A stretch of 64,000 bases of DNA, from assembly GCF_946886105.1 (NCBI RefSeq), contig NZ_CAMPHV010000023.1, positions 9,687-73,686 on the forward strand, read 5' to 3'. This document shows positions 1 through 64,000 of the stretch, piece by piece. Within the stretch, counting starts at the first letter, position 1, and each line of letters starts with the position of its first letter. The notes below the pieces were generated by a model that ran no database searches, had not been told where the DNA came from, and was given only the letters and a program-made list of their open reading frames with translations. The position numbers and the translations under genes are program-made. Source of the stretch: an uncultured Pseudomonas sp. (lineage in GTDB: Bacteria; Pseudomonadota; Gammaproteobacteria; Pseudomonadales; Pseudomonadaceae).

Positions 1-60
1 GCGTTCAAGCATCATTTCGTCGACCGCGACCGCACCCTGGTGCGCATGTTCGGTCGTTAA
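1..60 (+). CDS. Cytochrome b561 family protein, C-terminal end (partial)
   Basis: Only the last 19 codons and the TAA stop lie in the window. The tail reads AFKHHFVDRDRTLVRMFGR, which resembles the usual C-terminus of small di-haem cytochrome b561 membrane proteins, where the final helix is followed by an ALKHHF-like stretch. In Pseudomonas this gene commonly sits just upstream of a yceI gene, as it does here. The call rests on a short tail plus context. Confidence 0.6.
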   Translation, partial: AFKHHFVDRDRTLVRMFGR

Positions 61-135
61 CTCCCATCACCTTATTCCGGCTGCCTGGAATCGTCCCGGC
101 AGCCGCTTGCACAACCTCACAAGGAGAGAATGCCC

Positions 136-714
136 ATGTTGAAGAAGACCCTCGCCGCATTGACCCTCGGCACCGCATTGTTGGGCGCCGGCCACGCGAT
201 GGCCGCCGATTACGCCATCGACAAGCAGGGCCAGCACGCCTTCGTCAATTTCAAGATCAGCCACCTGGGTTACAGCTGGCTGTACGGTACGTTCAAGGAT
301 TTCGACGGCAGCTTCAGCTTCGACGAGAAGAACCCGGAAGCCAGCAAGGTCAAGGTCAGCCTGAACACCGCCAGCGTCGACACCAACCATGCCGAGCGCG
401 ACAAGCACCTGCGTAGCGGCGATTTCCTCAATGTCGACAAGCACCCGACCGCGACTTTCGAGTCCACTTCGGTCAAGTCCACTGGCGAAGGCACTGCCGA
501 CATCACCGGCAACCTGACCCTCAATGGCGTGACCAAGCCGGTGGTCATCGCCGCCAAGTTCGTTGGCCAGGGCGACGATCCTTGGGGTGGCTACCGCGCC
601 GGTTTCGAAGGCAGCACCATGGTCAAGCTGAAGGACTTCGATATCCAGAAAGATCTCGGCCCTGCTTCCCAGGAAGTCGAACTGATCATCTCGATCGAAG
701 GTGTGCGTCAGTAA
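136..714 (+). CDS. YceI family periplasmic protein
   Basis: This 192-residue protein begins with a Sec signal peptide ([23 protein letters not shown], cut before ADY). The rest is a YceI-type lipocalin-like beta barrel, a fold known in relatives to hold an isoprenoid. Typical family segments are visible: [20 protein letters not shown] near the start, [17 protein letters not shown], and [10 protein letters not shown] in the second half. An upstream in-frame ATG at 130 lies only 3 nt from the AGGAG ribosome site, while the ATG at 136 has 9 nt spacing, so 136 is preferred. It follows the cytochrome b561 gene by about 75 bp and may be co-transcribed with it. Confidence 0.9.
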
Positions 715-781
715 CATGGTCGGGCCGCGTAGCGGCCCAACCGCTCATAGGCGCAGGCGTGGATTCGAGCGCCACAACAAC

Positions 782-810
782 GAAAACGCCGCCCTTGGGG
801 CGGCGTTTTC
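782..810. terminator. Bidirectional rho-independent terminator (yceI / rhlE)
   Basis: A perfect 13-bp stem (GAAAACGCCGCCC, loop TTG, GGGCGGCGTTTTC) lies between the convergent yceI and rhlE genes. A/T runs on both flanks let it act on either strand. Confidence 0.85.
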
Positions 811-829
811 GTTTGCGCTTAGCGCTCGG

Positions 830-2698
830 TCACTCTTCGCGATTGCGCGTCAGCAGGGCCGGCTTCTCGCCTCTCGGCCGGCTGCTCGCCAATTCGTCGA
901 GTTGCTCGGGCGTGGGGAAGCGGTCGAGCCGCGAGCCCTTGTGCACGATCACCGGCTGCTTGTCGCGCGGGCTTTTCACGGCTGCTTCCTGACGGGGCAG
1001 CTCGTCGCGATCCAGCGAGGTGATGCGACCGTCGCCGCGTGGCGGCCGCGCGCGGCCGGAACCATTGCGCGCTTGACCGCCCTGGCCGCCTGAGCCCTGG
1101 CGACGGTTCTGTCCGCCCGCGCCGCCGTTACGCGGACCTTTGCCGGCCGGGCGATTTTGGCCGGCGCCATTACTGGCGCCATTGCCGGCGTTCGCGCCGC
1201 GTGCAGGCGAAGCAGGCGCACCGGGCCGACGGCCGCGGTTCTGCTGCTTGTTCTGGTTCGGGCTGACATAGTCGACCCGGTTGCCGAAATTATCGATCTC
1301 ATCGTCGCGGAACTCGTCCGGCGCTCGATCCGGAGGCAAGGCGGGCACCGCGGGTGCGGCAGCACGGGCCGAACCGCGTGTCTGCTGCGAGCGGCCGCCG
1401 CGGGGCTTGGCCGTACGGGTTTGCTCTTTGCCGCTGTCCTTGCCCTTGTCCTTGCGACCGCCGCCATGACGTTCGCCGTCCGGCTTGGCGCCGCGCGGTT
1501 GGCGTGGCTTCTGCGGCTCGCGCACTTCCGGGCGTTCGGCTTCAACTTTGCTGGCGTCGAAGCCGAGCAGGTCGCCGTCGGCGATTTTCTGCTTGGTCAT
1601 CCGCTCGATGCCCTTGAGCAGCTTCTCTTCATCCGGCGCGACCAGGGAAATCGCCTCGCCGCTACGCCCGGCACGGCCGGTACGGCCAATGCGGTGGACG
1701 TAATCTTCTTCGACATTCGGCAGTTCGAAGTTGACCACGTGGGGCAACTGGTCGATATCCAGGCCGCGGGCGGCGATATCGGTGGCCACCAGGATGCGTA
1801 CCTTGTTCGCCTTGAAATCGGCGAGGGCCTTGGTGCGGGCGTTCTGGCTCTTGTTACCGTGAATCGCCACCGCGGTCAGGCCGTGTTTGTCCAGGTACTC
1901 GGCCAGACGGTTGGCGCCGTGCTTGGTGCGGGTGAACACCAGGATCTGCTCCCAGGCGCCGGCGGTGATCAGGTGGGCGAGTAGGGCGCGTTTGTGGCTG
2001 GCCTGCACGCGGAACACGCGCTGTTCGATACGCTCGACCGTGGTGTTCGGCGGCGTTACTTCGATGCGCTCGGGGTCGTGCAGGAGTTTGCTGGCCAGGT
2101 CGGTGATGTCTTTCGAGAAGGTCGCCGAGAACAGCAGGTTTTGCCGCTGCGTGGGTAGCTTGGCCAGTACCTTCTTCACGTCATGGATAAAGCCCATGTC
2201 GAGCATGCGGTCGGCTTCGTCGAGCACGAGGATTTCCACGTGGGACAGGTCGATGGCTTTCTGGTTGGCCAGGTCGAGCAGACGTCCGGGGCAGGCCACC
2301 AGGACGTCGACGCCCTTGGCCAGTGCCTGCACCTGGGGGTTCATGCCAACGCCGCCGAAGATGCAGGCGCTGACGAATTTCAAATCGCGGGCATACAGCT
2401 TGAAGCTGTCGTGCACCTGGGCGGCGAGCTCGCGGGTCGGTGTCAGGACCAACACGCGCGGCTGTTTCGGGCCGTGACGTTGTTCGCGATCCGGGTGACC
2501 GTTGGGAAACAGTCGCTCGAGAATCGGCAGGGCGAAACCGCCCGTTTTACCTGTACCCGTCTGGGCCGCCACCATCAGGTCGCGACCTTGCAACGCGGCG
2601 GGGATGGCCCGCTGTTGCACCGGAGTGGGTTGGGTGTAACCGGCGGATTCGACCGCGCGGACTAGTGCCTCGGAGAGACCGAGGGAGGCAAAGGACAT
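830..2698 (-). CDS. rhlE: DEAD-box ATP-dependent RNA helicase, RhlE type with long basic C-terminal tail
   Basis: This 622-residue helicase remodels RNA duplexes in the cytoplasm. The first ~380 residues hold the full DEAD-box set: a Q motif ([14 protein letters not shown]), Walker A (AQTGTGKT), PTRELA, DEAD ([13 protein letters not shown]), SAT (LLFSATFS), and the C-lobe motifs [10 protein letters not shown] and [10 protein letters not shown]. Residues ~385-560 are low complexity and rich in Arg, Gly, Asn and Gln, typical of an RNA-binding or degradosome-tethering tail. They are followed by a more conserved last ~60 residues ([11 protein letters not shown]...). The tail length recalls the RhlE2 type of Pseudomonas, known from memory. 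The start ATG is at 2698. Confidence 0.95.
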
Positions 2699-2905
2699 GT
2701 GTAATCCTGTCTAGTGAGGGCTTGGCCCTATGGGGTGTATTGCCTGGCTTGAATCACGCTTGGGGCGCGCAATCCCGTCCGGTACTGCTGACCTCTGGGG
2801 GCTAGCATCCGGGCGCAAGCCTGGCGGGAAGGCCCGAGTATAACAGAGCTGAGCCTTTGCGCAGCTGTAGCCTGCTTAACGGTTTAACAGCGTTGCGACG
2901 GGCTT

Positions 2906-3703
2906 CTATCGGGCACTGGGATGCAGGTCCGGGCGCGGAGCCCGAGCGGCAAGTTGCAATGTAGGCCGCATGCCGTAATGGCTCAGCAGCAGGCTGTAGG
3001 TCGGCTCGAGCTTGAGCAGGCGCAGTTCGCGAGCGAAGTCCTCGGCTAGCCGTTCGAGGCCGGCGTCGCGTCGCAGTCCGAGGTAGAGCGAGTCGCGGCT
3101 GATCACTCGGGGGTGGTGAGTGACCGCATCGTTCAGGCCCATGCTGTCGAGCACGAAGCGTCCTGCATAGCGATCGTTAACCACCAGATGCACGCGCTCG
3201 TGCATCAACTTGCCGAAGTTGGCCGTGTGGCTGGGCGCCGGCTCACGGACAAACAGCGGCGATTCGGCAAAGCTCCGGTCGGAATACCAATAGCGGCTGG
3301 CCACGCCTATTTTCAAGCCTTGCAGGTCATCGAGGGCACGGAACGGATAGGGGCGGTTCTTGGCGTAAAACAGTACCAGGTCGATCCGCGACAGCGGCTC
3401 GCTGGGGAACACCAGGGTGGCTTCGCTTTCACGGTTGCGGTAGGCGCCGAGAATCGCATCGGCTTTGCCCTGCTCCAAGGCCACCGAGCAGCGCTTCCAG
3501 GGCAGCATCTGCCATTCGGCTTGCACGCCAAGACGCTGCAGGACGATCCGCGTGACATCGTAATCGAGGCCGTGCAGTTCGCCGTTCTCTTCGTAGATAT
3601 AGGGTGGCCAGGCTTCGCTGACAATGCGCAGCGTTTGTCCTTGGGCGGCGAGACTCAAGCAACTGAGCAGAACGGCGAAGAAGATGCGGCGCTGAGTGTG
3701 CAT
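2906..3703 (-). CDS. Periplasmic solute-binding protein, amino-acid ABC type (SBP_bac_3-like)
   Basis: This 265-residue protein has a signal peptide (MHTQRRIFFAVLLSCLSLAAQG) followed by a type 3 periplasmic binding fold. Family landmarks include LRIVSEAWPPYIYEENGELHGLDYDVTRIVLQRLG at residues ~24-58, the MPWKRCSVALEQGKADAILG segment, and a second lobe beginning LQGLKIGVASRYWYS. No permease or ATPase gene is adjacent, so it may be an orphan binding protein or a sensor partner rather than a transporter subunit. The ligand cannot be read from sequence. Two other orphan proteins of the same general fold occur at 24126 and 37649. Confidence 0.8.
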   Translation of the reverse strand: MHTQRRIFFAVLLSCLSLAAQGQTLRIVSEAWPPYIYEENGELHGLDYDVTRIVLQRLGVQAEWQMLPWKRCSVALEQGKADAILGAYRNRESEATLVFPSEPLSRIDLVLFYAKNRPYPFRALDDLQGLKIGVASRYWYSDRSFAESPLFVREPAPSHTANFGKLMHERVHLVVNDRYAGRFVLDSMGLNDAVTHHPRVISRDSLYLGLRRDAGLERLAEDFARELRLLKLEPTYSLLLSHYGMRPTLQLAARAPRPDLHPSAR

Positions 3704-3898
3704 GGCGCAAGAGTAAGCGGCAAATAACGCGACTGTATAGTCATTAATTGGTCGTGTACTACTAAAGTCGGGCGCTAGCCGACCATTGGCGTGATATTCG
3801 CCAACCGTGATGAGCGATACGGCGCCCGTGGCGAATATGCCGCGGGCGCAATCGAAGGGACTTACCGGCGAACATTGCCGCAGGCTCGCCCCGTCCGC

Positions 3899-5272
3899 TC
3901 AGGTCGCCAGCTTGTAGCAGGGCACATAGGCGTTGTTGCCCGGCAGCTTCATCCGGTGCTGCTCGACGAACGCCCGCAGCAGGCGATCCAGCGGCCGCAT
4001 GATATCCGGGTCGCCGGTGATTTCGTAAGGACCGTATTGCTCGATCAGGCGAATGCCCTTGTCCTTGACGTTGCCGGAGACGATACCGGAAAAGGCGCGA
4101 CGTAAATGCGCCGCCAGTTCGTGCACCGGTTGATCGCGGGTCAGTTTCAAGCTCGCCATGTTGGCATGGGTGGGCTCGAACGGGTGCTGGAAGCTTTCGT
4201 CGATCTTCAACAGCCAATTGAAGTGGAAGGCGTCGTTGTAGTCGCGGCGGTACTGGGTGACCTCCTTGATCCCTTCGGCCATCTCCCGCGCGACCAGGCT
4301 CGGGTTGTCGATGATGATCTTGTAGCGCTGCTGCGCGGCTTCGCCCAAGGTGGCGCCGATAAACGCATTTAGCTGCTGGATGTAGGGGGCGGCGCTCTTC
4401 GGCCCGGTCATGATCAGCGGGAAAGGCAGGCCATGGTTGTCCGGGTGCATCAGGATTCCAAGGAAATACAGCAGCTCTTCGGCCGTGCCGGCGCCGCCCG
4501 GGAAGATGATGATGCCATGACCCACGCGCACGAAGGCTTCCAGGCGCTTCTCGATATCCGGCAGGATCACCAGCTCGTTGACGATCGGGTTGGGCGCCTC
4601 GGCGGCGATGATGCCGGGCTCGGTCAGCCCCAGGTAGCGGCCGCCGGTATTGCGTTGTTTGGCATGGGAAATGGTGGCGCCCTTCATCGGGCCCTTCATC
4701 ACCCCGGGACCGCAGCCGGTACAGACGTCGAGACCGCGCAGGCCCAGTTCGTGACCGACGACTTTGGTGTATTTGTATTCCTCGGTGCTGATCGAGTGAC
4801 CACCCCAGCACACCACGATTTTCGGCTCGACGCCGGCGCGCAACGTGCGGGCGTTGCGCAGCAGGTGGAAAACGTAATCGGTGATGCCTTGCGAGCTGCT
4901 GAAGTCGACCCGCTGATTCTCCAGCTCGCTCTGGGTATAGACGATATCGCGCAGGGCGCTGAACAACATTTCCCGGGTACTGGCGATCATTTCGCCGTCG
5001 ACGAAGGCATCGGCGGGGGCGTTGATCAGTTCCAGGCGAATGCCGCGATCCTGCTGATGGATGCGTATTTCGAAGTCCGGGTAGGCTTCCAGAATGGTTT
5101 TCGCGTTATCGCTGTGCGAGCCGGTGTTGAGAATGGCCAGGGCGCACTGGCGAAACAATGAATAGACGCTGCCCGAACCGGTCTCGCGCAATTGCTGGAC
5201 TTCGCGCTGCGAGAGGGTTTCCAGGCTGCCCTTGGGGGTGACGGTGGCATTGGTGGTTTTTCGTGTGGCCAT
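3899..5272 (-). CDS. ppnN: Pyrimidine/purine-5'-nucleotide nucleosidase PpnN (YgdH), LOG family
   Basis: The protein cleaves nucleoside monophosphates into base and ribose 5-phosphate and, in E. coli, responds to (p)ppGpp. The 457 residues match the E. coli length of 454. The central Rossmann-like LOG domain carries TGCGPGVMKGPMKGA and the signature FPGGAGTAEELLYFLG. It is flanked by the N- and C-terminal extensions that distinguish PpnN from short LOG proteins. An in-frame extension upstream to 5332 exists, but the ATG at 5272 has a GGAG site 7 nt away and gives the family length, so 5272 is chosen. Confidence 0.92.
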   Translation of the reverse strand: MATRKTTNATVTPKGSLETLSQREVQQLRETGSGSVYSLFRQCALAILNTGSHSDNAKTILEAYPDFEIRIHQQDRGIRLELINAPADAFVDGEMIASTREMLFSALRDIVYTQSELENQRVDFSSSQGITDYVFHLLRNARTLRAGVEPKIVVCWGGHSISTEEYKYTKVVGHELGLRGLDVCTGCGPGVMKGPMKGATISHAKQRNTGGRYLGLTEPGIIAAEAPNPIVNELVILPDIEKRLEAFVRVGHGIIIFPGGAGTAEELLYFLGILMHPDNHGLPFPLIMTGPKSAAPYIQQLNAFIGATLGEAAQQRYKIIIDNPSLVAREMAEGIKEVTQYRRDYNDAFHFNWLLKIDESFQHPFEPTHANMASLKLTRDQPVHELAAHLRRAFSGIVSGNVKDKGIRLIEQYGPYEITGDPDIMRPLDRLLRAFVEQHRMKLPGNNAYVPCYKLAT

Positions 5273-5661
5273 TGCGGCGCTCCATGGTTGAGATATCAGC
5301 CATACATGGCTTGCTGACCGTTGAAAATTCATTGGCCGTGGCGTAACGGCGTTGCCGGTGAGTGGGAGGCGGCGTTGTGCATGGGCCGCTATTCGACTGA
5401 TTCCACCCTGTCCGCTGTCGCTCGCCAGGTTGTCAACGGCCTATCGATCGCGTGGTCGAATACGCGCGGGGGTGTTGGTTAGTCTGTCGCCCTTGGCGAT
5501 AGTTTCTGCGCGTTATAGACGCGGCCGCCATCGATTGAAGGCACATGGCCGGATGGCGGTGTCCTTATAACGAATATAGCCCATGCTGCGCCGGCATGAG
5601 TGTTCGTGCTGTGCAAGTCGCCCGAGATAGAGCCTTTTGAGCCCTGACTTCGGCCCTCAAT
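5273..5661. other. Intergenic region upstream of ppnN
   Basis: No convincing gene is present. The region holds the ppnN ribosome site (GGAG near 5280) and presumably its promoter, but no clear -35/-10 pair could be assigned. Short open frames here lack coding character. Confidence 0.5.
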
Positions 5662-5689
5662 GGCCAGCGCCGCGGGGGCGGCGCTGGCC
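5662..5689. repeat. Strong GC hairpin downstream of metF
   Basis: A perfect 12-bp inverted repeat (GGCCAGCGCCGC / GCGGCGCTGGCC) has a GGGG loop. It lies 260 bp past the metF stop and lacks a T-run, so it may be a stability or pausing element rather than a true terminator. Confidence 0.6.
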
Positions 5690-5710
5690 GAAGCCCGAAC
5701 CTTTAGCAGA

Positions 5711-5944
5711 CCGTTGAAAAACTACCTGCGTTGGCAATACTGCGTTAAAAACAGCCTCGCGTGCGAGCCCAGGCTAGGCGCCCCCATCAAAATGCTCATT
5801 TACAGCACGTAAACTCCGCTTTTGACTCGCTTCGCTCGCCCTGCGGGCCAGCCTGCGGCTGTTACTCCGCTTCGCTGCGTTTCGGCTGTTTTTGTGGGGA
5901 CGCCTAGTCCTTGTCTTGCCTGCCTCGCCTACGTTTTTCAATAG
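5711..5944. repeat. MITE-like repeat element with short terminal inverted repeats
   Basis: The element is about 230 bp, and its ends carry TTGAAAAAC (5714-5722) and GTTTTTCAA (5933-5941). It ends 5 bp before the metF stop. Internal blocks ATACTGCGTTAAAAA, ATGCTCATTTA and CGTAAACTCCGCTT recur in reverse orientation in the element at 32507-32630 that overlaps epd. No coding capacity is seen, so any mobility must come from outside. Confidence 0.7.
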
Positions 5945-5948
5945 CCTG

Positions 5949-6794
5949 TTAGCGCGGCAGCTGGAGGTTATTCCAGATCGCCAGGCTCGGTTCCGCCAGG
6001 TTCATGCTGTAGAAGTGCAGCCCCGGAGCACCGCCCTGCAGCAAGCGTTCGCACATCTCCGTGACCACCTGCTCGCCGTAGGCGCGGATGCTGTCGCTGT
6101 CGTCGCCGTAGGCCTCCAGCTGTTTGCGCACCCAGCGTGGGATCTCGGCGCCGCAGGCATCGGAGAAACGCGCCAGTTTGCTGTAGTTGGTGATCGGCAT
6201 GATTCCCGGTACAACGGGAATATCCACGCCCAGCTGATGGATCCGCTCGACGAAGTAGAAGTAGCTGTCGGCGTTGAAGAAGTACTGGGTGATCGCGCTG
6301 CTGGCGCCGGCCTTGGCCTTGCGCACGAAATTGGCGATGTCGTCTTCGAAGTTGCGCGCCTGCGGATGCATCTCCGGGTAGGCGGCGATTTCGATATGGA
6401 AGTGATCGCCAGTCTCCTCGCGGATGAAGGCGACCAGTTCGTTGGCGTAGCGCAACTCGCCGCTGGCCATGCCCATGCCGGACGGCAGATCGCCGCGCAG
6501 CGCGACTATGCGGTTGATCCCGGCGCTCTTGTAGAGGTTGAGCAGCTCGCGCAGCTCCGCCTTGGAATCGCCGACGCAGGACAGGTGGGGGGCGGTACTC
6601 ACGCCGATATCGTTATTCAGTTGCAGCACGGTATTGAGCGTGCGATCACGGGTGGAGCCCCCGGCACCGTAAGTGCAGGAGAAAAAGTCGGGGTTGTAGG
6701 TCGCCAGCTGGCGCGCCACAGTCATCAGTTTTTCGTGCCCGGCTTCGGTCTTGGTGGGGAAGAATTCGAAGCTATAACGGCGTTCTTGAGACAT
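5949..6794 (-). CDS. metF: 5,10-methylenetetrahydrofolate reductase
   Basis: MetF reduces 5,10-methylene-THF to 5-methyl-THF, the methyl donor for methionine synthesis. The 281-residue protein is family length and shows conserved TIM-barrel segments: the N-terminal SFEFFPTKTEAG, the SCTYGAGGSTRDRT stretch, GINRIVALRGDLP, and ITQYFFNADSYFYFVERI. It has an AAGGA site upstream of the ATG at 6794. It lies downstream of ahcY in the same orientation, which links methyl-group supply to SAH removal. A 150-bp repeat sits between the two genes. Confidence 0.95.
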   Translation of the reverse strand: MSQERRYSFEFFPTKTEAGHEKLMTVARQLATYNPDFFSCTYGAGGSTRDRTLNTVLQLNNDIGVSTAPHLSCVGDSKAELRELLNLYKSAGINRIVALRGDLPSGMGMASGELRYANELVAFIREETGDHFHIEIAAYPEMHPQARNFEDDIANFVRKAKAGASSAITQYFFNADSYFYFVERIHQLGVDIPVVPGIMPITNYSKLARFSDACGAEIPRWVRKQLEAYGDDSDSIRAYGEQVVTEMCERLLQGGAPGLHFYSMNLAEPSLAIWNNLQLPR

Positions 6795-6810
6795 GGAGAA
6801 GGTTTCCTTC

Positions 6811-6960
6811 GTAGGGTGGGTTAGCGACGCCGGCCGCTTGAGTTAAGGCCATCTATGGTTTCTGCGCGGCGCGTAACCCGCCAAGCGGCAGTCGGGGCGA
6901 CGCTAGAAACCTGTCGTTAGCGATGGTGGGTTACGCCGCTGCGCGGCTAACCCACCCTAC
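6811..6960. repeat. Palindromic repeat between ahcY and metF
   Basis: A 150-bp element is bounded by a perfect 15-bp inverted repeat, GTAGGGTGGGTTAGC (6811-6825) and its complement (6946-6960). Elements with GTAGGGTGG-type ends also occur at 55636-55704. It could form a large hairpin and affect read-through from ahcY into metF. Confidence 0.75.
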
Positions 6961-6969
6961 GGGCTGTGG

Positions 6970-8552
<1,583 letters not shown>

Positions 8553-8676
8553 AGGTGGCGGGCACGCGCGGAGCTGGCCGCGCGCGTGAAACGTGCGAAG
8601 TATAGCCAGCCCGGCGAAGAAGCCCAAGGCTTTCCGTCGCTCGGCTTAAGGTCGAGGGCGCAGAGCCCGGGTGCGT

Positions 8677-9747
8677 TCACACGCGGTTGCCGCCGCCGCG
8701 CTTTCTGGCCTGCTGGGTCAATGCTTCGGCGATTTTCTCCAGCCCCAGGATTTCATCGGCGGCGCCCAGGGCGATCGCCTCGCGCGGCATGCCGTAGACC
8801 ACGCTGCTGGCCTCGTCCTGGGCGATGCTGTGGCCGCCGGCCTGCTGAATCTCGCGCAGGCCGAGGGCGCCGTCCTTGCCCATGCCGGTCAGCAAGGCGG
8901 CGATCACATTGCGCCCGGCGCACTGCGCCAACGACTGGAACATCGGGTCGACGGCGGGCCGATGGCGGTGCACCTGCGGGCCGTCCGAGAGGCGGATCAG
9001 GTAATTGGCCCCCGAGCGCTCGACCAGCAGATGGTGGTCGCCGGGGGCGACGAAGGCATGGCCGGGGAGGATGCGTTCGCCGCCCTGGGCTTCCACTACG
9101 TGCAGACGGCTCAGCCGGTTCAGGCGCTCGGCGAAGGTGCGGGTGAAACCCGGTGGCATGTGCTGGGTGATGACGATGCCGGGGCTGTCCGCCGGCATAT
9201 CGATCAGCACCTCCTTGATCGCCTCGGTGCCGCCGGTGGAGGCGCCGATGGCGATGATCTTCTCGGTGCCGACAATCGGCGCGCGTGCGGCGCCGGGGAT
9301 CTCTTGCCCGGCGGCGCCAGCGGTACGCTGGGCGGCGCGCGGCCGCAGGCGGGCGAGACTGGCGGCCTTGATCTTGTCGCGGATACCGGCGGCATAGGCT
9401 TCCATGCCTTCGCGGATGCCCAATTTGGGCTTGGCGATAAAGTCCACCGCGCCCAGTTCCATGGCGCGGAAAGTCGCCTCGGCGCCGCTTTCGGTCAGTG
9501 AGGAAATCATCACCACCGGGGTCGGCCGCGCGGCCATCAGCTTCTCCAGAAAGCTCAGGCCATCCATGCGCGGCATCTCGATATCAAGAGTGATCACGTC
9601 GGGGTTGAACTGCTTGACCAGATCGCGGGCGACGAAGGCGTCCGGCGCGGCGCCGACCAGCTGCAACTCGGGGTCGGCGCCGATGATTTCCTTGAGCAGG
9701 CTGCGGATCAGCGCGGAATCGTCGACTACCAGTACTTTGATCGGCAT
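8677..9747 (-). CDS. cheB: Chemotaxis protein-glutamate methylesterase/glutamine deamidase CheB
   Basis: CheB removes methyl groups from chemoreceptor glutamates when phosphorylated by CheA. The 356-residue protein has an N-terminal receiver domain (VVDDSALIR, phospho-acceptor Asp55 in [11 protein letters not shown]), a linker, and a C-terminal esterase with the catalytic serine in [10 protein letters not shown], the histidine in [10 protein letters not shown] and the aspartate in [12 protein letters not shown]. It is the last gene of the chemosensory operon, 9 bp after cheD, so adaptation enzymes are grouped at the operon end. Confidence 0.95.
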
Positions 9748-9756
9748 ATGTTTTCC

Positions 9757-10365
9757 CTAGAACAAATCGATGGCGCCGCCGACCGGCGCCTTCCTGATGC
9801 GCAGGCTGTAATCCGACTCGCGGTCGAGCAGGGTGGTGTTGTGCAGGTTTTTCAGTTTTTTCACCAGCACCCGGCCGCTGGCGGGAAAGAAATAGACCTT
9901 GCGCGGGTAGATATCCAGGAGGTCTTCGGCGAGCAATTCGATGCCTTCGGTGTGCAGATAGTCGAGGACGAAGTCGACGTTGCGTTGGCCGATATTGTTG
10001 GCGGTGATGCCGCGCAGTACGCAGCCGCCGCCGAACACCTTGGCCTCCAGCTGATGGCGCCGGGCACCGAGCTTGAGCAAATGATTGATCAGCACTTCCA
10101 TGGCGTAGACGCCATAGCGCGCCGAGGACGAAACCGGCCCGAAGCCCTCGTCGCTGTTGCCCGGCAGCATGAAATGGTTCATCCCGCCGATGCCGTTCTG
10201 GGGGTCGCGCAGGCATACCGAGACGCAGGAACCGAGCACGGTGACGATGAGGAGATCGCGCGGGGTGACGAAATATTCGCCGGGCAGAATCTTCACCGCC
10301 TCGCGCTCGAAGTACTGGTCGTAGTAGCTGTTCGGCGCCAGCGCGCTGTCGTAGTCGAGTGGCAT
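9757..10365 (-). CDS. cheD: Chemoreceptor glutamine deamidase CheD
   Basis: CheD deamidates receptor glutamines and can interact with CheC-type or receptor partners. The 202-residue protein shows the family core: the catalytic cysteine in LGSCVSVCLRD, the histidine in GGMNHFMLP, and VKVFGGG/NIGQRNVDFV equivalents (AKVFGGGCVLRG, NIGQRNVDFVLDYL). It starts 2 bp after the cheR stop and is followed by cheB at 9 bp, implying translational coupling in the operon. Confidence 0.95.
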   Translation of the reverse strand: MPLDYDSALAPNSYYDQYFEREAVKILPGEYFVTPRDLLIVTVLGSCVSVCLRDPQNGIGGMNHFMLPGNSDEGFGPVSSSARYGVYAMEVLINHLLKLGARRHQLEAKVFGGGCVLRGITANNIGQRNVDFVLDYLHTEGIELLAEDLLDIYPRKVYFFPASGRVLVKKLKNLHNTTLLDRESDYSLRIRKAPVGGAIDLF

Positions 10366-10367
10366 GT

Positions 10368-11207
10368 TCAGGCTTGCCTCGGCGTCGGGCGATAGACCGT
10401 GCGGCCGATCAGGGTGACCAGGTGACCGGCCTGGATAAAGCTTTCCGAGTGGCCTGCGAAGAACAGGCCCTCGGGGCGCAGCAGGGCGACCATGCGTTCC
10501 AGCAAGCGGTTCTGCGTGGGCTTATCGAAATAGATCATCACGTTGCGGCAGAAGATGATGTCCAGCCCGCCGGCGATGCCCCAGTGCGGGTCGAGCAGGT
10601 TGATCTGGCGGAACTCGATCAGCTCGCGCAGTTCGTCGCGGACCTTGACCTTGCCGGCCTGGCCGCCCTTGCCGCGGAGAAAGAAGCGCTGTTTGCGCTG
10701 CAGCGACAGCTGTTCCACCCGCTCCAGCGGGTAGATGCCCTGGCTGGCCGTGGCCAGCACCCCGGTATCGATATCCGAGGCGATAATCGACACCGGCGGC
10801 TGCCAGTCGATCAGGGTTTCCAGGCAGGCGATGGCCAGCGAGTAGGGTTCTTCGCCGGTGCTCGAGGCCGCGCACCAGATGCGCAGCGTGCGCCGCGTCT
10901 GGGCGTGCTGGCGCAGGTAGGCGGCCAGTTGCTCGAAGTGATGGTTCTCGCGAAAGAACGCGGTCAGGTTGGTGGTCAGGGCGTTGACGAATTGCTGCCA
11001 TTCTTGCGGATCCCGTTCCAGGGCCTCGAAATAGTCGGCGAAGCCGCTCAGGCCGAGATGCCGCAGACGCCGGCTCAGGCGGCTATAGACCATCTGCTCC
11101 TTGCTGTCGGCGAGGCTGATACCGGCGCGTTGATAGAGCAGGCGGCGAATCCGCTCGAAATCGGCCCGGGTGTAATGGAACTCGCGCACCGCCTGTAATT
11201 CAGTCAT
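10368..11207 (-). CDS. cheR: Chemotaxis protein methyltransferase CheR
   Basis: CheR transfers methyl groups from SAM to receptor glutamates. The 279-residue protein has the helical N-terminal domain, then the SAM-binding core: LRIWCAASSTGEEPYSLAI (motif I), IIASDIDTGVLATA, and IDIIFCRNVMIYF as LDIIFCRNVMIYFDKPTQ. The upstream chemoreceptor ends in EWEEF, a probable docking pentapeptide for a CheR beta subdomain, so the enzyme and its substrate are likely encoded side by side. Confidence 0.95.
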   Translation of the reverse strand: MTELQAVREFHYTRADFERIRRLLYQRAGISLADSKEQMVYSRLSRRLRHLGLSGFADYFEALERDPQEWQQFVNALTTNLTAFFRENHHFEQLAAYLRQHAQTRRTLRIWCAASSTGEEPYSLAIACLETLIDWQPPVSIIASDIDTGVLATASQGIYPLERVEQLSLQRKQRFFLRGKGGQAGKVKVRDELRELIEFRQINLLDPHWGIAGGLDIIFCRNVMIYFDKPTQNRLLERMVALLRPEGLFFAGHSESFIQAGHLVTLIGRTVYRPTPRQA

Positions 11208-11246
11208 GCCGCATAGCCGCCGCTCGTCAGGGTTTGCAAGGGGCTG

Positions 11247-13601
11247 TCAGAATTCCTCCCATTCGCTGTCCTTGCCCAGGCCCCGCTGCGGCATGCTTTT
11301 GCTCGGGGTGCGCGCTTGGCGCGCGCTGGTCTGGACCGCGCGGGGCGTGGCACGGGGGATTTTTCGCGCCTCGCTCTGGGCGTGCTGATCGCCGCCCAGG
11401 TCGAACTTGAACACCGCCACCGCCTGGGACATTTCCGTCGCCTGTTCGAGCAGGGATTCGGCCGAGGCCGCGGCTTCTTCGACCAGTGCCGCGTTCTGCT
11501 GGGTCATCTCGTCCATCTGGCTGACCGCGCCGCTGATTTCCTCGATGCCGGTGCTTTGCTCGGCGGAAGCCGCGGCGATCTCGGCCATGATGTCGGTGAC
11601 CCGTTTGATCGAGATGACGATCTCGCTCATGGTCTTGCCGGCCTGGGCGACCAGGGCGTTGCCGTTGTTGACCTTGTCCACCGAATCGGAGATCAGTGTC
11701 TTGATTTCCTTGGCCGCCGCCGCCGAGCGTTGCGCGAGGTTGCGCACTTCGCCGGCGACCACCGCGAAACCGCGGCCCTGCTCGCCGGCGCGCGCGGCTT
11801 CGACCGCGGCATTGAGGGCGAGGATGTTGGTCTGGAAGGCGATGCCGTCGATCACCCCGATGATATCGGCGATCTTGCGCGCCGACTCGTTGATCGAGGA
11901 CATGGTCTCGACCACCTGGTTGACCACATTGCCGCCGTCCACCGCGACCTCGGAGGCGTTCACCGCCAGCGAGTTGGCCTGCCGTGCATTGTCGGCGTTG
12001 AGCTTCACCGTGCTGGTCAACTCCTCCATGCTCGACGCGGTTTGTTCCAGGCTCGAGGCCTGTTCCTCGGTCCGTGAGGACAGGTCGGTGTTGCCCGCGG
12101 AAATCTCGTTGGCGGCGGTGTAGATGGTGTCGGCCGCCAGGCGAATCTGTCCGAGCATGCGCGACAGGCTGCCGGCGGTTTCGTTGGAGTAATCCTTCAG
12201 CTGGCCGAAGGTGCCCTGGTAGTCGGCGCTGATGCGTTCGGTCAGGTCGCCTTTGGCCAGGGCGCCGAGTACCCGCACCACATCGCGCAGGCCCTTGTCG
12301 GCGGTTTCCATCAACTGGTTGAGGGCGGTGGCGAGGTTGAGGAAGAAGCCCGACTTGTCCGCCGCGTCGACACGCTGGGTGAAATCGCCGAGGGCGGCGG
12401 CATTCACCAGACCGGCGACTTCGCGCTCGACGCGGACCTCCAGGGTGCGGTCGTTCCACTCGATCACCGAACCGAGGCGTTCGCCGCTATCGCCCAGCAC
12501 CGGGTTGGCGATCAGCGAGAAAGTCCGGCCGCCGATTTCGATTTGCGTGCGGTAGGTCGAGGTGAGGTTGGCGAGCAGGCGCTTCTGGTGGTCCGGATTC
12601 TTGTGGAACTGGTCCATGTTGCCGCCGAGCAGTTTGTCCGCGGCGAAGTTGGGCAGGGCCTTGCGCAAATCGCTCTCGGCATGTTGCATCATCGCGCCGA
12701 CGGTCTTGTTCATGTAGATGATGTTGCGTTCGTTGTCGGCGATCATCACGTTGGTGGTGCAGTTATCCAGCGCGCTCTTGATCCGCGCATTGCTGGCGGC
12801 CGCAATGGCCGAGGCCTGCAGCGAACCGAGCATGACCCGTAGCGATTCCATTACGCTCTGCGGCGCCGCGCGCGGTAGCTCCAGGTCGAGATTGCCGGTG
12901 GCGATGCTGGCGGTGATTTGCGCCAACTCCGCAGGGTCCGCGCCCAACTGACGACGCAAGCCACGCACCAGCAGGAAGACCAGTAGGCAGGCGATCAACA
13001 GGGTCACGGCGCCGATGATCAGCAAGAGATTATGGGCGCTGGCGGCATGTTCTTCGGCCTGGTGGCCTTGGCGTTCGACCAGGCTGTTCTGCAAGGCGAT
13101 CACTGCGTTTACCCGCTGCAGCGTCTCTTGCTGGACATCGCGCAGGTCGGTGAGAAGAACGCTCTGGGCGGTGACAAAGTTGCCGGCATCGTAGAGGCTC
13201 AGGTAGCGCCTCAGCTGCGTCTCATAGCCCGCCAGCGCCTGGCTCAGCGCTTGCAGCAGCTCGCGGCCCTTGTCGGAAGTGACCGTCTCCTCGAGCCGGT
13301 CCATGTTTTCTTGCAGGCTGACGCTGGCCTTTTCGATTTTCTCGCGTTCTCCGGCGACCAGACCGGGATCGTCGCGGGCGATCAATAGGGTGCGTACGGC
13401 GCGGGCAATGTTGTTGCTCTCGTCGATCACGTTGTTGGCTATGACTGTTTTAGGGAAGCTGTGCTCTACCAGCTCCTCGACCTGGTTACGCAGGGCGTCG
13501 ATCTGCCGCACGCTGATGACCAACACCAGCAACAGCAGGGCCAGCAGGGCGCCGAAGCAGAGCGACAGCCGCTGGACCATTGAGAGTTGCTTCAGGTTCA
13601 T
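11247..13601 (-). CDS. Methyl-accepting chemotaxis protein with 4-helix sensor, PAS and C-terminal CheR-tethering motif
   Basis: This 784-residue inner-membrane receptor starts with TM1 (~residues 12-32), a periplasmic four-helix region (33-188) and TM2 (~190-212). A cytoplasmic PAS-like region follows (~270-390, with [21 protein letters not shown]). HAMP-type linkers lead to the signalling hairpin, whose tip reads [41 protein letters not shown]. The last residues, SEWEEF, fit the xWxxF pentapeptide that recruits CheR/CheB. The start has a good AAGGAGAT site. It sits between cheW and cheR in the operon and is probably the main receptor of this pathway. Confidence 0.93.
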
Positions 13602-13631
13602 GGGGATCTCCTTGAGGTTGCCAGCGCTGTC

Positions 13632-14117
13632 TCAGTCGTTGGGGTTATTGAGCAATGCCAGCTCGCGGCTGCTCATAAGTTTTTCGATGTCCACCAGGAT
13701 CAGCATGCGTTCGCTCACGGTGGCCAGGCCAAGCAGGTATTCGGTGTCGAAGCTGCCGCCGAATTCCGGTGGCGGCTTGATCTCCTGGCCGGTCAGGGCG
13801 ATCACGTCGGACACCGAGTCGACCACCGCGCCGACGATGCGCTCGAGCACATTGAGGATGATCACCACGGTGAACGGGTCGTAAGTCACCGAGGGCAGAT
13901 TGAATTTGATGCGCAGGTCGACGATCGGCACTATGGCGCCGCGCAGGTTGATCACGCCCTTGATGAAGGCCGGGCTGTTGGCGATCGCGGTGACCTGGTC
14001 GTAACCGCGGATTTCCTGGACTCGCAGGATATCGATGGCGTATTCCTCGGCCCCCAGGGTGAAGGTCAGGAACTCCCGGGCGGGTTGGTTGCCGGGGTTC
14101 TCATTCGCTTGGTTCAT
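13632..14117 (-). CDS. cheW: Chemotaxis adaptor CheW
   Basis: CheW couples receptors to CheA in signalling arrays. The 161-residue protein has the CheW signature: [25 protein letters not shown], the conserved arginine region [21 protein letters not shown], and [13 protein letters not shown] near the end. Its start overlaps the 3' end of cheA by 17 bp, so translation of the two is probably coupled. Confidence 0.96.
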
Positions 14118-16059
14118 AGCTGTGCGCTCCTTTACCGGCCAGGCGCGGCAGGGTGTCGATGTCGAGGATCAGGGCGACGCTGCCGTCGCCCATGATGGTG
14201 GCGCCGGTGATCCCATCGACGCGGCGGAAGTTCTGCTCCAGGCTTTTGATCACCACCTGCTGCTGGCCGACCAGATCGTCCACCAGCAGGGCGAATTTCT
14301 CGCCCTCGGCTTCGAGAATCAGCACGATCGCCGCGGTCGGATCGGGCGCCGCGCCGCCATTGTCGAGCAGGTCGTGCAGGGCCAGCAGCGGCAGGTACTC
14401 GCCGCGCACGCGGATCACCGTGCCGCGATTGCCGCTGAGGCCGTGGAGGTCGTCGGGTTTCGGTTGCAGCGATTCGATGATGTAGGTCAGCGGGATCACG
14501 TAATGCACGCGCTGCACCGAGACGATCATGCCGTCGAGGATCGCCAGGGTCAGCGGCAGACGAATGGCGATGCGGGTGCCCACGCCTTCCATCGATTCGA
14601 TGTCGATACGCCCGCCGATCGCCGAGATATTGCGCCGCACCACGTCCATGCCGACGCCGCGCCCGGACAGGTCGGTGACCACTTCGGCGGTGGAGAAGCC
14701 CGGCATGAAGATCAGCTGCCAGACCTCGCTGTCGGGCATTTCGTCGCTGACCGCCAGGCCCTGCTGGCGCGCTTTTTCGATGATCTTGGCGCGGCTCAGG
14801 CCGCGCCCGTCGTCATTGACCTCGACGACGATGCGGCCGCCCTGGTGATAGGCCGCGAGGCGCACCGTGCCGTGCTCGGGCTTGCCGGCGGCGAGGCGCT
14901 GCGCGGGCGACTCGATGCCGTGGTCGACGCTGTTGCGGATGATATGGGTGAGCGGGTCGGTGAGTTTTTCGATGACCCCCTTGTCCAGTTCCGTGTGTTC
15001 GCCTTGCAGGTGCAGCTCGACTTTTTTGCCGAGCTTGCCGGCGGTGTCGCGCACCACCCGCGGGAAGCGATTGAAGATAAAGCTGATCGGTAGCATGCGG
15101 ATCGACATCACCGATTCCTGCAGCTCGCGGGTGTTGTGTTCGAGCTGGCCGAGGGCCTGGTGGATCTGTTCGAACAGGCTCGGGTCGAGGTCGACGGTGA
15201 GTTGGGCGAGCATCGCCTGGGTGATCACCAGTTCGCCGACCTGATTGATCAGGCTGTCGATCTTTTCCACGCTGACGCGGATCGAGCTGGACTCGCTATC
15301 CGCGCCGCCGCGCGAGGCGGCTGGCGCGGTATCGCCGGTGCGGCGGTCGTTACCGCGTCTGTCGCCGCTGCGGCGGTCCGCGCTGCGCCGTTCCTCCTGC
15401 GGTGCCGTGGGTACGCTCGGGCTCGGTATGACGGGCTGGGCGGGCGGCAGCGAACCGGGCGCATCCTCGAACAGGCCGTAAGCGGCATCCGCGGCGGCGG
15501 GTTGCTCGAACAGCCCATAGGCCTCGTCGGGCGTGGCTGGGCTGGCCAGCCCCGGGGCATCGTCGAAGAAGCCGAATGCATCGTCGTCGCTTGCTGCGGC
15601 GGGTAGCTCCTCGAAGAAACCGAAGGCTTGCTCCTCGCCGGCGGATGCGGGTAGCGGCGAGCTGGCGGGGGCCTGATCGATAAAGCGTTGCAAGCGCGCG
15701 AGCGTATCGGCGGTGGGAATATCCGGGTTCTCGCGCTGGTTCTGGTGGGCGGAGAGCAGCTGCGCGAGCACGTCGCGGGCGCCGAGAAATACATCGATCA
15801 TCTCCACCTGCAAGGCCATGCGCCCGCTGCGCAGCTTGTCCAGCAGGGTTTCCAGTACGTGGGTCAGCGCGCTCAGGTCGTCGAAACCGAACATGCCGCT
15901 GGAGCCCTTGATCGAATGGGCGGCACGGAAAATCCCGTTCAACGCCTCCGGGTCCGGCGCCTGAGTATCCAGGGTCAGAAGGAGGTGTTCGAGGTTGGCC
16001 AGATGCTCCTCGGCCTCCTCGAAAAACACCTGGAGAAATTGCTCCATGCCGTCGTTCAT
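14101..16059 (-). CDS. cheA: Chemotaxis histidine kinase CheA
   Basis: The kinase phosphorylates CheY and CheB. The 652-residue protein begins with an Hpt domain whose phospho-acceptor is His48 ([15 protein letters not shown]). A disordered linker (~145-270) follows, with four short repeats (AFGFFE, AFGFFD, AYGLFE, AYGLFE) in place of a clear P2 domain. Next come the dimerisation helices ([17 protein letters not shown]), the ATPase domain ([43 protein letters not shown]), and a CheW-like domain at the end. It starts 33 bp after cheY. Confidence 0.96.
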
Positions 16060-16092
16060 CTGCGCGCGCCTGTGCAGTGCCTGGGTGGTCGA

Positions 16093-16458
16093 TCAGGGCA
16101 AAACCTTCTTGGTCACTTCGAGCAGCTTCGGTGGATCGAAGGGCTTGACCAGCCAGCCGGTGGCGCCAGCGGCTTTGCCCTGCTGCTTCATCGCGTCGCT
16201 GGATTCGGTGGTGAGCATCAGGATCGGCGTGCTGCGATAGCCGGGCATGCCGCGCAGGCTCTTGATCAGGCTGATGCCATCCATGTTCGGCATGTTCTGG
16301 TCGGTGAACACCAGCTGGTAGCTTTTGCGCTGCGCCTTGCCCAGCCCGTCGCGGCCATCCACGGCTTCGTCGACCTCGTAGCCGGCAGCACGCAGGGTGA
16401 AACCCAGCATCTGCCGAATCGAGGTGGAATCGTCGACTATCAGGATGGATTTGCTCAT
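16093..16458 (-). CDS. cheY: Chemotaxis response regulator CheY
   Basis: This 121-residue single receiver domain carries the acidic pair in LIVDDSTS, the phospho-acceptor Asp53 (FTDQNMPNMDG), the switch threonine in LMLTTESS and the conserved lysine in LVKPFDPPK. The frame is open upstream, but ATG 16458 (MSKSILIVDD) gives the normal CheY length. That ATG overlaps the stop codon of the preceding gene in an ATGA arrangement. Whether the output is the flagellar motor or another target cannot be read from sequence. Confidence 0.95.
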   Translation of the reverse strand: MSKSILIVDDSTSIRQMLGFTLRAAGYEVDEAVDGRDGLGKAQRKSYQLVFTDQNMPNMDGISLIKSLRGMPGYRSTPILMLTTESSDAMKQQGKAAGATGWLVKPFDPPKLLEVTKKVLP

Positions 16459-18227
16459 GAGGTCGCTCCATTGTGCGTGCGGAGAGTGGCGGCCGCGGCG
16501 TGTTCGGCGGGGCGCGGTTTTCCCTGCTGCCCCTGGCCCCAGCACAGTTCGGCCTTGACGCTGTTGCCCGGCGGGTAGAACACCAGGTGCTGGCACAGGT
16601 TACGCACCAGGATCAGGCCGCGGCCGTGGTACTGGTGGGTCAGGTCCTGGGGCGCGTCGAGCAGCAGCCGACCGACATCGAAGCCCCGGCCGCTGTCGCA
16701 GACCCGGACTTGCAGACTGTTGCCCGTGGCGCTGCCTTGCTGGCGTACCTCGACCCGGATCTCGCCCTGGGTGAGGGCGGCCAGGCGCTCGCGACGGGTC
16801 TCGAAATAACGCTCGAAACCATCGGGCAGGTTCTTGATCGCCGAGTTGAGGCCGAGCAGGCCGTGGTCCAGGGCGTTGCTCAGCAGTTCGTAGAGAATCA
16901 CCGCCAGGGCGCCCTGTTTTTCCGCGGCCAGCCCCAGGGTGTTGCACTGGGCGGCGACTATCGGCGCCAGGTCCAGGCGTTGCAGCTGCGAGGCGCCGAA
17001 GGTCAGTTGCAGGTGCCAGTTCTCGGCGACCCCACTGGTTTCGGCAGGCGCCGGCGGACAGTCGACGGAGACCTCCGCGGCGCTGCATTCGAGCAGCAGG
17101 CAGGACAGGTCGTCATGCGGCAGGCGTCCGCCCATATGCTTCTGCAGGGCGAGTTGCAGCACATCGATCGGATTCTCCTGTGGCGCCTGTTGCAGGCATT
17201 GCTCCAGGCGCGCTTTGCCGAACGGCTCGCGCTCGGCGTTCTCCGCTTCGATCAGACCGTCGGAGTACAGCAACAAACGGCGCCCCGGTTCCACGGCGAC
17301 GGTTTCGTACTGGTTTTCGAACTCGTCACCATCGACGATACCGAGGGGCAAGTTGGCCGAGGCGAAACGGTGCACCACCTGGCCTTGCGGGTCGAGCAGC
17401 AGGGCCGCCGGGATGCCGCCGTTCCATACCGAAAGCAGGTTTTCGCGGGGGCGGAACAACACCAGCAGGGCGGCGACGAAACGGTCGACCGGCGAGTAGG
17501 CGCGGTGGCGCAGGTTCAGCTCCCAGGCGATGCTGTCGAGGGTGAAGCCCTTGCCGGCCATGGCGTAGAAGGCCTGCGACAGCGGGATCAGGGTCAACGC
17601 CGCGGGCAGGCCATGACCGGTGGCGTCGGCCAGCATCACGTAGAGGTCGCCGTTGCTCGATGGGCAGGCCAGCAGCAGATCGCCGGAAACCTCGTTGGCC
17701 GGCTGCAGCAAGTAACGCACTTGTGGATGGTCGAGCAGGTCGCTGCGCACCAGCCGGCTCATCAGGAAGCGGCTGATGCGCCGTTCCTCGGCTTCGGCGT
17801 GACGGTACAGCAACAGCTCGCGGTTCTGTTCGGCGACCTGCTCCTGCAGCACGGTTATGCGCCTGAATGCATTGATCTTGGCGGCGAGGATGGCGAAATT
17901 CACCGGCTTGGCGATGAAGTCGTCGCAGCCGGCATCGAGCGAGGCGACCTGATCGTCGGTTTCACTCAGGCCCGAAAGCATGATGATCGGCTTCCAGCCA
18001 CTGACTTTCTGCAACTCGCGGATCAGCCGGGTCGCGGCGATACCGTCCATGCCGGGCATCAATTGATCCATCAGTACCAGGTCGAAGGTCGCCTGCCGAT
18101 ACGCCTGCACCGCCCGCTCGCCGTCGCCGACCACCGTGCACTCGTGACCCAACGACCGGATAAAGGTCTTGAGAAGTAAGCCGAGCGTGGGGTCGTCATC
18201 GACGCTGAGGACGTTCAGGGGGCGCAT
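16455..18227 (-). CDS. Response regulator with SpoIIE-type PP2C phosphatase and anti-sigma-like kinase domains (HsbR-like)
   Basis: From ATG 18227 the protein has 590 residues (a TTG at 18239 is also possible). Residues 1-125 are a receiver domain with Asp54 in VLMDQLMPGMDG. A short coiled coil follows, then a PP2C/SpoIIE phosphatase (~195-390, with VMLADATGHGLPAALTLIPL and LLLYSDGLIEAEN). The C-terminus is a GHKL ATPase of the RsbW type (ILYELLSNALDHGLLG, VCDSGRGFDVGRLL, YHGRGLILVRNL). This is the architecture of HsbR in P. aeruginosa, which phosphorylates and dephosphorylates an STAS protein. The STAS gene immediately upstream is the likely partner. Confidence 0.9.
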   Translation of the reverse strand: MRPLNVLSVDDDPTLGLLLKTFIRSLGHECTVVGDGERAVQAYRQATFDLVLMDQLMPGMDGIAATRLIRELQKVSGWKPIIMLSGLSETDDQVASLDAGCDDFIAKPVNFAILAAKINAFRRITVLQEQVAEQNRELLLYRHAEAEERRISRFLMSRLVRSDLLDHPQVRYLLQPANEVSGDLLLACPSSNGDLYVMLADATGHGLPAALTLIPLSQAFYAMAGKGFTLDSIAWELNLRHRAYSPVDRFVAALLVLFRPRENLLSVWNGGIPAALLLDPQGQVVHRFASANLPLGIVDGDEFENQYETVAVEPGRRLLLYSDGLIEAENAEREPFGKARLEQCLQQAPQENPIDVLQLALQKHMGGRLPHDDLSCLLLECSAAEVSVDCPPAPAETSGVAENWHLQLTFGASQLQRLDLAPIVAAQCNTLGLAAEKQGALAVILYELLSNALDHGLLGLNSAIKNLPDGFERYFETRRERLAALTQGEIRVEVRQQGSATGNSLQVRVCDSGRGFDVGRLLLDAPQDLTHQYHGRGLILVRNLCQHLVFYPPGNSVKAELCWGQGQQGKPRPAEHAAAATLRTHNGATS

Positions 18228-18235
18228 GGCTCGAC

Positions 18236-18526
18236 TCAACTGATCTTGAACAGCTTTTGAAAGTTGGCCACTTCGAAGACCTCCTTGGCGATGCCGTGCA
18301 GGCTGCGCAGCTCCACGCGCTTGTGTTGCGCCTGGGCCTTGTCGCGCAGCAGCAGGAGGATGCCGAGGGCGGCCGAGTCGATGTATTGCACCGCTTGCAG
18401 ATCGATGATCAGTACCTGTATCTCGGCTTTCGCCAGTTCCTGCTCATAGGCCTCGCGAAAGGTCCGATAAGCCTGGAAGTCGAAGCGCTCCCCGAGCCGG
18501 ATGACGGCAATGCCTGCTTCACTCAT
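18236..18526 (-). CDS. STAS-domain anti-sigma-factor antagonist (HsbA/SpoIIAA-like)
   Basis: This 96-residue single STAS domain has the phosphorylatable serine in VQYIDSAALGILLLL (Ser51). The protein is expected to switch partners depending on its phosphorylation by the kinase/phosphatase encoded 8 bp downstream. The open frame extends far upstream, but MSEAGIAVIRLG at 18526 gives family length and starts 17 bp after the upstream receptor gene. The final target (an anti-sigma factor, a cyclase or another protein) is not encoded in the operon. Confidence 0.92.
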   Translation of the reverse strand: MSEAGIAVIRLGERFDFQAYRTFREAYEQELAKAEIQVLIIDLQAVQYIDSAALGILLLLRDKAQAQHKRVELRSLHGIAKEVFEVANFQKLFKIS

Positions 18527-18543
18527 GACAGTGGCTTCCCTTC

Positions 18544-19728
18544 CTAGAAAAAGTCTATTTCGCCGGCGTGCATCGAGGTCTGGTTGACCGGGTTGTGCAC
18601 GTGGCTGTCGAGTTGTTTGCGTTGGGCATCCAGGCGGTCCTGTTGGGCGTCCTGGCTCAGTTGCGCGACGCCTTCGAGGCCGCCGGACACCTGCTCGAGT
18701 TTTTCCGTGTGCTTGCGGATCTGGGCCAGCAGCTGGCTGCTGAGGTCCTGGAACTGCAAGGCGGTGATGGCTGCGTTGACGTCGACGGAAAAGGCCCTGG
18801 ATATCTGCTCCAGTTCCTCCACGGCCAGCACGGTCGAGCCGTTCATCTGCTCCAGTTCGTTGAGCATGGTGTGGATTTTCTTCTTCGAGGTCATGGCCAC
18901 GCTCATGTCCCTGGCCGCCAACTGACTGATGGCGGCATCGGCCTGCTGCAACTCGGCGTGCACGGTATTGATATGGCTGCGTATGGCTTCGGAAAACACG
19001 CTGGAGCGGGTCGACAACGCGCGCACTTCGTCGGCGACCACGGCGAAACCCCGGCCGGCCTCGCCAGCGCGGGCGGCCTCGATGGCGGCATTCAAGGCGA
19101 GCAAATTGGTTTGTTTGGCGATGGCATCCATGTCGGCGGTGGATTTCACGATTTCGCCGATCTTCGCCGTGATGCGGTCGATGCTGTCGACCAGCTCCAT
19201 GGAGGTGCGGCTGGTTTCCACGGTGGCATCGACGAAGAAGGTCAGGGTCTCCTGGGTGGTGCTGACGAATTGGCCGAAGTTCACTTCGCGACTGTCGTGC
19301 TGGTCGGCCCGGTAGCGGTCGGTGAGCGAGCCGGCGATCTGCAACTGACGTTCTATCAACTGGTTGAGTCGGGTGAAGCTGCCGATCAACCCCTCGATCG
19401 CCGTGCCGAGCAACCGGTCGATCTGCTGGCTGCGCTCGGCGATCGAGTGCGCCTCGTTGGCCACCCCTTGGCACAAGGGTTCGAACTCGTCGCGCAGCGC
19501 CAGATTGGCCGACTCCGCCTGTTCGGATTCGGCTGCGCCGAACGCCTCTTGTCGGCGCAGCCGGTGAATCAAATAGGCGCCGCAAGTCAGGCTGAGGAGC
19601 GCGCCGGCAATCAGCGCCGGCCAACCGGGCAGGCCGGCACCGAGCAGCGCCAGGCTCAGCAGCCAGGGCAGGCCGAACAGGCTGGAAACAAGGGGGATAG
19701 GTAGCGGTGAGGCGCTTTGTTCGAGCAT
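18544..19728 (-). CDS. Methyl-accepting chemotaxis protein, compact membrane-anchored type
   Basis: This 394-residue receptor has two closely spaced hydrophobic segments at residues ~10-55 ([19 protein letters not shown] and [17 protein letters not shown]) with almost no periplasmic loop, so it probably senses internal or membrane signals. The signalling hairpin contains [37 protein letters not shown]. It is the first gene of the ten-gene chemosensory operon. ATG 19728 is chosen because the frame further upstream has only a TTG. The ribosome site is weak. Confidence 0.85.
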
Positions 19729-19772
19729 TGAGCGACTAATCCCTGTGCGATATGACTCCTGGGTTTGGCTTA

Positions 19773-19800
19773 ACCCTAGGAGTGCCGAAGGCTTTGTCAA
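19773..19800 (-). promoter_or_regulatory. Candidate sigma-70 promoter of the chemosensory operon
   Basis: On the minus strand TTGACA is followed after 16 nt by TAGGGT, about 45 bp before the first ATG (19728). The -35 is perfect, but the -10 matches only three of six positions. Confidence 0.35.
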
Positions 19801-20110
19801 ATGAGTCAATTCTCCGTCGCGCGAACCTGGGCGTCGACGAACGGAGCAAGCACGGAAACGCCCGGCTTTAAGCGCTTTGTCTACGGATTAATGGAATTAA
19901 AAGTGTTTTTAAAGGTGAAAAATATTCTTAGAGAACGATGAACTAAATTGACCGAATAGACAGTAAGTCGACGAATCGGCAAATATGCACGCCGGGCAGG
20001 CTGCGCGGCTTGCTGGTTTTGCCGCCGGAGTACGTCCGCGTGCCGGCGAGCGCCGATCGTTAGCCTGCTTCCGTGCCGCATTGAGCCGGTGTCTGGCAAG
20101 GTTCTACGAC

Positions 20111-20137
20111 TAAAGGCGTAGAGGCTTTTTCCGATTG
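20111..20137 (+). promoter_or_regulatory. Candidate FliA (sigma-28) promoter for the PilJ-type receptor
   Basis: TAAA is followed after 15 nt by TCCGATTG, close to the TAAA-N15-GCCGATAA pattern of flagellar sigma-28 promoters. It lies about 67 bp upstream of the receptor start. This would tie the receptor to the motility regulon. Confidence 0.5.
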
Positions 20138-20203
20138 GCCGACGCTAGCGGTTAGGCGAACGGCTATGGTGGATATTCGGAGAGGTTTTTGAGGGATGGG
20201 GCC

Positions 20204-21793
20204 ATGTCGGTAACGCTGCTTTTCGATCGACTGCTGTGCGCCATAGGTCTGCGCACCCTGAACCAGCAGTTTCTGTTTTCCTATGCATTGATGTTTCTGC
20301 TGGCACTGGTCGCCTCGGTGGCGCTGTATCTGAATATGGCGGTGTCGCCGGAAACCATCAACGTGGCGGGCGCCCAGCGCATGCTCAGCCAGAAGATGAG
20401 CAAAGAGGCCATGCTCCTGCGCGAGGGGGCCATCGAACGCGCCGTCCTGGACGCCACCATCGCCCAGTTCGCCGAGGCCCACGAAGCGCTGCAAAACGGC
20501 GACCCCGAGCGCAAGATCAGCGTTATCCCGTCGCCGGCGGTGCAGGCACAGATGGTGCTGGTCGGGCGCTTGTGGCAGGACTTTCGCCCGCGATTGGAGG
20601 CGTTGGCCGGCGCTACCAATGAGGTCGACCTAGCCGCTTTGGAAAGTGCTTCGACCCAGCTGCTGCGGGAAATGAACAAGGCGGTGGGATTGATGGCGGC
20701 GCATGTCGAGAACCGACAGCGCGGTCTGATGTGGCTGGCCTTTGGCTGCTTGTTGGGCATTCTGCTGTTGGTGGTATTGGGCCGGCAGTTCGGCCTGCGT
20801 CCACTGATGACCAGCCTGGGCCTGGTGGAACACGGGCTGACCCGGGTCGGCGGTGGCGACTTCACCCGCGGATTGGAGGGCGGGGAGCGCGCCAATGAAA
20901 TCGGCAGGATCATCGCCGGCTACAACCGCATGCAGACCGAGGTGCGCGCCTTGCTGGGCGAGGTCAAAGCCTCGGGCGGCAACACCCAGACCCATGTCGA
21001 AGAGGCGGTGGCGGCTGCCCAGGCCGCGGGCGACGGTGCGCGGCGCCAGCACGAGAACCTCGACCAGGTGGCGACCGCGATGACGGAGATGAGCGCCACC
21101 GTGGCTGAAGTCGCGCGGCATGCCAGCCTGGCTGCGGAGTCCGCACGCAATGCCGATGAATGTGCCCAGGCCGGACAGCGCGCGGTGCAGCGCAGTGCCG
21201 AGCTGTTGGCCGGCCTGAGCGGGCAGATGGAGCGTAACGCCGAAGGCTTGGCGGCCCTGCGCGAGGAAACCGCCGGGGTCGGCAAGGTATTGGAAGTGAT
21301 TACCGCGATTGCCGAGCAGACCAACCTGCTGGCGCTCAATGCCGCCATCGAAGCGGCCCGCGCCGGCGAAGCCGGGCGTGGCTTCGCCGTGGTCGCCGAT
21401 GAAGTGCGCACCCTGGCCAGCCGCACTCAGCAATCCACGGGGGAAATCCAGGCGATTATCCAGCGCCTGCAGGCGGGGGCGGAGCAGGCCGTGGCGGCGA
21501 TCCAGAGCAGCAGCGAGCTGGTGCGCGATAACCTGCTGCATGTGCAGGAGGCGAACCAAGTGCTCGATACCATCGTCGGTGCGGTGGACAGCATCAATAC
21601 GATGAACGCGCAGATCGCCACCGCGGCGGAAGAGCAAAGCCAGGTGGCTCAGGATATCGACCAGCGCGTCGCCGAAGTCTCCGGTCTGGCTGAGCGCAGC
21701 CATGGCGATGCGCGGAGCGTGATGCAGGTCAGCGAGCGGATTCATAGCGAGATGCAGCGCCTGACCGCGCAACTGAGCCGCTTTCAGACTTGA
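20204..21793 (+). CDS. Methyl-accepting chemotaxis protein with PilJ-type periplasmic sensor domain
   Basis: This 529-residue receptor has TM1 (~residues 23-43), a periplasmic PilJ/NarX-like helical domain that opens with [21 protein letters not shown], and TM2 (~170-190). A HAMP domain and a signalling hairpin follow ([42 protein letters not shown]). The GAQRMLSQ motif resembles the nitrate-binding P-box of NarX-type sensors and of the Pseudomonas nitrate receptor McpN, so nitrate sensing is a reasonable inference. The frame opens at a TTG (20189), but ATG 20204 is preferred. It is divergent from the chemosensory operon. Confidence 0.88.
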
Positions 21794-21905
21794 TGGTCGG
21801 GCTCGAATGGCAGGTGTCGGGTGGTCGATCCGGTGATTGTGGCTCCGCGATTGACGCCCCATCTGCGATACTGCGCGCCTTCCAAACCGCCGCCGATAGC
21901 TTTCA

Positions 21906-22355
21906 ATGAAAAGTCGATACCTGCTGTTGCCCTTTCTCGCGTTGACGCTGGCCGCCTGTGGCGGGGTCGATCCGAATTCGCCGCAGGGACAGCGGCAAGC
22001 CATCTTCAAGCAAATGCTCAAGGTCAGCGAAGACCTGGGCGGCATGTTGCGCGGGCGCATCGCGTTCAAAGCCGAGGAATTCGGCGCGGGCGCCAAACAA
22101 CTCGACCGGCTGACCCGCACCCCCTGGCAGCATTTTCCCCAGGTCCGTGAGGAGGGTGGCGAAAGTCGCGCCAAGGACGAGGTCTGGCAACGTCAGGAGC
22201 GCTTCCGGCAGCTGGCCCGCGAAATGGAAGCCAGCACCGCTGCGCTGGTCGATGCCAGCGCCGCCGTTCCGTTACAGCGCGCCGATCTGGCGGCGCCGAT
22301 GCAACGGGTCGAGGACAGTTGCAAGGCTTGCCATGAGGAGTTCCGCGCGTTCTGA
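21906..22355 (+). CDS. Cytochrome c'-like (class II) lipoprotein
   Basis: This 149-residue protein has a lipoprotein signal with lipobox LAAC (Cys19), so it is probably anchored in a membrane facing the periplasm. It is largely helical and ends with a single haem-binding motif CKACH (Cys139, Cys142, His143) eleven residues from the C-terminus, the placement used by cytochromes c' and c556. The lipid anchor is a variation on the usual soluble form. It converges on ligB with an 11-bp gap. Its redox partner is unknown. Confidence 0.85.
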   Translation: MKSRYLLLPFLALTLAACGGVDPNSPQGQRQAIFKQMLKVSEDLGGMLRGRIAFKAEEFGAGAKQLDRLTRTPWQHFPQVREEGGESRAKDEVWQRQERFRQLAREMEASTAALVDASAAVPLQRADLAAPMQRVEDSCKACHEEFRAF

Positions 22356-22366
22356 GCCGGCGCTAT

Positions 22367-24070
<1,704 letters not shown>

Positions 24071-24125
24071 TTAGCAGCTATTATTGATCGATCGATTCAA
24101 CCATCTCGATTGGGGCAGTAACGGT

Positions 24126-25043
24126 ATGAAGATGGGTTTTACGTTCTTTGGCGGTCTTTTCACGCTTTTCCTGCTCATCGCCGGCACACCATGGGGTATG
24201 GCGCGTGCCGCCGATAACGCCGCGGCGCAGTGGCACTTCATCCACAACGCCCCGGAGACGGTGGATGACCGCCGCTACGATTACCACTGGCGGGTCCTGC
24301 GGGCGGCACTGGAGGCCACCCGGGAAAAATATGGCGCCTATGTCCTCGAACCCAGCCTGCCCATGAGCGAGAAATTTCAAGTCGTCGAGATGCAGAGAGC
24401 GCGCGGGGTGCTGAATACCATGGTGCTGGACGCCACCATCGCCCTGGAGGAAACGCTGCAGCCGGTGAAGATCCCCGTCGACAAGGGGCTGCTCGGTTAT
24501 CGGGTATTTCTGATTCCGGCCGAGCTGCAATCGCGTTTTTCCAGCGTGCAGTCGTTCGAGCAGCTGCGCCAGTTCCGCTTCGGTCAGCAGCGTGAATGGT
24601 CCGATGTGGCCATCTACAAGGCTGCCGGCCTGGAGGTGGTGACGGGCAGTAGCTACGAGGGGCTGTTCCGCATGCTGATGCTAGGGCGTTTCGATGCGTT
24701 TGGCCGCGGCGTGACCGAGGTGAGCGGGGAGCTCGAGCACTGGCGCAAGGATTACCCGCAGATGGCCATCGAGCAGGAGCTGCTGCTCTACTATCCGCTG
24801 CCGGTGTATTTCTGGTTCCCTCGCAACGAGGAAGGTAGTCGCCACGCGCAGCGCGTCGAAGAGGGCATGCGCGCGATAGTGGCCAATGGCACGCTCGATC
24901 GCCTGTTCACCGAAGAATACGCCGCCACCATCAAGAAACTTGGCCTGGATAAGCGGCGCGTGTTCCGGATCGGCAACCCCCAGCTGCCGCCGGGGCAACC
25001 CTTCGACAATCAAGCATATTGGTTCAACCCGGCTTTGCCGTAA
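24126..25043 (+). CDS. Periplasmic binding-protein-like protein (SBP_bac_3 fold, orphan)
   Basis: This 305-residue protein begins with a signal peptide (KMGFTFFGGLFTLFLLIAGTPWGMARA). The mature part resembles a diverged extracellular solute-binding domain: PETVDDRRYDYHWRVLRAALEAT in lobe 1, then FRFGQQREWSDVAIYKAAGLEVVTG and YEGLFRMLMLGRFDAFGRGVTEV in lobe 2. There is no transporter nearby. ATG 24126 is chosen over an open frame starting 14 codons upstream because the signal peptide begins there. The stop codon lies inside the left arm of the inverted repeat at 25038. Confidence 0.72.
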   Translation: MKMGFTFFGGLFTLFLLIAGTPWGMARAADNAAAQWHFIHNAPETVDDRRYDYHWRVLRAALEATREKYGAYVLEPSLPMSEKFQVVEMQRARGVLNTMVLDATIALEETLQPVKIPVDKGLLGYRVFLIPAELQSRFSSVQSFEQLRQFRFGQQREWSDVAIYKAAGLEVVTGSSYEGLFRMLMLGRFDAFGRGVTEVSGELEHWRKDYPQMAIEQELLLYYPLPVYFWFPRNEEGSRHAQRVEEGMRAIVANGTLDRLFTEEYAATIKKLGLDKRRVFRIGNPQLPPGQPFDNQAYWFNPALP

Positions 25044-25239
25044 TGCTGTTCACTTAATCCAAGCGAGCAGCATTTTTTGTAGCCCGGATGAAATCCGGGG
25101 GGCAATCTGGCGTCTGAAAAAACGCTCCCGGATTGCATCCAGGCTACGTGCCGCCCCCATCCTGCGGCTCTAAAGCCCAGAAAATGCCGCTTGCCTGGTT
25201 AGGGGAAAGAGGCATTTTCTTAAGTGAACAGGATTACGG
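25038..25239. repeat. MITE-like element with 20-bp terminal inverted repeats and a nested REP
   Basis: The ends CCGTAATGCTGTTCACTTAA (25038-25057) and 25220-25239 are inverted repeats with one mismatch. Inside, a second imperfect repeat (CCAAGCGAGCAGCATTTTTT and its counterpart near 25173-25192) surrounds a REP hairpin at 25079-25147. No coding capacity is seen. The left arm includes the stop codon of the upstream gene. Confidence 0.75.
25079..25147. repeat. REP-type hairpin (GTAGCCCGGAT family)
   Basis: GTAGCCCGGATGAAATCCGGG pairs imperfectly with CCCGGATTGCATCCAGGCTAC. The same family appears at 34256-34278 and 55577-55626. Confidence 0.85.
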
Positions 25240-25295
25240 TTTGCGGGTTCTTGAGTGCCTTGGATTCGCCCCGGCGCTGCTGACGTTTGCGCGGC

Positions 25296-25856
25296 TCAGT
25301 CGCTCGCCGGGCGGCCATAGGTAGCCGTCAGCGAAGTCGTGCCGAGGCTATTGGCGTTGAGCATGTAGCCGACCAGCGCCGGCATGGCGTTGGCGTCCAA
25401 TTCGAGTTTCTCCACGCTTAGCGCATGCACGGTGAATTTGTAATGGTGCGGTTTATCGCCTGGCGGCGGACAGGCGCCGCCAAAACCCGGCGCGCCGTAA
25501 TCGGTCAGGCTCTGCACGCTGCCAGCGGGTAACTCGGGGCCTTTCGCCTGACCGGCGGCGGCCGGCAGCGCGGTGACGTTGGCGGGCAGATTGAACACTA
25601 ACCAGTGCCACCAGCCGCTGCCGGTCGGCGCGTCCGGATCATAGACGGTGACGGCGAAGCTCTTGGTGCCGGCGGGGGCGTTCCGCCAGTTCAGGGCGGG
25701 GGCGCGGTTCGCGCCGTTGCAGCCGAAACTGGAAAACTCCTCGGACTTGCTCAACGGCTGGCCATCCCGAATGTCCGGGCTGCTGAGTTCGAATGCCTGG
25801 CTGAGGCTACAGCTGAGCAGGCTGGCGCAACACAGGGTGAGGATGCTGGGACGCAT
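25296..25856 (-). CDS. YbhB/YbcL family PEBP-like periplasmic protein
   Basis: This 186-residue protein has a signal peptide (MRPSILTLCCASLLSCSLSQA) and a phosphatidylethanolamine-binding-protein fold. Conserved segments are APALNWRNAPAGTKSFAVTVYDPDAPTGSGWWHWLVFNLPA and YGAPGFGGACPPPGDKPHHYKFTVHAL. A biochemical role for bacterial YbhB proteins is not established. ATG 25856 has an AAGGAG site with 7-nt spacing and is chosen over an open extension 14 codons upstream. The AraC-type gene immediately upstream in the same direction may be its regulator. Confidence 0.9.
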   Translation of the reverse strand: MRPSILTLCCASLLSCSLSQAFELSSPDIRDGQPLSKSEEFSSFGCNGANRAPALNWRNAPAGTKSFAVTVYDPDAPTGSGWWHWLVFNLPANVTALPAAAGQAKGPELPAGSVQSLTDYGAPGFGGACPPPGDKPHHYKFTVHALSVEKLELDANAMPALVGYMLNANSLGTTSLTATYGRPASD

Positions 25857-25903
25857 GACGAGGCTCCTTGAAATGGGGGAGCCACGAGTATTGGGCAAAT
25901 GCC

Positions 25904-26752
25904 TCAGGCCGACGCGCCCGTTTCGCGCAATCTCTCGCCCGCGCCGCTCGTCTGTCGCAGCGTGCTCGGGGAGCAGCCGAATTGGCGTTGGAATGCCGCG
26001 GCAAAGCGCGAGGGCGACTGATAGCCGCAGGCCGCCGCGACTTCGCCGAGGGCCTGCGGGCTGTTACTGATCAGGCTCAACGCCTGCTCCATGCGCGCAT
26101 CCTGCAGTAAGCGCCGGAACGACAGCTTCTCGATCGCCAGCTTGCGCCTTAGCGTCGCTCCGCTCATGGCCAACCGGGCGGCGACGTCTTCGGCCTGCCA
26201 GTCGTGGCTCAGGTCGCTGCGCAGCAGTTGCAGTACGCGTTCTGCGGTACGCCTGTGGTTCTGGGCGAACAGCGCGCCGCCCTGGCCCGCGGCGGCCAGC
26301 GTCAGCATCAAACCCTGCCAGGCGTGCTCGGCCTGGGCGGCTTGCAGGCTGCCCTGTTCGGCGCTGGGCAGCAGGGCAAGAACATTGCCGAGGGCCGCAC
26401 GGGCCTGTTCCGTCGGCTGAAAGACCTCGGCATCGGCTTTGGCCGACAGCGTCAGGCGTGCCAGCTGCGGTGCGAACAACTCGCGCAGGCGTTGCCGCCA
26501 GCCGTCCAGCTCACCCAGAGCCCAGGCATGGTAGTGGCCGCTATGCGGGTCCGGCTGGTTGAGCATTTCGACCCGCCGATGCCCCGGCAGCACCAGCCAT
26601 TCGCCTGCGCAGGCCATGAGTTCGCCTTCGCCCAGGCGAATATGTTTGCAGCCTTCGGTCACTACTATCAGCAGTGGCGAGAGGATAGGTGTGCGGTTCA
26701 GGCGCTGGGTTTGGTAACTATGGAAGGCCAGCAGGGGCAAGGGGCTGCTCAT
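25904..26752 (-). CDS. AraC family transcriptional regulator
   Basis: This 282-residue cytoplasmic regulator has an N-terminal cupin-like ligand domain (residues ~1-150, with CAGEWLVLPGHRRVEMLNQ) and a C-terminal pair of helix-turn-helix motifs of AraC type (~185-270: DVAARLAMSGATLRRKL and LGEVAAACGYQSPSRFAAAFQRQFGCSPSTLRQ). It lies directly upstream of the PEBP gene with a 47-bp gap, so control of that gene is likely. The effector is unknown. The frame is open far upstream into metK, but MSSPLPLLAF at 26752 marks the start of family similarity. Confidence 0.88.
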   Translation of the reverse strand: MSSPLPLLAFHSYQTQRLNRTPILSPLLIVVTEGCKHIRLGEGELMACAGEWLVLPGHRRVEMLNQPDPHSGHYHAWALGELDGWRQRLRELFAPQLARLTLSAKADAEVFQPTEQARAALGNVLALLPSAEQGSLQAAQAEHAWQGLMLTLAAAGQGGALFAQNHRRTAERVLQLLRSDLSHDWQAEDVAARLAMSGATLRRKLAIEKLSFRRLLQDARMEQALSLISNSPQALGEVAAACGYQSPSRFAAAFQRQFGCSPSTLRQTSGAGERLRETGASA

Positions 26753-26787
26753 GGTCGGGTCCTTGATCGTGGTCGCAGGCGTGCAGC

Positions 26788-26815
26788 AAAAAGCCCCGCA
26801 TGGAGCGAGGCTTCT
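26788..26815 (-). terminator. Rho-independent terminator of metK
   Basis: On the minus strand an AGCCTCGC / GCGGGGCT stem with an ATG-containing loop is followed by TTTTTGC, 18 bp past the metK stop. Confidence 0.75.
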
Positions 26816-26832
26816 TGTGAGGCGGGCGGTGC

Positions 26833-28023
26833 TTACAAACCGGCGGCGGCGCGCAGGTCGGCGACCTTGTCGATGTTTTCCCAGGTGAAGGTGGTGAAGC
26901 TGTCGTCGCCGACGGTCTTCTGCTCCGGGGTGCGACCGAAGTGGCCGTAGGCGGCGGTTTCCTGATACATCGGATGCAGCAGGTCGAGCATCTTGGTGAT
27001 GGCGTACGGGCGCAGGTCGAACACCTCGCGTACCAACTTGATGATCTTGTCTTCGGAGATCTTGTGGGTGCCGAAGGTATTGATCGAAATCGAGGTCGGC
27101 TGGGCCACGCCGATGGCGTAGGACACCTGGATCTCGCAACGCTCGGCCAGACCCGCAGCGACTATGTTCTTTGCCACGTAGCGACCGGCATAGGCCGCCG
27201 AACGGTCGACCTTGGACGGGTCCTTACCGGAGAAGGCGCCACCGCCGTGGCGGGCCATGCCGCCATAGGAGTCGACGATGATCTTGCGCCCGGTCAGGCC
27301 GCAGTCGCCCACCGGGCCACCGATGATGAACTGGCCGGTCGGGTTGATATGGAACTGGGTGTCCTTGTGCAGCAGCTCGGCGGGTAGCACGTGCTTGACG
27401 ATCAGCTCCATCACGCCTTCGCGCAGGTCGTTGTACTTGACCTCGGGGTTATGCTGGGTGGACAGCACCACGGCGTCGATACCGACCACCTTACCGTTCT
27501 CGTAGCGGCAGGTGACCTGGCTCTTCGCGTCCGGACGCAGCCACGGCAGCAGGCCGGACTTGCGCGCTTCGGCCTGGCGTTCGACCAGGCGGTGACTGAA
27601 GCAGATCGGCGCGGGCATCAGCACGTCGGTTTCGTTGCTGGCGTAGCCGAACATCAGGCCCTGGTCACCGGCGCCCTGGTCTTCCGGCTTGGCGCGGTCG
27701 ACGCCCTGGTTGATGTCCGGGGACTGCTTGCCGATGATGTTCAGCACGCCGCAGGTGGCGCCGTCGAAACCGACATCCGAACTGGTGTAGCCGATGTTGC
27801 AGATCACGTCGCGGACGATCTGCTCGAGGTCGACCCAGGCGCTGGTGGTGACTTCGCCGGCAACGATGGCCACACCGGTCTTGACCAGGGTTTCCACGGC
27901 CACGCGGGCGTGCTTGTCCTGGGTGATGATGGCGTCGAGCACCGCATCGGAGATCTGGTCGGCGATCTTGTCCGGATGGCCTTCGGAGACGGACTCGGAG
28001 GTAAAGAGAGAGTATTCGCTCAT
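26833..28023 (-). CDS. metK: S-adenosylmethionine synthetase
   Basis: MetK makes SAM from methionine and ATP. The 396-residue protein is standard length with the signature [12 protein letters not shown], the phosphate loop [19 protein letters not shown], and the N-terminal [20 protein letters not shown]. It follows the ArsR/methyltransferase gene by 58 bp in the same direction, so the regulator and the SAM supply enzyme probably form one transcript read from the palindromic operator at 29127. A terminator follows. Confidence 0.98.
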
Positions 28024-28081
28024 CTAGCGGTTTTCCTGTTTTGACCGGTGGGTGAGGGGCTTGCGGGCCTGTTCACGAACA

Positions 28082-29086
28082 TCATGAATAAGCACCTTGG
28101 CGATTGGATTGCTTGGGCTTGGCGAAATGCCGTACCTGGATTTGGAAACCGTTGCGTAAACCGACATACAGGCTCTCGCCGGGCAGCAGCCCGGCGGCCG
28201 TGGCCCAACGGGCCAGGTCGTCCTGTTCGAAACCCAGCCACAGATCGCCACAGGCTTCGCGGGCCCAGCTCTGGTTGTGGCTGCACAGCTCGGTGATCAG
28301 CAGGCTACCGCCGGGGCGGATGCGCTGCGCCAGGTGCTTCAGCGCCTCGGCGGGCGCGGCGAAATGGTGCAACACCATATTCAGCACCAGGCAGTCGCTG
28401 GCGGGATAGTCGTCGACCAAGGCATCGGCCAGTTGCAAGGCAACGTTGGCCAGCCCCTCCTGGTCGCACCGCAAACGCGCCAGTTCGAGCATCGCCGGGC
28501 TGTTGTCCAAGGCGATCACCTGGTCGAAGCGGCGCGCCAGTTCGGGCAGGAAACCGCCGTCGCCTGGGCCGATTTCCAGGGCCGTGGCGCCGGTCGCGAA
28601 GTCCAGCGAGTCGAGCAGGGCCAGGGCGCTGTCGCGGTATTGCGGCAAGCCGGCGATCAAATCCTGCTGGGCTTGGAAGTTCGCCGCCATCCGCGCGAAG
28701 AAATCCTGACTGGCCGCCGCGCGCTGGCCGTGCACTTCGGCGATGCGCCGTTGCACGTCCTCGGGCAAGCGCAGTTCGTCTACCTCGCCGAGCAACGCCG
28801 CATGCAGCGCACCGCCGAGCAGGTCGACTTGCGCCAGGGCGCGGCGGTAGAAGATCGCATTGCCCTCGCGGCGCGTGGCCACCAGCCCGGCCTGGGCCAG
28901 CACCTTGAGGTGATGGCTCATGCCCGACTGGCCGATGGCGAAGATCTGCGCCAGCTCCAGCACGCCGAAGGAGTCGTTGCTCAGGGCGCGCAGCACGTTC
29001 AGGCGCAGCGGATCGCCGCCGGCCTTGCACAGGGCGGCCAGCTCGTCGGCTGCATCGAAACGTATTTGGGGCGCGCGCATATTCAT
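28082..29086 (-). CDS. ArsR-type regulator fused to SAM-dependent methyltransferase domain (SahR-like)
   Basis: This 334-residue protein starts with an ArsR winged helix (residues ~8-95: LRALSNDSFGVLELAQIFAIGQSGMSHHLKVLAQAGLVATRREGN). It continues with a class I methyltransferase fold (~150-300: ALEIGPGDGGFLPELA, VIALDNSPAML, DCLVLNMVLHHFA). No metal-binding cysteine pair of the arsenic type is evident. Position before metK, and the SAM/SAH-binding domain, fit the SahR group of ArsR regulators that sense SAH and control methionine-cycle genes. It probably binds the 26-bp palindrome upstream of its own start. Confidence 0.88.
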   Translation of the reverse strand: MNMRAPQIRFDAADELAALCKAGGDPLRLNVLRALSNDSFGVLELAQIFAIGQSGMSHHLKVLAQAGLVATRREGNAIFYRRALAQVDLLGGALHAALLGEVDELRLPEDVQRRIAEVHGQRAAASQDFFARMAANFQAQQDLIAGLPQYRDSALALLDSLDFATGATALEIGPGDGGFLPELARRFDQVIALDNSPAMLELARLRCDQEGLANVALQLADALVDDYPASDCLVLNMVLHHFAAPAEALKHLAQRIRPGGSLLITELCSHNQSWAREACGDLWLGFEQDDLARWATAAGLLPGESLYVGLRNGFQIQVRHFAKPKQSNRQGAYS

Positions 29087-29126
29087 AGGCTGAGCAGTCT
29101 AGTCGGTCATTTTTCATCCAGCAATA

Positions 29127-29152
29127 CCAATATCAAAAAGTTTTGATATTGG
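29127..29152. promoter_or_regulatory. 26-bp perfect palindromic operator (ArsR/SahR-type)
   Basis: CCAATATCAAAA is followed by AG and its exact complement TTTTGATATTGG. The site lies about 40 bp upstream of the ArsR-type gene on one side and 225 bp upstream of tkt on the other. A perfect 12-bp dyad of this AT-rich kind suits an ArsR-family dimer. Confidence 0.75.
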
Positions 29153-29377
29153 ATGCGGGCCCGCAAGCGGCAAGCGGCAAGCCATAAGCTGCAAGTAAAA
29201 GCAAAAAGTTTGACGGTGTTTGGGCGAGCGCCACTTCTGATTTGCTTGCAGGGCGCGCGGCCACCCACCTTGCAGCTTTTATCCATCTGTCATTGCCCCC
29301 GCAGGCTCAGTGGGGGAAAATGCCCACCTTTTTCCGCCCCCTTCGTCTTAGAAGCAGCCCCCGTAGGAGATTTAGTG

Positions 29378-31375
29378 ATGCCCAGCCGTCGTGAGCGCGC
29401 CAATGCCATTCGTGCCCTGAGCATGGATGCCGTGCAGAAAGCCAACAGCGGCCATCCGGGTGCCCCGATGGGCATGGCGGACATCGCTGAAGTGCTGTGG
29501 CGCGATTACCTCAAGCACAACCCGAGCAACCCGAGCTTCGCCGACCGCGACCGCTTCGTGCTGTCCAACGGCCACGGCTCGATGCTGATCTACTCGTTGC
29601 TGCACCTGACCGGCTACGACTTAGGGATAGAAGACCTCAAGCAATTCCGTCAATTGCACAGCCGCACCCCGGGCCACCCGGAATACGGCTACACCCCTGG
29701 CGTGGAAACCACCACCGGCCCGCTCGGCCAGGGCATCGCCAACGCCGTCGGCTTCGCCATCGCCGAGAAGGTGCTGGGCGCGCAGTTCAACCGCGAAGGC
29801 CATAACATCGTCGACCACTTCACCTACGTGTTCCTCGGCGACGGCTGCATGATGGAAGGCATCAGCCATGAAGTCTGCTCGCTGGCCGGCACCCTGGGCC
29901 TGGGCAAGCTGGTGGCGTTTTACGACGACAACGGCATTTCCATCGACGGCGAAGTCGAAGGCTGGTTCACCGACGACACGCCGAAGCGCTTCGAAGCCTA
30001 CGGCTGGCAGGTTATCCGCAATGTCGACGGCCACGATGCCGAAGAAATCAAGATGGCCATCGACACCGCGCGCAAGAGCGAGCAGCCGACCCTTATCTGC
30101 TGCAAGACCACCATCGGTTTCGGCTCGCCGAACAAGCAGGGCAAGGAAGAGTGCCACGGCGCACCGCTGGGTAACGACGAAATCGCCCTGACCCGCGCCG
30201 CCCTGGGCTGGAACCACGGCCCCTTCGAAATTCCCGCGGACATCTACGCCGAGTGGGACGCCAAGGAAGCCGGCGCCGCCGCCGAAGCCGAGTGGAACCA
30301 GCGCTTCGCCGCTTACGCCGCCGCCTACCCCGAGCTGGCCTCCGAACTCAAGCGGCGCATCGCCGGCGAGCTGCCGGCCGATTTCGCCGAGAAGGCCGCG
30401 GCCTATATCCGTGACGTCGCCGAGAAGGGCGAGACCATCGCGAGCCGCAAGGCCAGCCAGAACGCACTGAACGCCTTCGGCCCGCTGTTGCCGGAGTTCC
30501 TCGGCGGTTCCGCCGACCTAGCCGGTTCCAACCTGACCCTGTGGAAAGGTTGCCGGGGTGTGTCGGCGCTGGATGCGTCCGGTAACTACATGTTCTACGG
30601 CGTGCGCGAATTCGGTATGAGCGCGATCATGAACGGCGTCGCCCTGCACGGCGGTTTCGTGCCCTACGGTGCGACCTTCCTGATCTTTATGGAATACGCG
30701 CGCAATGCCGTGCGCATGTCCGCGCTGATGAAGAAGCGTGTGCTCTATGTGTTCACCCACGACTCCATCGGTCTCGGCGAAGACGGCCCGACCCACCAGC
30801 CGATCGAGCAGCTGGCCAGCCTGCGCGGTACGCCGAACCTCGACACCTGGCGCCCTTGCGACGCCGTGGAATCGGCGGTGGCCTGGAAGCATGCGATCGA
30901 ACGCAACGACGGCCCGAGCGCGCTGATCTTCAGCCGGCAGAACCTGCCACACCAGAGCCGCGACGCCCAGCAGCTGGGCGATATCGCCCGCGGCGGCTAT
31001 GTGCTGAAGGACTGCGCTGGCGAGCCGGAGTTGATCCTGATCGCCACCGGCTCTGAAGTCGGCCTGGCGGTTGCCGCGTACGACAAGCTCAGCGAGCAGG
31101 GTCGCCAGGTGCGCGTGGTGTCGATGCCGTCGACCAGCGTGTTCGATCAGCAGGACGCCGGCTACAAGCAATCGGTACTGCCGGTGCAGGTCGGCGCGCG
31201 CATCGCCATCGAGGCCTCCCACGCGGACTACTGGTACAAGTACGTCGGCCTCGAAGGCCGCATCATCGGCATGACCAGCTTCGGCGAGTCGGCCCCGGCG
31301 CCGGCGCTGTTCGAGCACTTCGGCTTCACCGTCGATAACCTGCTGGAAACCGCCGCCGAGCTGCTGGACGCCTGA
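29378..31375 (+). CDS. tkt: Transketolase
   Basis: This thiamine-diphosphate enzyme moves two-carbon units in the pentose phosphate and Calvin-type interconversions. The 665-residue protein is family length with [26 protein letters not shown], the ThDP motif [38 protein letters not shown], and [24 protein letters not shown]. The frame is open far upstream, but ATG 29378 ([12 protein letters not shown]) follows GTAGGAGA and is the standard start. It leads the tkt-epd-pgk-fba carbon-metabolism group and diverges from the metK pair. Confidence 0.97.
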
Positions 31376-31383
31376 AAGCCTTG

Positions 31384-31441
31384 GTAGGAGCGAGCTTGCT
31401 CGCGATGCTCAAACATTGATCGCGAGCAAGCTCGCTCCTAC
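31384..31441. repeat. REP hairpin (GTAGGAGCGAGCTTGCTCGCGAT family)
   Basis: A perfect 23-bp inverted repeat with a 12-nt loop lies between tkt and epd. It matches the common Pseudomonas GGAGCGAGCTTGCTCGCGAT REP type and leaves only 24 bp before the epd ATG. Confidence 0.92.
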
Positions 31442-31465
31442 AGGTTGACCACATTCGTGCCAAAC

Positions 31466-32578
31466 ATGCCAAAAACCAATCGCCCCTACCGAATCGCCCT
31501 TAACGGCTATGGCCGCATCGGTCGCTGCGTGCTGCGCGCGCTGCATGAGCGCGGGGTCGACGCCGCGCTCGAGATAGTCGCGCTGAACGATCTGGCCGAT
31601 CAGGCCAGCATCGAATACCTGACCCGCTTCGACTCCACCCACGGGCGCTTTCCCGGCGAGGTGCGGGTCGAGGGCGATTGCCTGCATATCAACGGCAACT
31701 GCGTGAAGGTGCTGCGCCAGCCGACGCCGGAAGATATCGACTGGGCGGCGCTGAATATCGATCTGTTGCTTGAGTGCTCGGGCGCCTATCACGCCCGCGC
31801 CGACGCGCAGCGTTTCCTTCAGGCGGGTGCGCCGCGGGTGCTGTTCTCCCAGCCGATGGCCAGCGAGGCGGATATCGATGCTACCGTGGTCTTCGGGGTT
31901 AATCAGGATTGCCTGAGCGGTGCGGAAACCCTGGTCTCCAACGCCTCTTGCACGACCAACTGCGGCGTGCCCTTGCTCAAGCTGCTCAACGAGTCGGTCG
32001 GTCTGGAGTACGTCTCCATCACCACCATCCACTCGGCGATGAACGACCAGCCGGTGATCGACGCCTACCACCACGAAGACCTGCGCCGCACGCGCTCGGC
32101 GTTCCAATCGGTGATTCCGGTGTCCACCGGCCTGGCCCGCGGCATCGAGCGTCTACTCCCGGAACTAAGCGGGCGAATTCAGGCCAAAGCCATCCGGGTG
32201 CCGACGGTGAACGTCTCCTGCCTGGACATAACGCTGCAAACCGCCCGCGACACCAGTGCCGAGGAAATCAATCGGCTGTTGCGCGAGGCCGCCGCAAGCG
32301 GTCCGCTACGGGGCTTGCTGGCTTATACCGAGCTGCCCCACGCCAGTTGCGACTTCAACCACGACCCGCACTCGGCGATCGTCGATGGCAGCCAGACCAG
32401 GGTCTCCGGCCCGCGTCTGGTCAACCTGCTGGCCTGGTTCGACAACGAGTGGGGGTTCGCCAACCGCATGCTCGATGTCGCCGAACATTTCCTATCAATA
32501 GCCAATCCACAAGTGAGCGAGCTAGAGCGAGACAAGGCAAAAATAGGCGAAGAAGCGGAGTTTACGAGCAGTAAATGA
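31466..32578 (+). CDS. epd: D-erythrose-4-phosphate dehydrogenase with repeat-derived C-terminal tail
   Basis: This GAPDH-family enzyme oxidises erythrose 4-phosphate on the route to pyridoxal phosphate. The NAD-binding start (RIALNGYGRIGRCVLRAL) and catalytic cysteine motif (SNASCTTNCGVPLLK) are intact, as is the C-terminal AWFDNEWGFANRMLDVAEHFL. After that point the last ~23 residues, ending EEAEFTSSK, are encoded by the repeat element at 32507-32630, so the natural stop was lost. The total of 370 residues exceeds the usual ~340-355. ATG 31466 is chosen over a TTG seven codons upstream. GAPDH activity is an alternative, but the location next to pgk and fba is the usual epd context. Confidence 0.9.
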   Translation: MPKTNRPYRIALNGYGRIGRCVLRALHERGVDAALEIVALNDLADQASIEYLTRFDSTHGRFPGEVRVEGDCLHINGNCVKVLRQPTPEDIDWAALNIDLLLECSGAYHARADAQRFLQAGAPRVLFSQPMASEADIDATVVFGVNQDCLSGAETLVSNASCTTNCGVPLLKLLNESVGLEYVSITTIHSAMNDQPVIDAYHHEDLRRTRSAFQSVIPVSTGLARGIERLLPELSGRIQAKAIRVPTVNVSCLDITLQTARDTSAEEINRLLREAAASGPLRGLLAYTELPHASCDFNHDPHSAIVDGSQTRVSGPRLVNLLAWFDNEWGFANRMLDVAEHFLSIANPQVSELERDKAKIGEEAEFTSSK

Positions 32579-32630
32579 GCATTCTGAGCCTATTTTTAAC
32601 GCAGTATCGCCGACGCGCAGCCGCTTGTGG
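32507..32630. repeat. Repeat element overlapping the 3' end of epd
   Basis: This 124-bp element is bounded by CCACAAG and CTTGTGG. In reverse orientation it shares the blocks ATACTGCGTTAAAAA, ATGCTCATTTA and CGTAAACTCCGCTT with the element at 5711-5944. Its left half supplies the last codons and the TGA stop of epd. Confidence 0.75.
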
Positions 32631-32665
32631 TTTGGCGTAACCAGCCCCCGTGAAGGACTGATTCC

Positions 32666-33829
32666 ATGACCGTTCTGAAGATGACCGACCTCGACCTCCA
32701 GGGTAAGCGCGTGCTGATTCGCGAAGACCTCAACGTGCCGGTGAAAGACGGCGTGGTGAAGAGCGATGCGCGCATCCTCGCTTCCCTGCCGACCATCAAG
32801 CTGGCGCTGGAGAAAGGCGCGGCGGTGATGGTCTGCTCGCACCTGGGTCGCCCGACTGAAGGTCAATACAGCGAAGAGGACAGCCTCAAGCCGGTCGCCG
32901 ATTACCTGTCCAAGGCCCTGGGCCGCGAAGTTCCGCTGCTCAAGGACTACCTCGGCGGCGTCGCGGTCGAGCCCGGCCAACTGGTGCTGCTGGAGAACGT
33001 ACGCTTCAACAATGGTGAGAAGAAGAACAGCGACGAGCTGGCCCAGCAATATGCGGCGCTGTGCGATGTGTTTGTGATGGACGCCTTCGGCACCGCCCAC
33101 CGTGCCCAGGGTTCCACCCATGGCGTGGCCAAATTCGCCGCAGTCGCCTGCGCCGGCCCGCTGCTGGCCGCCGAGCTGGAGGCGCTGGGCAAGGCGCTGG
33201 GCAACCCGGCCAAGCCGATGGCAGCGATCGTCGCCGGCTCCAAGGTGTCGACCAAGCTCGATGTGCTCAACAGTCTCAGCCAGATCTGCGATCAACTGAT
33301 CGTCGGCGGTGGCATCGCCAATACCTTCCTCGCCGCGGCCGGCTTCCCGGTCGGCAAGTCGCTGTACGAGGCTGATCTGATCGACACCGCCAAAGCCATC
33401 GCGGCCAAGGTCAGCGTGCCGCTGCCGGTGGACGTGGTGGTGGCCAAGGAGTTCGCCGAAAGCGCCGCCGCAACCGTCAAGCTGGTCGCCGATGTGGCCG
33501 AGGATGACATGATTCTCGACATCGGCCCGCAAACCGCGGCGCAGTTCGCCGAGCTGCTGAAGTCCTCGAAGACCATTCTGTGGAACGGCCCGGTCGGGGT
33601 GTTCGAGTTCGACCAGTTCGGCAACGGCACCAAGGTGCTGGCCGAAGCCATCGCCGAAAGCCCGGCGTTCTCGATCGCCGGCGGCGGCGACACCCTGGCG
33701 GCCATCGACAAGTACGGCGTGGCCGAGAAGATCGGCTACATCTCCACCGGCGGCGGCGCCTTCCTCGAGTTCGTCGAAGGCAAGGTATTGCCGGCGGTCG
33801 AAGTACTGGAGCAGCGCGCGAAGCAATAA
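32666..33829 (+). CDS. pgk: Phosphoglycerate kinase
   Basis: The kinase transfers phosphate between 1,3-bisphosphoglycerate and ADP in glycolysis and gluconeogenesis. The 387-residue protein has [15 protein letters not shown], the substrate loop VCSHLGRP, the hinge [14 protein letters not shown] and the nucleotide region [13 protein letters not shown]. An AAGGA site precedes ATG 32666. It follows epd by 87 bp, most of which is the repeat tail. Confidence 0.97.
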
Positions 33830-33914
33830 ATAAGAACAAGCGTCGGGCATAAAACCTTGGCGCCGACCGTGGGTCAGTAATTCAACTGGGCCTGCAACAA
33901 TGCGAGGGCAACCG

Positions 33915-34226
33915 ATGCACAAGGCGACGCTGGTCATCGCGCTGTTGATGCTCACCGGCTGTGCCGGTCGCGCTGCGCCGCAGCAATGGACGCATTGGGT
34001 CTGCGACAGCGGCGCCGAAGTGTTCTGGCGCTTCGCCGATGACCGCGATCAGGTCGAGGTGCGCATGGCGGCTGCTCAGGAGATTCACCGGCTGCAGCAG
34101 GAGCCCGCCGGTTCCGGCGCACTCTACAGCGATGGCCGGCTATCCTTGCATCTCAGGGGTGAGGAAGGGCTGGTCTACTGGACGGCCAACGACGATTTGA
34201 TCGGGCGCGGCTGCAAGGCGCCCTGA
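33915..34226 (+). CDS. MliC-like lipoprotein (putative C-type lysozyme inhibitor)
   Basis: This 103-residue protein has lipobox LTGC (Cys at about residue 16). The mature part contains WVCDSGAEVFWRFADDRDQVEVRMAA and ends with YWTANDDLIGRGCKAP, which fits the small MliC/PliC beta-barrel with its conserved cysteine pair and tryptophan. Such proteins sit in the outer membrane facing the periplasm and block C-type lysozyme. ATG 33915 follows a GAGG site. A gene of this sort between pgk and fba is known from other pseudomonads (from memory). Confidence 0.75.
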   Translation: MHKATLVIALLMLTGCAGRAAPQQWTHWVCDSGAEVFWRFADDRDQVEVRMAAAQEIHRLQQEPAGSGALYSDGRLSLHLRGEEGLVYWTANDDLIGRGCKAP

Positions 34227-34255
34227 TTTGGTGACGGGCTCAGGCTCGGTTGCCT

Positions 34256-34304
34256 CCCCCGGATTGCATCCGGGCTACAGATTGACCCCTTCATGCTGAA
34301 GGGG
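34256..34304. repeat. REP half-unit and adjacent hairpin upstream of fba
   Basis: CCCGGATTGCATCCGGGCTAC (about 34258-34278) is a half-unit of the REP family seen at 25079 and 55577. It is followed by the perfect hairpin CCCCTTCA-TGC-TGAAGGGG (34286-34304). Together they may separate fba expression from the upstream lipoprotein gene. Confidence 0.75.
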
Positions 34305-34403
34305 GCGGGCACGACGAACAGCTTGCCCGTGAATACTTGAATAGCGCCTGCCCCTGCGGCAGGCTTGCACGATTAACGACCCTTATTGGGAGACAGGAAA
34401 ACC

Positions 34404-35468
34404 ATGGCACTTATCAGCATGCGCCAGATGCTCGACCACGCCGCCGAATTCGGCTACGGCGTGCCGGCCTTCAACGTCAACAACCTCGAGCAGATGCGCG
34501 CCATCATGGAAGCCGCCGACAAGACCGATTCCCCGGTCATCGTCCAGGCATCGGCCGGTGCGCGCAAATATGCCGGCGCACCTTTCCTGCGTCACCTGAT
34601 CCTGGCGGCGATCGAAGAGTTCCCGCATATCCCGGTGTGCATGCACCAAGACCACGGCACCAGCCCTGACGTGTGCCAGCGCTCGATCCAGCTGGGCTTT
34701 TCCTCGGTGATGATGGACGGCTCGCTGAAAGAAGACGGCAAAACCCCGGCCGACTACGACTACAACGTCCGCGTGACTCAGCAGACCGTGGCGTTCGCCC
34801 ATGCCTGTGGCGTGTCGGTGGAAGGCGAGCTGGGGTGCCTCGGTAGCCTGGAAACTGGTATGGCCGGCGAAGAAGACGGTGTCGGCGCCGAAGGCGTGCT
34901 CGATCACAGCCAGATGCTCACCGATCCGGAAGAAGCCGCCGACTTCGTCAAGCGCACTCAGGTCGATGCGCTGGCCATCGCCATTGGCACCAGCCACGGC
35001 GCCTACAAGTTCACCAAGCCGCCGACCGGCGATATCCTCGCCATCGACCGCATCAAGGAAATCCACAAGCGCATCCCTAACACCCACCTGGTGATGCACG
35101 GCTCCTCCAGCGTGCCGCAAGACTGGCTGGCGATCATCAACGAGTTCGGCGGCAATATTAAAGAGACCTACGGCGTGCCGGTCGAGGAAATCGTCGAAGG
35201 CATCAAGCACGGCGTGCGCAAGGTGAATATCGACACCGACCTGCGTCTGGCCTCCACCGGTGCTATGCGCCGCTTCATGGCCCAGCACCCGAGCGAGTTC
35301 GACCCGCGTAAATTCTTCGGCGAAACGGTCAAGGCCATGCGCGACGTGTGCATCGCCCGTTACGAAGCCTTCGGCACCGCCGGTAACGCCTCGAAGATCA
35401 AACCGATCTCCCTGGAAGGCATGTTCCAACGCTACGCCAAGGGCGAATTGGCCGCCAAGGTCAACTGA
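34404..35468 (+). CDS. fba: Fructose-bisphosphate aldolase, class II
   Basis: The zinc enzyme cleaves or forms fructose 1,6-bisphosphate. The 354-residue protein shows the class II signatures: metal-binding [49 protein letters not shown], and [16 protein letters not shown] followed by [11 protein letters not shown]. The frame is open six codons upstream, but ATG 34404 ([10 protein letters not shown]) is the standard start. It closes the tkt-epd-pgk-fba group and is followed by a terminator. Confidence 0.97.
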
Positions 35469-35483
35469 GGCAGCCAGCCATAA

Positions 35484-35510
35484 AAAGCCCGCAGCGATGC
35501 GGGCTTTTTT
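35484..35510 (+). terminator. Rho-independent terminator of fba
   Basis: An AAAAGCCCGCA stem with a short loop pairs with TGCGGGCTTTTTT, 15 bp past the fba stop. The A-run on the left suggests it can also act for the minus-strand alginate lyase gene that ends at 35530. Confidence 0.93.
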
Positions 35511-35529
35511 GTGGGCGCGCGCTAGGTGC

Positions 35530-36195
35530 TTACAGGTGCTTGATCTCCAGCCGCTCGAAGGTGGCTCGGCCCGCCTCGGTTTCGTAGCCGGTATTGTCCT
35601 GGGTGTAGACGCCTGCCTTGAAGTACAGCGGTTTGACGGCCCAGTCGGAGCTGATCTTGGCCTTCCAGTTGCGGCTGTAGGAGGTGATGCTCAGCGTGCC
35701 GTTGGGCGTCAGGTGAATGTAGTAGGTGAAGCGCTGGTTCATCGGCACGCCGCTGGCGATGGTGATGACCTGGCCGCTGGCGTCGCTGGGGTTCATTCGC
35801 ACCTTGGCCACTATGTTGCCGTCGCCCCGCCAGGCTTTGTACTGGTACTCCAGTTTGAGCAATGGGCTGGTGCTGTCTTTCGCATGAATCTGACCGATGA
35901 CGATCTTGCCGGTCGAGGGCACCTGGGTGACCTTTAAGGCAGCGCTCAGGCTGTTATCCGCCTCGGGATACAGCCAGTTGCGCAGGGTGCCGTCGGCATA
36001 GGTCTCGCGTAATTCGCTGCGAGGGTACGAGGCATTTTCCGTGGTGGTGCCGTTGACCGGGGCCCAGAAGATGATGGTTCCGTTCTCGGACTTGAAGTAG
36101 TAGTCCTGAAAACCGCCGACCAGGACCGGGGTCTCGATGGTGGTGGAAGGGACTCCAACGGGGATGCTCAGGTTCCAGGTAGCGAGGTCGATCAT
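35530..36195 (-). CDS. Polysaccharide lyase family 7 alginate lyase, no signal peptide
   Basis: This 221-residue enzyme is a single PL7 jelly-roll domain that cuts alginate by beta-elimination. All three family motifs are present: YPRSELRE, the catalytic QIH (IGQIHAKD) and YFKAGVYTQ. ATG 36195 (MIDLATWNLSIPVG) has a GGAG site 6 nt away and begins directly at the domain. No Sec signal is seen, and the open extension upstream does not encode one either. It may therefore act inside the cell, leave by another route, or be released on lysis. Confidence 0.92.
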   Translation of the reverse strand: MIDLATWNLSIPVGVPSTTIETPVLVGGFQDYYFKSENGTIIFWAPVNGTTTENASYPRSELRETYADGTLRNWLYPEADNSLSAALKVTQVPSTGKIVIGQIHAKDSTSPLLKLEYQYKAWRGDGNIVAKVRMNPSDASGQVITIASGVPMNQRFTYYIHLTPNGTLSITSYSRNWKAKISSDWAVKPLYFKAGVYTQDNTGYETEAGRATFERLEIKHL

Positions 36196-36765
36196 GACTG
36201 ACTCCAAAATGTGGCGCGGCTGCTTCAGTCGGTGCACATCTCTTCCTCGAGTCAGTAACCCTTACTCGGCATTCCAGCCAGTGACAGACGAACATAAAGC
36301 GGGTGGCAAAGTGCCGGTTAATGGGTTGAACGCACCGTCGTGGTGTGCTCTGGCGCCGTTATATAGGGGGATTTGCAAATGCGTAAGCGGTTTTCGACGA
36401 TATGTTGGCGTCAATATTTTGTTTATTTTGCCGATGGCCAGCCAAACGCCACTAATTAGTGGCGTCGCGCCATAACTGCGGAATGGAGAAAAAATCGATG
36501 TTGATGCGCAATTGATGTTTTATTGGCGTCAGTTATTTGTTGTTTTTGCCTGGTGAGGCATGCAAAAAATCGAGAGCAGGTCTCGGGAAAATCCGATGAG
36601 TGGTAATGCGAAAAGGGGGTTTTAAACAGATGGAAACTGGCGCTTCGGGTGAATTGGGCTACCGCTGTCCAGGGATGGATTCGCTACACTGCCGGACCTG
36701 CCGCTCGGCGATTTCAGCTCAAGAAGCAAACCCGTGACAAAAACAGACGAAGCAGAACTCGCGCC
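36196..36765. other. AT-richer intergenic region between alginate lyase and YgjP-like genes
   Basis: This 570-bp divergent region has visibly lower GC than its neighbours between 36370 and 36620. It contains the 20-bp palindrome listed separately and no credible gene. Confidence 0.6.
36446..36465. promoter_or_regulatory. 20-bp perfect palindrome, candidate operator
   Basis: ACGCCACTAA is followed directly by its exact complement TTAGTGGCGT. It lies about 250 bp upstream of the alginate lyase start and 300 bp upstream of the YgjP-like gene. The factor is unknown. Confidence 0.5.
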
Positions 36766-37278
36766 ATGACGCCGCTCAAGTACCTCCAGGCTTATCCCGC
36801 CAACCTGCAAGACCAGATCCGCCAGTTGATTGCGCAGCAGCGCCTGGGCGATTACCTGAGTCAGCGTTATCCGGGGCGGCACGACATCCAAAGCGACAAG
36901 GCCCTATATGCCTATGTCCAGAGTCTCAAGCAGGAGCATCTGCGCAATGCGCCGGCGATCGACAAGGTGCTGTTCGACAATCGTCTGGATCTGACCCACC
37001 GCGCCCTGGGGCTGCATACGGCGATATCGCGGGTACAGGGCGGCAAGCTCAAGGCGAAAAAGGAAATCCGCGTCGCCTCGCTGTTCAGGGAAGCCGCGCC
37101 GGCGTTTCTGCAGATGATCGTGGTGCACGAGTTGGCGCACCTGAAGGAAACCGAGCACAACAAGGCGTTCTACAAGCTGTGCGAATACATGCTCCCCGGT
37201 TATCACCAGGTCGAATTCGACCTGCGTGTCTATCTGACCTGGCGCGAGCTGCCGGTCAGCGGCGTAGCGCCAGATTGA
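36766..37278 (+). CDS. YgjP-like zinc metallopeptidase
   Basis: This 170-residue protein has the zinc site HELAHLKETEHNKAF (HExxH plus a downstream histidine) and the following LCEYMLPGYHQVEFDLRVYL, the pattern of the YgjP/M48-like group. No signal peptide or membrane segment is visible, so it is probably cytoplasmic. ATG 36766 (MTPLKYLQAYP) is chosen because the upstream open frame is basic and unrelated. Its 3' end overlaps the convergent DUF2789 gene by 23 bp. The substrate is unknown. Confidence 0.82.
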   Translation: MTPLKYLQAYPANLQDQIRQLIAQQRLGDYLSQRYPGRHDIQSDKALYAYVQSLKQEHLRNAPAIDKVLFDNRLDLTHRALGLHTAISRVQGGKLKAKKEIRVASLFREAAPAFLQMIVVHELAHLKETEHNKAFYKLCEYMLPGYHQVEFDLRVYLTWRELPVSGVAPD

Positions 37279-37489
37279 GTTGGTCGACCACTTCCGCCCA
37301 GTCGGCGTCTTCGAGAATTTCCTCACGCAGGAATGCCGCCTGGGCGCTGTTCCAGAAGGGCGCGTCGGCGAGCGTGCAGGTTTCTGGCAAGGGGGCATGC
37401 TCCGCGATAAAGGCATCGATGGCGGCCTTGTCGGTCGGCAGGCCGAGTTGTTTGAACAGTGACGGCAGCGAATGAATGGGGCTTTCCAT
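37256..37489 (-). CDS. DUF2789 family protein
   Basis: This 77-residue protein of unknown function matches the small DUF2789 family: the N-terminal HSLPSLFKQLGLPTDKAAIDAFI, a central FWNSAQAAFLREEILEDADWAEVVDQLNL, and family length. It is acidic and probably cytoplasmic. The stop overlaps the 3' end of the YgjP-like gene on the other strand. Confidence 0.82.
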   Translation of the reverse strand: MESPIHSLPSLFKQLGLPTDKAAIDAFIAEHAPLPETCTLADAPFWNSAQAAFLREEILEDADWAEVVDQLNLALRR

Positions 37490-37648
37490 AATGACTCCTC
37501 TTGGTTGCGGGCGAGGGGATGCCGCCGGACCTGTTTTCAGCCTAGCGCAGTTCGCCGTGAGCGAGCCAACTCAGGTGTGCCGCTCGGTCGGCAAGTGCCG
37601 CGCTCTTTGCTAGTCTGCTAGGACTCACCCGCCCAGCCGAGGAGCTGC

Positions 37649-38404
37649 ATGGTCGCCACTCTCTTGCGTAACCTGATGGCTTGGAGTCTATGCCTGAGTG
37701 GTGAAATGGCGCTGGCGCGCGAGTGGCTGGCGGTCGGGACCAATTTCCCGCAGGTCTTCGAGCGGAGTGCCGAGGGTGAATATCGCGGTTTGGCCGTCAG
37801 CGTTCTGCATCACGGGCTCGACATGCTCGGCCATAGCGTGCGCTTCGAGTTGCATCCCTGGGCAAGGGCTCAATACATGGTCGAGCAGGGCCAGGCGGAT
37901 ATTCTCATCGGCCCCTACAAGACTGCCGAGCGCGAGGCGCGTTTCGCTTTCTCGACGATGGCCTTCTACCGCGACCGGGTGGTCTTCTACGGGCGCCGTG
38001 ACCGGCTACCACCGTGGCATGGCGACTACCAGGCGCTCCCCGGACGACCGATTGGTGTAGTGCGCGCCTGGTCCTATGGCGACCGGTTCGTGCAGGCGAA
38101 GTCCACCCTCGACCTGGTCACGGTGGAGTCGGTGGAGAACGGTTTGAAGATGCTCAGCTTGGGACGTTTACAGCTGCTTGCGAGCAACCAGCGCAACAGT
38201 CGTCCGGTGCTCTTGAAGTTGGGCCTGCTCGACGAGATCGTCGAACTCGATCCGCCGATCTCGCTGGAAGATGGCTACTTCGCCTTCCCCAGGCTCGCCA
38301 GCCATGACGCGCTGCGCAAGGATTTCGACAGGGCGCTGGCGGAGATGATCGAGCAGGGCGAATTGGCGCGCCTGGCCGAGGGCTGGCAGGTGCAGGTTCC
38401 CTGA
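37649..38404 (+). CDS. Periplasmic solute-binding protein-like (SBP_bac_3 fold, orphan)
   Basis: This 251-residue protein has a likely signal peptide (residues ~1-24, ending ...SGEMALA). The binding fold has segments RGLAVSVLHHGLDMLGHSVRFELHPWARAQYMVEQGQADILIGPYKTAEREARFAFS, typical of a diverged amino-acid binding protein. No ABC permease or ATPase is adjacent. It converges on the Gre-family gene at a 12-bp gap. The ligand is unknown. Confidence 0.75.
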   Translation: MVATLLRNLMAWSLCLSGEMALAREWLAVGTNFPQVFERSAEGEYRGLAVSVLHHGLDMLGHSVRFELHPWARAQYMVEQGQADILIGPYKTAEREARFAFSTMAFYRDRVVFYGRRDRLPPWHGDYQALPGRPIGVVRAWSYGDRFVQAKSTLDLVTVESVENGLKMLSLGRLQLLASNQRNSRPVLLKLGLLDEIVELDPPISLEDGYFAFPRLASHDALRKDFDRALAEMIEQGELARLAEGWQVQVP

Positions 38405-38416
38405 ACGTCGCAGCGT

Positions 38417-38899
38417 TCAGACGACGCGTAAAACCTGGTAGCACTGTTTCAGGGTGCCCACTTGAATGTCCACCGCGTCGCCCTCGGTGCAGCCGATCAG
38501 GGCCTGGCCGAGCGGCGCCCGCGGGCTGATCAGCAGTACGTGTTGCGCATTCCACTGCAACTTGAGTCCGGCGCCCTCGGACACCAGCAACACGCACTGC
38601 TCGGCGCCCTTGGCATCGGCCAGCCACACCAGGGCGCCGAGCTGGATACCTTGCCCGGGATCGTAAGGCCGCAGCTGCCGCTTCTGCCAGGCGCTGAGGC
38701 ACAGGCGGATCTCCTCCGCGCGGCGTGCTTGCCCCGTGGCGAGATAGGAAGCTTCCAGGCCCAGAGTGTCGTATTTGTTCTCGGCAATGTTTTCTTCGTG
38801 GGTGGCCGTCTCGTAAGCGCTCAGCGCGGCCTGCTCGGCTTGGGCCAGGTCGGCGCGCAGTTGTTCGAGGATCGATTGCAGCAGATGGGCTTTGTTCAC
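38417..38899 (-). CDS. GreA/GreB family transcription elongation factor-like protein
   Basis: This 160-residue protein has an N-terminal coiled coil (residues ~5-75) with an acidic tip region THEENIAENKYDTLGLEASYLA. Its C-terminal FKBP-like Gre domain contains the motif LISPRAPLGQALIGCTEGDAVDI. Such proteins bind the RNA polymerase secondary channel and may affect transcript cleavage or initiation. It differs from canonical GreA and GreB in the tip sequence. The start codon is GTG at 38899. Confidence 0.8.
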   Translation of the reverse strand: MNKAHLLQSILEQLRADLAQAEQAALSAYETATHEENIAENKYDTLGLEASYLATGQARRAEEIRLCLSAWQKRQLRPYDPGQGIQLGALVWLADAKGAEQCVLLVSEGAGLKLQWNAQHVLLISPRAPLGQALIGCTEGDAVDIQVGTLKQCYQVLRVV

Positions 38900-39030
38900 G
38901 GCGGGCTAGTCGATGCGAAGGTGGGTGGATTATTGCGATAGCGCCTAAACTTTGCACCAAAGTCTAGTGTCGCCGGGGCTGCGTAACGCGGCACCCTGGG
39001 TGGGTTGCCAATCAGAGTGAGGCTGTGGGT

Positions 39031-39255
39031 ATGGATTTTCTACGATCGATCGGGTTTTTCTTCCTGTTTCTCCTGGTGCCGTTAGGCGCCTTGCTGGTCA
39101 CTTATCCCGCGGCGATCGCCGAATGGTTGAGCGCGCTGTTCGGCACCACCGTCACCCGCGGCAACCTGGCGGCGGTCTTTCTGTTGCTGACGGTCGTCTG
39201 CCTGAAAATCGACCTGACCCTGCGCCGCCGCGCCCAGGCGCGCGCCGCCGCTTGA
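39031..39255 (+). CDS. Small two-helix inner-membrane protein
   Basis: This 74-residue protein has two hydrophobic segments (IGFFFLFLLVPLGALLVTYPA and NLAAVFLLLTVVCLKIDLTL) and a basic C-terminal tail (RRRAQARAAA), so both ends probably face the cytoplasm. ATG 39031 is preferred to a GTG two codons upstream. I do not recognise a family or function. Confidence 0.65.
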   Translation: MDFLRSIGFFFLFLLVPLGALLVTYPAAIAEWLSALFGTTVTRGNLAAVFLLLTVVCLKIDLTLRRRAQARAAA

Positions 39256-39452
39256 TCCTCGGCCGCACGAGACAAACCTGCCCCATTGCGGCCGATAGTG
39301 GTAAAGTCGCGCGCAACTTTTCGTGCGTGGCCGGTCAATATGATTGGCGTCCGCCGGCCCGGCTCTCGGGTTTGCGGTTGCGCGCACGGTTTTCCAGGAT
39401 GGGCCCGCCGGTCCCTACCTATGCCGACTTAAATTAGTCCCGGAACCGCGTA

Positions 39453-39866
39453 ATGCTTGCCAATCTGATTGAATTTGCTACGACCCATTTTGTCCTGAGC
39501 GGTATCTTCGTCACCCTCCTGGCCCTGCTGGCCTTCACTGAGATGCGCAAGGGCGGCCAGAGCCTGGGCAGCCGCGAACTCACTGCCTTGATCAACCGCG
39601 ACGAGGCCGTGGTGCTGGACATCCGCGCGCAGAAGGATTTCTCCACCGGGCATATTGTCGGTGCACTGCACATCCCCTTCGAAAAAATCGCCGCGCGCAT
39701 GGCCGAGCTCGACAAGCACAAGAGCAAGACCATCATCGTGGTCGACGCCATGGGCCAACACGCCGGCGCCGTCGCCCGCGACCTGAAGAAAGCCGGTTAC
39801 AACGCCGCCAAACTGGCCGGCGGCATCGCCAGCTGGCGCGGCGACAACCTGCCGCTGGTCAAGTGA
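39453..39866 (+). CDS. Rhodanese-like domain protein, membrane-anchored
   Basis: This 137-residue protein has an N-terminal membrane helix (~residues 12-28, FVLSGIFVTLLALLAF) and a rhodanese domain (RDEAVVLDIRAQKDFSTGHIVGALHIP). The position of the catalytic cysteine is occupied in IIVVDAMGQHAGAVARDL, where no Cys is seen, so sulfurtransferase activity is doubtful. It is followed after 1 bp by grxC and then secB, the usual Pseudomonas order. Confidence 0.88.
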   Translation: MLANLIEFATTHFVLSGIFVTLLALLAFTEMRKGGQSLGSRELTALINRDEAVVLDIRAQKDFSTGHIVGALHIPFEKIAARMAELDKHKSKTIIVVDAMGQHAGAVARDLKKAGYNAAKLAGGIASWRGDNLPLVK

Positions 39867-39867
39867 T

Positions 39868-40122
39868 ATGCCGCACGTCGTCATCTACTCCAGCGACTGG
39901 TGCCCGTACTGCATCCGCGCCAAGCATCTGCTGACCAGCAAAGGCGTGGCGTTCGATGAAATCAAGGTCGACGGCAAGCCCGATGTGCGCGCCGAAATGA
40001 CCCGCAAAGCGCGGCAGACTTCAGTGCCGCAAATCTGGATCGGCGACCGCCATGTGGGCGGTTGCGACGATCTCTATGCCCTGGAGCGCGCCGGCAAGCT
40101 CGATGCGCTGCTCAAGGCTTAA
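39868..40122 (+). CDS. grxC: Glutaredoxin 3
   Basis: This small thiol-disulfide oxidoreductase uses glutathione. The 84-residue protein has the CPYC active site (SSDWCPYCIRAKHLL), the cis-proline in SVPQIWIGDRHVGGCDDLYALE, and family length. It starts 1 bp after the rhodanese stop, so the two are probably translated together. Confidence 0.96.
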   Translation: MPHVVIYSSDWCPYCIRAKHLLTSKGVAFDEIKVDGKPDVRAEMTRKARQTSVPQIWIGDRHVGGCDDLYALERAGKLDALLKA

Positions 40123-40156
40123 CCCACTCTCCACATTCGCTTAGGAAGGCTTTGTC

Positions 40157-40642
40157 ATGACCGAACAAACCAGCAACGGCGCCGCGCAAGACGAACAGAA
40201 CCCACAGTTCTCCCTGCAGCGCATCTATGTGCGCGACCTGTCGTTCGAAGCGCCGAAGAGCCCGGAAATCTTCCGTCAGGAGTGGTCGCCGAGCGTCGCC
40301 ATGGACCTCAATACCCGCCAGAAGAATCTCGATGGCGACTTCTATGAAGTGGTGCTGACGCTGTCCGTGACCGTGAAGAACGGCGAAGAAACCGCCTTTA
40401 TCGCCGAAGTGCAGCAGGCCGGCATCTTCCTGATCAAAGGTCTGGACGCCGCCTCCATGAGCCACACCCTGGGCGCCTTCTGCCCGAACATCCTATTCCC
40501 GTATGCCCGCGAAACCCTCGACAGCCTGGTGGTGCGCGGCTCGTTCCCGGCGCTGATGCTGGCCCCGGTGAACTTCGATGCGCTTTATGCGCAAGAGCTG
40601 CAGCGCATTCAGCAGGCCGCCGAAGCCGCGCCGACGCACTAA
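40157..40642 (+). CDS. secB: Protein-export chaperone SecB
   Basis: SecB keeps presecretory proteins unfolded and hands them to SecA. The 161-residue protein has the conserved [22 protein letters not shown] start and [36 protein letters not shown] end. It is the last gene of the rhodanese-grxC-secB group and is followed by a terminator and then by the accessory island. Confidence 0.97.
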
Positions 40643-40665
40643 GTCGCGACGCTGTGCAATTCAAT

Positions 40666-40693
40666 CAAAAAAGCGCCTGCGGGCGTTTTTTTT
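40666..40693 (+). terminator. Rho-independent terminator of secB
   Basis: AAAAAAGCGCC-TGC-GGGCGTTTTTTTT forms a clean stem with a strong U-run 24 bp past the secB stop. It marks the left edge of the accessory island. Confidence 0.93.
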
Positions 40694-40833
40694 ATTGGCT
40701 GGGGATTATTGCACTGTCCCGTTATACACGACTGACTAAAACTCCGACGGATATGCAGGCTACCTTGCTGAGGCAAACCATGGTCTGCCCCGTCCGGGAT
40801 CATATGACGATGGAGTTTATGGCGCGCTTAGTA

Positions 40834-40994
40834 CGCCAGCCAAGCTGGCGGTTGATAAAGGGAGAGAGCTACCCATGCATCCTTACCCCATAACTCGTTT
40901 CGGCGTTAAAACCCAAGGCAGGAGCGGTATGCGGTAATTTTGCACGTATGGATCTGCGCTGGGGGGGCAGGTGACTGCCATTCCTGCCGCGACC
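40834..40994 (+). mobile_element. Degenerate group II intron 3' end (maturase tail, domain V and VI)
   Basis: A 33-nt segment at 40922-40954 has the layout of group II intron domain V: a GAGCGGTA/TATGGATC proximal stem, a CG bulge and a TGCGG/TTGCA distal stem. Two proximal pairs are broken compared with the usual GAGCCGTA/TACGGTTC. It is followed by a domain VI-like hairpin (GGCAGG...CCTGCC). The reading frame ending at 40937 gives ...KTQGRSGMR-stop, the way intron maturases of this kind run into domain V. Only the last ~35 codons remain recognisable. It is dead as an intron. Confidence 0.65.
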
Positions 40995-40995
40995 C

Positions 40996-41216
40996 GCTGG
41001 TCAAGTGGCCTTGGCCGTCGTAGCCGTAGGTGGTGATATCAGAGACATCGGTGCGCGGGCCATCGGCGGTTTCGAGCAGGCCGAGGCTGTTGTAGGCATA
41101 GTTCCAGCTGCGTTCGGTGGCTTAGGCAGTAGGCCAGACGAAAGCGCTGGCCAAGTCGAATGCCAAGGCCAGCGAACGGCTGAGAGACAAGTTATTGAAG
41201 GGCGATTTCAGCAAAG
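40996..41216 (-). pseudogene. Broken 5' fragment of a second RHS downstream-module gene
   Basis: On the minus strand this fragment encodes a signal-peptide-like start ([16 protein letters not shown]), then an in-frame TAA. It continues as [22 protein letters not shown] and [17 protein letters not shown], closely matching residues ~25-65 of the intact gene at 42249-44963. The match stops at the group II intron end. It has no downstream part, so it is a relic of a duplicated or displaced copy. Confidence 0.85.
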
Positions 41217-41298
41217 TGACTCCCTCTCGGTAAAGTGCGATGGGTATCGCGAAGCTCAACCCATCAGGGCTGCCCCGCCCGTACGGCGGGAAAAATCT

Positions 41299-41457
41299 AT
41301 GACTCTGACCCCGTTGATCGGCTTCGGCCCCATCACCACCGAAATAGCCGAAGTGCCGCAGTTCTACTATGCGAAGGCGTATCACCAGCAGTACCTGGCG
41401 AAGAGTTCGGGGGAATATTGCGGGCTGGGTGGGACCGGAGTGTGTTTGCCGGATTGA
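41299..41457 (+). pseudogene. msrA: C-terminal fragment of peptide methionine sulfoxide reductase MsrA
   Basis: The last ~45 codons read [26 protein letters not shown] and [17 protein letters not shown], the conserved MsrA C-terminus with the YHQQYL block and the resolving-cysteine GGTGVC region. The catalytic GCFWG half is absent, and the sequence before it is unrelated, so the fragment cannot be an active enzyme. It is presumably carried in by rearrangement. Confidence 0.85.
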
Positions 41458-41719
41458 TTGGATAACGGCGCTGGGCGGAGAACAGACCGGTGCCCCCCAC
41501 CGTTTTGAGAGAGGGATGACGGCCACTTATGCGCTCAAGCCACTTAAGTGCTTGCAGGTTTCAGCTGTAGGCGCTGCACCAACTTGAACGCTGTGCCGGC
41601 CAAAGCTGACACCCTGAACCGAAAAGGTCTGAACACCCTGCTGGGAAAATTGATGCAGTAGAGCTGTAGGACGAAGATTGGCCCCGCCGCGGGCAGGACC
41701 TTCATCTCATTGTTACTTT

Positions 41720-42241
41720 TTAAGATGCTATATAGATGAGCTCAATGATTTCCCCGGGGGTAATTGTTTTTTTCATCCACTGCTCGCATTCCGAGTTCTG
41801 AGATAGGGTCCCAACCGAGAACAAGGGAGACTGTTCTTTGTTTGATATCCCGGCCTCGTAGAAACAGGTTATGTCTGACCCATTGCGCGCTCTGATTATA
41901 AAGTTGCTTTCTTTTGTGGCTATGTGAAGCTGCTGGCTTTCATAGCCCTCTGGGTTAAGACTTGGGTGAAGGCGTAGTAATTTCTCGATCTCATCTTGGT
42001 TGAAGCGTCGCGGTGTTGAGTCGCCAGCATAGTGACCTATTTGGATGTGGTCGCCGCTTGGAATAGTCGCCTTGGCAATGATGGTTGAACTGCGCGAGAT
42101 TATGTCTCTGGCTTGTGCGATAAGGTGTAAAGTTCTTTTGTTTTCTGACTGCGAGATGATCAACTCAAAAGCCTCGTTGGCCACTGTGTCATGGCTGAAC
42201 AGCTCTTTGCCATTTACATAAAGACTTACTTGTGGATGCAT
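41720..42241 (-). CDS. Orphan protein directly downstream of the RHS tip; candidate immunity or accessory protein
   Basis: This 173-residue protein of no recognised family has no signal peptide or membrane segment. It starts at MHPQVSLYVNGKELF with a GAGGA site, 7 bp past the RHS stop in the same direction. It looks beta-rich at the start and has visibly lower GC than the msh or housekeeping genes, like the adjacent RHS tip. Position is the only argument for an immunity role. If the toxin acts in the periplasm, a cytoplasmic immunity protein would be unexpected, so another role is possible. Confidence 0.6.
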   Translation of the reverse strand: MHPQVSLYVNGKELFSHDTVANEAFELIISQSENKRTLHLIAQARDIISRSSTIIAKATIPSGDHIQIGHYAGDSTPRRFNQDEIEKLLRLHPSLNPEGYESQQLHIATKESNFIIRARNGSDITCFYEAGISNKEQSPLFSVGTLSQNSECEQWMKKTITPGEIIELIYIAS

Positions 42242-42248
42242 ATCTTCC

Positions 42249-44963
42249 TCAGAAGAGAATTGGTCTAATTGGCGGCACTTTGTAGTTTGGGCATCGCTGA
42301 TTATGGATGCTTGCTTTCTGATTGAATCGTGTAATCGCGCTTTGTGCGGCAGCCACGTCTTGTTCACTGGCTGATAGGCCGTAGAGTTCAAGGATAAATG
42401 CCCTTGTGGCAAGCAAACTTTTCTGAGCTACGTAGCAACCATCGTCTCCATTGGGATCGTCTTTCGAGCACTGCCCTGTAGGCTGTTTCGGCGGGGGGAA
42501 TAATGGTACGACGTTGGATTCTTGGCCAATGGATGGGTAGTAAGCACTAATCGGGGTAATTAGGCCGCCCATACCAGGCATCACCCCGACTCCTCGAACT
42601 CCTAGCGGCTGCTGTGCAGTTCTAGCAAATAGCCCATCGGGGTCCGAAGACCTTAAAGGATTTCCCTCTACATACCCGTAGGTATTCAGCCCGCCATTGA
42701 GCCCAATCGGATCGCTTTCGACATACCGCCCCGTCTCGGGGTCGTAATCGCGGAAGTAGTTGTAGTGCAGCCCGCTCTCCTGGTCGAAGTATTGCCCCGG
42801 GAAGCGCAGGTTCAGCGTCAGGCTACCGCTGGCCGGGCCTACGCCGAAGGCGTCGGATTGCCATTGCCAGACCGTCTGCTGAGTTTGGTTGGTGGCCAGG
42901 CGCGGGGTGTTGAGGTGGTCGCTGTGCAGGTAGAACGGGGTGGTGCTGGAGATGGCGCCGGTGGTGCTGTACTGAACGCTGATACCACCCAGGGGCATGT
43001 TGTCGAGCCAGATGTAGTACTGGCTGCGGAAGGGAGCCCCCGAGAAGAACTGGCTTTCGCCGAGCAGTTGGCCGTCCGGGCCATAGAGGAAGGTGGTGGT
43101 GCTCTGCCCGCTGATCTTGTGGGTACGCTGACCGAGGGCGTTGTAGCGGAACTCCGCTACGGTGGCGTCGAAGAACTTGACGCTGCTTAGGCGGTTCTGG
43201 GCGTCGTAGATCAGTTTGCGGCTGACCCTATCCTGGGTCAGATTGCCGACGGCATCGCTGGTGACCGCTTGCGCGTCGATCTGGGTCAGGCGGTTGCTGT
43301 CGGCGGCGTATTGGTAGGTTTGCGGGCGGCCTGGCTGGGGCTGGCCGTTGACGACTCGGGTGATGGTTCTGCCGGTGCGGTTGCCCACGGCGTCGTAGCT
43401 GTAGGTCTGTTCAAGGTCGGCCTTCTGCTCGGCGGTCAGGCGGTCGAGGGCGTCGTAGCTGTAGTTGAGGTCGCCGAGCAGGCTGCTGTTCAACGTTTCG
43501 ATGTTGCTGTTGGCGTCATAGCCGTACGTGCTGTTCCAGCCGGCCACGCTTTGTTCGCTCAGGCGGTAGTCCTGATCGTAGCTGCGGCTCAGACTGACAC
43601 CGTTGGCCCAGGTCAGGCTCTTCAGCGGACCGAACGGCAAGTAGCTAAGGTTGCTGGCGAAGGCGCTGGGTTGGCCGTCGCCGACCTGCAATTGCACCTG
43701 ACTGACCTGGCCGGCGGCATTACGGACGTAGTGGATGCTGAAGCCTAGCGGGTAGTCGATACGACTCAGCTGGTTGGCGCCGTCATAGGCGTAACCGAGG
43801 CGGTCGTACTGATCCACACCATTTACCGCCACCGAGCGCAGCTGCTCGGTGAGATTGCCGCGCGCATCGTAGTGGTAGCCGAGCACGCCGCTGGCATCCT
43901 GGACCGCGGTCAAGCGGCCGATGCCTTTGTTGCCGTCGGCGGTCATGTCGTAGTGGTACTGCACATTCAGCGCCGGGTTGACCGGGTATTGGCGGCCAGT
44001 CAGGCGGTTGAGAGCATCGTAGGTGTAGGTGGTGACCACGCCACGGGCATCGGTCTTACTGATGACGTTGCCGGCGGCATCGTGGCTGAAGGTGGTGGTG
44101 CCGCTGTCCGGGCTGGTCTGCTGGAGCAGGTTGCCCAGGCCGTCGTACTGGTAGCCCGTGGTGACGCCGCGCGGGTCTTTGACCTGGGTCAGGTTGTCCT
44201 GGGCGTCGTAGGCCAGGGCGGTGACGCCATTCAGGGGGTCGGTGTTGCTGACCAGACGATCCAGGGCGTCGTAGGCCTGGGCGTGACTGTGCTGCTTGGG
44301 GTTGGTGGTTTGCGTCGGGTTGTCGTTGAGGTCGTAGCCGTACTGGCTGGTCTGGCCCTGCGCGCCTATCGAACGTAACAGGCGGCCAAGTTCGTCGTAG
44401 ACCCAGGTTTGCTGCTGAGTGAGGTTGCTGGAGGCATCCTTGATCCGCTGGGCGGTGCGGTTGCCCATGGCATCGAGGCTGAACTCGATGCTCTCGCCGA
44501 GGTTGTTGCTGATCGTGGTCAGACGGCGGGCGCCATCCCAGGTGTACTCAAGCCAACTGCCATCGCCACGGGTGACCTTGACGATCTGGCCGATGGCGTC
44601 GTGCTCGAAGCTGGTGGTGCTGCCGGCCGTGCTGACCGAGGCCAGCCAGCCTTGCACCGTGTAGGTCAGACTCGTACTGACGCCGTTGGCGTCGACCAGG
44701 TTTTGTGGGTTGCCGTAGTTGTCGAAGTTGGACAGCTGGGTGACATGGCCGAGGGCGTTGGTGACGCTAGTCAGGTGGCCCTGGGCGTCGTAGCCATAGG
44801 TGGTGACGTCCTGCACATCGGTGCGCGGGCCGTCGGCCATTTCGATCAGGCCGAGACTGTTATAGGTGTAGCTCCAGTTGCGCTCGGTGGCTTCTACGCT
44901 GGAGATGCCCAGCGCTGTCGCCAAGGCAAGCGAGAGTAGGCTTGCGCGATGCAAAGTTTTCAT
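42249..44963 (-). CDS. RHS protein, downstream half with own signal peptide, RHS core and variable tip
   Basis: This 904-residue exported protein begins with a Sec signal peptide (MKTLHRASLLSLALATALGISSVEA). YD repeats fill residues ~30-650 (YGYDAQGHLTSV, YQYDGLGNLLQQ, YTYDALNRLTGR). The RHS core follows (LHYNYFRDYDPETGRYVESDPIGLNGGLNTYGYVEGNP) and closes at PLRSSDPDGL, the usual self-cleavage boundary. The last 126 residues form a low-GC tip with four cysteines and no recognised toxin motif. An AGAAGGAA site lies 7 nt before ATG 44963, only 19 nt past the upstream RHS stop. No DUF6531 domain is present; it is in the upstream gene. Confidence 0.9.
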   Translation of the reverse strand: MKTLHRASLLSLALATALGISSVEATERNWSYTYNSLGLIEMADGPRTDVQDVTTYGYDAQGHLTSVTNALGHVTQLSNFDNYGNPQNLVDANGVSTSLTYTVQGWLASVSTAGSTTSFEHDAIGQIVKVTRGDGSWLEYTWDGARRLTTISNNLGESIEFSLDAMGNRTAQRIKDASSNLTQQQTWVYDELGRLLRSIGAQGQTSQYGYDLNDNPTQTTNPKQHSHAQAYDALDRLVSNTDPLNGVTALAYDAQDNLTQVKDPRGVTTGYQYDGLGNLLQQTSPDSGTTTFSHDAAGNVISKTDARGVVTTYTYDALNRLTGRQYPVNPALNVQYHYDMTADGNKGIGRLTAVQDASGVLGYHYDARGNLTEQLRSVAVNGVDQYDRLGYAYDGANQLSRIDYPLGFSIHYVRNAAGQVSQVQLQVGDGQPSAFASNLSYLPFGPLKSLTWANGVSLSRSYDQDYRLSEQSVAGWNSTYGYDANSNIETLNSSLLGDLNYSYDALDRLTAEQKADLEQTYSYDAVGNRTGRTITRVVNGQPQPGRPQTYQYAADSNRLTQIDAQAVTSDAVGNLTQDRVSRKLIYDAQNRLSSVKFFDATVAEFRYNALGQRTHKISGQSTTTFLYGPDGQLLGESQFFSGAPFRSQYYIWLDNMPLGGISVQYSTTGAISSTTPFYLHSDHLNTPRLATNQTQQTVWQWQSDAFGVGPASGSLTLNLRFPGQYFDQESGLHYNYFRDYDPETGRYVESDPIGLNGGLNTYGYVEGNPLRSSDPDGLFARTAQQPLGVRGVGVMPGMGGLITPISAYYPSIGQESNVVPLFPPPKQPTGQCSKDDPNGDDGCYVAQKSLLATRAFILELYGLSASEQDVAAAQSAITRFNQKASIHNQRCPNYKVPPIRPILF

Positions 44964-44982
44964 CGGTCAGTTCCTTCTGAAA

Positions 44983-46626
44983 TTAACGCTCAGTGATGGT
45001 CTGGCTGAGCTGGTTGCCTTGGGCGTCGTAATCGAACTGCAGCACTCGCTTGGGTTCGGTGATGGTCAGCGGTCGGAACAGCGTGGGATGCCAATCGGTG
45101 GTGACGGTGCGGGCTTGCGGGGTGCCTGAAGCTTCGGTACGGGAAATCTCCAGGCCACGGGTGTTGTAGTCGTAGCTGGTGACGTAGCCCTTATTGTCCG
45201 TTTTGGTCTTGATCAAGCCGCGAGGGTCATAAGTAAAGGTCGAGTTGCTGCTTGGGCAGTTAGGCGATGCAGCACCGGCCAAGGAAGTGATGCGCTTGGC
45301 GCCGGCAATGGTCTGGAAGGTATAAGTGGATTTTTTGCCCAATGGATTTGTCAGGGTGGTGGAGTTGCCGTTGTAAGCGAACAGATACTTCTCGTTGCCA
45401 CCATTCAACTCGCTTTTAGTTGCCCTGCCTTGCGCGTCAAACGCCCAGGTGACATAGCGCACGCCACGCTCATCGGTAATCCCGGTCAGCCAGCCGCCTT
45501 CGCGCGCATCTTCGTAATGATAGCTGCGCGAGTGGCTTTGCCCCCCTTGCGTCCGGGTAACCTTGGTGAGACGGCTTGATGTGCTGTAAGTGAAGGTGAC
45601 TTGCAGCGAGCCGACAGTGAGCCCCATGAGACGTTTGTTGCTATTGAGGGTGAGCGTCAGGGCATTGCCCAACGAGTCGGTTACTTCGATCTGATTGGCA
45701 CTGTAGATAAGATTCTCATAAGCGCCGTTGCCACGATCGATCCGGGTCAATTGCCCGAGAGTATCGAAGTGCAGATGTTCATTCTGCGGAGAATCATAGC
45801 GCCAGCCAGTGGCGACTTTTTCCATGCGACCAAGCTCTTTGGGAGATGCAGTAACAGTACCGCCAGACACGCTGAATAGGCTTTCACGCCCATCGGCGTC
45901 GCTCAACAGAACGCGTGTGGGAGATATTTTCAAATGGGCCGAATAGCTATGGGTCCAGTTGGCCGTTTTACTGTTGTAGTAGCGGGCGAAGTGCATGCCA
46001 CTGCCTTGCTGACCAGGGTAATCGACTTCAGTTTGAAAACTATTGCCATAAGCCAAGTTGACCGGGTCGCCTGCCGCCTTGCTCGGCGCACCAGCACTCG
46101 CTAGCACAGGAGTTGCCGATTGAACTGGGCACGCCCCAGGTAAATCGGGCGCGCCTAGATCGGGAACATCGGGACACAGCAGCTCCACCGGGCGGTCGTA
46201 AAAAACCGGGCCGGCGAATTGGTTGTAATAGGTTTGATTGAACGTTAGGTAATTACTGGCCGCTACGCCATCGACGACACCTTTAAAATTGTCGTGATAG
46301 ATCACCAAGTGGGTCGCGCAGGTGTTCGGAAAATAGCGCCGCATATTGGGGTTGGCTTGTTTGACGGTCGCCAGCATCTGCGCTGGCGTGTACCAAGCGC
46401 TGCTCTCCAGCCACTTGATCACTTTACCGCTGGAACATTGCAGTCCCGCTATTTTATAGAGGTACTGCCCTTGCCCATTCAGGCTATTGGGCTCGGCATA
46501 CGCTTCGGTGCCAAAGTAACTGATGCCGCCATTGGTGCTGCAGTTTGCGGCGGAAAAGGCCCCTGGAGCGAAGGTACAGGCTGAAATAATGAGGGCGAGG
46601 CTGAGCCTACGAGAGTAACGATCCAT
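44983..46626 (-). CDS. RHS protein, upstream half with signal peptide, DUF6531 and first YD repeats
   Basis: This 547-residue exported protein has a signal peptide (MDRYSRRLSLALIISACTFAPGAFSA). A cysteine-containing N-terminal domain (~27-165) follows, which I do not recognise. Then comes a DUF6531-type start of the RHS shell (GDPVNLAYGNSFQTEVDYPG, MHFARYYNS) and YD repeats to the end (FTYDPRGLIKTKTDNKGY, FDYDAQGNQLSQTITER). It stops exactly where the next gene resumes with TERNWSYTYNSLG, so the two together make one ordinary RHS chain. There is no PAAR domain, VgrG or other type VI component nearby. Confidence 0.9.
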   Translation of the reverse strand: MDRYSRRLSLALIISACTFAPGAFSAANCSTNGGISYFGTEAYAEPNSLNGQGQYLYKIAGLQCSSGKVIKWLESSAWYTPAQMLATVKQANPNMRRYFPNTCATHLVIYHDNFKGVVDGVAASNYLTFNQTYYNQFAGPVFYDRPVELLCPDVPDLGAPDLPGACPVQSATPVLASAGAPSKAAGDPVNLAYGNSFQTEVDYPGQQGSGMHFARYYNSKTANWTHSYSAHLKISPTRVLLSDADGRESLFSVSGGTVTASPKELGRMEKVATGWRYDSPQNEHLHFDTLGQLTRIDRGNGAYENLIYSANQIEVTDSLGNALTLTLNSNKRLMGLTVGSLQVTFTYSTSSRLTKVTRTQGGQSHSRSYHYEDAREGGWLTGITDERGVRYVTWAFDAQGRATKSELNGGNEKYLFAYNGNSTTLTNPLGKKSTYTFQTIAGAKRITSLAGAASPNCPSSNSTFTYDPRGLIKTKTDNKGYVTSYDYNTRGLEISRTEASGTPQARTVTTDWHPTLFRPLTITEPKRVLQFDYDAQGNQLSQTITER

Positions 46627-46867
46627 GTTATGAATCCTGCCTTGGATGAAGAGTCGGCGCGTAGCCTAGTGCAAAGCGGAAAGATTGCCACTGGCCAAGT
46701 GAGCGCAAGTGCTCAGAATGAACAAATTTCCGGGAAATTAAGGAGCAGTTCTGCCTTACGGGCGCAGGCAGCCGCCTGAGTCCGAGAGGCCCTGTTGGGC
46801 TTCGTCGCTACGTTCTTCAGGCTGCGCTCCCCGCCCCAACCATGCTGCGTCCAACCCAGCCAGCGCC

Positions 46868-47329
46868 TTAATCCATGGCAAAGCCTTGCTGGCGCCAGGC
46901 CTCGAAGACCACCACGGCCACGGCATTGGACAGGTTCAGGCTGCGGCTTTCCGGACGCATGGGCAGGCGCAGGCGCTGTTGGTCGGGAATTTGCGCGAGC
47001 AAATCGGCCGGCAAGCCGCGACTTTCTGGGCCGAACAGCAGCAAATCGCCACGGCGGAACTGCATCTGGGCATAGCCGTTACTGGCTTTTGTGGTAAATG
47101 CCAATATCCTGTCACTAGCGGTATTTGTGATACATTCCGCCAAAGAATGATGGCGTTTTAATGTCGCGTACTCGTGATAATCCAGCCCGGCGCGGCGTAA
47201 GCGTTTGTCGTCCAGCTCGAAGCCCAGGGGCTCGATCAGGTGCAGCTGACAGCCGGTATTGGCGCATAAGCGAATGATATTGCCAGTGTTCGGTGGAATT
47301 TCTGGCTGAAACAGAACGACATGAAACAT
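46868..47329 (-). CDS. trmL: tRNA (cytidine(34)-2'-O)-methyltransferase TrmL
   Basis: This SPOUT-class enzyme methylates the wobble base of some leucine tRNAs. The 153-residue protein has the SPOUT start FHVVLFQPEIPPNTGNIIRLCANTGCQLHLIEPLGF and the knot segment LLLFGPESRGLPADLL with RLPMRPESRSLNLSNAVAVVVFEAWRQ. About 100 bp in the middle (near 47070-47165) is much more AT-rich than the rest, suggesting a mosaic gene. It diverges from the msh locus. Confidence 0.95.
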   Translation of the reverse strand: MFHVVLFQPEIPPNTGNIIRLCANTGCQLHLIEPLGFELDDKRLRRAGLDYHEYATLKRHHSLAECITNTASDRILAFTTKASNGYAQMQFRRGDLLLFGPESRGLPADLLAQIPDQQRLRLPMRPESRSLNLSNAVAVVVFEAWRQQGFAMD

Positions 47330-47435
47330 TGATCGAGCTCAGGGAGAAGGCCAAGGGATACAGTCTACAGTGTGCCGCCGTTTGTCGACCGTCGCCATGG
47401 CGACGGATGAAGTGGAATCCGGGTGACACAGGGGA

Positions 47436-48359
47436 ATGCAGTTAGTGTGGTTCACTAGAAAAAAAATAAGAAACGAAGGACTGTTGGGCATCGAACTCGG
47501 ACCTGAGGGCATCGCCCTGGCGAACGTTCTGCGTACGCCCGGCGAAGTGCCCCGGCTGAACCATTGCGAGTTTCGCGCCGCCCCCGTATCCGAACAGCCC
47601 GCTTTACTCAAAGCCATGGTCACCGAACTGGGCCTCGACGGTCTGCCGGTCAACCTGGTGCTGCACCCCGCGACTTACCAGATGCTCTTGCTCGACAGCC
47701 CCGAAGTGGCGCCCGAAGAGTTGCGCGATGCGATGCGATGGCGGGTCAAGGAGCTGATCAGCGAGCCGCTCGATCAGGTCGTCGTCGATGCCTTCCCCCT
47801 GCCTGCCGATGCCTACCGCGGCCGCTCGCGGATGGCCTATTGCGCGGTGCTCGGCAAGGCCGAGATGCTGAGTTGGGCCGGGATGATCAGGCATGCCGGG
47901 CTGCGGCTCGGCAGTATCGACGTCACAGAAATGGCCTTTCGCAACCTCGGCCTGCTGGCCGGTGCCGACGGCATGAATGTGGCATTGCTGCGCCTACGCT
48001 CCAGCGAAGGCCTGATCTGTGTGCAGCATGGCGCCGACCTCTATATGGCGCGGCGCATCGAGCACGGTCTGGAACAGGCCGGCCAGGAGTTCTCCACCGT
48101 CACCCTGGAAATCCAGCGCTCCCTCGATTACTTCGAAAGCCAGCTCGGCAAGGGTTATATCAACCGCCTGCTGCTGTTGCCGATGAAGCGCGATGGCAGC
48201 GCGGCGCTGCAGGCGCTGGGTGGCGGTCTGGCGGTCAAATTGCAAGCCCTGGATCTGCGCGAGCTGTTCGTCGAGCAGCCGGCCGCCGAGCTCGACGAGC
48301 AACAGCAAGCCTATTGCATCACCGCCGTTGGCGCCGCGCTGCGCCAGGAGGCGTCTTGA
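47436..48359 (+). CDS. mshI: MSHA biogenesis protein MshI (PilM-like)
   Basis: The 307-residue cytoplasmic protein has the actin-like PilM fold start (GLLGIELGPEGIALANVL) and LDYFESQLGKGYINRLLLLP near the middle. It is expected to bind the PilN-like partner and form the inner-membrane alignment platform. It is the first gene of the msh locus; its stop overlaps the next ATG by 1 nt. Confidence 0.88.
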   Translation: MQLVWFTRKKIRNEGLLGIELGPEGIALANVLRTPGEVPRLNHCEFRAAPVSEQPALLKAMVTELGLDGLPVNLVLHPATYQMLLLDSPEVAPEELRDAMRWRVKELISEPLDQVVVDAFPLPADAYRGRSRMAYCAVLGKAEMLSWAGMIRHAGLRLGSIDVTEMAFRNLGLLAGADGMNVALLRLRSSEGLICVQHGADLYMARRIEHGLEQAGQEFSTVTLEIQRSLDYFESQLGKGYINRLLLLPMKRDGSAALQALGGGLAVKLQALDLRELFVEQPAAELDEQQQAYCITAVGAALRQEAS

Positions 48360-48967
48360 TGCAGAACCTCAACCTCTATCAGGTCGAGCGCAAACGCCGC
48401 GGCGGGCCACGGCGCGCGCAGATGCTCCTGGGCCTGGCGGCGCTGGCGCTGCTGTGCGGCCTGCATGCGGCCTGGCATGGCTGGCAACTGCACAAGGGCG
48501 CGGCACGCTTGGCGCAGGCGGAAAACCAGGCGCAGCAGCAGGAAGACCTGCTGGCCGCGGCCAAGGCGAGTTTCGTCGAACCGCAACTGGACAGCCGGTT
48601 GCCGGCTGAGTTGGCGGCCCGCGAGGCGGACAATCGCCAACTGCAGCAGATGATCGGCTACCTGCAGGTGCTCGCCAGCCAGCGCAGCATCGGTTTCGTC
48701 GCGCCTTTGCAGGCGTTGGCCGAGCAGCATCCGCCGAGCGGCCTGTGGCTGACCGCGATCAACCTGGACGCCGGCGGCAGCCAACTGCGTTTACGCGGGC
48801 GCAGTCAGAACCAGGAACTGTTGCCCGAGTACTTGCAGCGCCTGGGCCAGAGCGCGGTATTCAAAGGGCGTGAGTTCGCCCGTTTCGACGTGCAGCGCGG
48901 CGATGACCAGTTGCTGCGGTTCGATCTGTCCTCGCAGGTCGGGGCTCTGGAGAAGGCCGATGAATAA
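48359..48967 (+). CDS. PilN-like MSHA alignment-complex protein (MshI2 type)
   Basis: This 202-residue inner-membrane protein has the PilN-type NLYQ motif at its N-terminus (MQNLNLYQVERKRR) that docks on the PilM-like partner. One membrane helix (~22-40) is followed by a periplasmic coiled coil and a small domain (SGLWLTAINLDAGGSQLRLRGRS). The ATG overlaps the mshI stop. The open frame extends upstream, but that part overlaps mshI and is not coding. Confidence 0.85.
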   Translation: MQNLNLYQVERKRRGGPRRAQMLLGLAALALLCGLHAAWHGWQLHKGAARLAQAENQAQQQEDLLAAAKASFVEPQLDSRLPAELAAREADNRQLQQMIGYLQVLASQRSIGFVAPLQALAEQHPPSGLWLTAINLDAGGSQLRLRGRSQNQELLPEYLQRLGQSAVFKGREFARFDVQRGDDQLLRFDLSSQVGALEKADE

Positions 48968-49634
48968 GTGGCTGGCACGCTGGCAGGGCATGGCCCCGCG
49001 CGAGCAATGGCTGGGTTACGGCATTGCCCTGGTGCTGACCGGGGTCGTTTATCTGTTGCTGCTCGGCGATCCGCTGGCGGCGCGGGTGGCCAAGCAAACG
49101 ACCAACTACAAACTCGCCGAGGCGCGGCGCCTGGAAGCCGAGAGCGGCATTGCCACCTTGCAGGCGCAGCTCGCCGCCGACCCCAGCATGCAGTATCGCA
49201 GCGCGCTATTGGCCGCCGCCGCGAGCCGCGAGGAGCTGATCCGGCAGATCGATGCGCACACCGAGGCGCTGATCACCCCCGAGAAGATGAAAGCCCTGCT
49301 CGAAGATCTGCTGCGCGCCCAGCCAGGTTTGCGCCTGGTCGGCCTCAACAGTTTCAGCGAGCCGGTGCAGCTTCCCGCCGCCGCACCTGCTGCGAGCGCT
49401 GCCGCGCCAACCGCCGCGACGCAACCGGTAACGCTCTACCGGCATGGCGTGCGCTTGCAGCTCGAGGGCGGCTATTTCGATTTGTTGGCCTACCTGCAAG
49501 CGATCCAGGGCAGCGCCTGGTCGCTCAACTGGGACAGCCTCGACTATCAGGTCGGCGAAGCCGGCCCGGCGCGAGCCTCGATCAGCTTGCAGTTGTATAC
49601 CTTGAGTCGGCATGCGGGGTGGGTCGGTGTTTAG
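48960..49634 (+). CDS. mshJ: MSHA biogenesis protein MshJ (PilO-like)
   Basis: This 224-residue protein has one N-terminal membrane helix (~19-36, LGYGIALVLTGVVYLLLL), a coiled coil, and a periplasmic domain resembling PilO (RLVGLNSFSEPVQL, YFDLLAYLQAIQGSAWSLNWDSLDYQV). With the PilN-like protein it forms the bridge between cytoplasmic platform and secretin. The start overlaps the preceding gene by 8 bp. Confidence 0.88.
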   Translation: MNKWLARWQGMAPREQWLGYGIALVLTGVVYLLLLGDPLAARVAKQTTNYKLAEARRLEAESGIATLQAQLAADPSMQYRSALLAAAASREELIRQIDAHTEALITPEKMKALLEDLLRAQPGLRLVGLNSFSEPVQLPAAAPAASAAAPTAATQPVTLYRHGVRLQLEGGYFDLLAYLQAIQGSAWSLNWDSLDYQVGEAGPARASISLQLYTLSRHAGWVGV

Positions 49635-49947
49635 AACCCGGTATTTAAGTTTTCTATTCGTCGTTGGCCTGGCATCCGCCCAGGGCATCGACCCGACTCA
49701 GCCGCCCGCCGACCTGCTGCCCGCCGAGGGCGATGCCGCGCAGAGCGAAGCCATGCCGACGCTGCAGTCGGTGCTGCGCACCGCCCAGGGCAGTCGCGCG
49801 GTGATCGATGGCCAGAGTCTGCAGGTCGGCGAGGAATACGCCGGCATTCGCGTGCTGGCGATCTATCCGCAAGCCGTACTGATCGAACGCCGGGAGCAGC
49901 GCCAGCTGTTGCGCCTGGCCGAACCCGTTTTGCAACCGAGCCGATGA
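49612..49947 (+). CDS. mshK: MSHA biogenesis protein MshK (PilP-like)
   Basis: This 111-residue protein has a signal peptide (~MRGGSVFRTRYLSFLFVVGLASA). Its periplasmic domain contains IDPTQPP and LQSVLRTAQGSRAVIDGQSLQVGEEYAGIRVLAIYPQAVLIE, the small beta fold of PilP/GspC-type linkers. It probably connects the inner-membrane platform to MshL. ATG 49612 overlaps mshJ by 23 bp; a GTG at 49627 is a possible alternative. Confidence 0.85.
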   Translation: MRGGSVFRTRYLSFLFVVGLASAQGIDPTQPPADLLPAEGDAAQSEAMPTLQSVLRTAQGSRAVIDGQSLQVGEEYAGIRVLAIYPQAVLIERREQRQLLRLAEPVLQPSR

Positions 49948-51548
49948 TGCCCATGATGCAGAAACTACCGCGACGCCTCGGCCTGCTGTTGGGCCTCACC
50001 GCACTGCTGAGCGCCTGCCAGACCTTTACCGACGGCGACCAGCAGCTGTACGAGCAAAGCGCCAAGCTGCTCGACGAAAGCCTGCAGCAGAGCCAAGGCA
50101 AGGTGACGCCGCCGCCCTCGGTGCAAGCCGCGCTGATTCCGCCGTTGAGCGATAGCCATGTTGCCGGCGGGCCGCGTTTCGACGTAGCGGCCAAGGACAT
50201 GCCGGCTCGGGAATTCTTTCTCAGCCTGATGGAAGGCGCCGGGCAGAACCTGGTGGTGCATCCCGAAGTCTCCGGCAGTATCACCTTCAGTTTGCGTCGG
50301 GTGACCCTCGACGAAGTGCTGGCCGCGGTGCGCGACAGCTATGGCTACGACTTCCGTCGCACCAGCTACGGCTACCAGATCCTGCCGAACCGGGCGATCA
50401 CCCGCAGCTACGACCTCAACTACCTGAACCTGCAACGCATCGGTCAGACCGACACCCGGGTCAGCTCCGGTCAGGTCGAGAGCAGCGACAACGGCGACTC
50501 CGGCAACAACGACAGCAATAACAGCAGCAGCGGGCGCTCGGTCACCACCCTCAACGCCAGCCAGGTGAGCACCTCCAGCGATGTCGATTTCTGGCGCGAA
50601 GTGCAGCAGGTGGTGGCCATGATCGTCGGCAACGAGCAGGGCAACAGCGTGGTGGTCAACCCGCAGGCCAGCATGCTGGTGGTGCGCGCCAACAGCACCG
50701 ATCAGGAGAACGTCGCGCGCTTTCTCGAACAGGCGCAGCGCAACCTGCAACGCCAGGTGATTCTGGAAACCAAAATTCTCGAAGTCGAATTGTCCGACGG
50801 CTTTCAGGCCGGGATCAGTTGGGACCAGCTCGGCGGCGATGTCAGCACTTCGCTGGACGGAGCGCTCTTGAACGGGCCGAATGCTATCGACGGGGTGTTC
50901 AGCGGTGTGCTCAGCCTCGGCGACTTCACCGGGCTGATCCAGCTGCTGGAAACCCAGGGCGAGGTGCGGGTGCTGTCCAGCCCGCGGATCTCCACGCTGA
51001 ACAACCAGAAAGCGGTGATCAAGGTCGGCACCGACGAGTTCTTCGTCACCGAAGTGTCGTCGAGCAGCAGCACCACCACCGCGGCCGGCGTTACCGAACC
51101 GACCCAGGACATCACCCTGACGCCGTTCTTCTCCGGCATCTCCCTGGACGTGACGCCGCAGATCGACCAGAACGACAACGTCACCCTGCATATCCGCCCC
51201 ACGGTGAGCCGTGTGCGCGACCAGAACAAGACCATCGTGCTGGGCGACGACAACGTCTTCAACCTGCCCCTGGCGCTGTCCACCACGCGCCAATCCGACT
51301 CCATCGTGCGCGCCCGCAGCGGCCAGGTGGTGGTGATCGGCGGCCTGTTGCAGAACAGCAGCGACAACACCGACGCGGAGATTCCCTGGGCCGGCCGGCT
51401 GCCGCTGGTCGGCAACCTGTTCAAACAGCAGCGCAAATCGCTGCTCAAGAGCGAGCTGGTGATTCTCGTGCGGCCGCAGGTGATCGCCGACGACGTCTGG
51501 CTCGACGAGTTGCGCAAGAGCGCCGAAACCTTCACGGAGCTGAGATAA
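49944..51548 (+). CDS. mshL: MSHA pilus outer-membrane secretin MshL
   Basis: This 534-residue secretin has a lipoprotein-type signal (lipobox LLSAC), an N0/N1 periplasmic region (FFLSLMEGAGQNLVVHPEVSGSITFSL), a Ser/Asn-rich loop (~175-195), and the secretin channel (VRVLSSPRISTLNNQKAVIKVGTDEFFV; RSGQVVVIGGLLQN; VPLVGNLFK equivalent LPLVGNLFKQ). It forms the pilus exit pore. The start overlaps the mshK stop (ATGA). Confidence 0.95.
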   Translation: MMPMMQKLPRRLGLLLGLTALLSACQTFTDGDQQLYEQSAKLLDESLQQSQGKVTPPPSVQAALIPPLSDSHVAGGPRFDVAAKDMPAREFFLSLMEGAGQNLVVHPEVSGSITFSLRRVTLDEVLAAVRDSYGYDFRRTSYGYQILPNRAITRSYDLNYLNLQRIGQTDTRVSSGQVESSDNGDSGNNDSNNSSSGRSVTTLNASQVSTSSDVDFWREVQQVVAMIVGNEQGNSVVVNPQASMLVVRANSTDQENVARFLEQAQRNLQRQVILETKILEVELSDGFQAGISWDQLGGDVSTSLDGALLNGPNAIDGVFSGVLSLGDFTGLIQLLETQGEVRVLSSPRISTLNNQKAVIKVGTDEFFVTEVSSSSSTTTAAGVTEPTQDITLTPFFSGISLDVTPQIDQNDNVTLHIRPTVSRVRDQNKTIVLGDDNVFNLPLALSTTRQSDSIVRARSGQVVVIGGLLQNSSDNTDAEIPWAGRLPLVGNLFKQQRKSLLKSELVILVRPQVIADDVWLDELRKSAETFTELR

Positions 51549-51552
51549 GGCG

Positions 51553-52476
51553 ATGTACCAAGCCTTCTTCGGTCTGGCTGAAAAGCCCTTCGCGCTGACC
51601 CCCAACACCGGCTTTCTGGTGCAGCTGGCGCCGTACCAGGCGTGCCTGAATCTGCTGCGCGTGGCGCTCGCCGAAGGTGAGGGTTTTATCAAGATCACCG
51701 GCGAGGTCGGCACCGGCAAAACCCTGCTGTGCCGCGCCTTGCTGATCGAACTCGACAACCAGGACTATCAAGTCGCCTACCTGCCCAACCCCAGCCTGAA
51801 TCCGGTCGGCCTGCGTCAGGCGTTGGCGCGCGAACTGCACGTCACGGAGGCCGACGGCGCCACCGTGCTGGATGCGCTGCAACGCCGCCTGATCGAGCTG
51901 GCCGCCGCCGGCAAAAGCACTGTGGTGCTGATCGACGAAGCCCAGGCACTGCCGCCGGAAACCCTGGAGGCGCTGCGCCTGCTGACCAACCTGGAAACCC
52001 AGCAAGCCAAGCTGTTGCAGGTGGTGTTGTTCGGCCAGCCGGAGCTGGACGAGACCCTGGCGCGCAACGAGTTCCGCCAATTGCGCCAGCGCATCACCTT
52101 CTCCTATCGGCTACGCCCGCTGGATGTCAAAGACACCACCCGCTATCTGCAAGAACGCCTGGCGGTCGCTGGCTACCGCGGCGAACCCTTGTTCTCGCCG
52201 GCCGCGGTGCGCCGCCTGGTACGCGGCAGCGGCGGCATTCCGCGGTTGCTCAATATCCTCGCGCACAAGGCGTTGATGGCGGCTTACGGCGAAGGCCGAC
52301 GGCAGGTCACCGGCCGCCATATCCGCCGCGCGCAACTGGACACCGAAGGCGCCGAGCCGTTTCTGCGGCGTGGCCCCGCTTGGCTGAGTTGGAGTCTGGT
52401 CGCCGGCAGCCTCTGCGTGCTGGCGCTGGCGGGCGTCTGGTCCTGGTCGCCGGCTTGGCAGGAGTTGCTGCCATGA
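51553..52476 (+). CDS. mshM: MSHA biogenesis ATPase MshM (ExeA-like)
   Basis: This 307-residue protein is an AAA ATPase of the ExeA type: YQAFFGLAEKPFALTPN at the start, Walker A GEVGTGKTLLCRAL, Walker B VVLIDEAQALPPETLEALRLLTNLET. A membrane helix near the C-terminus (~285-305) may anchor it. ExeA relatives help place the secretin through the peptidoglycan. Confidence 0.92.
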   Translation: MYQAFFGLAEKPFALTPNTGFLVQLAPYQACLNLLRVALAEGEGFIKITGEVGTGKTLLCRALLIELDNQDYQVAYLPNPSLNPVGLRQALARELHVTEADGATVLDALQRRLIELAAAGKSTVVLIDEAQALPPETLEALRLLTNLETQQAKLLQVVLFGQPELDETLARNEFRQLRQRITFSYRLRPLDVKDTTRYLQERLAVAGYRGEPLFSPAAVRRLVRGSGGIPRLLNILAHKALMAAYGEGRRQVTGRHIRRAQLDTEGAEPFLRRGPAWLSWSLVAGSLCVLALAGVWSWSPAWQELLP

Positions 52477-53837
52477 GCCTGGTCAACGACATGCTGCGCG
52501 ACCTCGAACAACGCCGCGCCGCGCCGACCGAGCGCCTGCAACTGGACGGCCTGTACGCGGTCGACGAAGCCGCAGCCGCGCGCCGCGAGCGCAACGAGCG
52601 GATTCGCCGCGGTTCGATCTGGTTTATGGCGGTGCTGCTGCTCGCCGTGCTGGTCGGCCTGATGCTCGGCAAGGTGATGCGCACCTATGGCCCGCTCAAG
52701 CCCAGCGTTGAGGCGCCGGTGGCTGCACCTGCAGTGTTGCCCGCGCCCGCGCAATTGCTTGAAGTCCTGCCGCAACACGATAGCCGTGGCCTGATCCTGC
52801 AATTGCTGCTGGATCGCTCGGTCGGCTACCAGCGCACCGAGGAAAGCGGCGCGGTCAGCTTGCGTCTGAGCGGCGTGCGGATGGATGGCGAAGCCCAGCG
52901 CGGGCAGGTCCGCCGCGAGGGCAACAGCCTGTCCTGGCGAGTCGAGTCGCGCGGCGACGATGTACAGATACTGCTCGTCGGTTTGGCCGACAGCCTGGTG
53001 GTGCGCGACCGCCTGGAGCCGGCCGGCGACCGCTGGCTGTTATGGATCGAAGTGCCCCTGAACGCGGATCCGGCCGAAACCGCAGCCGAAGAGCCGGCGG
53101 CGCTCGATCAACTGCCGGTCGCCGCCGTGCCGACCGAACCCACGGACGAAGTTCCGGATTGGCTCAGCGCCCCCGTCGCCCCCGCCGATGCCCCGGCGGC
53201 GCCGGCACCCGAGCAGGCGCCGGTTGCTGCGCCGCCGCCAACGGGCCCGCCGCAGGTGAAGATCGAACCTTACCGGGCGGACCCCCTGACCCTGGCGCGC
53301 CAGGCCCTGCAGGACGGCGATTACCCGGGCGCGATCCGCCAACTGGAAGCCTTGCAGGCCAGCCGCGGCAACGATCCGGAGGTGACCCGCTGGTTGGCCC
53401 GCGCCTACCTGGGCGGCGGCGAACAGGCGCGTCTGCTCGAATGGTTGCCGGGTCGGCTGGAACTGATGCCCGACGACAGTGAACTGCGTTTGCTGCTCGG
53501 ACGGGCGCAATTGCAGGTCGGCGACAGCCAGGGTGCGATCGCCACCCTGGAGCGCAACGCGCCGCCGCTGGTGCGTGAGCCGACCTACCATGCATTGCTC
53601 GCGGCCGCTTACCAGCAAACCGCGCAATGGCGCGAGAGCGCCGCGCTTTATCAGCGCCTCAGCGAATTGCGGCCGCAGCAGGCCACCTGGCAGTTGGGCC
53701 TGGCGATCGCCCTGGAGCAACTCGACCAGCCATCCGTGGCCGCTCGGCATTATCGCTTGGCCCTGCAAGGCGCGGGGCTGGACGACAGCGCCCGGCGCTT
53801 CGCCAGTGAACGCGCAGCAGCGCTAGGAGACCGTTGA
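52473..53837 (+). CDS. mshN: MSHA biogenesis protein MshN (TPR protein)
   Basis: This 454-residue membrane protein has MSLVNDMLRDLEQRR at the start, a membrane helix (~50-68), a Pro/Ala-rich linker (~190-265), and a periplasmic TPR region (~270-450: PLTLARQALQDGDYPGAIRQLEAL, AAAYQQTAQWRESAALYQRLSEL). ATG 52473 overlaps the mshM stop; the open frame upstream is a shadow. Probably an assembly scaffold. Confidence 0.9.
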   Translation: MSLVNDMLRDLEQRRAAPTERLQLDGLYAVDEAAAARRERNERIRRGSIWFMAVLLLAVLVGLMLGKVMRTYGPLKPSVEAPVAAPAVLPAPAQLLEVLPQHDSRGLILQLLLDRSVGYQRTEESGAVSLRLSGVRMDGEAQRGQVRREGNSLSWRVESRGDDVQILLVGLADSLVVRDRLEPAGDRWLLWIEVPLNADPAETAAEEPAALDQLPVAAVPTEPTDEVPDWLSAPVAPADAPAAPAPEQAPVAAPPPTGPPQVKIEPYRADPLTLARQALQDGDYPGAIRQLEALQASRGNDPEVTRWLARAYLGGGEQARLLEWLPGRLELMPDDSELRLLLGRAQLQVGDSQGAIATLERNAPPLVREPTYHALLAAAYQQTAQWRESAALYQRLSELRPQQATWQLGLAIALEQLDQPSVAARHYRLALQGAGLDDSARRFASERAAALGDR

Positions 53838-55561
53838 TGGCCCAGGGAGACGTGCGGCAGAACAAACTGCGCCTCGGCGATTTGCTGATTCAGGCCGGGC
53901 TGATCGACGACAGCCAGTTGCAACAGGCCTTGCAGGAGCAGAAGCGCAGCGGCTCCAAGCTCGGCCGCACGGTGGTCGACCTCGGTTTCATCGACGAGGT
54001 GCGCCTGCTCACGGCGCTGTCCGAGCAGCTGAAGATTCCCTTTATCGATCTCAAACACTTCAAGTTCGACAACGCCCTGGTGCAGACCCTGCCCGAAGCG
54101 GTGGCGCGGCGTTTCCGCGTGATCGTGCTGTCGCGCGAAGGCGGCGGCCTGCTGGTCGGCATGTCCGACCCGCTCGACCTGTTCGCCCTCGACGAGATGG
54201 AGCGCATCCTCAAGCTCCGGGTACAACCGGCGGTGGTGCGCGAAGCCGAGCTGCTGGCGACCCTGGACACCGTGTACCGGCGCACCAGTCAGATCGCCTC
54301 GATCGCCGGCGAGCTGGAAGGCGAACTCAAGGACAGCGACTTCGACCTGTCCAAACTCGGCGCCGACAACAACACCGAGGCGCCGGTGGTGCGCCTGCTG
54401 CAAACGCTGTTCGAAGACGCGGTGCAGATGAAGGCTTCGGATATCCATATCGAGCCCGACGAAGGCGTGGTGCGCATCCGCCAGCGCATCGACGGCGTGC
54501 TCAACGAACAGGTGATGAAGGAGGCGCGGGTCGCCTCGGCGCTGGTCATGCGCCTGAAGATCATGTCCGGCCTGGATATCTCGGAAAAGCGCCTGCCCCA
54601 GGACGGCCGCTTCAATATCCGGGTCAAGGGCCGCAATATCGATGTGCGGGTCTCGACCATGCCGGTGCAGTTCGGCGAGTCGGTGGTGATGCGCTTGCTC
54701 GACCAGAGTGGCGGCGTCGCCAGCCTCGACGCCAGCGGCATGCCGGCGGATATGCTGGTGCGCTTCCGTCGCCTGTTGCAGCGGCCGTTCGGCCTGGTGC
54801 TGGTTACCGGCCCCACCGGTTCCGGTAAAACCACCACGCTGTATGCCGGGCTCGCCGAGTTGAACAGCCCGGAGAAAAAGATCATCACCGTGGAAGACCC
54901 GGTGGAATACCGCCTGCCGCGGGTCAACCAGGTGCAGGTCAACGCCAAAATCGACCTGAGCTTTGCCCGCGTACTGCGCGCCGCCCTGCGTCAGGACCCG
55001 GACATCGTGCTGATCGGCGAGATGCGCGACCAGGAAACCGCCGAGATCGGCCTGCGCGCCGCGCTGACCGGCCACCTGGTGCTCTCCACCCTGCACACCA
55101 ACGACGCCCTGACCTCGGCCATGCGCCTGGTCGACATGGGCGCCGAACCTTTCCTGGTGGCCACGGCCCTCAATGCCGTACTGGCTCAGCGCCTGGTGCG
55201 CCGGGTCTGCGAAAACTGCATGGAGGAACATCAGCCCGAGCCGCGCCAGCTGGTCTGGTTGGAATCGCTGTACGGTGCGCCTCTGGCCGGGCGCGGCTTC
55301 AAGCGCGGTGCCGGTTGCCACCGCTGCCACAACACCGGCTATGCCGGGCGTATCGGCGTATACGAACTGCTGGAGCTGGACGAGGGCATGATCGCCGCGC
55401 TACGACGCAACGACCCGCAAGGCTTCGCCGAAGCGGCCCAGGTCAGCGCCCATTACCGGCCGCTGGCCACCTGCGCACTGGACTACGCCCTGGCCGGGGT
55501 GACCAGCATCGAGGAAGTGCTGAAAGTCTGCGCCACTCTGACCGATGAGGTCGTGGCCTGA
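53837..55561 (+). CDS. mshE: MSHA pilus extension ATPase MshE
   Basis: This 574-residue GspE/PilB-type ATPase polymerises the pilus. It has the MshEN N-terminal domain (KLRLGDLLIQAGLIDDSQLQQALQEQKRSGSKLGRTVVDLGFI), which in V. cholerae binds cyclic di-GMP through two RLGxxL-type motifs like those seen here. The catalytic part has Walker A GPTGSGKTTTLY, the Asp box, and the zinc-binding cysteines CENCMEEHQ and CHRCHN. No retraction ATPase is encoded within the visible locus. Confidence 0.95.
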   Translation: MAQGDVRQNKLRLGDLLIQAGLIDDSQLQQALQEQKRSGSKLGRTVVDLGFIDEVRLLTALSEQLKIPFIDLKHFKFDNALVQTLPEAVARRFRVIVLSREGGGLLVGMSDPLDLFALDEMERILKLRVQPAVVREAELLATLDTVYRRTSQIASIAGELEGELKDSDFDLSKLGADNNTEAPVVRLLQTLFEDAVQMKASDIHIEPDEGVVRIRQRIDGVLNEQVMKEARVASALVMRLKIMSGLDISEKRLPQDGRFNIRVKGRNIDVRVSTMPVQFGESVVMRLLDQSGGVASLDASGMPADMLVRFRRLLQRPFGLVLVTGPTGSGKTTTLYAGLAELNSPEKKIITVEDPVEYRLPRVNQVQVNAKIDLSFARVLRAALRQDPDIVLIGEMRDQETAEIGLRAALTGHLVLSTLHTNDALTSAMRLVDMGAEPFLVATALNAVLAQRLVRRVCENCMEEHQPEPRQLVWLESLYGAPLAGRGFKRGAGCHRCHNTGYAGRIGVYELLELDEGMIAALRRNDPQGFAEAAQVSAHYRPLATCALDYALAGVTSIEEVLKVCATLTDEVVA

Positions 55562-55576
55562 TGCTGGCGCCTGGCC

Positions 55577-55626
55577 GTAGCCCGGATGCAATCCGGGAAA
55601 TCCACCACGGATTGCATCCGGGCTAC
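55577..55626. repeat. REP hairpin inside the msh operon
   Basis: A perfect 18-bp inverted repeat (GTAGCCCGGATGCAATCC and its complement) lies 15 bp after the mshE stop. Same family as 25079 and 34256. Confidence 0.92.
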
Positions 55627-55635
55627 GGGAGCTGT

Positions 55636-55704
55636 GTAGGGTGGATGACGCCTTTTTCATCCACCACCGCAGTCGGTGGATGGGTGAAGCGTCATCCACC
55701 CTAC
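55636..55704. repeat. Second palindromic repeat inside the msh operon
   Basis: This 69-bp element has perfect 15-bp ends (GTAGGGTGGATGACG and its complement) and an inner hairpin (TCATCCACC/GGTGGATG). It is related to the element at 6811-6960. It ends 35 bp before mshG. Confidence 0.9.
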
Positions 55705-55739
55705 CAAACCGGCGGCCTTGCTGTGGGGGCGTTATTGCC

Positions 55740-56978
55740 ATGAGCCAGTTCCGCTATACCGGTCGCGACGCCCAGGGCGGCAAGATCAGCGGTAGCCGCG
55801 AAAGCGCTTCCGCCGACAGCCTGGCCAGCGAACTGCTGGCGGAAAAAATCACCCCATTGCAGATCGAGCAGCAGGCCGCCCAAGGCGACAGTGTCGATGT
55901 GATGGCGATGTTCAAAGAAGCCATGCGCAGCAAGAAGGTCGAGCTGGACGAACTGATCATCTTCTGCCGGCAGATGTACAGCCTGAGCAAGGCCGGGGTG
56001 CCGATCATCCGCGCCATCGGCGGCCTGGCCGAATCCCACCGTAACCAGTTCTTCCGCGAAGTGCTGCAGGAGGTGCGCGGCGATCTGGAAGGCGGCATGA
56101 GCATGGCGGTCTCGCTCAACGCCCACCCCAAGGTGTTCAACACCCTGTTTATCAGCATGATCAGCGTCGGCGAAAACACCGGTCAGCTCGACCAGGCGTT
56201 CAAGCAGCTATCCGGCTATCTGGAGATGGAGCGCGAGACGCGCAAGCGGATCAAACAGGCCACCCGCTACCCGCTGTTCGTGATGTCGGCGATGGCGGTG
56301 GCGCTGGTGGTGATCAACATGTTCGTGATCCCGGCGTTCGCCAAGGTATTCGAGCAGTTCCGCGCCGAATTGCCGCTGCCCACGCGCATTCTGATCGGCA
56401 CCTCGCAGTTCTTTCAGGACTACTGGTGGCTGATGTTGATCATTCTGGTCGGCGCCATTTTCGCCTTTATCAAATGGAAGGAAACCGACGCCGGCGCGCT
56501 CAAGTGGGACCAGATCAAACTGCGCCTGCCGATCGTCGGCGGGGTGTTCGAGCGTATTGCCCTGGCCCGCTTCACCCGCACCTTCGCGATGATGTACCGG
56601 GCCGGTGTGCCGCTGCTGCAAACCCTGTCGATCAACAGCGCCACGGTCGGTAACCGCTATATCGGCCAGGCCATCCTCGGCATGCGCGAGGGCGTGGAGC
56701 GCGGCGAAGCGCTTACCAGCACCGCCTCCGCCAGCGGCCTGTTCACCCCGCTGGTGCTGCAGATGGTCGCGGTGGGCGAGGAAACCGGCGCGCTGGACGA
56801 CCTGTTTATCGAAGTCGCGGATTTTTACGAGCAGGAAGTGGATTACGACCTCAAGCAACTGGCCGACGCCATCGAGCCAATTTTGATCGTGGCCATGGGC
56901 GTGCTGGTGCTGATTCTTGCGCTTGGGGTGTTTTTGCCGATGTGGGAACTGTCCTCGGCGGCCCGGGGCGGGCGGTGA
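55740..56978 (+). CDS. mshG: MSHA inner-membrane platform protein MshG
   Basis: This 412-residue GspF/PilC-type polytopic protein has two copies of the T2SSF domain (FCRQMYSLSKAGVPIIRAIGGLAES; FTRTFAMMYRAGVPLLQTLSINS) and membrane helices near residues 175-200, 220-245 and 380-402. It works with MshE to extrude pilin. ATG 55740 (MSQFRYTGRDAQG) is the family start; the open frame upstream runs through the repeat and is not coding. Confidence 0.94.
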   Translation: MSQFRYTGRDAQGGKISGSRESASADSLASELLAEKITPLQIEQQAAQGDSVDVMAMFKEAMRSKKVELDELIIFCRQMYSLSKAGVPIIRAIGGLAESHRNQFFREVLQEVRGDLEGGMSMAVSLNAHPKVFNTLFISMISVGENTGQLDQAFKQLSGYLEMERETRKRIKQATRYPLFVMSAMAVALVVINMFVIPAFAKVFEQFRAELPLPTRILIGTSQFFQDYWWLMLIILVGAIFAFIKWKETDAGALKWDQIKLRLPIVGGVFERIALARFTRTFAMMYRAGVPLLQTLSINSATVGNRYIGQAILGMREGVERGEALTSTASASGLFTPLVLQMVAVGEETGALDDLFIEVADFYEQEVDYDLKQLADAIEPILIVAMGVLVLILALGVFLPMWELSSAARGGR

Positions 56979-57493
56979 ACCCGGATTACGGCGTCGACGG
57001 CCAGGTGCGTCTGGCGCGGCGCTGGGGGCGGGCGATCAGCGGCCTGATCCTGCTCGGCCTGGTGCTGACCATGGCCTGGAAGATCGCCCAGGTCAGTGAA
57101 GCGCGGGCGGTGCAGGCCACCCGCGAACACCTGGCGGCCAGCCTCAACAGCCTGGCGGCCGAACATATTGCGAAAGACCAGACGCTGGACCCGGCCTGGA
57201 GCAGGAAGAACCCGTTCGTGCTGCTGCGTTGGCAGCAGAGCGACTACTGCGGCGAACTGGCCGCAGGCGACAAACCGCGCAGCGGCTGCTGGTACTGGCT
57301 GCCGGCCGAGGCCTGGGTGTTGTACCAGGCGCGGTTCAGCGACGGATGGTCATCGGGGCAGGGCGAAATGCAGGCTTATCGGCTGGTGCTGCTCAAGGGC
57401 GGAATGCCAACAGGGTCACATTTGCTGCAAGATGTAATCGCCCTCGAACTGGAAGCGGTACCCGCGGCGGAGTTGGCCGCACAGGACTGGTAA
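56975..57493 (+). CDS. mshF: MSHA biogenesis protein MshF
   Basis: This 172-residue protein has one N-terminal membrane helix (~16-34, AISGLILLGLVLTMAWKIA) and a periplasmic domain with a cysteine pair (SDYCGELAAGDKPRSGCWYWLP). Position between mshG and the pilins, and the topology, fit MshF, whose precise role is not established. The likely start is GTG 56975, overlapping the mshG stop (GTGA). Confidence 0.82.
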   Translation: MNPDYGVDGQVRLARRWGRAISGLILLGLVLTMAWKIAQVSEARAVQATREHLAASLNSLAAEHIAKDQTLDPAWSRKNPFVLLRWQQSDYCGELAAGDKPRSGCWYWLPAEAWVLYQARFSDGWSSGQGEMQAYRLVLLKGGMPTGSHLLQDVIALELEAVPAAELAAQDW

Positions 57494-57506
57494 CTGAGGA
57501 GGCAAT

Positions 57507-58019
57507 ATGCAGAGCAAAAAGAGAAGCGCAGGTTTCACCATGATCGAGCTGGTGGTGGTGATCGCCATCCTCGGCATCCTCGCTGCCGTGGCCTTGCCGC
57601 GGTTTATCAATGTGTCCGACCAGGCCCACGAATCTGCGGTCAAGGGTGCCGGTGGCGCACTGGCCTCCGCCGTGCTGCTGGTGCGCGCGCAGTGGGAGGT
57701 CAATCGCAACAGCGGCACGGCCACGCCGAACCTTAACGTTGCCGGTTTCGGCGCGAATAACGTCGACGTCAATACCGCCGGTTGGCCGGTAGGTATCGAC
57801 GATGGCGCGACCATCGGCAGCGCCGCGGATTGCCTGGCAATCTGGAATAACGTGCTGCAAGGCTCGGCGCCGACCGTGGCCACGGCAACCGGCAGCGACT
57901 ATCAAGTAACCCGCGCGGGGCAGGTCTGTACCTATACGTACCAGTTGCAGAACGTCAACGACACCATCACCTACGACGCGGCCAACGGTACCGTGGTGAC
58001 GGTCTTTACTACGCCTTAA
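57507..58019 (+). CDS. mshB: MSHA minor pilin MshB
   Basis: This 170-residue type IV prepilin has a basic leader and the cleavage/assembly motif G-FTMIELVVVIAILGILAAVALPRF with Glu5. The globular domain holds two cysteines (DCLAIWNN and QVCTYTY) that may form a disulfide. It lies directly before mshA in the canonical order. Processing would need a prepilin peptidase (PilD type) encoded elsewhere. Confidence 0.88.
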   Translation: MQSKKRSAGFTMIELVVVIAILGILAAVALPRFINVSDQAHESAVKGAGGALASAVLLVRAQWEVNRNSGTATPNLNVAGFGANNVDVNTAGWPVGIDDGATIGSAADCLAIWNNVLQGSAPTVATATGSDYQVTRAGQVCTYTYQLQNVNDTITYDAANGTVVTVFTTP

Positions 58020-58050
58020 TGGCCCAATCAGCAGTAGAGAGGATGTAACG

Positions 58051-58503
58051 ATGAACAAACAACAAAGCGGTTTCACCCTGATCGAGCTGATTATGGTGAT
58101 TGTGATTCTCGGGATTTTGGCGGCGTTTGCGTTGCCGCGGTTCGTCAATCTTGGTGGAGATGCGCGTGCGGCGACTGTGCAAGGTGCTTTCGGCTCGGTC
58201 AAGGCTGCATCGGCGCTGGCTCATGCCTCCTGGCTTGCCAAAAATAACGCAGCGCTTACCAGCATCACTGTCGAAGGCGGTACGGTGACCATGATAGCCA
58301 CCAGCGGATACCCTGCAGCAGCCTCGATCGCCGATGCGTCAGGCGTGACAGCGGCAGACTTCACCATCGCAACCGCAGCGGGCGTCACAACCATGAGAGC
58401 GAATGGCGCCACCACTCCGGCCAGCTGCCAAGTCAGCTACACTGAGCCAGCCGCCAGTGCTGGCGCGGTGCCGACCATCTCGGTCGTTGTCAGCGGCTGC
58501 TGA
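58051..58503 (+). CDS. mshA: MSHA major pilin MshA
   Basis: This 150-residue prepilin has the leader MNKQQSG and the mature start FTLIELIMVIVILGILAAFALPRF with Glu5. The C-terminal disulfide loop lies between ASCQVSYTE and the final SGC. Its strong GAGAGG ribosome site fits high expression. GC and codon use drop compared with neighbours, as often seen for exposed pilins under diversifying selection. Confidence 0.9.
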   Translation: MNKQQSGFTLIELIMVIVILGILAAFALPRFVNLGGDARAATVQGAFGSVKAASALAHASWLAKNNAALTSITVEGGTVTMIATSGYPAAASIADASGVTAADFTIATAAGVTTMRANGATTPASCQVSYTEPAASAGAVPTISVVVSGC

Positions 58504-58508
58504 CTGCG

Positions 58509-58952
58509 ATGCAGCGTGGCTTCACCCTGGTCGAGCTGATAATGGTGATGGTCATCATCGGAATCCTCGCCGCCGTAGTGGGGCCGCGCTTTTTCGATCG
58601 GCAGGTATTCGATGAGCGCCTGTTTTTCGAGGAAAGCCTGACCGCCGTGCGCTATGGGCAAAAGCTGGCGGTGGCCAGCGGTTGCCGGATTCGCGCGCAG
58701 GTCGATGCCAGTGGCTATGCGCTGTCCTACGCTGCGGCGTGCGGCGGTGTGGCCGCCGGTGCCGCGGTTGGGCATCCGTCCGGTGGCGACTATGCCGCGG
58801 ACAATTCTCAAGCCGTTACGGTGACGCCCGCCCTGGACGTTACCTTCGATTCCCTTGGCGCGGCCAGCGGGGCGGCCAATACGGCTACCTTCGGCGGCGC
58901 TTTTACCCTGAACGTGCATCCGGCCACCGGCTTTATCGAGACAACCCCATGA
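58509..58952 (+). CDS. mshC: MSHA minor pilin MshC
   Basis: This 147-residue prepilin has a very short leader (MQRG) before FTLVELIMVMVIIGILAAVVGPRFF with Glu5. It starts 5 bp after the mshA stop. It is probably one of the tip-forming minor pilins with MshD, MshO and MshP. Confidence 0.9.
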   Translation: MQRGFTLVELIMVMVIIGILAAVVGPRFFDRQVFDERLFFEESLTAVRYGQKLAVASGCRIRAQVDASGYALSYAAACGGVAAGAAVGHPSGGDYAADNSQAVTVTPALDVTFDSLGAASGAANTATFGGAFTLNVHPATGFIETTP

Positions 58953-59515
58953 GCCGGGTCGCCGCGCTTTTACGTAGGTTGGCGTTGAGCCTGCGAAACC
59001 CAACACGAGCGGCAACGCAGCTCCCGAGGCCACACAGCCAAACCGGTGCGCCAAGGAACGCCTTGTTGGGTATCGCTACGCTCAACACCAACCTACCTGC
59101 CCGCTATCGCGCTAATCAGGCGCAAAGCGGCATGACCCTGGTCGAGCTGGTGATCACTATCGTGATTATCGGTATTGCTTCTGCCGCGCTGTTTTCGGCG
59201 ATGGCGGCGATTACCGGGCGCTCGGCCGACCCCATGCTGCGCCAGCAAAGCCTGGCGCTGGCCGAAGCCTATCTTGAGGCGATCAATACGCGGCCCTATG
59301 CCGAACTGCCGTCGGCGGCTCAGGGCGCGTCGGCGCCGCAGGATATCGACGGCAATCCGATTCTCGACGACTACCGGGTGGCGGTCGCGGTGGATGTGGC
59401 TGCGGCTTTGAACGGCGTCGCCGCAACGCGTATCGATGTCAGCGTCACCGACCCGCAAGGGCAGACCCTGGAACTCAGCGGCTGGCGCACCTGTTACGGG
59501 GAGGCCGGATGCTGA
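58949..59515 (+). CDS. mshD: MSHA minor pilin MshD with abnormally long leader
   Basis: This 188-residue prepilin has the cleavage site QSG-MTLVELVITIVIIGIASAAL (Met at +1, Glu5). The leader is 61 residues instead of the usual 6-25. Of these, 41 codons (58974-59096) come from an in-frame palindromic repeat. Without it the leader would be 20 residues. In-frame TTG codons at about 59063-59066 could give a shorter leader. ATG 58949 overlaps the mshC stop (ATGA), so the original start is preserved. Confidence 0.88.
   Translation: MSRVAALLRRLALSLRNPTRAATQLPRPHSQTGAPRNALLGIATLNTNLPARYRANQAQSGMTLVELVITIVIIGIASAALFSAMAAITGRSADPMLRQQSLALAEAYLEAINTRPYAELPSAAQGASAPQDIDGNPILDDYRVAVAVDVAAALNGVAATRIDVSVTDPQGQTLELSGWRTCYGEAGC
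58974..59096. repeat. Palindromic repeat inserted in frame in the mshD leader
   Basis: A 123-bp element has ends GTAGGTTGGCGTTGAGC (58974-58990) and the near-exact complement (59080-59096, one mismatch). Its inner block TTGGGTATCGCTACGCTCAA has a relative at 41238-41266 (GATGGGTATCGCGAAGCTCAACCCATC). The length is a multiple of three. Confidence 0.85.
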
Positions 59516-60348
59516 GCGGTCCACGCCTACGGCAAGCGGCCTTTACCCTGGTCGAGCTGGTGATGGTGATCGCCCTGGCCGGGCTGATCGCGGTGATGAT
59601 CAGCACGGTGATGTCTCGGCCCTTGCAGGGCTTCGTCGATCAGAGCCGCCGCGCGGAACTGGTCGATCTGGCGTCCAGCGCCCTGAACCGCATGACCCGG
59701 GATATTCGCCTGGCGGTGCCGAACTCGGTGCGGGTCGCCGGCAGCGCGCGCCTGGAATTGCTGCGCAGCCCCGGCGGCGGTCGTTACCGGGCGAACCTGG
59801 TCGATGGCGTACGTCAGGACCCGCCGGTCTGTACCACCGACCCCTGCGTGATCGAGGTGCTGGGGCCGCTGATCGGCGTCGAGGATTGGGCCGCGCTCAA
59901 CTGGATGGTCATCTACAACATCGGCGGCGCGGCGAGCGGCGATAACAGTTGGCCGCCGCTGGACGGCGCCATGTCGGTGATCAGCCCCCAGGTCACCATC
60001 AGCTATGCCGCGGGCAACCTGAACTTGAGCGGCGGCGGTATCGAGAATTTCCGTTTCAAATACGCCTCGCCGCAGCACCGCTTGTTTCTGGCGGATAAGG
60101 TCGTTGGCTACCAGTGCAGCGGCGGCCGGATCGTCCGCGGCGAGTTCGAATCCCTGGAGCTGCCCGGCGCCTACGATTACAGCGGCGCCACGCCGGTGGT
60201 CGATCATGTCGATTGCGCCAACAGCGGCTTTACCTATTCTCCCGGCACCAACACCCGCAGCGGCCTGGTGACGATCCGGCTGACCTTGAGCCAGGACGGC
60301 GAAACCATCACCCTGCTGCAACAGGTCCATGTCGACAATGCGCCTTGA
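59509..60348 (+). CDS. mshO: MSHA minor pilin MshO
   Basis: This 279-residue prepilin has the motif QAA-FTLVELVMVIALAGLIAVMISTVM. The residue before the cut is Ala rather than the usual Gly, and Glu5 is present. It is longer than the other pilins, like GspJ/PilW-type tip components, with cysteines in PPVCTTDPCVIEV and GYQCSGG. The start overlaps the mshD stop. Confidence 0.88.
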   Translation: MLSGPRLRQAAFTLVELVMVIALAGLIAVMISTVMSRPLQGFVDQSRRAELVDLASSALNRMTRDIRLAVPNSVRVAGSARLELLRSPGGGRYRANLVDGVRQDPPVCTTDPCVIEVLGPLIGVEDWAALNWMVIYNIGGAASGDNSWPPLDGAMSVISPQVTISYAAGNLNLSGGGIENFRFKYASPQHRLFLADKVVGYQCSGGRIVRGEFESLELPGAYDYSGATPVVDHVDCANSGFTYSPGTNTRSGLVTIRLTLSQDGETITLLQQVHVDNAP

Positions 60349-60736
60349 ATCACGCGAAGGGGGCTTCGGTCTGGTAGCGGCGATGTTTCTGATCATCGTC
60401 GTGGCGGCGGTTATCGCCACCATGGCGCGCCTGGCGGTGACCCAGAACGCCACGACCAGCCTGGCGATCCAGCAGGCACGGGCTTATCAGGTCGCCCGCG
60501 CGGGGCTGGAATACGGTATCGCCCGGGTTCTCGCCGATGCGGCCTGCGCCGATTTCACTCTGGATGGCTTCGCCGTGCAGATGAGCTGCACATCCAGCAG
60601 CACGCCGGTGCTGGAGGAAGAGGGCAAGAGCAGCGCAACCCTCTTCTACACGGTCGAAGCCACGGCGACCTTCGGCTCGCCCGCGAGCCCGGATTACGCT
60701 TATCGCAAGCTCACCGCCGTGGTGGAGAAGCCATGA
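60329..60736 (+). CDS. mshP: MSHA minor pilin MshP
   Basis: This 135-residue prepilin-like protein has leader ...ESREGG and mature start FGLVAAMFLIIVVAAVIATMARLA. Glu5 is missing (Ala), as in GspK/PilX-type tip pilins. Three cysteines lie in the second half. ATG 60329 overlaps mshO; ATG 60338 is an equally possible start giving 132 residues. Confidence 0.85.
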   Translation: MSTMRLESREGGFGLVAAMFLIIVVAAVIATMARLAVTQNATTSLAIQQARAYQVARAGLEYGIARVLADAACADFTLDGFAVQMSCTSSSTPVLEEEGKSSATLFYTVEATATFGSPASPDYAYRKLTAVVEKP

Positions 60737-63700
60737 GCCGCATCAGTATTGCCAGTCGCTCGGGCGTCGTTGCCCCGGGGTCTGTAACCATGCGCCTGAT
60801 CGGACTGATGTTGGTTCTGCTGGCCGGCCTGTACAGCCCCCAGCTGTGGGCGGCAGCCTGCAGCTCGGTATTTCCCGCCAGCATTACCGGCAACAGCGCC
60901 AACCAATTCGACCTGAGCGGCTTGGCCTGGCAAAACACGCCGACGCTCGGCGCGAGCAACCGCAGCCTGGGCGCGGGCGATCATTATTTCGGCGGTGGCG
61001 GCACTTTCAATGATTGGACGCTGGCGGCTACCGGCGGCCCCAGCACTCGGGTCTTCGTCAATGGCAGCCTGAGCATTGCCAATAACAGTGTGTTGAATGC
61101 GGGTGGCAACCCGGAGGATCTGATCCTGGTGGTCAATGGTTCGCTGAGCCTGGGCAACAACGTCGTGATCAACGGTTTCGTTTATGTCACGGGTAGCATT
61201 AGTTTCGGCAATAACCTGCAACTCAATGGTGCTATTACCGCGGCGGGTTCGACGAATAGCCCCGGCGGCAGCACCAGCCTGAACTATAACGACGGGGCCA
61301 TCGACCTGGCCGATTTCGGCAGCCTGTGCAGTCCGGCAATTGAGCTGCGCTTGAGTTGGTCGCTGGACGAAAGCACCTGGACCGGCGCGGCCAACGAGGT
61401 TGTCGACAGCTCCGACAACGGCCTCAACGGCAGTGTGGTGAACGGTGCGAACACCGCGAGCAGCCTGCCGGCGCTGGCGACGGCGAACGGCTTGGGCACT
61501 TGCGGTTACGGCGATTTCGACGGCGGCGCCTCCCAGTATGTGCAACGCGCTCACAACAACCTGCTGACCTTGCAGGACAGCTTCACCGTCGGCGTGTGGG
61601 TCAGGCCGAATACATTGCCGGCCTCGGGCTTGATGAGCATTCTGTCGAAGGACGAAAACTACGAATTCCACCTCAAGCCCAATGGCACGGTCAACTGGTG
61701 GTGGCAAACCACCGCTAATGCTACTCGCCAGTTCGACAGCAGCGTCGCGTTGACGCCGGGGCAATGGAGCCATGTGCTGATCCGTTTCGCCCCGGGCGAT
61801 CAGCGCATCTATATCAACGGCAACCTGGCCGGGCAGGCCAGTTTCAGCGGCACGCCGCGGGCCAATAGCGATCCGTTGCAGCTCGGCCAGGACCAAGGCT
61901 TGGCCGGGCGCTACTTCAATGGCCAGTTGGATGAGTTGCGGATTTACAGCGGTGCGCTCTCCGAGGCGGCGATCAGTGCCCTGGTGGCCGAGCGGCACCA
62001 ATGCGAACTGGCCCTGCAATGCTTCAACGACGACTTCGGCCGGGCCAGCCTGGGCGGCGACTGGTCCGTCGCCAGCCGCGGCGCCACGGCCTTCACGCCG
62101 ACCATCGCCAGCGCGCGTATGCGTCTGACCAGCAACCAGGGCAACGTCGCCACTTCCTCGACCTTACAGCGCCTGTTCCCCGCCGCGGGCAACTATATCC
62201 AGCTGCAGTTCAAGCACTACGCCTACAACGGCAGCGGCGCCGACGGCATCGCCGTGGTGCTCTCGGATGCCAGCATCACCCCGCAGCCGGGCGCCTTTGG
62301 CGGGCCCTTGGGTTACGGCACCCGTGGCGATGCGGCCAACCCCGGTTTCGCCGGTGGCTGGCTGGGGGTGGGCATCGACGAATACGGCAACTTCTCCACT
62401 GAAGGCGGTAGCCCCGACGACGGGCCGGGACAGCGCAACGATTCGGTGGCCATCCGCGGCTCCGGTTCCGGGTCGGCGGGTTACCGCTATATCGCCGGCA
62501 CCCCGGCCAACCTCAATCCGGCGATCGACGCGGCGGCCAGCACCAGTGCCGGCCCTGGGCATACCTATCGCATCACCGTGGATGGCCGGGTCGACGGCCA
62601 AGCCCTGGTGACCGTCGAGCGCGACAGCGGCGCCGGCTTCATGGTGCTGCCCAACCTCGACGCGGTGAATGCCTTGGCCGCTTTCGGTCAAGCCGCGCTG
62701 CCGGAAAACTTCTACTTGTCGCTGACCGGCTCGACCGGCGGCTCGACCAATATCCACGAGCTGGACGATTTGCAGGTTTGTGCCACGACGATCAACCCGA
62801 TCACCGAGCAGATCGACCACTTCGACTTCGCCTATGCCAATCCCGCGCTGACCTGCAGTCCGCAGCAGGTGATCGTTCGCGCCTGTCTGAGTGCCGATTG
62901 CAGCTCGCTCTACACCGACCCGGTCACCATGACCCTGGCGCCCGCCGCCGGCTGGACCGCGACCGCGCCGGCCAGTCTCGCCGGCAACGTTCTCAGCTTC
63001 AGCGGTGGCAGCGCCGTGCTCCAGCTGCGCAATACGGCAATCGGGCAGGTCGCGCTTGGCGTGCAGGAACCGACACCGCCCGTGAAGCCGAATAGCCAGA
63101 CCACCTGCTCGACGGCGGGTTGCCTGATCGATTTCCTCGATAGCGGCTTTATTTTCGATGTGCCCACGCTGCTGGCTAACAAGGAGTCGGCCGATATCGG
63201 GCTGTTTGCGGTGCGCAAGGACGATACCACCGAAGCCTGTGTGCCGGCTTTCGAGTCTGGCACGCGCACATTGCAGTTCTGGTCCGATTACGACGATCCG
63301 GATAGCGGCACGCGTCGGGTACGGGTCAACGGCACACCGATCGACGGAAGCGCGCCGGGCACCAATATCGACTTGGAGTTCTCCGCGGGCGCGCGCACGA
63401 CTATCAAGGTGCACTACGCCGATGCCGGCTTGATGACCTTGAATGCGCGCTATGCACCAATCTCCGGGGAGGAGGCCGGGTTGGAGATGAGCGGCTCCGA
63501 TCAGTTTGTCAGCAAGCCCGCAGGTCTCTGCGTATACAGCGACTCGCCGCATAGCGACTGCACCGCCGGTGATGCCAGTTGCTCGGCGTTCGTCGCCGCC
63601 GGCGATGGCTTCCGTTTGCGCGTGCGCGGTGCTACCTGGGAGGCGGACGGGGACACGGATTTCTGCGACAACGGCACCACGCCGAACTATCGCCAAGGCG

Positions 63701-64000
63701 GCATCGCTCTCGCCAGTACCCTGGTCGCGCCGGCGGGCGGGGCTGCCGCCACTTTGGGCACGGAAACCGTGGATATCGTCGACTCCGGTTTGGGGGAGGC
63801 GATTCTGACCGGTCAAAGCCTTTCCGAGGTCGGCGTGTTCACCATCAGCGCCACGCCGCCGGTCAACGGTTATTTCAGTGAGACCGTCGGCCCCGGCGCC
63901 AGCGCCAATCTCGGCCGCTTCTACCCAGCCAGCTTTGAGCTCGCAGATCCCAGCCTGACCCCGGCTTGTGGCACCTCGACCTACGCCGGCCTGATTGCCC
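60733..64000 (+). CDS. mshQ: MSHA-associated adhesin-like protein MshQ (partial, runs off the window)
   Basis: At least 1,089 codons are open from ATG 60733, which overlaps the mshP stop. A signal peptide is likely from the internal MRLIGLMLVLLAGLYSPQLWA (ATG 60790 is a possible start). Domains seen are a beta-helix-like repeat region (~90-170, SLSIANNSVLN, SLSLGNNVVIN, SISFGNNLQLN), a LamG/concanavalin-like lectin domain (~210-405, SFTVGVWVRPN, WSHVLIRF, LDELRIYSGALSE), and an L-type lectin-like domain (~430-680, GSGADGIAVVLSD, WLGVGIDEYGNF). A cysteine-bearing DUF6701-type C-terminal region with GRFYPASFEL follows near the window edge. It is probably a large surface or pilus-tip adhesin. 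Confidence 0.9.
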   Translation, partial: MSRISIASRSGVVAPGSVTMRLIGLMLVLLAGLYSPQLWAAACSSVFPASITGNSANQFDLSGLAWQNTPTLGASNRSLGAGDHYFGGGGTFNDWTLAATGGPSTRVFVNGSLSIANNSVLNAGGNPEDLILVVNGSLSLGNNVVINGFVYVTGSISFGNNLQLNGAITAAGSTNSPGGSTSLNYNDGAIDLADFGSLCSPAIELRLSWSLDESTWTGAANEVVDSSDNGLNGSVVNGANTASSLPALATANGLGTCGYGDFDGGASQYVQRAHNNLLTLQDSFTVGVWVRPNTLPASGLMSILSKDENYEFHLKPNGTVNWWWQTTANATRQFDSSVALTPGQWSHVLIRFAPGDQRIYINGNLAGQASFSGTPRANSDPLQLGQDQGLAGRYFNGQLDELRIYSGALSEAAISALVAERHQCELALQCFNDDFGRASLGGDWSVASRGATAFTPTIASARMRLTSNQGNVATSSTLQRLFPAAGNYIQLQFKHYAYNGSGADGIAVVLSDASITPQPGAFGGPLGYGTRGDAANPGFAGGWLGVGIDEYGNFSTEGGSPDDGPGQRNDSVAIRGSGSGSAGYRYIAGTPANLNPAIDAAASTSAGPGHTYRITVDGRVDGQALVTVERDSGAGFMVLPNLDAVNALAAFGQAALPENFYLSLTGSTGGSTNIHELDDLQVCATTINPITEQIDHFDFAYANPALTCSPQQVIVRACLSADCSSLYTDPVTMTLAPAAGWTATAPASLAGNVLSFSGGSAVLQLRNTAIGQVALGVQEPTPPVKPNSQTTCSTAGCLIDFLDSGFIFDVPTLLANKESADIGLFAVRKDDTTEACVPAFESGTRTLQFWSDYDDPDSGTRRVRVNGTPIDGSAPGTNIDLEFSAGARTTIKVHYADAGLMTLNARYAPISGEEAGLEMSGSDQFVSKPAGLCVYSDSPHSDCTAGDASCSAFVAAGDGFRLRVRGATWEADGDTDFCDNGTTPNYRQGGIALASTLVAPAGGAAATLGTETVDIVDSGLGEAILTGQSLSEVGVFTISATPPVNGYFSETVGPGASANLGRFYPASFELADPSLTPACGTSTYAGLIA

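Follow-up and report, generated by a model that had tools for sequence, protein, structure and literature searches.

RHS shells have been seen as closed chambers in which one chain folds around its own toxin. Sec-exported RHS/YD toxins (the WapA type and Xanthomonas BcnA) consist of a YD shell, an RHS core and a variable tip, with a small ORF behind the gene, and these toxins are single chains (1398 aa for BcnA). The type VI secretion system (T6SS) Rhs effectors, such as Tse5, RhsA of P. protegens and Tre23, each consist of one cytoplasmic chain and have PAAR or VgrG partners. Bacterial teneurin-like proteins are surface or secreted YD shells with a variable toxic C terminus (PMC13018210). They are also single chains, with FN-plug and NHL domains. 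A shell encoded by two genes is found in the TcB/TcC cocoon, in which the second chain carries the core and a variable end and the front chain has SpvB and a propeller. In the Photorhabdus Tc system, the C part crosses the inner membrane, and TcdB1, which is reported to have no leader for Sec, is said to do so only with the help of its C partner (PMC3789776).

We analyzed a stretch of 64,000 nucleotides from an uncultured Pseudomonas sp., referred to here as the window. An earlier note on this DNA had described an RHS shell encoded by two adjacent genes, of 547 and 904 residues, separated by 19 nt. Both ORFs, which we call A and B, proved to be intact, and the features of the locus are listed in Table 1. 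According to Pfam, YD/RHS repeats are present in both proteins; the head of A, about 160 residues long, matched no family. B gave ten RHS-repeat matches (PF05593) and a PF03527 match under its cut-off, and the RHS-associated core of TIGR03696 was found in it with 82.4 bits (cut-off, 32.5). Residues D751 and D774 of this core were invariant in alignment A2. A ended with ...QLSQTITER, and B opened with MKTLHRASLLSLALATALGISSVEA, followed by TERNWSYTYNSLG. Eight neighboring ORFs were scanned; seven matched SecB, glutaredoxin, rhodanese, SpoU methylase, a GreA/GreB-type protein, a solute-binding protein and a YgjP-like protein, and one had no match. As the earlier note had stated, no PAAR, VgrG or Tc component was found in A, B, the ORF behind B or these eight neighbors, which is the extent of the check. 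An Rfam scan of positions 39900 to 47400 gave no match.

We propose that A and B are probably halves of a single RHS polymorphic toxin that is exported by Sec and in which the two chains form one shell. Several features of the sequence point to this: the split is conserved, B is initiated separately, both starts resemble signal peptides, the pair is exactly continuous with one-chain relatives, both genes are under purifying selection and the tip varies. No description of a two-chain exported RHS shell, or of arrays of front chains, was found in the open-access papers searched. Since such pairs are annotated gene by gene in public databases, the genes are known, and it is their arrangement that seems undescribed.

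Table 1. Features of the A-B locus (positions are those of the window)
Feature	Position	Strand	Evidence
Gene A (547 aa), front part of the RHS shell	44983..46626	-	Adjoining full-length A-B pair in 30/37 loci
Signal peptide of A, MDRYSRRLSLALIISACTFAPGAFSA, cleavage site placed by eye	46549..46626	-	In-house signal-peptide rule
Head of A, variable N-terminal region, N-terminal to DUF6531	46072..46548	-	Between-locus mean identity 27%; no Pfam match
DUF6531 (PF20148), residues 186-251 of A	45874..46071	-	Pfam, E 1.1e-10
YD repeats of A, to the conserved chain end	44986..45873	-	RHS-repeat matches; ends of A homologues
Spacer of 19 nt, with Shine-Dalgarno-like AGAAGGAACTGA at 44967-44978	44964..44982	-	Sequence; motif conserved in loci
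Gene B, remaining RHS shell, core and tip, 904 aa	42249..44963	-	ORF and domain matches
Signal peptide of B, MKTLHRASLLSLALATALGISSVEA	44889..44963	-	In-house signal-peptide rule
YD-repeat shell part of B, residues 26-704	42852..44888	-	RHS-repeat matches
RHS-associated core, two DPxGL motifs (residues 751 and 774)	42630..42851	-	TIGR03696 at 705-778
Variable tip of B, 126 aa, presumed toxin	42252..42629	-	No family match
ORF of 173 aa, 7 nt 3' of B, presumed immunity gene	41720..42241	-	Position and start
Relic of a second B gene (decayed 5' part)	40996..41193	-	Similarity to B of L045 and of the window

The split was examined in 37 loci from Pseudomonas and close relatives, which were gathered through matches to A and are therefore biased toward A-like genes. 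Adjoining full-length A-B pairs were present in 30 loci and continuous genes in 2 (L062 and L068), and 5 loci were broken or cut off (L057, L061, L066, L067 and L071). Among the best 120 of 7846 B homologues, 116 started at the split point, with the first conserved motif 26 to 47 residues from the start, 3 were continuous and 1 was a fragment. The end of A was similarly fixed: among the best 120 of 348 A homologues, the chain ended 15 residues past the last YDxxG in 111 and 17 residues past it in 6. Three full-length relatives in species genomes were all split, with a signal-peptide-like start of B's own. Of the 398 genomes of the genus, at least 29 had A, at least 30 had B and at least 28 had both, these counts being lower bounds because two to three candidates were scored per genome. 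The three other genomes with a match to A or B had a continuous gene (G133), a B fragment in a 507-aa frame (G157) or a B with one internal TAG (G359).

A search across the order returned 62 rows, and in 22 of these the frame was longer than 1150 aa. Twenty stretches taken from these rows contained 12 further full-length pairs, 3 pairs with a truncated B, 1 three-gene version, 1 A pair at the end of a contig and 3 A genes alone; they were picked mostly from frames below 1150 aa and thus give no ratio of split to continuous genes. The split is not specific to this strain: it is widespread in Pseudomonas, and further genera or families within the order have it too. In the three-gene version (L103, 3359-10403), A (617 aa) is followed by a B that ends at profile position 566 (608 aa) and, 18 nt on, by a third ORF of 1094 aa. 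The third ORF opens with a hydrophobic start, then has other sequence for about 780 residues and ends with a tip, preceded by an RHS core that picks up at profile position 569. This is a second split point. This locus and the three A genes that had no B within the stretch read (L096, L107 and L109) depart from the simple two-gene rule. A Pseudomonas-like pair about 70% identical to that of the window was found on a contig filed as an alphaproteobacterial metagenome-assembled genome (MAG; L001), which is possibly misbinned. B-type proteins also occur in P. aeruginosa (P0112 and P0111), and P0112 represents 751 member sequences.

The earlier note had also pointed to a strong ribosome-binding site before B and to a signal peptide on each chain. 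In the window, AGAAGGAACTGA lies in the spacer 3 nt 5' of the ATG of B. The pattern AGAAGGAHCTGA occurred once in the 64 kb of the window, before B, and in 0 of 100 shuffles; it was found upstream of B in 22 of the 30 locus pairs, and a Shine-Dalgarno-like site of the AAGGA, AGGA, GGAG or AAGGT type preceded a B start in all 30. When the start behind this site was used, the gap from A to B was 15 to 28 nt in 28 of the 30 loci, and 39 and 108 nt in the remaining two. An apparent 4-nt overlap of A and B in six loci was an artefact of taking the longest ORF, with gaps of 17 or 26 nt once the start behind the Shine-Dalgarno site was taken. Signal peptides were scored by an in-house rule. Both window proteins passed. 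Of the split B homologues, 105 of 116 passed, and of the B genes in the loci, 28 of 30 did; among controls, 5 of 1160 random internal pieces of B and 34 of 189 neighboring ORFs passed, some of the latter being truly exported. For A, 57 of 120 homologues and 30 of 44 locus genes passed. This weaker score reflects a mixture of fragments, uncertain start codons and real misses, with truncation and start choice accounting for only part of it. Taken together, the start signal and the signal-peptide-like start support separate initiation of B as a chain of its own.

To place A and B against one-chain relatives, we built profiles from the body of B and from the 370 residues at the end of A and mapped them onto continuous relatives. 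In the 85 relatives with usable ends, the two regions followed each other in order, with a linker of 0 residues in 2, 6 to 14 residues in 64 and 20 to 63 residues in 19. B thus resumes where A stops, as proposed earlier, and A and B correspond to successive parts of a single RHS shell. Three continuous proteins (P0012, P0020 and P0022) were up to about 80% identical to B. The end of A runs into the start of B in P0012 and P0020, leaving no space for a signal peptide, and P0022 has an ordinary linker. A tree was built from 222 B bodies and rooted at the midpoint. One clade of 150 proteins contained all 146 split ones (support, 0.75; 0.99 for a subclade of 143). P0012, P0020 and P0022 were nested among the split proteins, and L068 was near the base on a long branch. 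The split or continuous state changed 5 times on this tree, versus at least 56 times with shuffled labels; the split and continuous proteins were drawn mainly from different queries. The simplest reading is that the split arose once, with some later fusions or chimeras; the weak basal support and the different sources of the two groups are reservations on this reading. Both genes are under purifying selection, with dN/dS values of 0.09 to 0.35 for A and 0.06 to 0.26 for B in five pairs. The distances of A and B were correlated with an r of 0.57 (best of 2000 permutations, 0.40), a moderate value that is partly expected of any two linked genes.

These results bear on two other readings of the pair. 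One is that the split is an isolated break, a frameshift or a pseudogene of one continuous gene, as the continuous relatives P0012, P0020, P0022, L062 and L068 might suggest. This has next to no probability: the same split was found in 30 of 37 loci and in 116 of the best 120 of 7846 homologues, the start signal is conserved and both genes are under purifying selection, which together rule out a break of this kind. The earlier note had already argued against a simple frameshift, and its concern that only this strain might be split was answered by the loci and homologues. The other reading is that B is a complete toxin by itself and that A is a separate exported protein (an adhesin, a decoy or an ancestral remnant) outside the shell of B. 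B does contain ten RHS-repeat matches, a core and a tip; moreover, B fragments without A occurred in G157 and G359, and A without B occurred in L096 and L107. However, the loci examined contained no intact full-length B without an adjoining A, the end of A meets the beginning of B in the 85 continuous relatives, continuous versions are nested among split ones, and A is under purifying selection. We therefore consider a self-sufficient B unlikely, and favor one shell built from A and B.

By sequence, the closest solved shells were those of the T6SS Rhs effectors, together with 8qja and 8h8a. A-B differs from these effectors in having signal peptides, and no PAAR or other T6SS loading domain was found in A or B with Pfam. 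The match of A-B to 9pt5 and 9ifo was limited to the shell, and A has neither the FN-plug nor the NHL of the teneurin-like proteins (Pfam). With the Sec-exported toxins of the WapA and BcnA type, A-B shares the YD shell, the RHS core, the variable tip and the small ORF behind, but it has two chains with a signal peptide each. On these features, A-B appears to belong to the RHS polymorphic toxins as a two-gene form; we take a single chain to be their usual state and not a defining feature. RhsT of P. aeruginosa (PAGI-9) could be related to A-B.

The arrangement also recalls the TcB/TcC cocoon, since in both a shell is divided into a front part and a part with the core and a variable end, and the B profile matched the core of TcC chains in the PDB. 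A and B might accordingly correspond to TcB and TcC, with the injector subunit of a Tc-type complex encoded elsewhere; no TcA was found among the eight neighboring ORFs scanned. Several observations make this reading very improbable. A had no SpvB or propeller match in Pfam at E values up to 0.1. RHS effectors and bacterial teneurins matched far better than Tc proteins (best E value for B, 5.8e-75, versus 4.6e-18 for a Tc chain), and no Tc chain was among the matches of A at E values up to 0.01. Finally, A has its own signal peptide, whereas TcdB1 is described without a Sec leader (PMC3789776).

The two signal peptides would account for passage across the inner membrane, and we compared genomes for systems that might serve beyond it. 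A VgrG match was absent from 4 of 27 A-B genomes (one of them, G001, being a MAG contig set) and from 3 of 29 others; thus, a T6SS is unnecessary for keeping A-B. The type II secretin GspD scored over the cut-off in 25 of 27 A-B genomes, G240 being an A-B genome without it, and in 24 of 29 others, so its presence does not discriminate between the groups. Neither T6SS nor type II secretion could thus be identified as the route from these presence patterns. The Xanthomonas RHS bacteriocin BcnA, a single chain, depends on type II secretion for its activity and is reported to be exported without T6SS parts (PMC7259588). A type II route is therefore possible for A-B.

The tip of B matched no family. 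The 173-aa ORF behind B had no Pfam match and no match in the 398 genomes, in a search run without a positive control. The presumed roles of toxin and immunity protein therefore rest on position. The tip was 95% identical to that of P0004 (120/126 residues), while the body segments of the two proteins were 56 to 75% identical; against five other B relatives, the identity of the tip was 16 to 27%. Tips thus move independently of the body, in line with the exchangeable downstream module proposed in the earlier note. Other B proteins end in tips of known toxin families, namely, Ntox34 (P0112) and PF15657, named as a polymorphic toxin of the HNH/endonuclease VII fold (P0043 and P0057). An alternative is that the shell is as described but serves adhesion, biofilm formation or surface display, with a tip that is no toxin. 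It would fit the lack of any family match for the tip and for the ORF behind B, and the lack of a match for this ORF in the 398 genomes. We regard it as having a small probability, given the Ntox34 and PF15657 tips of other B proteins, the exchange of the tip apart from the body and an RHS core that keeps both DPxGL motifs.

Exchange may also involve more than the tip. P0002 and B of the window were identical at 434 of 435 residues over positions 26 to 460; their signal peptides shared 16 of 23 aligned residues, and the later body and the tip differed. This pattern suggests that the sequence is broken at the junction of A and B, where the signal peptide ends. Behind the 173-aa ORF lies a relic that is 67% identical to residues 1 to 66 of B of L045, and its DNA is 83% identical (107/129 nt) to B of the window. 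On the opposite strand, the relic is overlapped by a 3' fragment of msrA, encoding peptide methionine sulfoxide reductase (PF01625; 41005-41457, plus strand). Stubs of the 5' end of B were also found between A genes in L066 (13362-13586, minus strand; 74 aa), L067 (2298-2543, plus strand; 81 aa) and L092 (114 aa). Such stubs suggest that B may be inserted or replaced at its 5' end and, together with the break seen in P0002, that the whole of B may be the exchanged unit. In L047, an orphan piece with the end of an RHS core and another tip (219 aa) lies 479 nt behind B, as is known at other Rhs loci.

More than one A gene, or piece of one, stood in tandem in 11 of the 57 loci examined (L044, L048, L049, L066, L067, L071, L080, L092, L094, L098 and L108). 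Several loci had two to four A genes ahead of one B, with four in L044 and L098. L055 had an extra A gene 764 nt behind B (7100-8611, minus strand). We compared 19 pairs of A genes from nine loci, including L055 with its second A behind B, and used 150 random between-locus pairs as a control. Mean identity within loci rose from 28% for the head to 53% for the DUF6531 half and 76% for the B-facing half; the corresponding between-locus values were 27, 32 and 51%. In 7 of the 9 loci, the DUF6531 half was 29 to 46% identical, versus 55 to 78% for the B-facing half. This is the pattern expected if several front chains must fit one B, and recombination in the conserved half would be expected to give the same. 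We tentatively suggest, as a possibility well short of a firm expectation, that an exported B forms a chamber with its toxin that can be closed by any of several exported A chains with different heads (A1, A2 and so on, from one operon), and that B with its tip is swapped as a cassette. We think that the A arrays are more surprising than the split itself.

In the mechanism that we propose, both chains would come from one operon, A and B each having a separate start signal. Each chain would pass through the inner membrane on its own, by means of its signal peptide. Once in the periplasm or beyond it, the two would meet along an edge between YD repeats and complete a single beta-spiral shell. 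The RHS core of B would cut off the C-terminal tip, which would be kept in the shell until its delivery to a neighboring cell, presumably after an outer-membrane step of export, and would be toxic there; the 173-aa ORF behind B would protect the producer. If this is true, a second chain can close an RHS chamber in trans, and outside the cytoplasm. The pair would then be a natural test system for toxin entry into the shell, for closure after the self-cut of the core and for head exchange by assembly. Many of the pairs that carry the annotations "DUF6531 domain-containing protein" and "RHS repeat-associated core protein" would also be expected to be one machine. If the combinatorial shell suggested by the A arrays is true as well, one toxin could get different anchors or docking parts through assembly after export.
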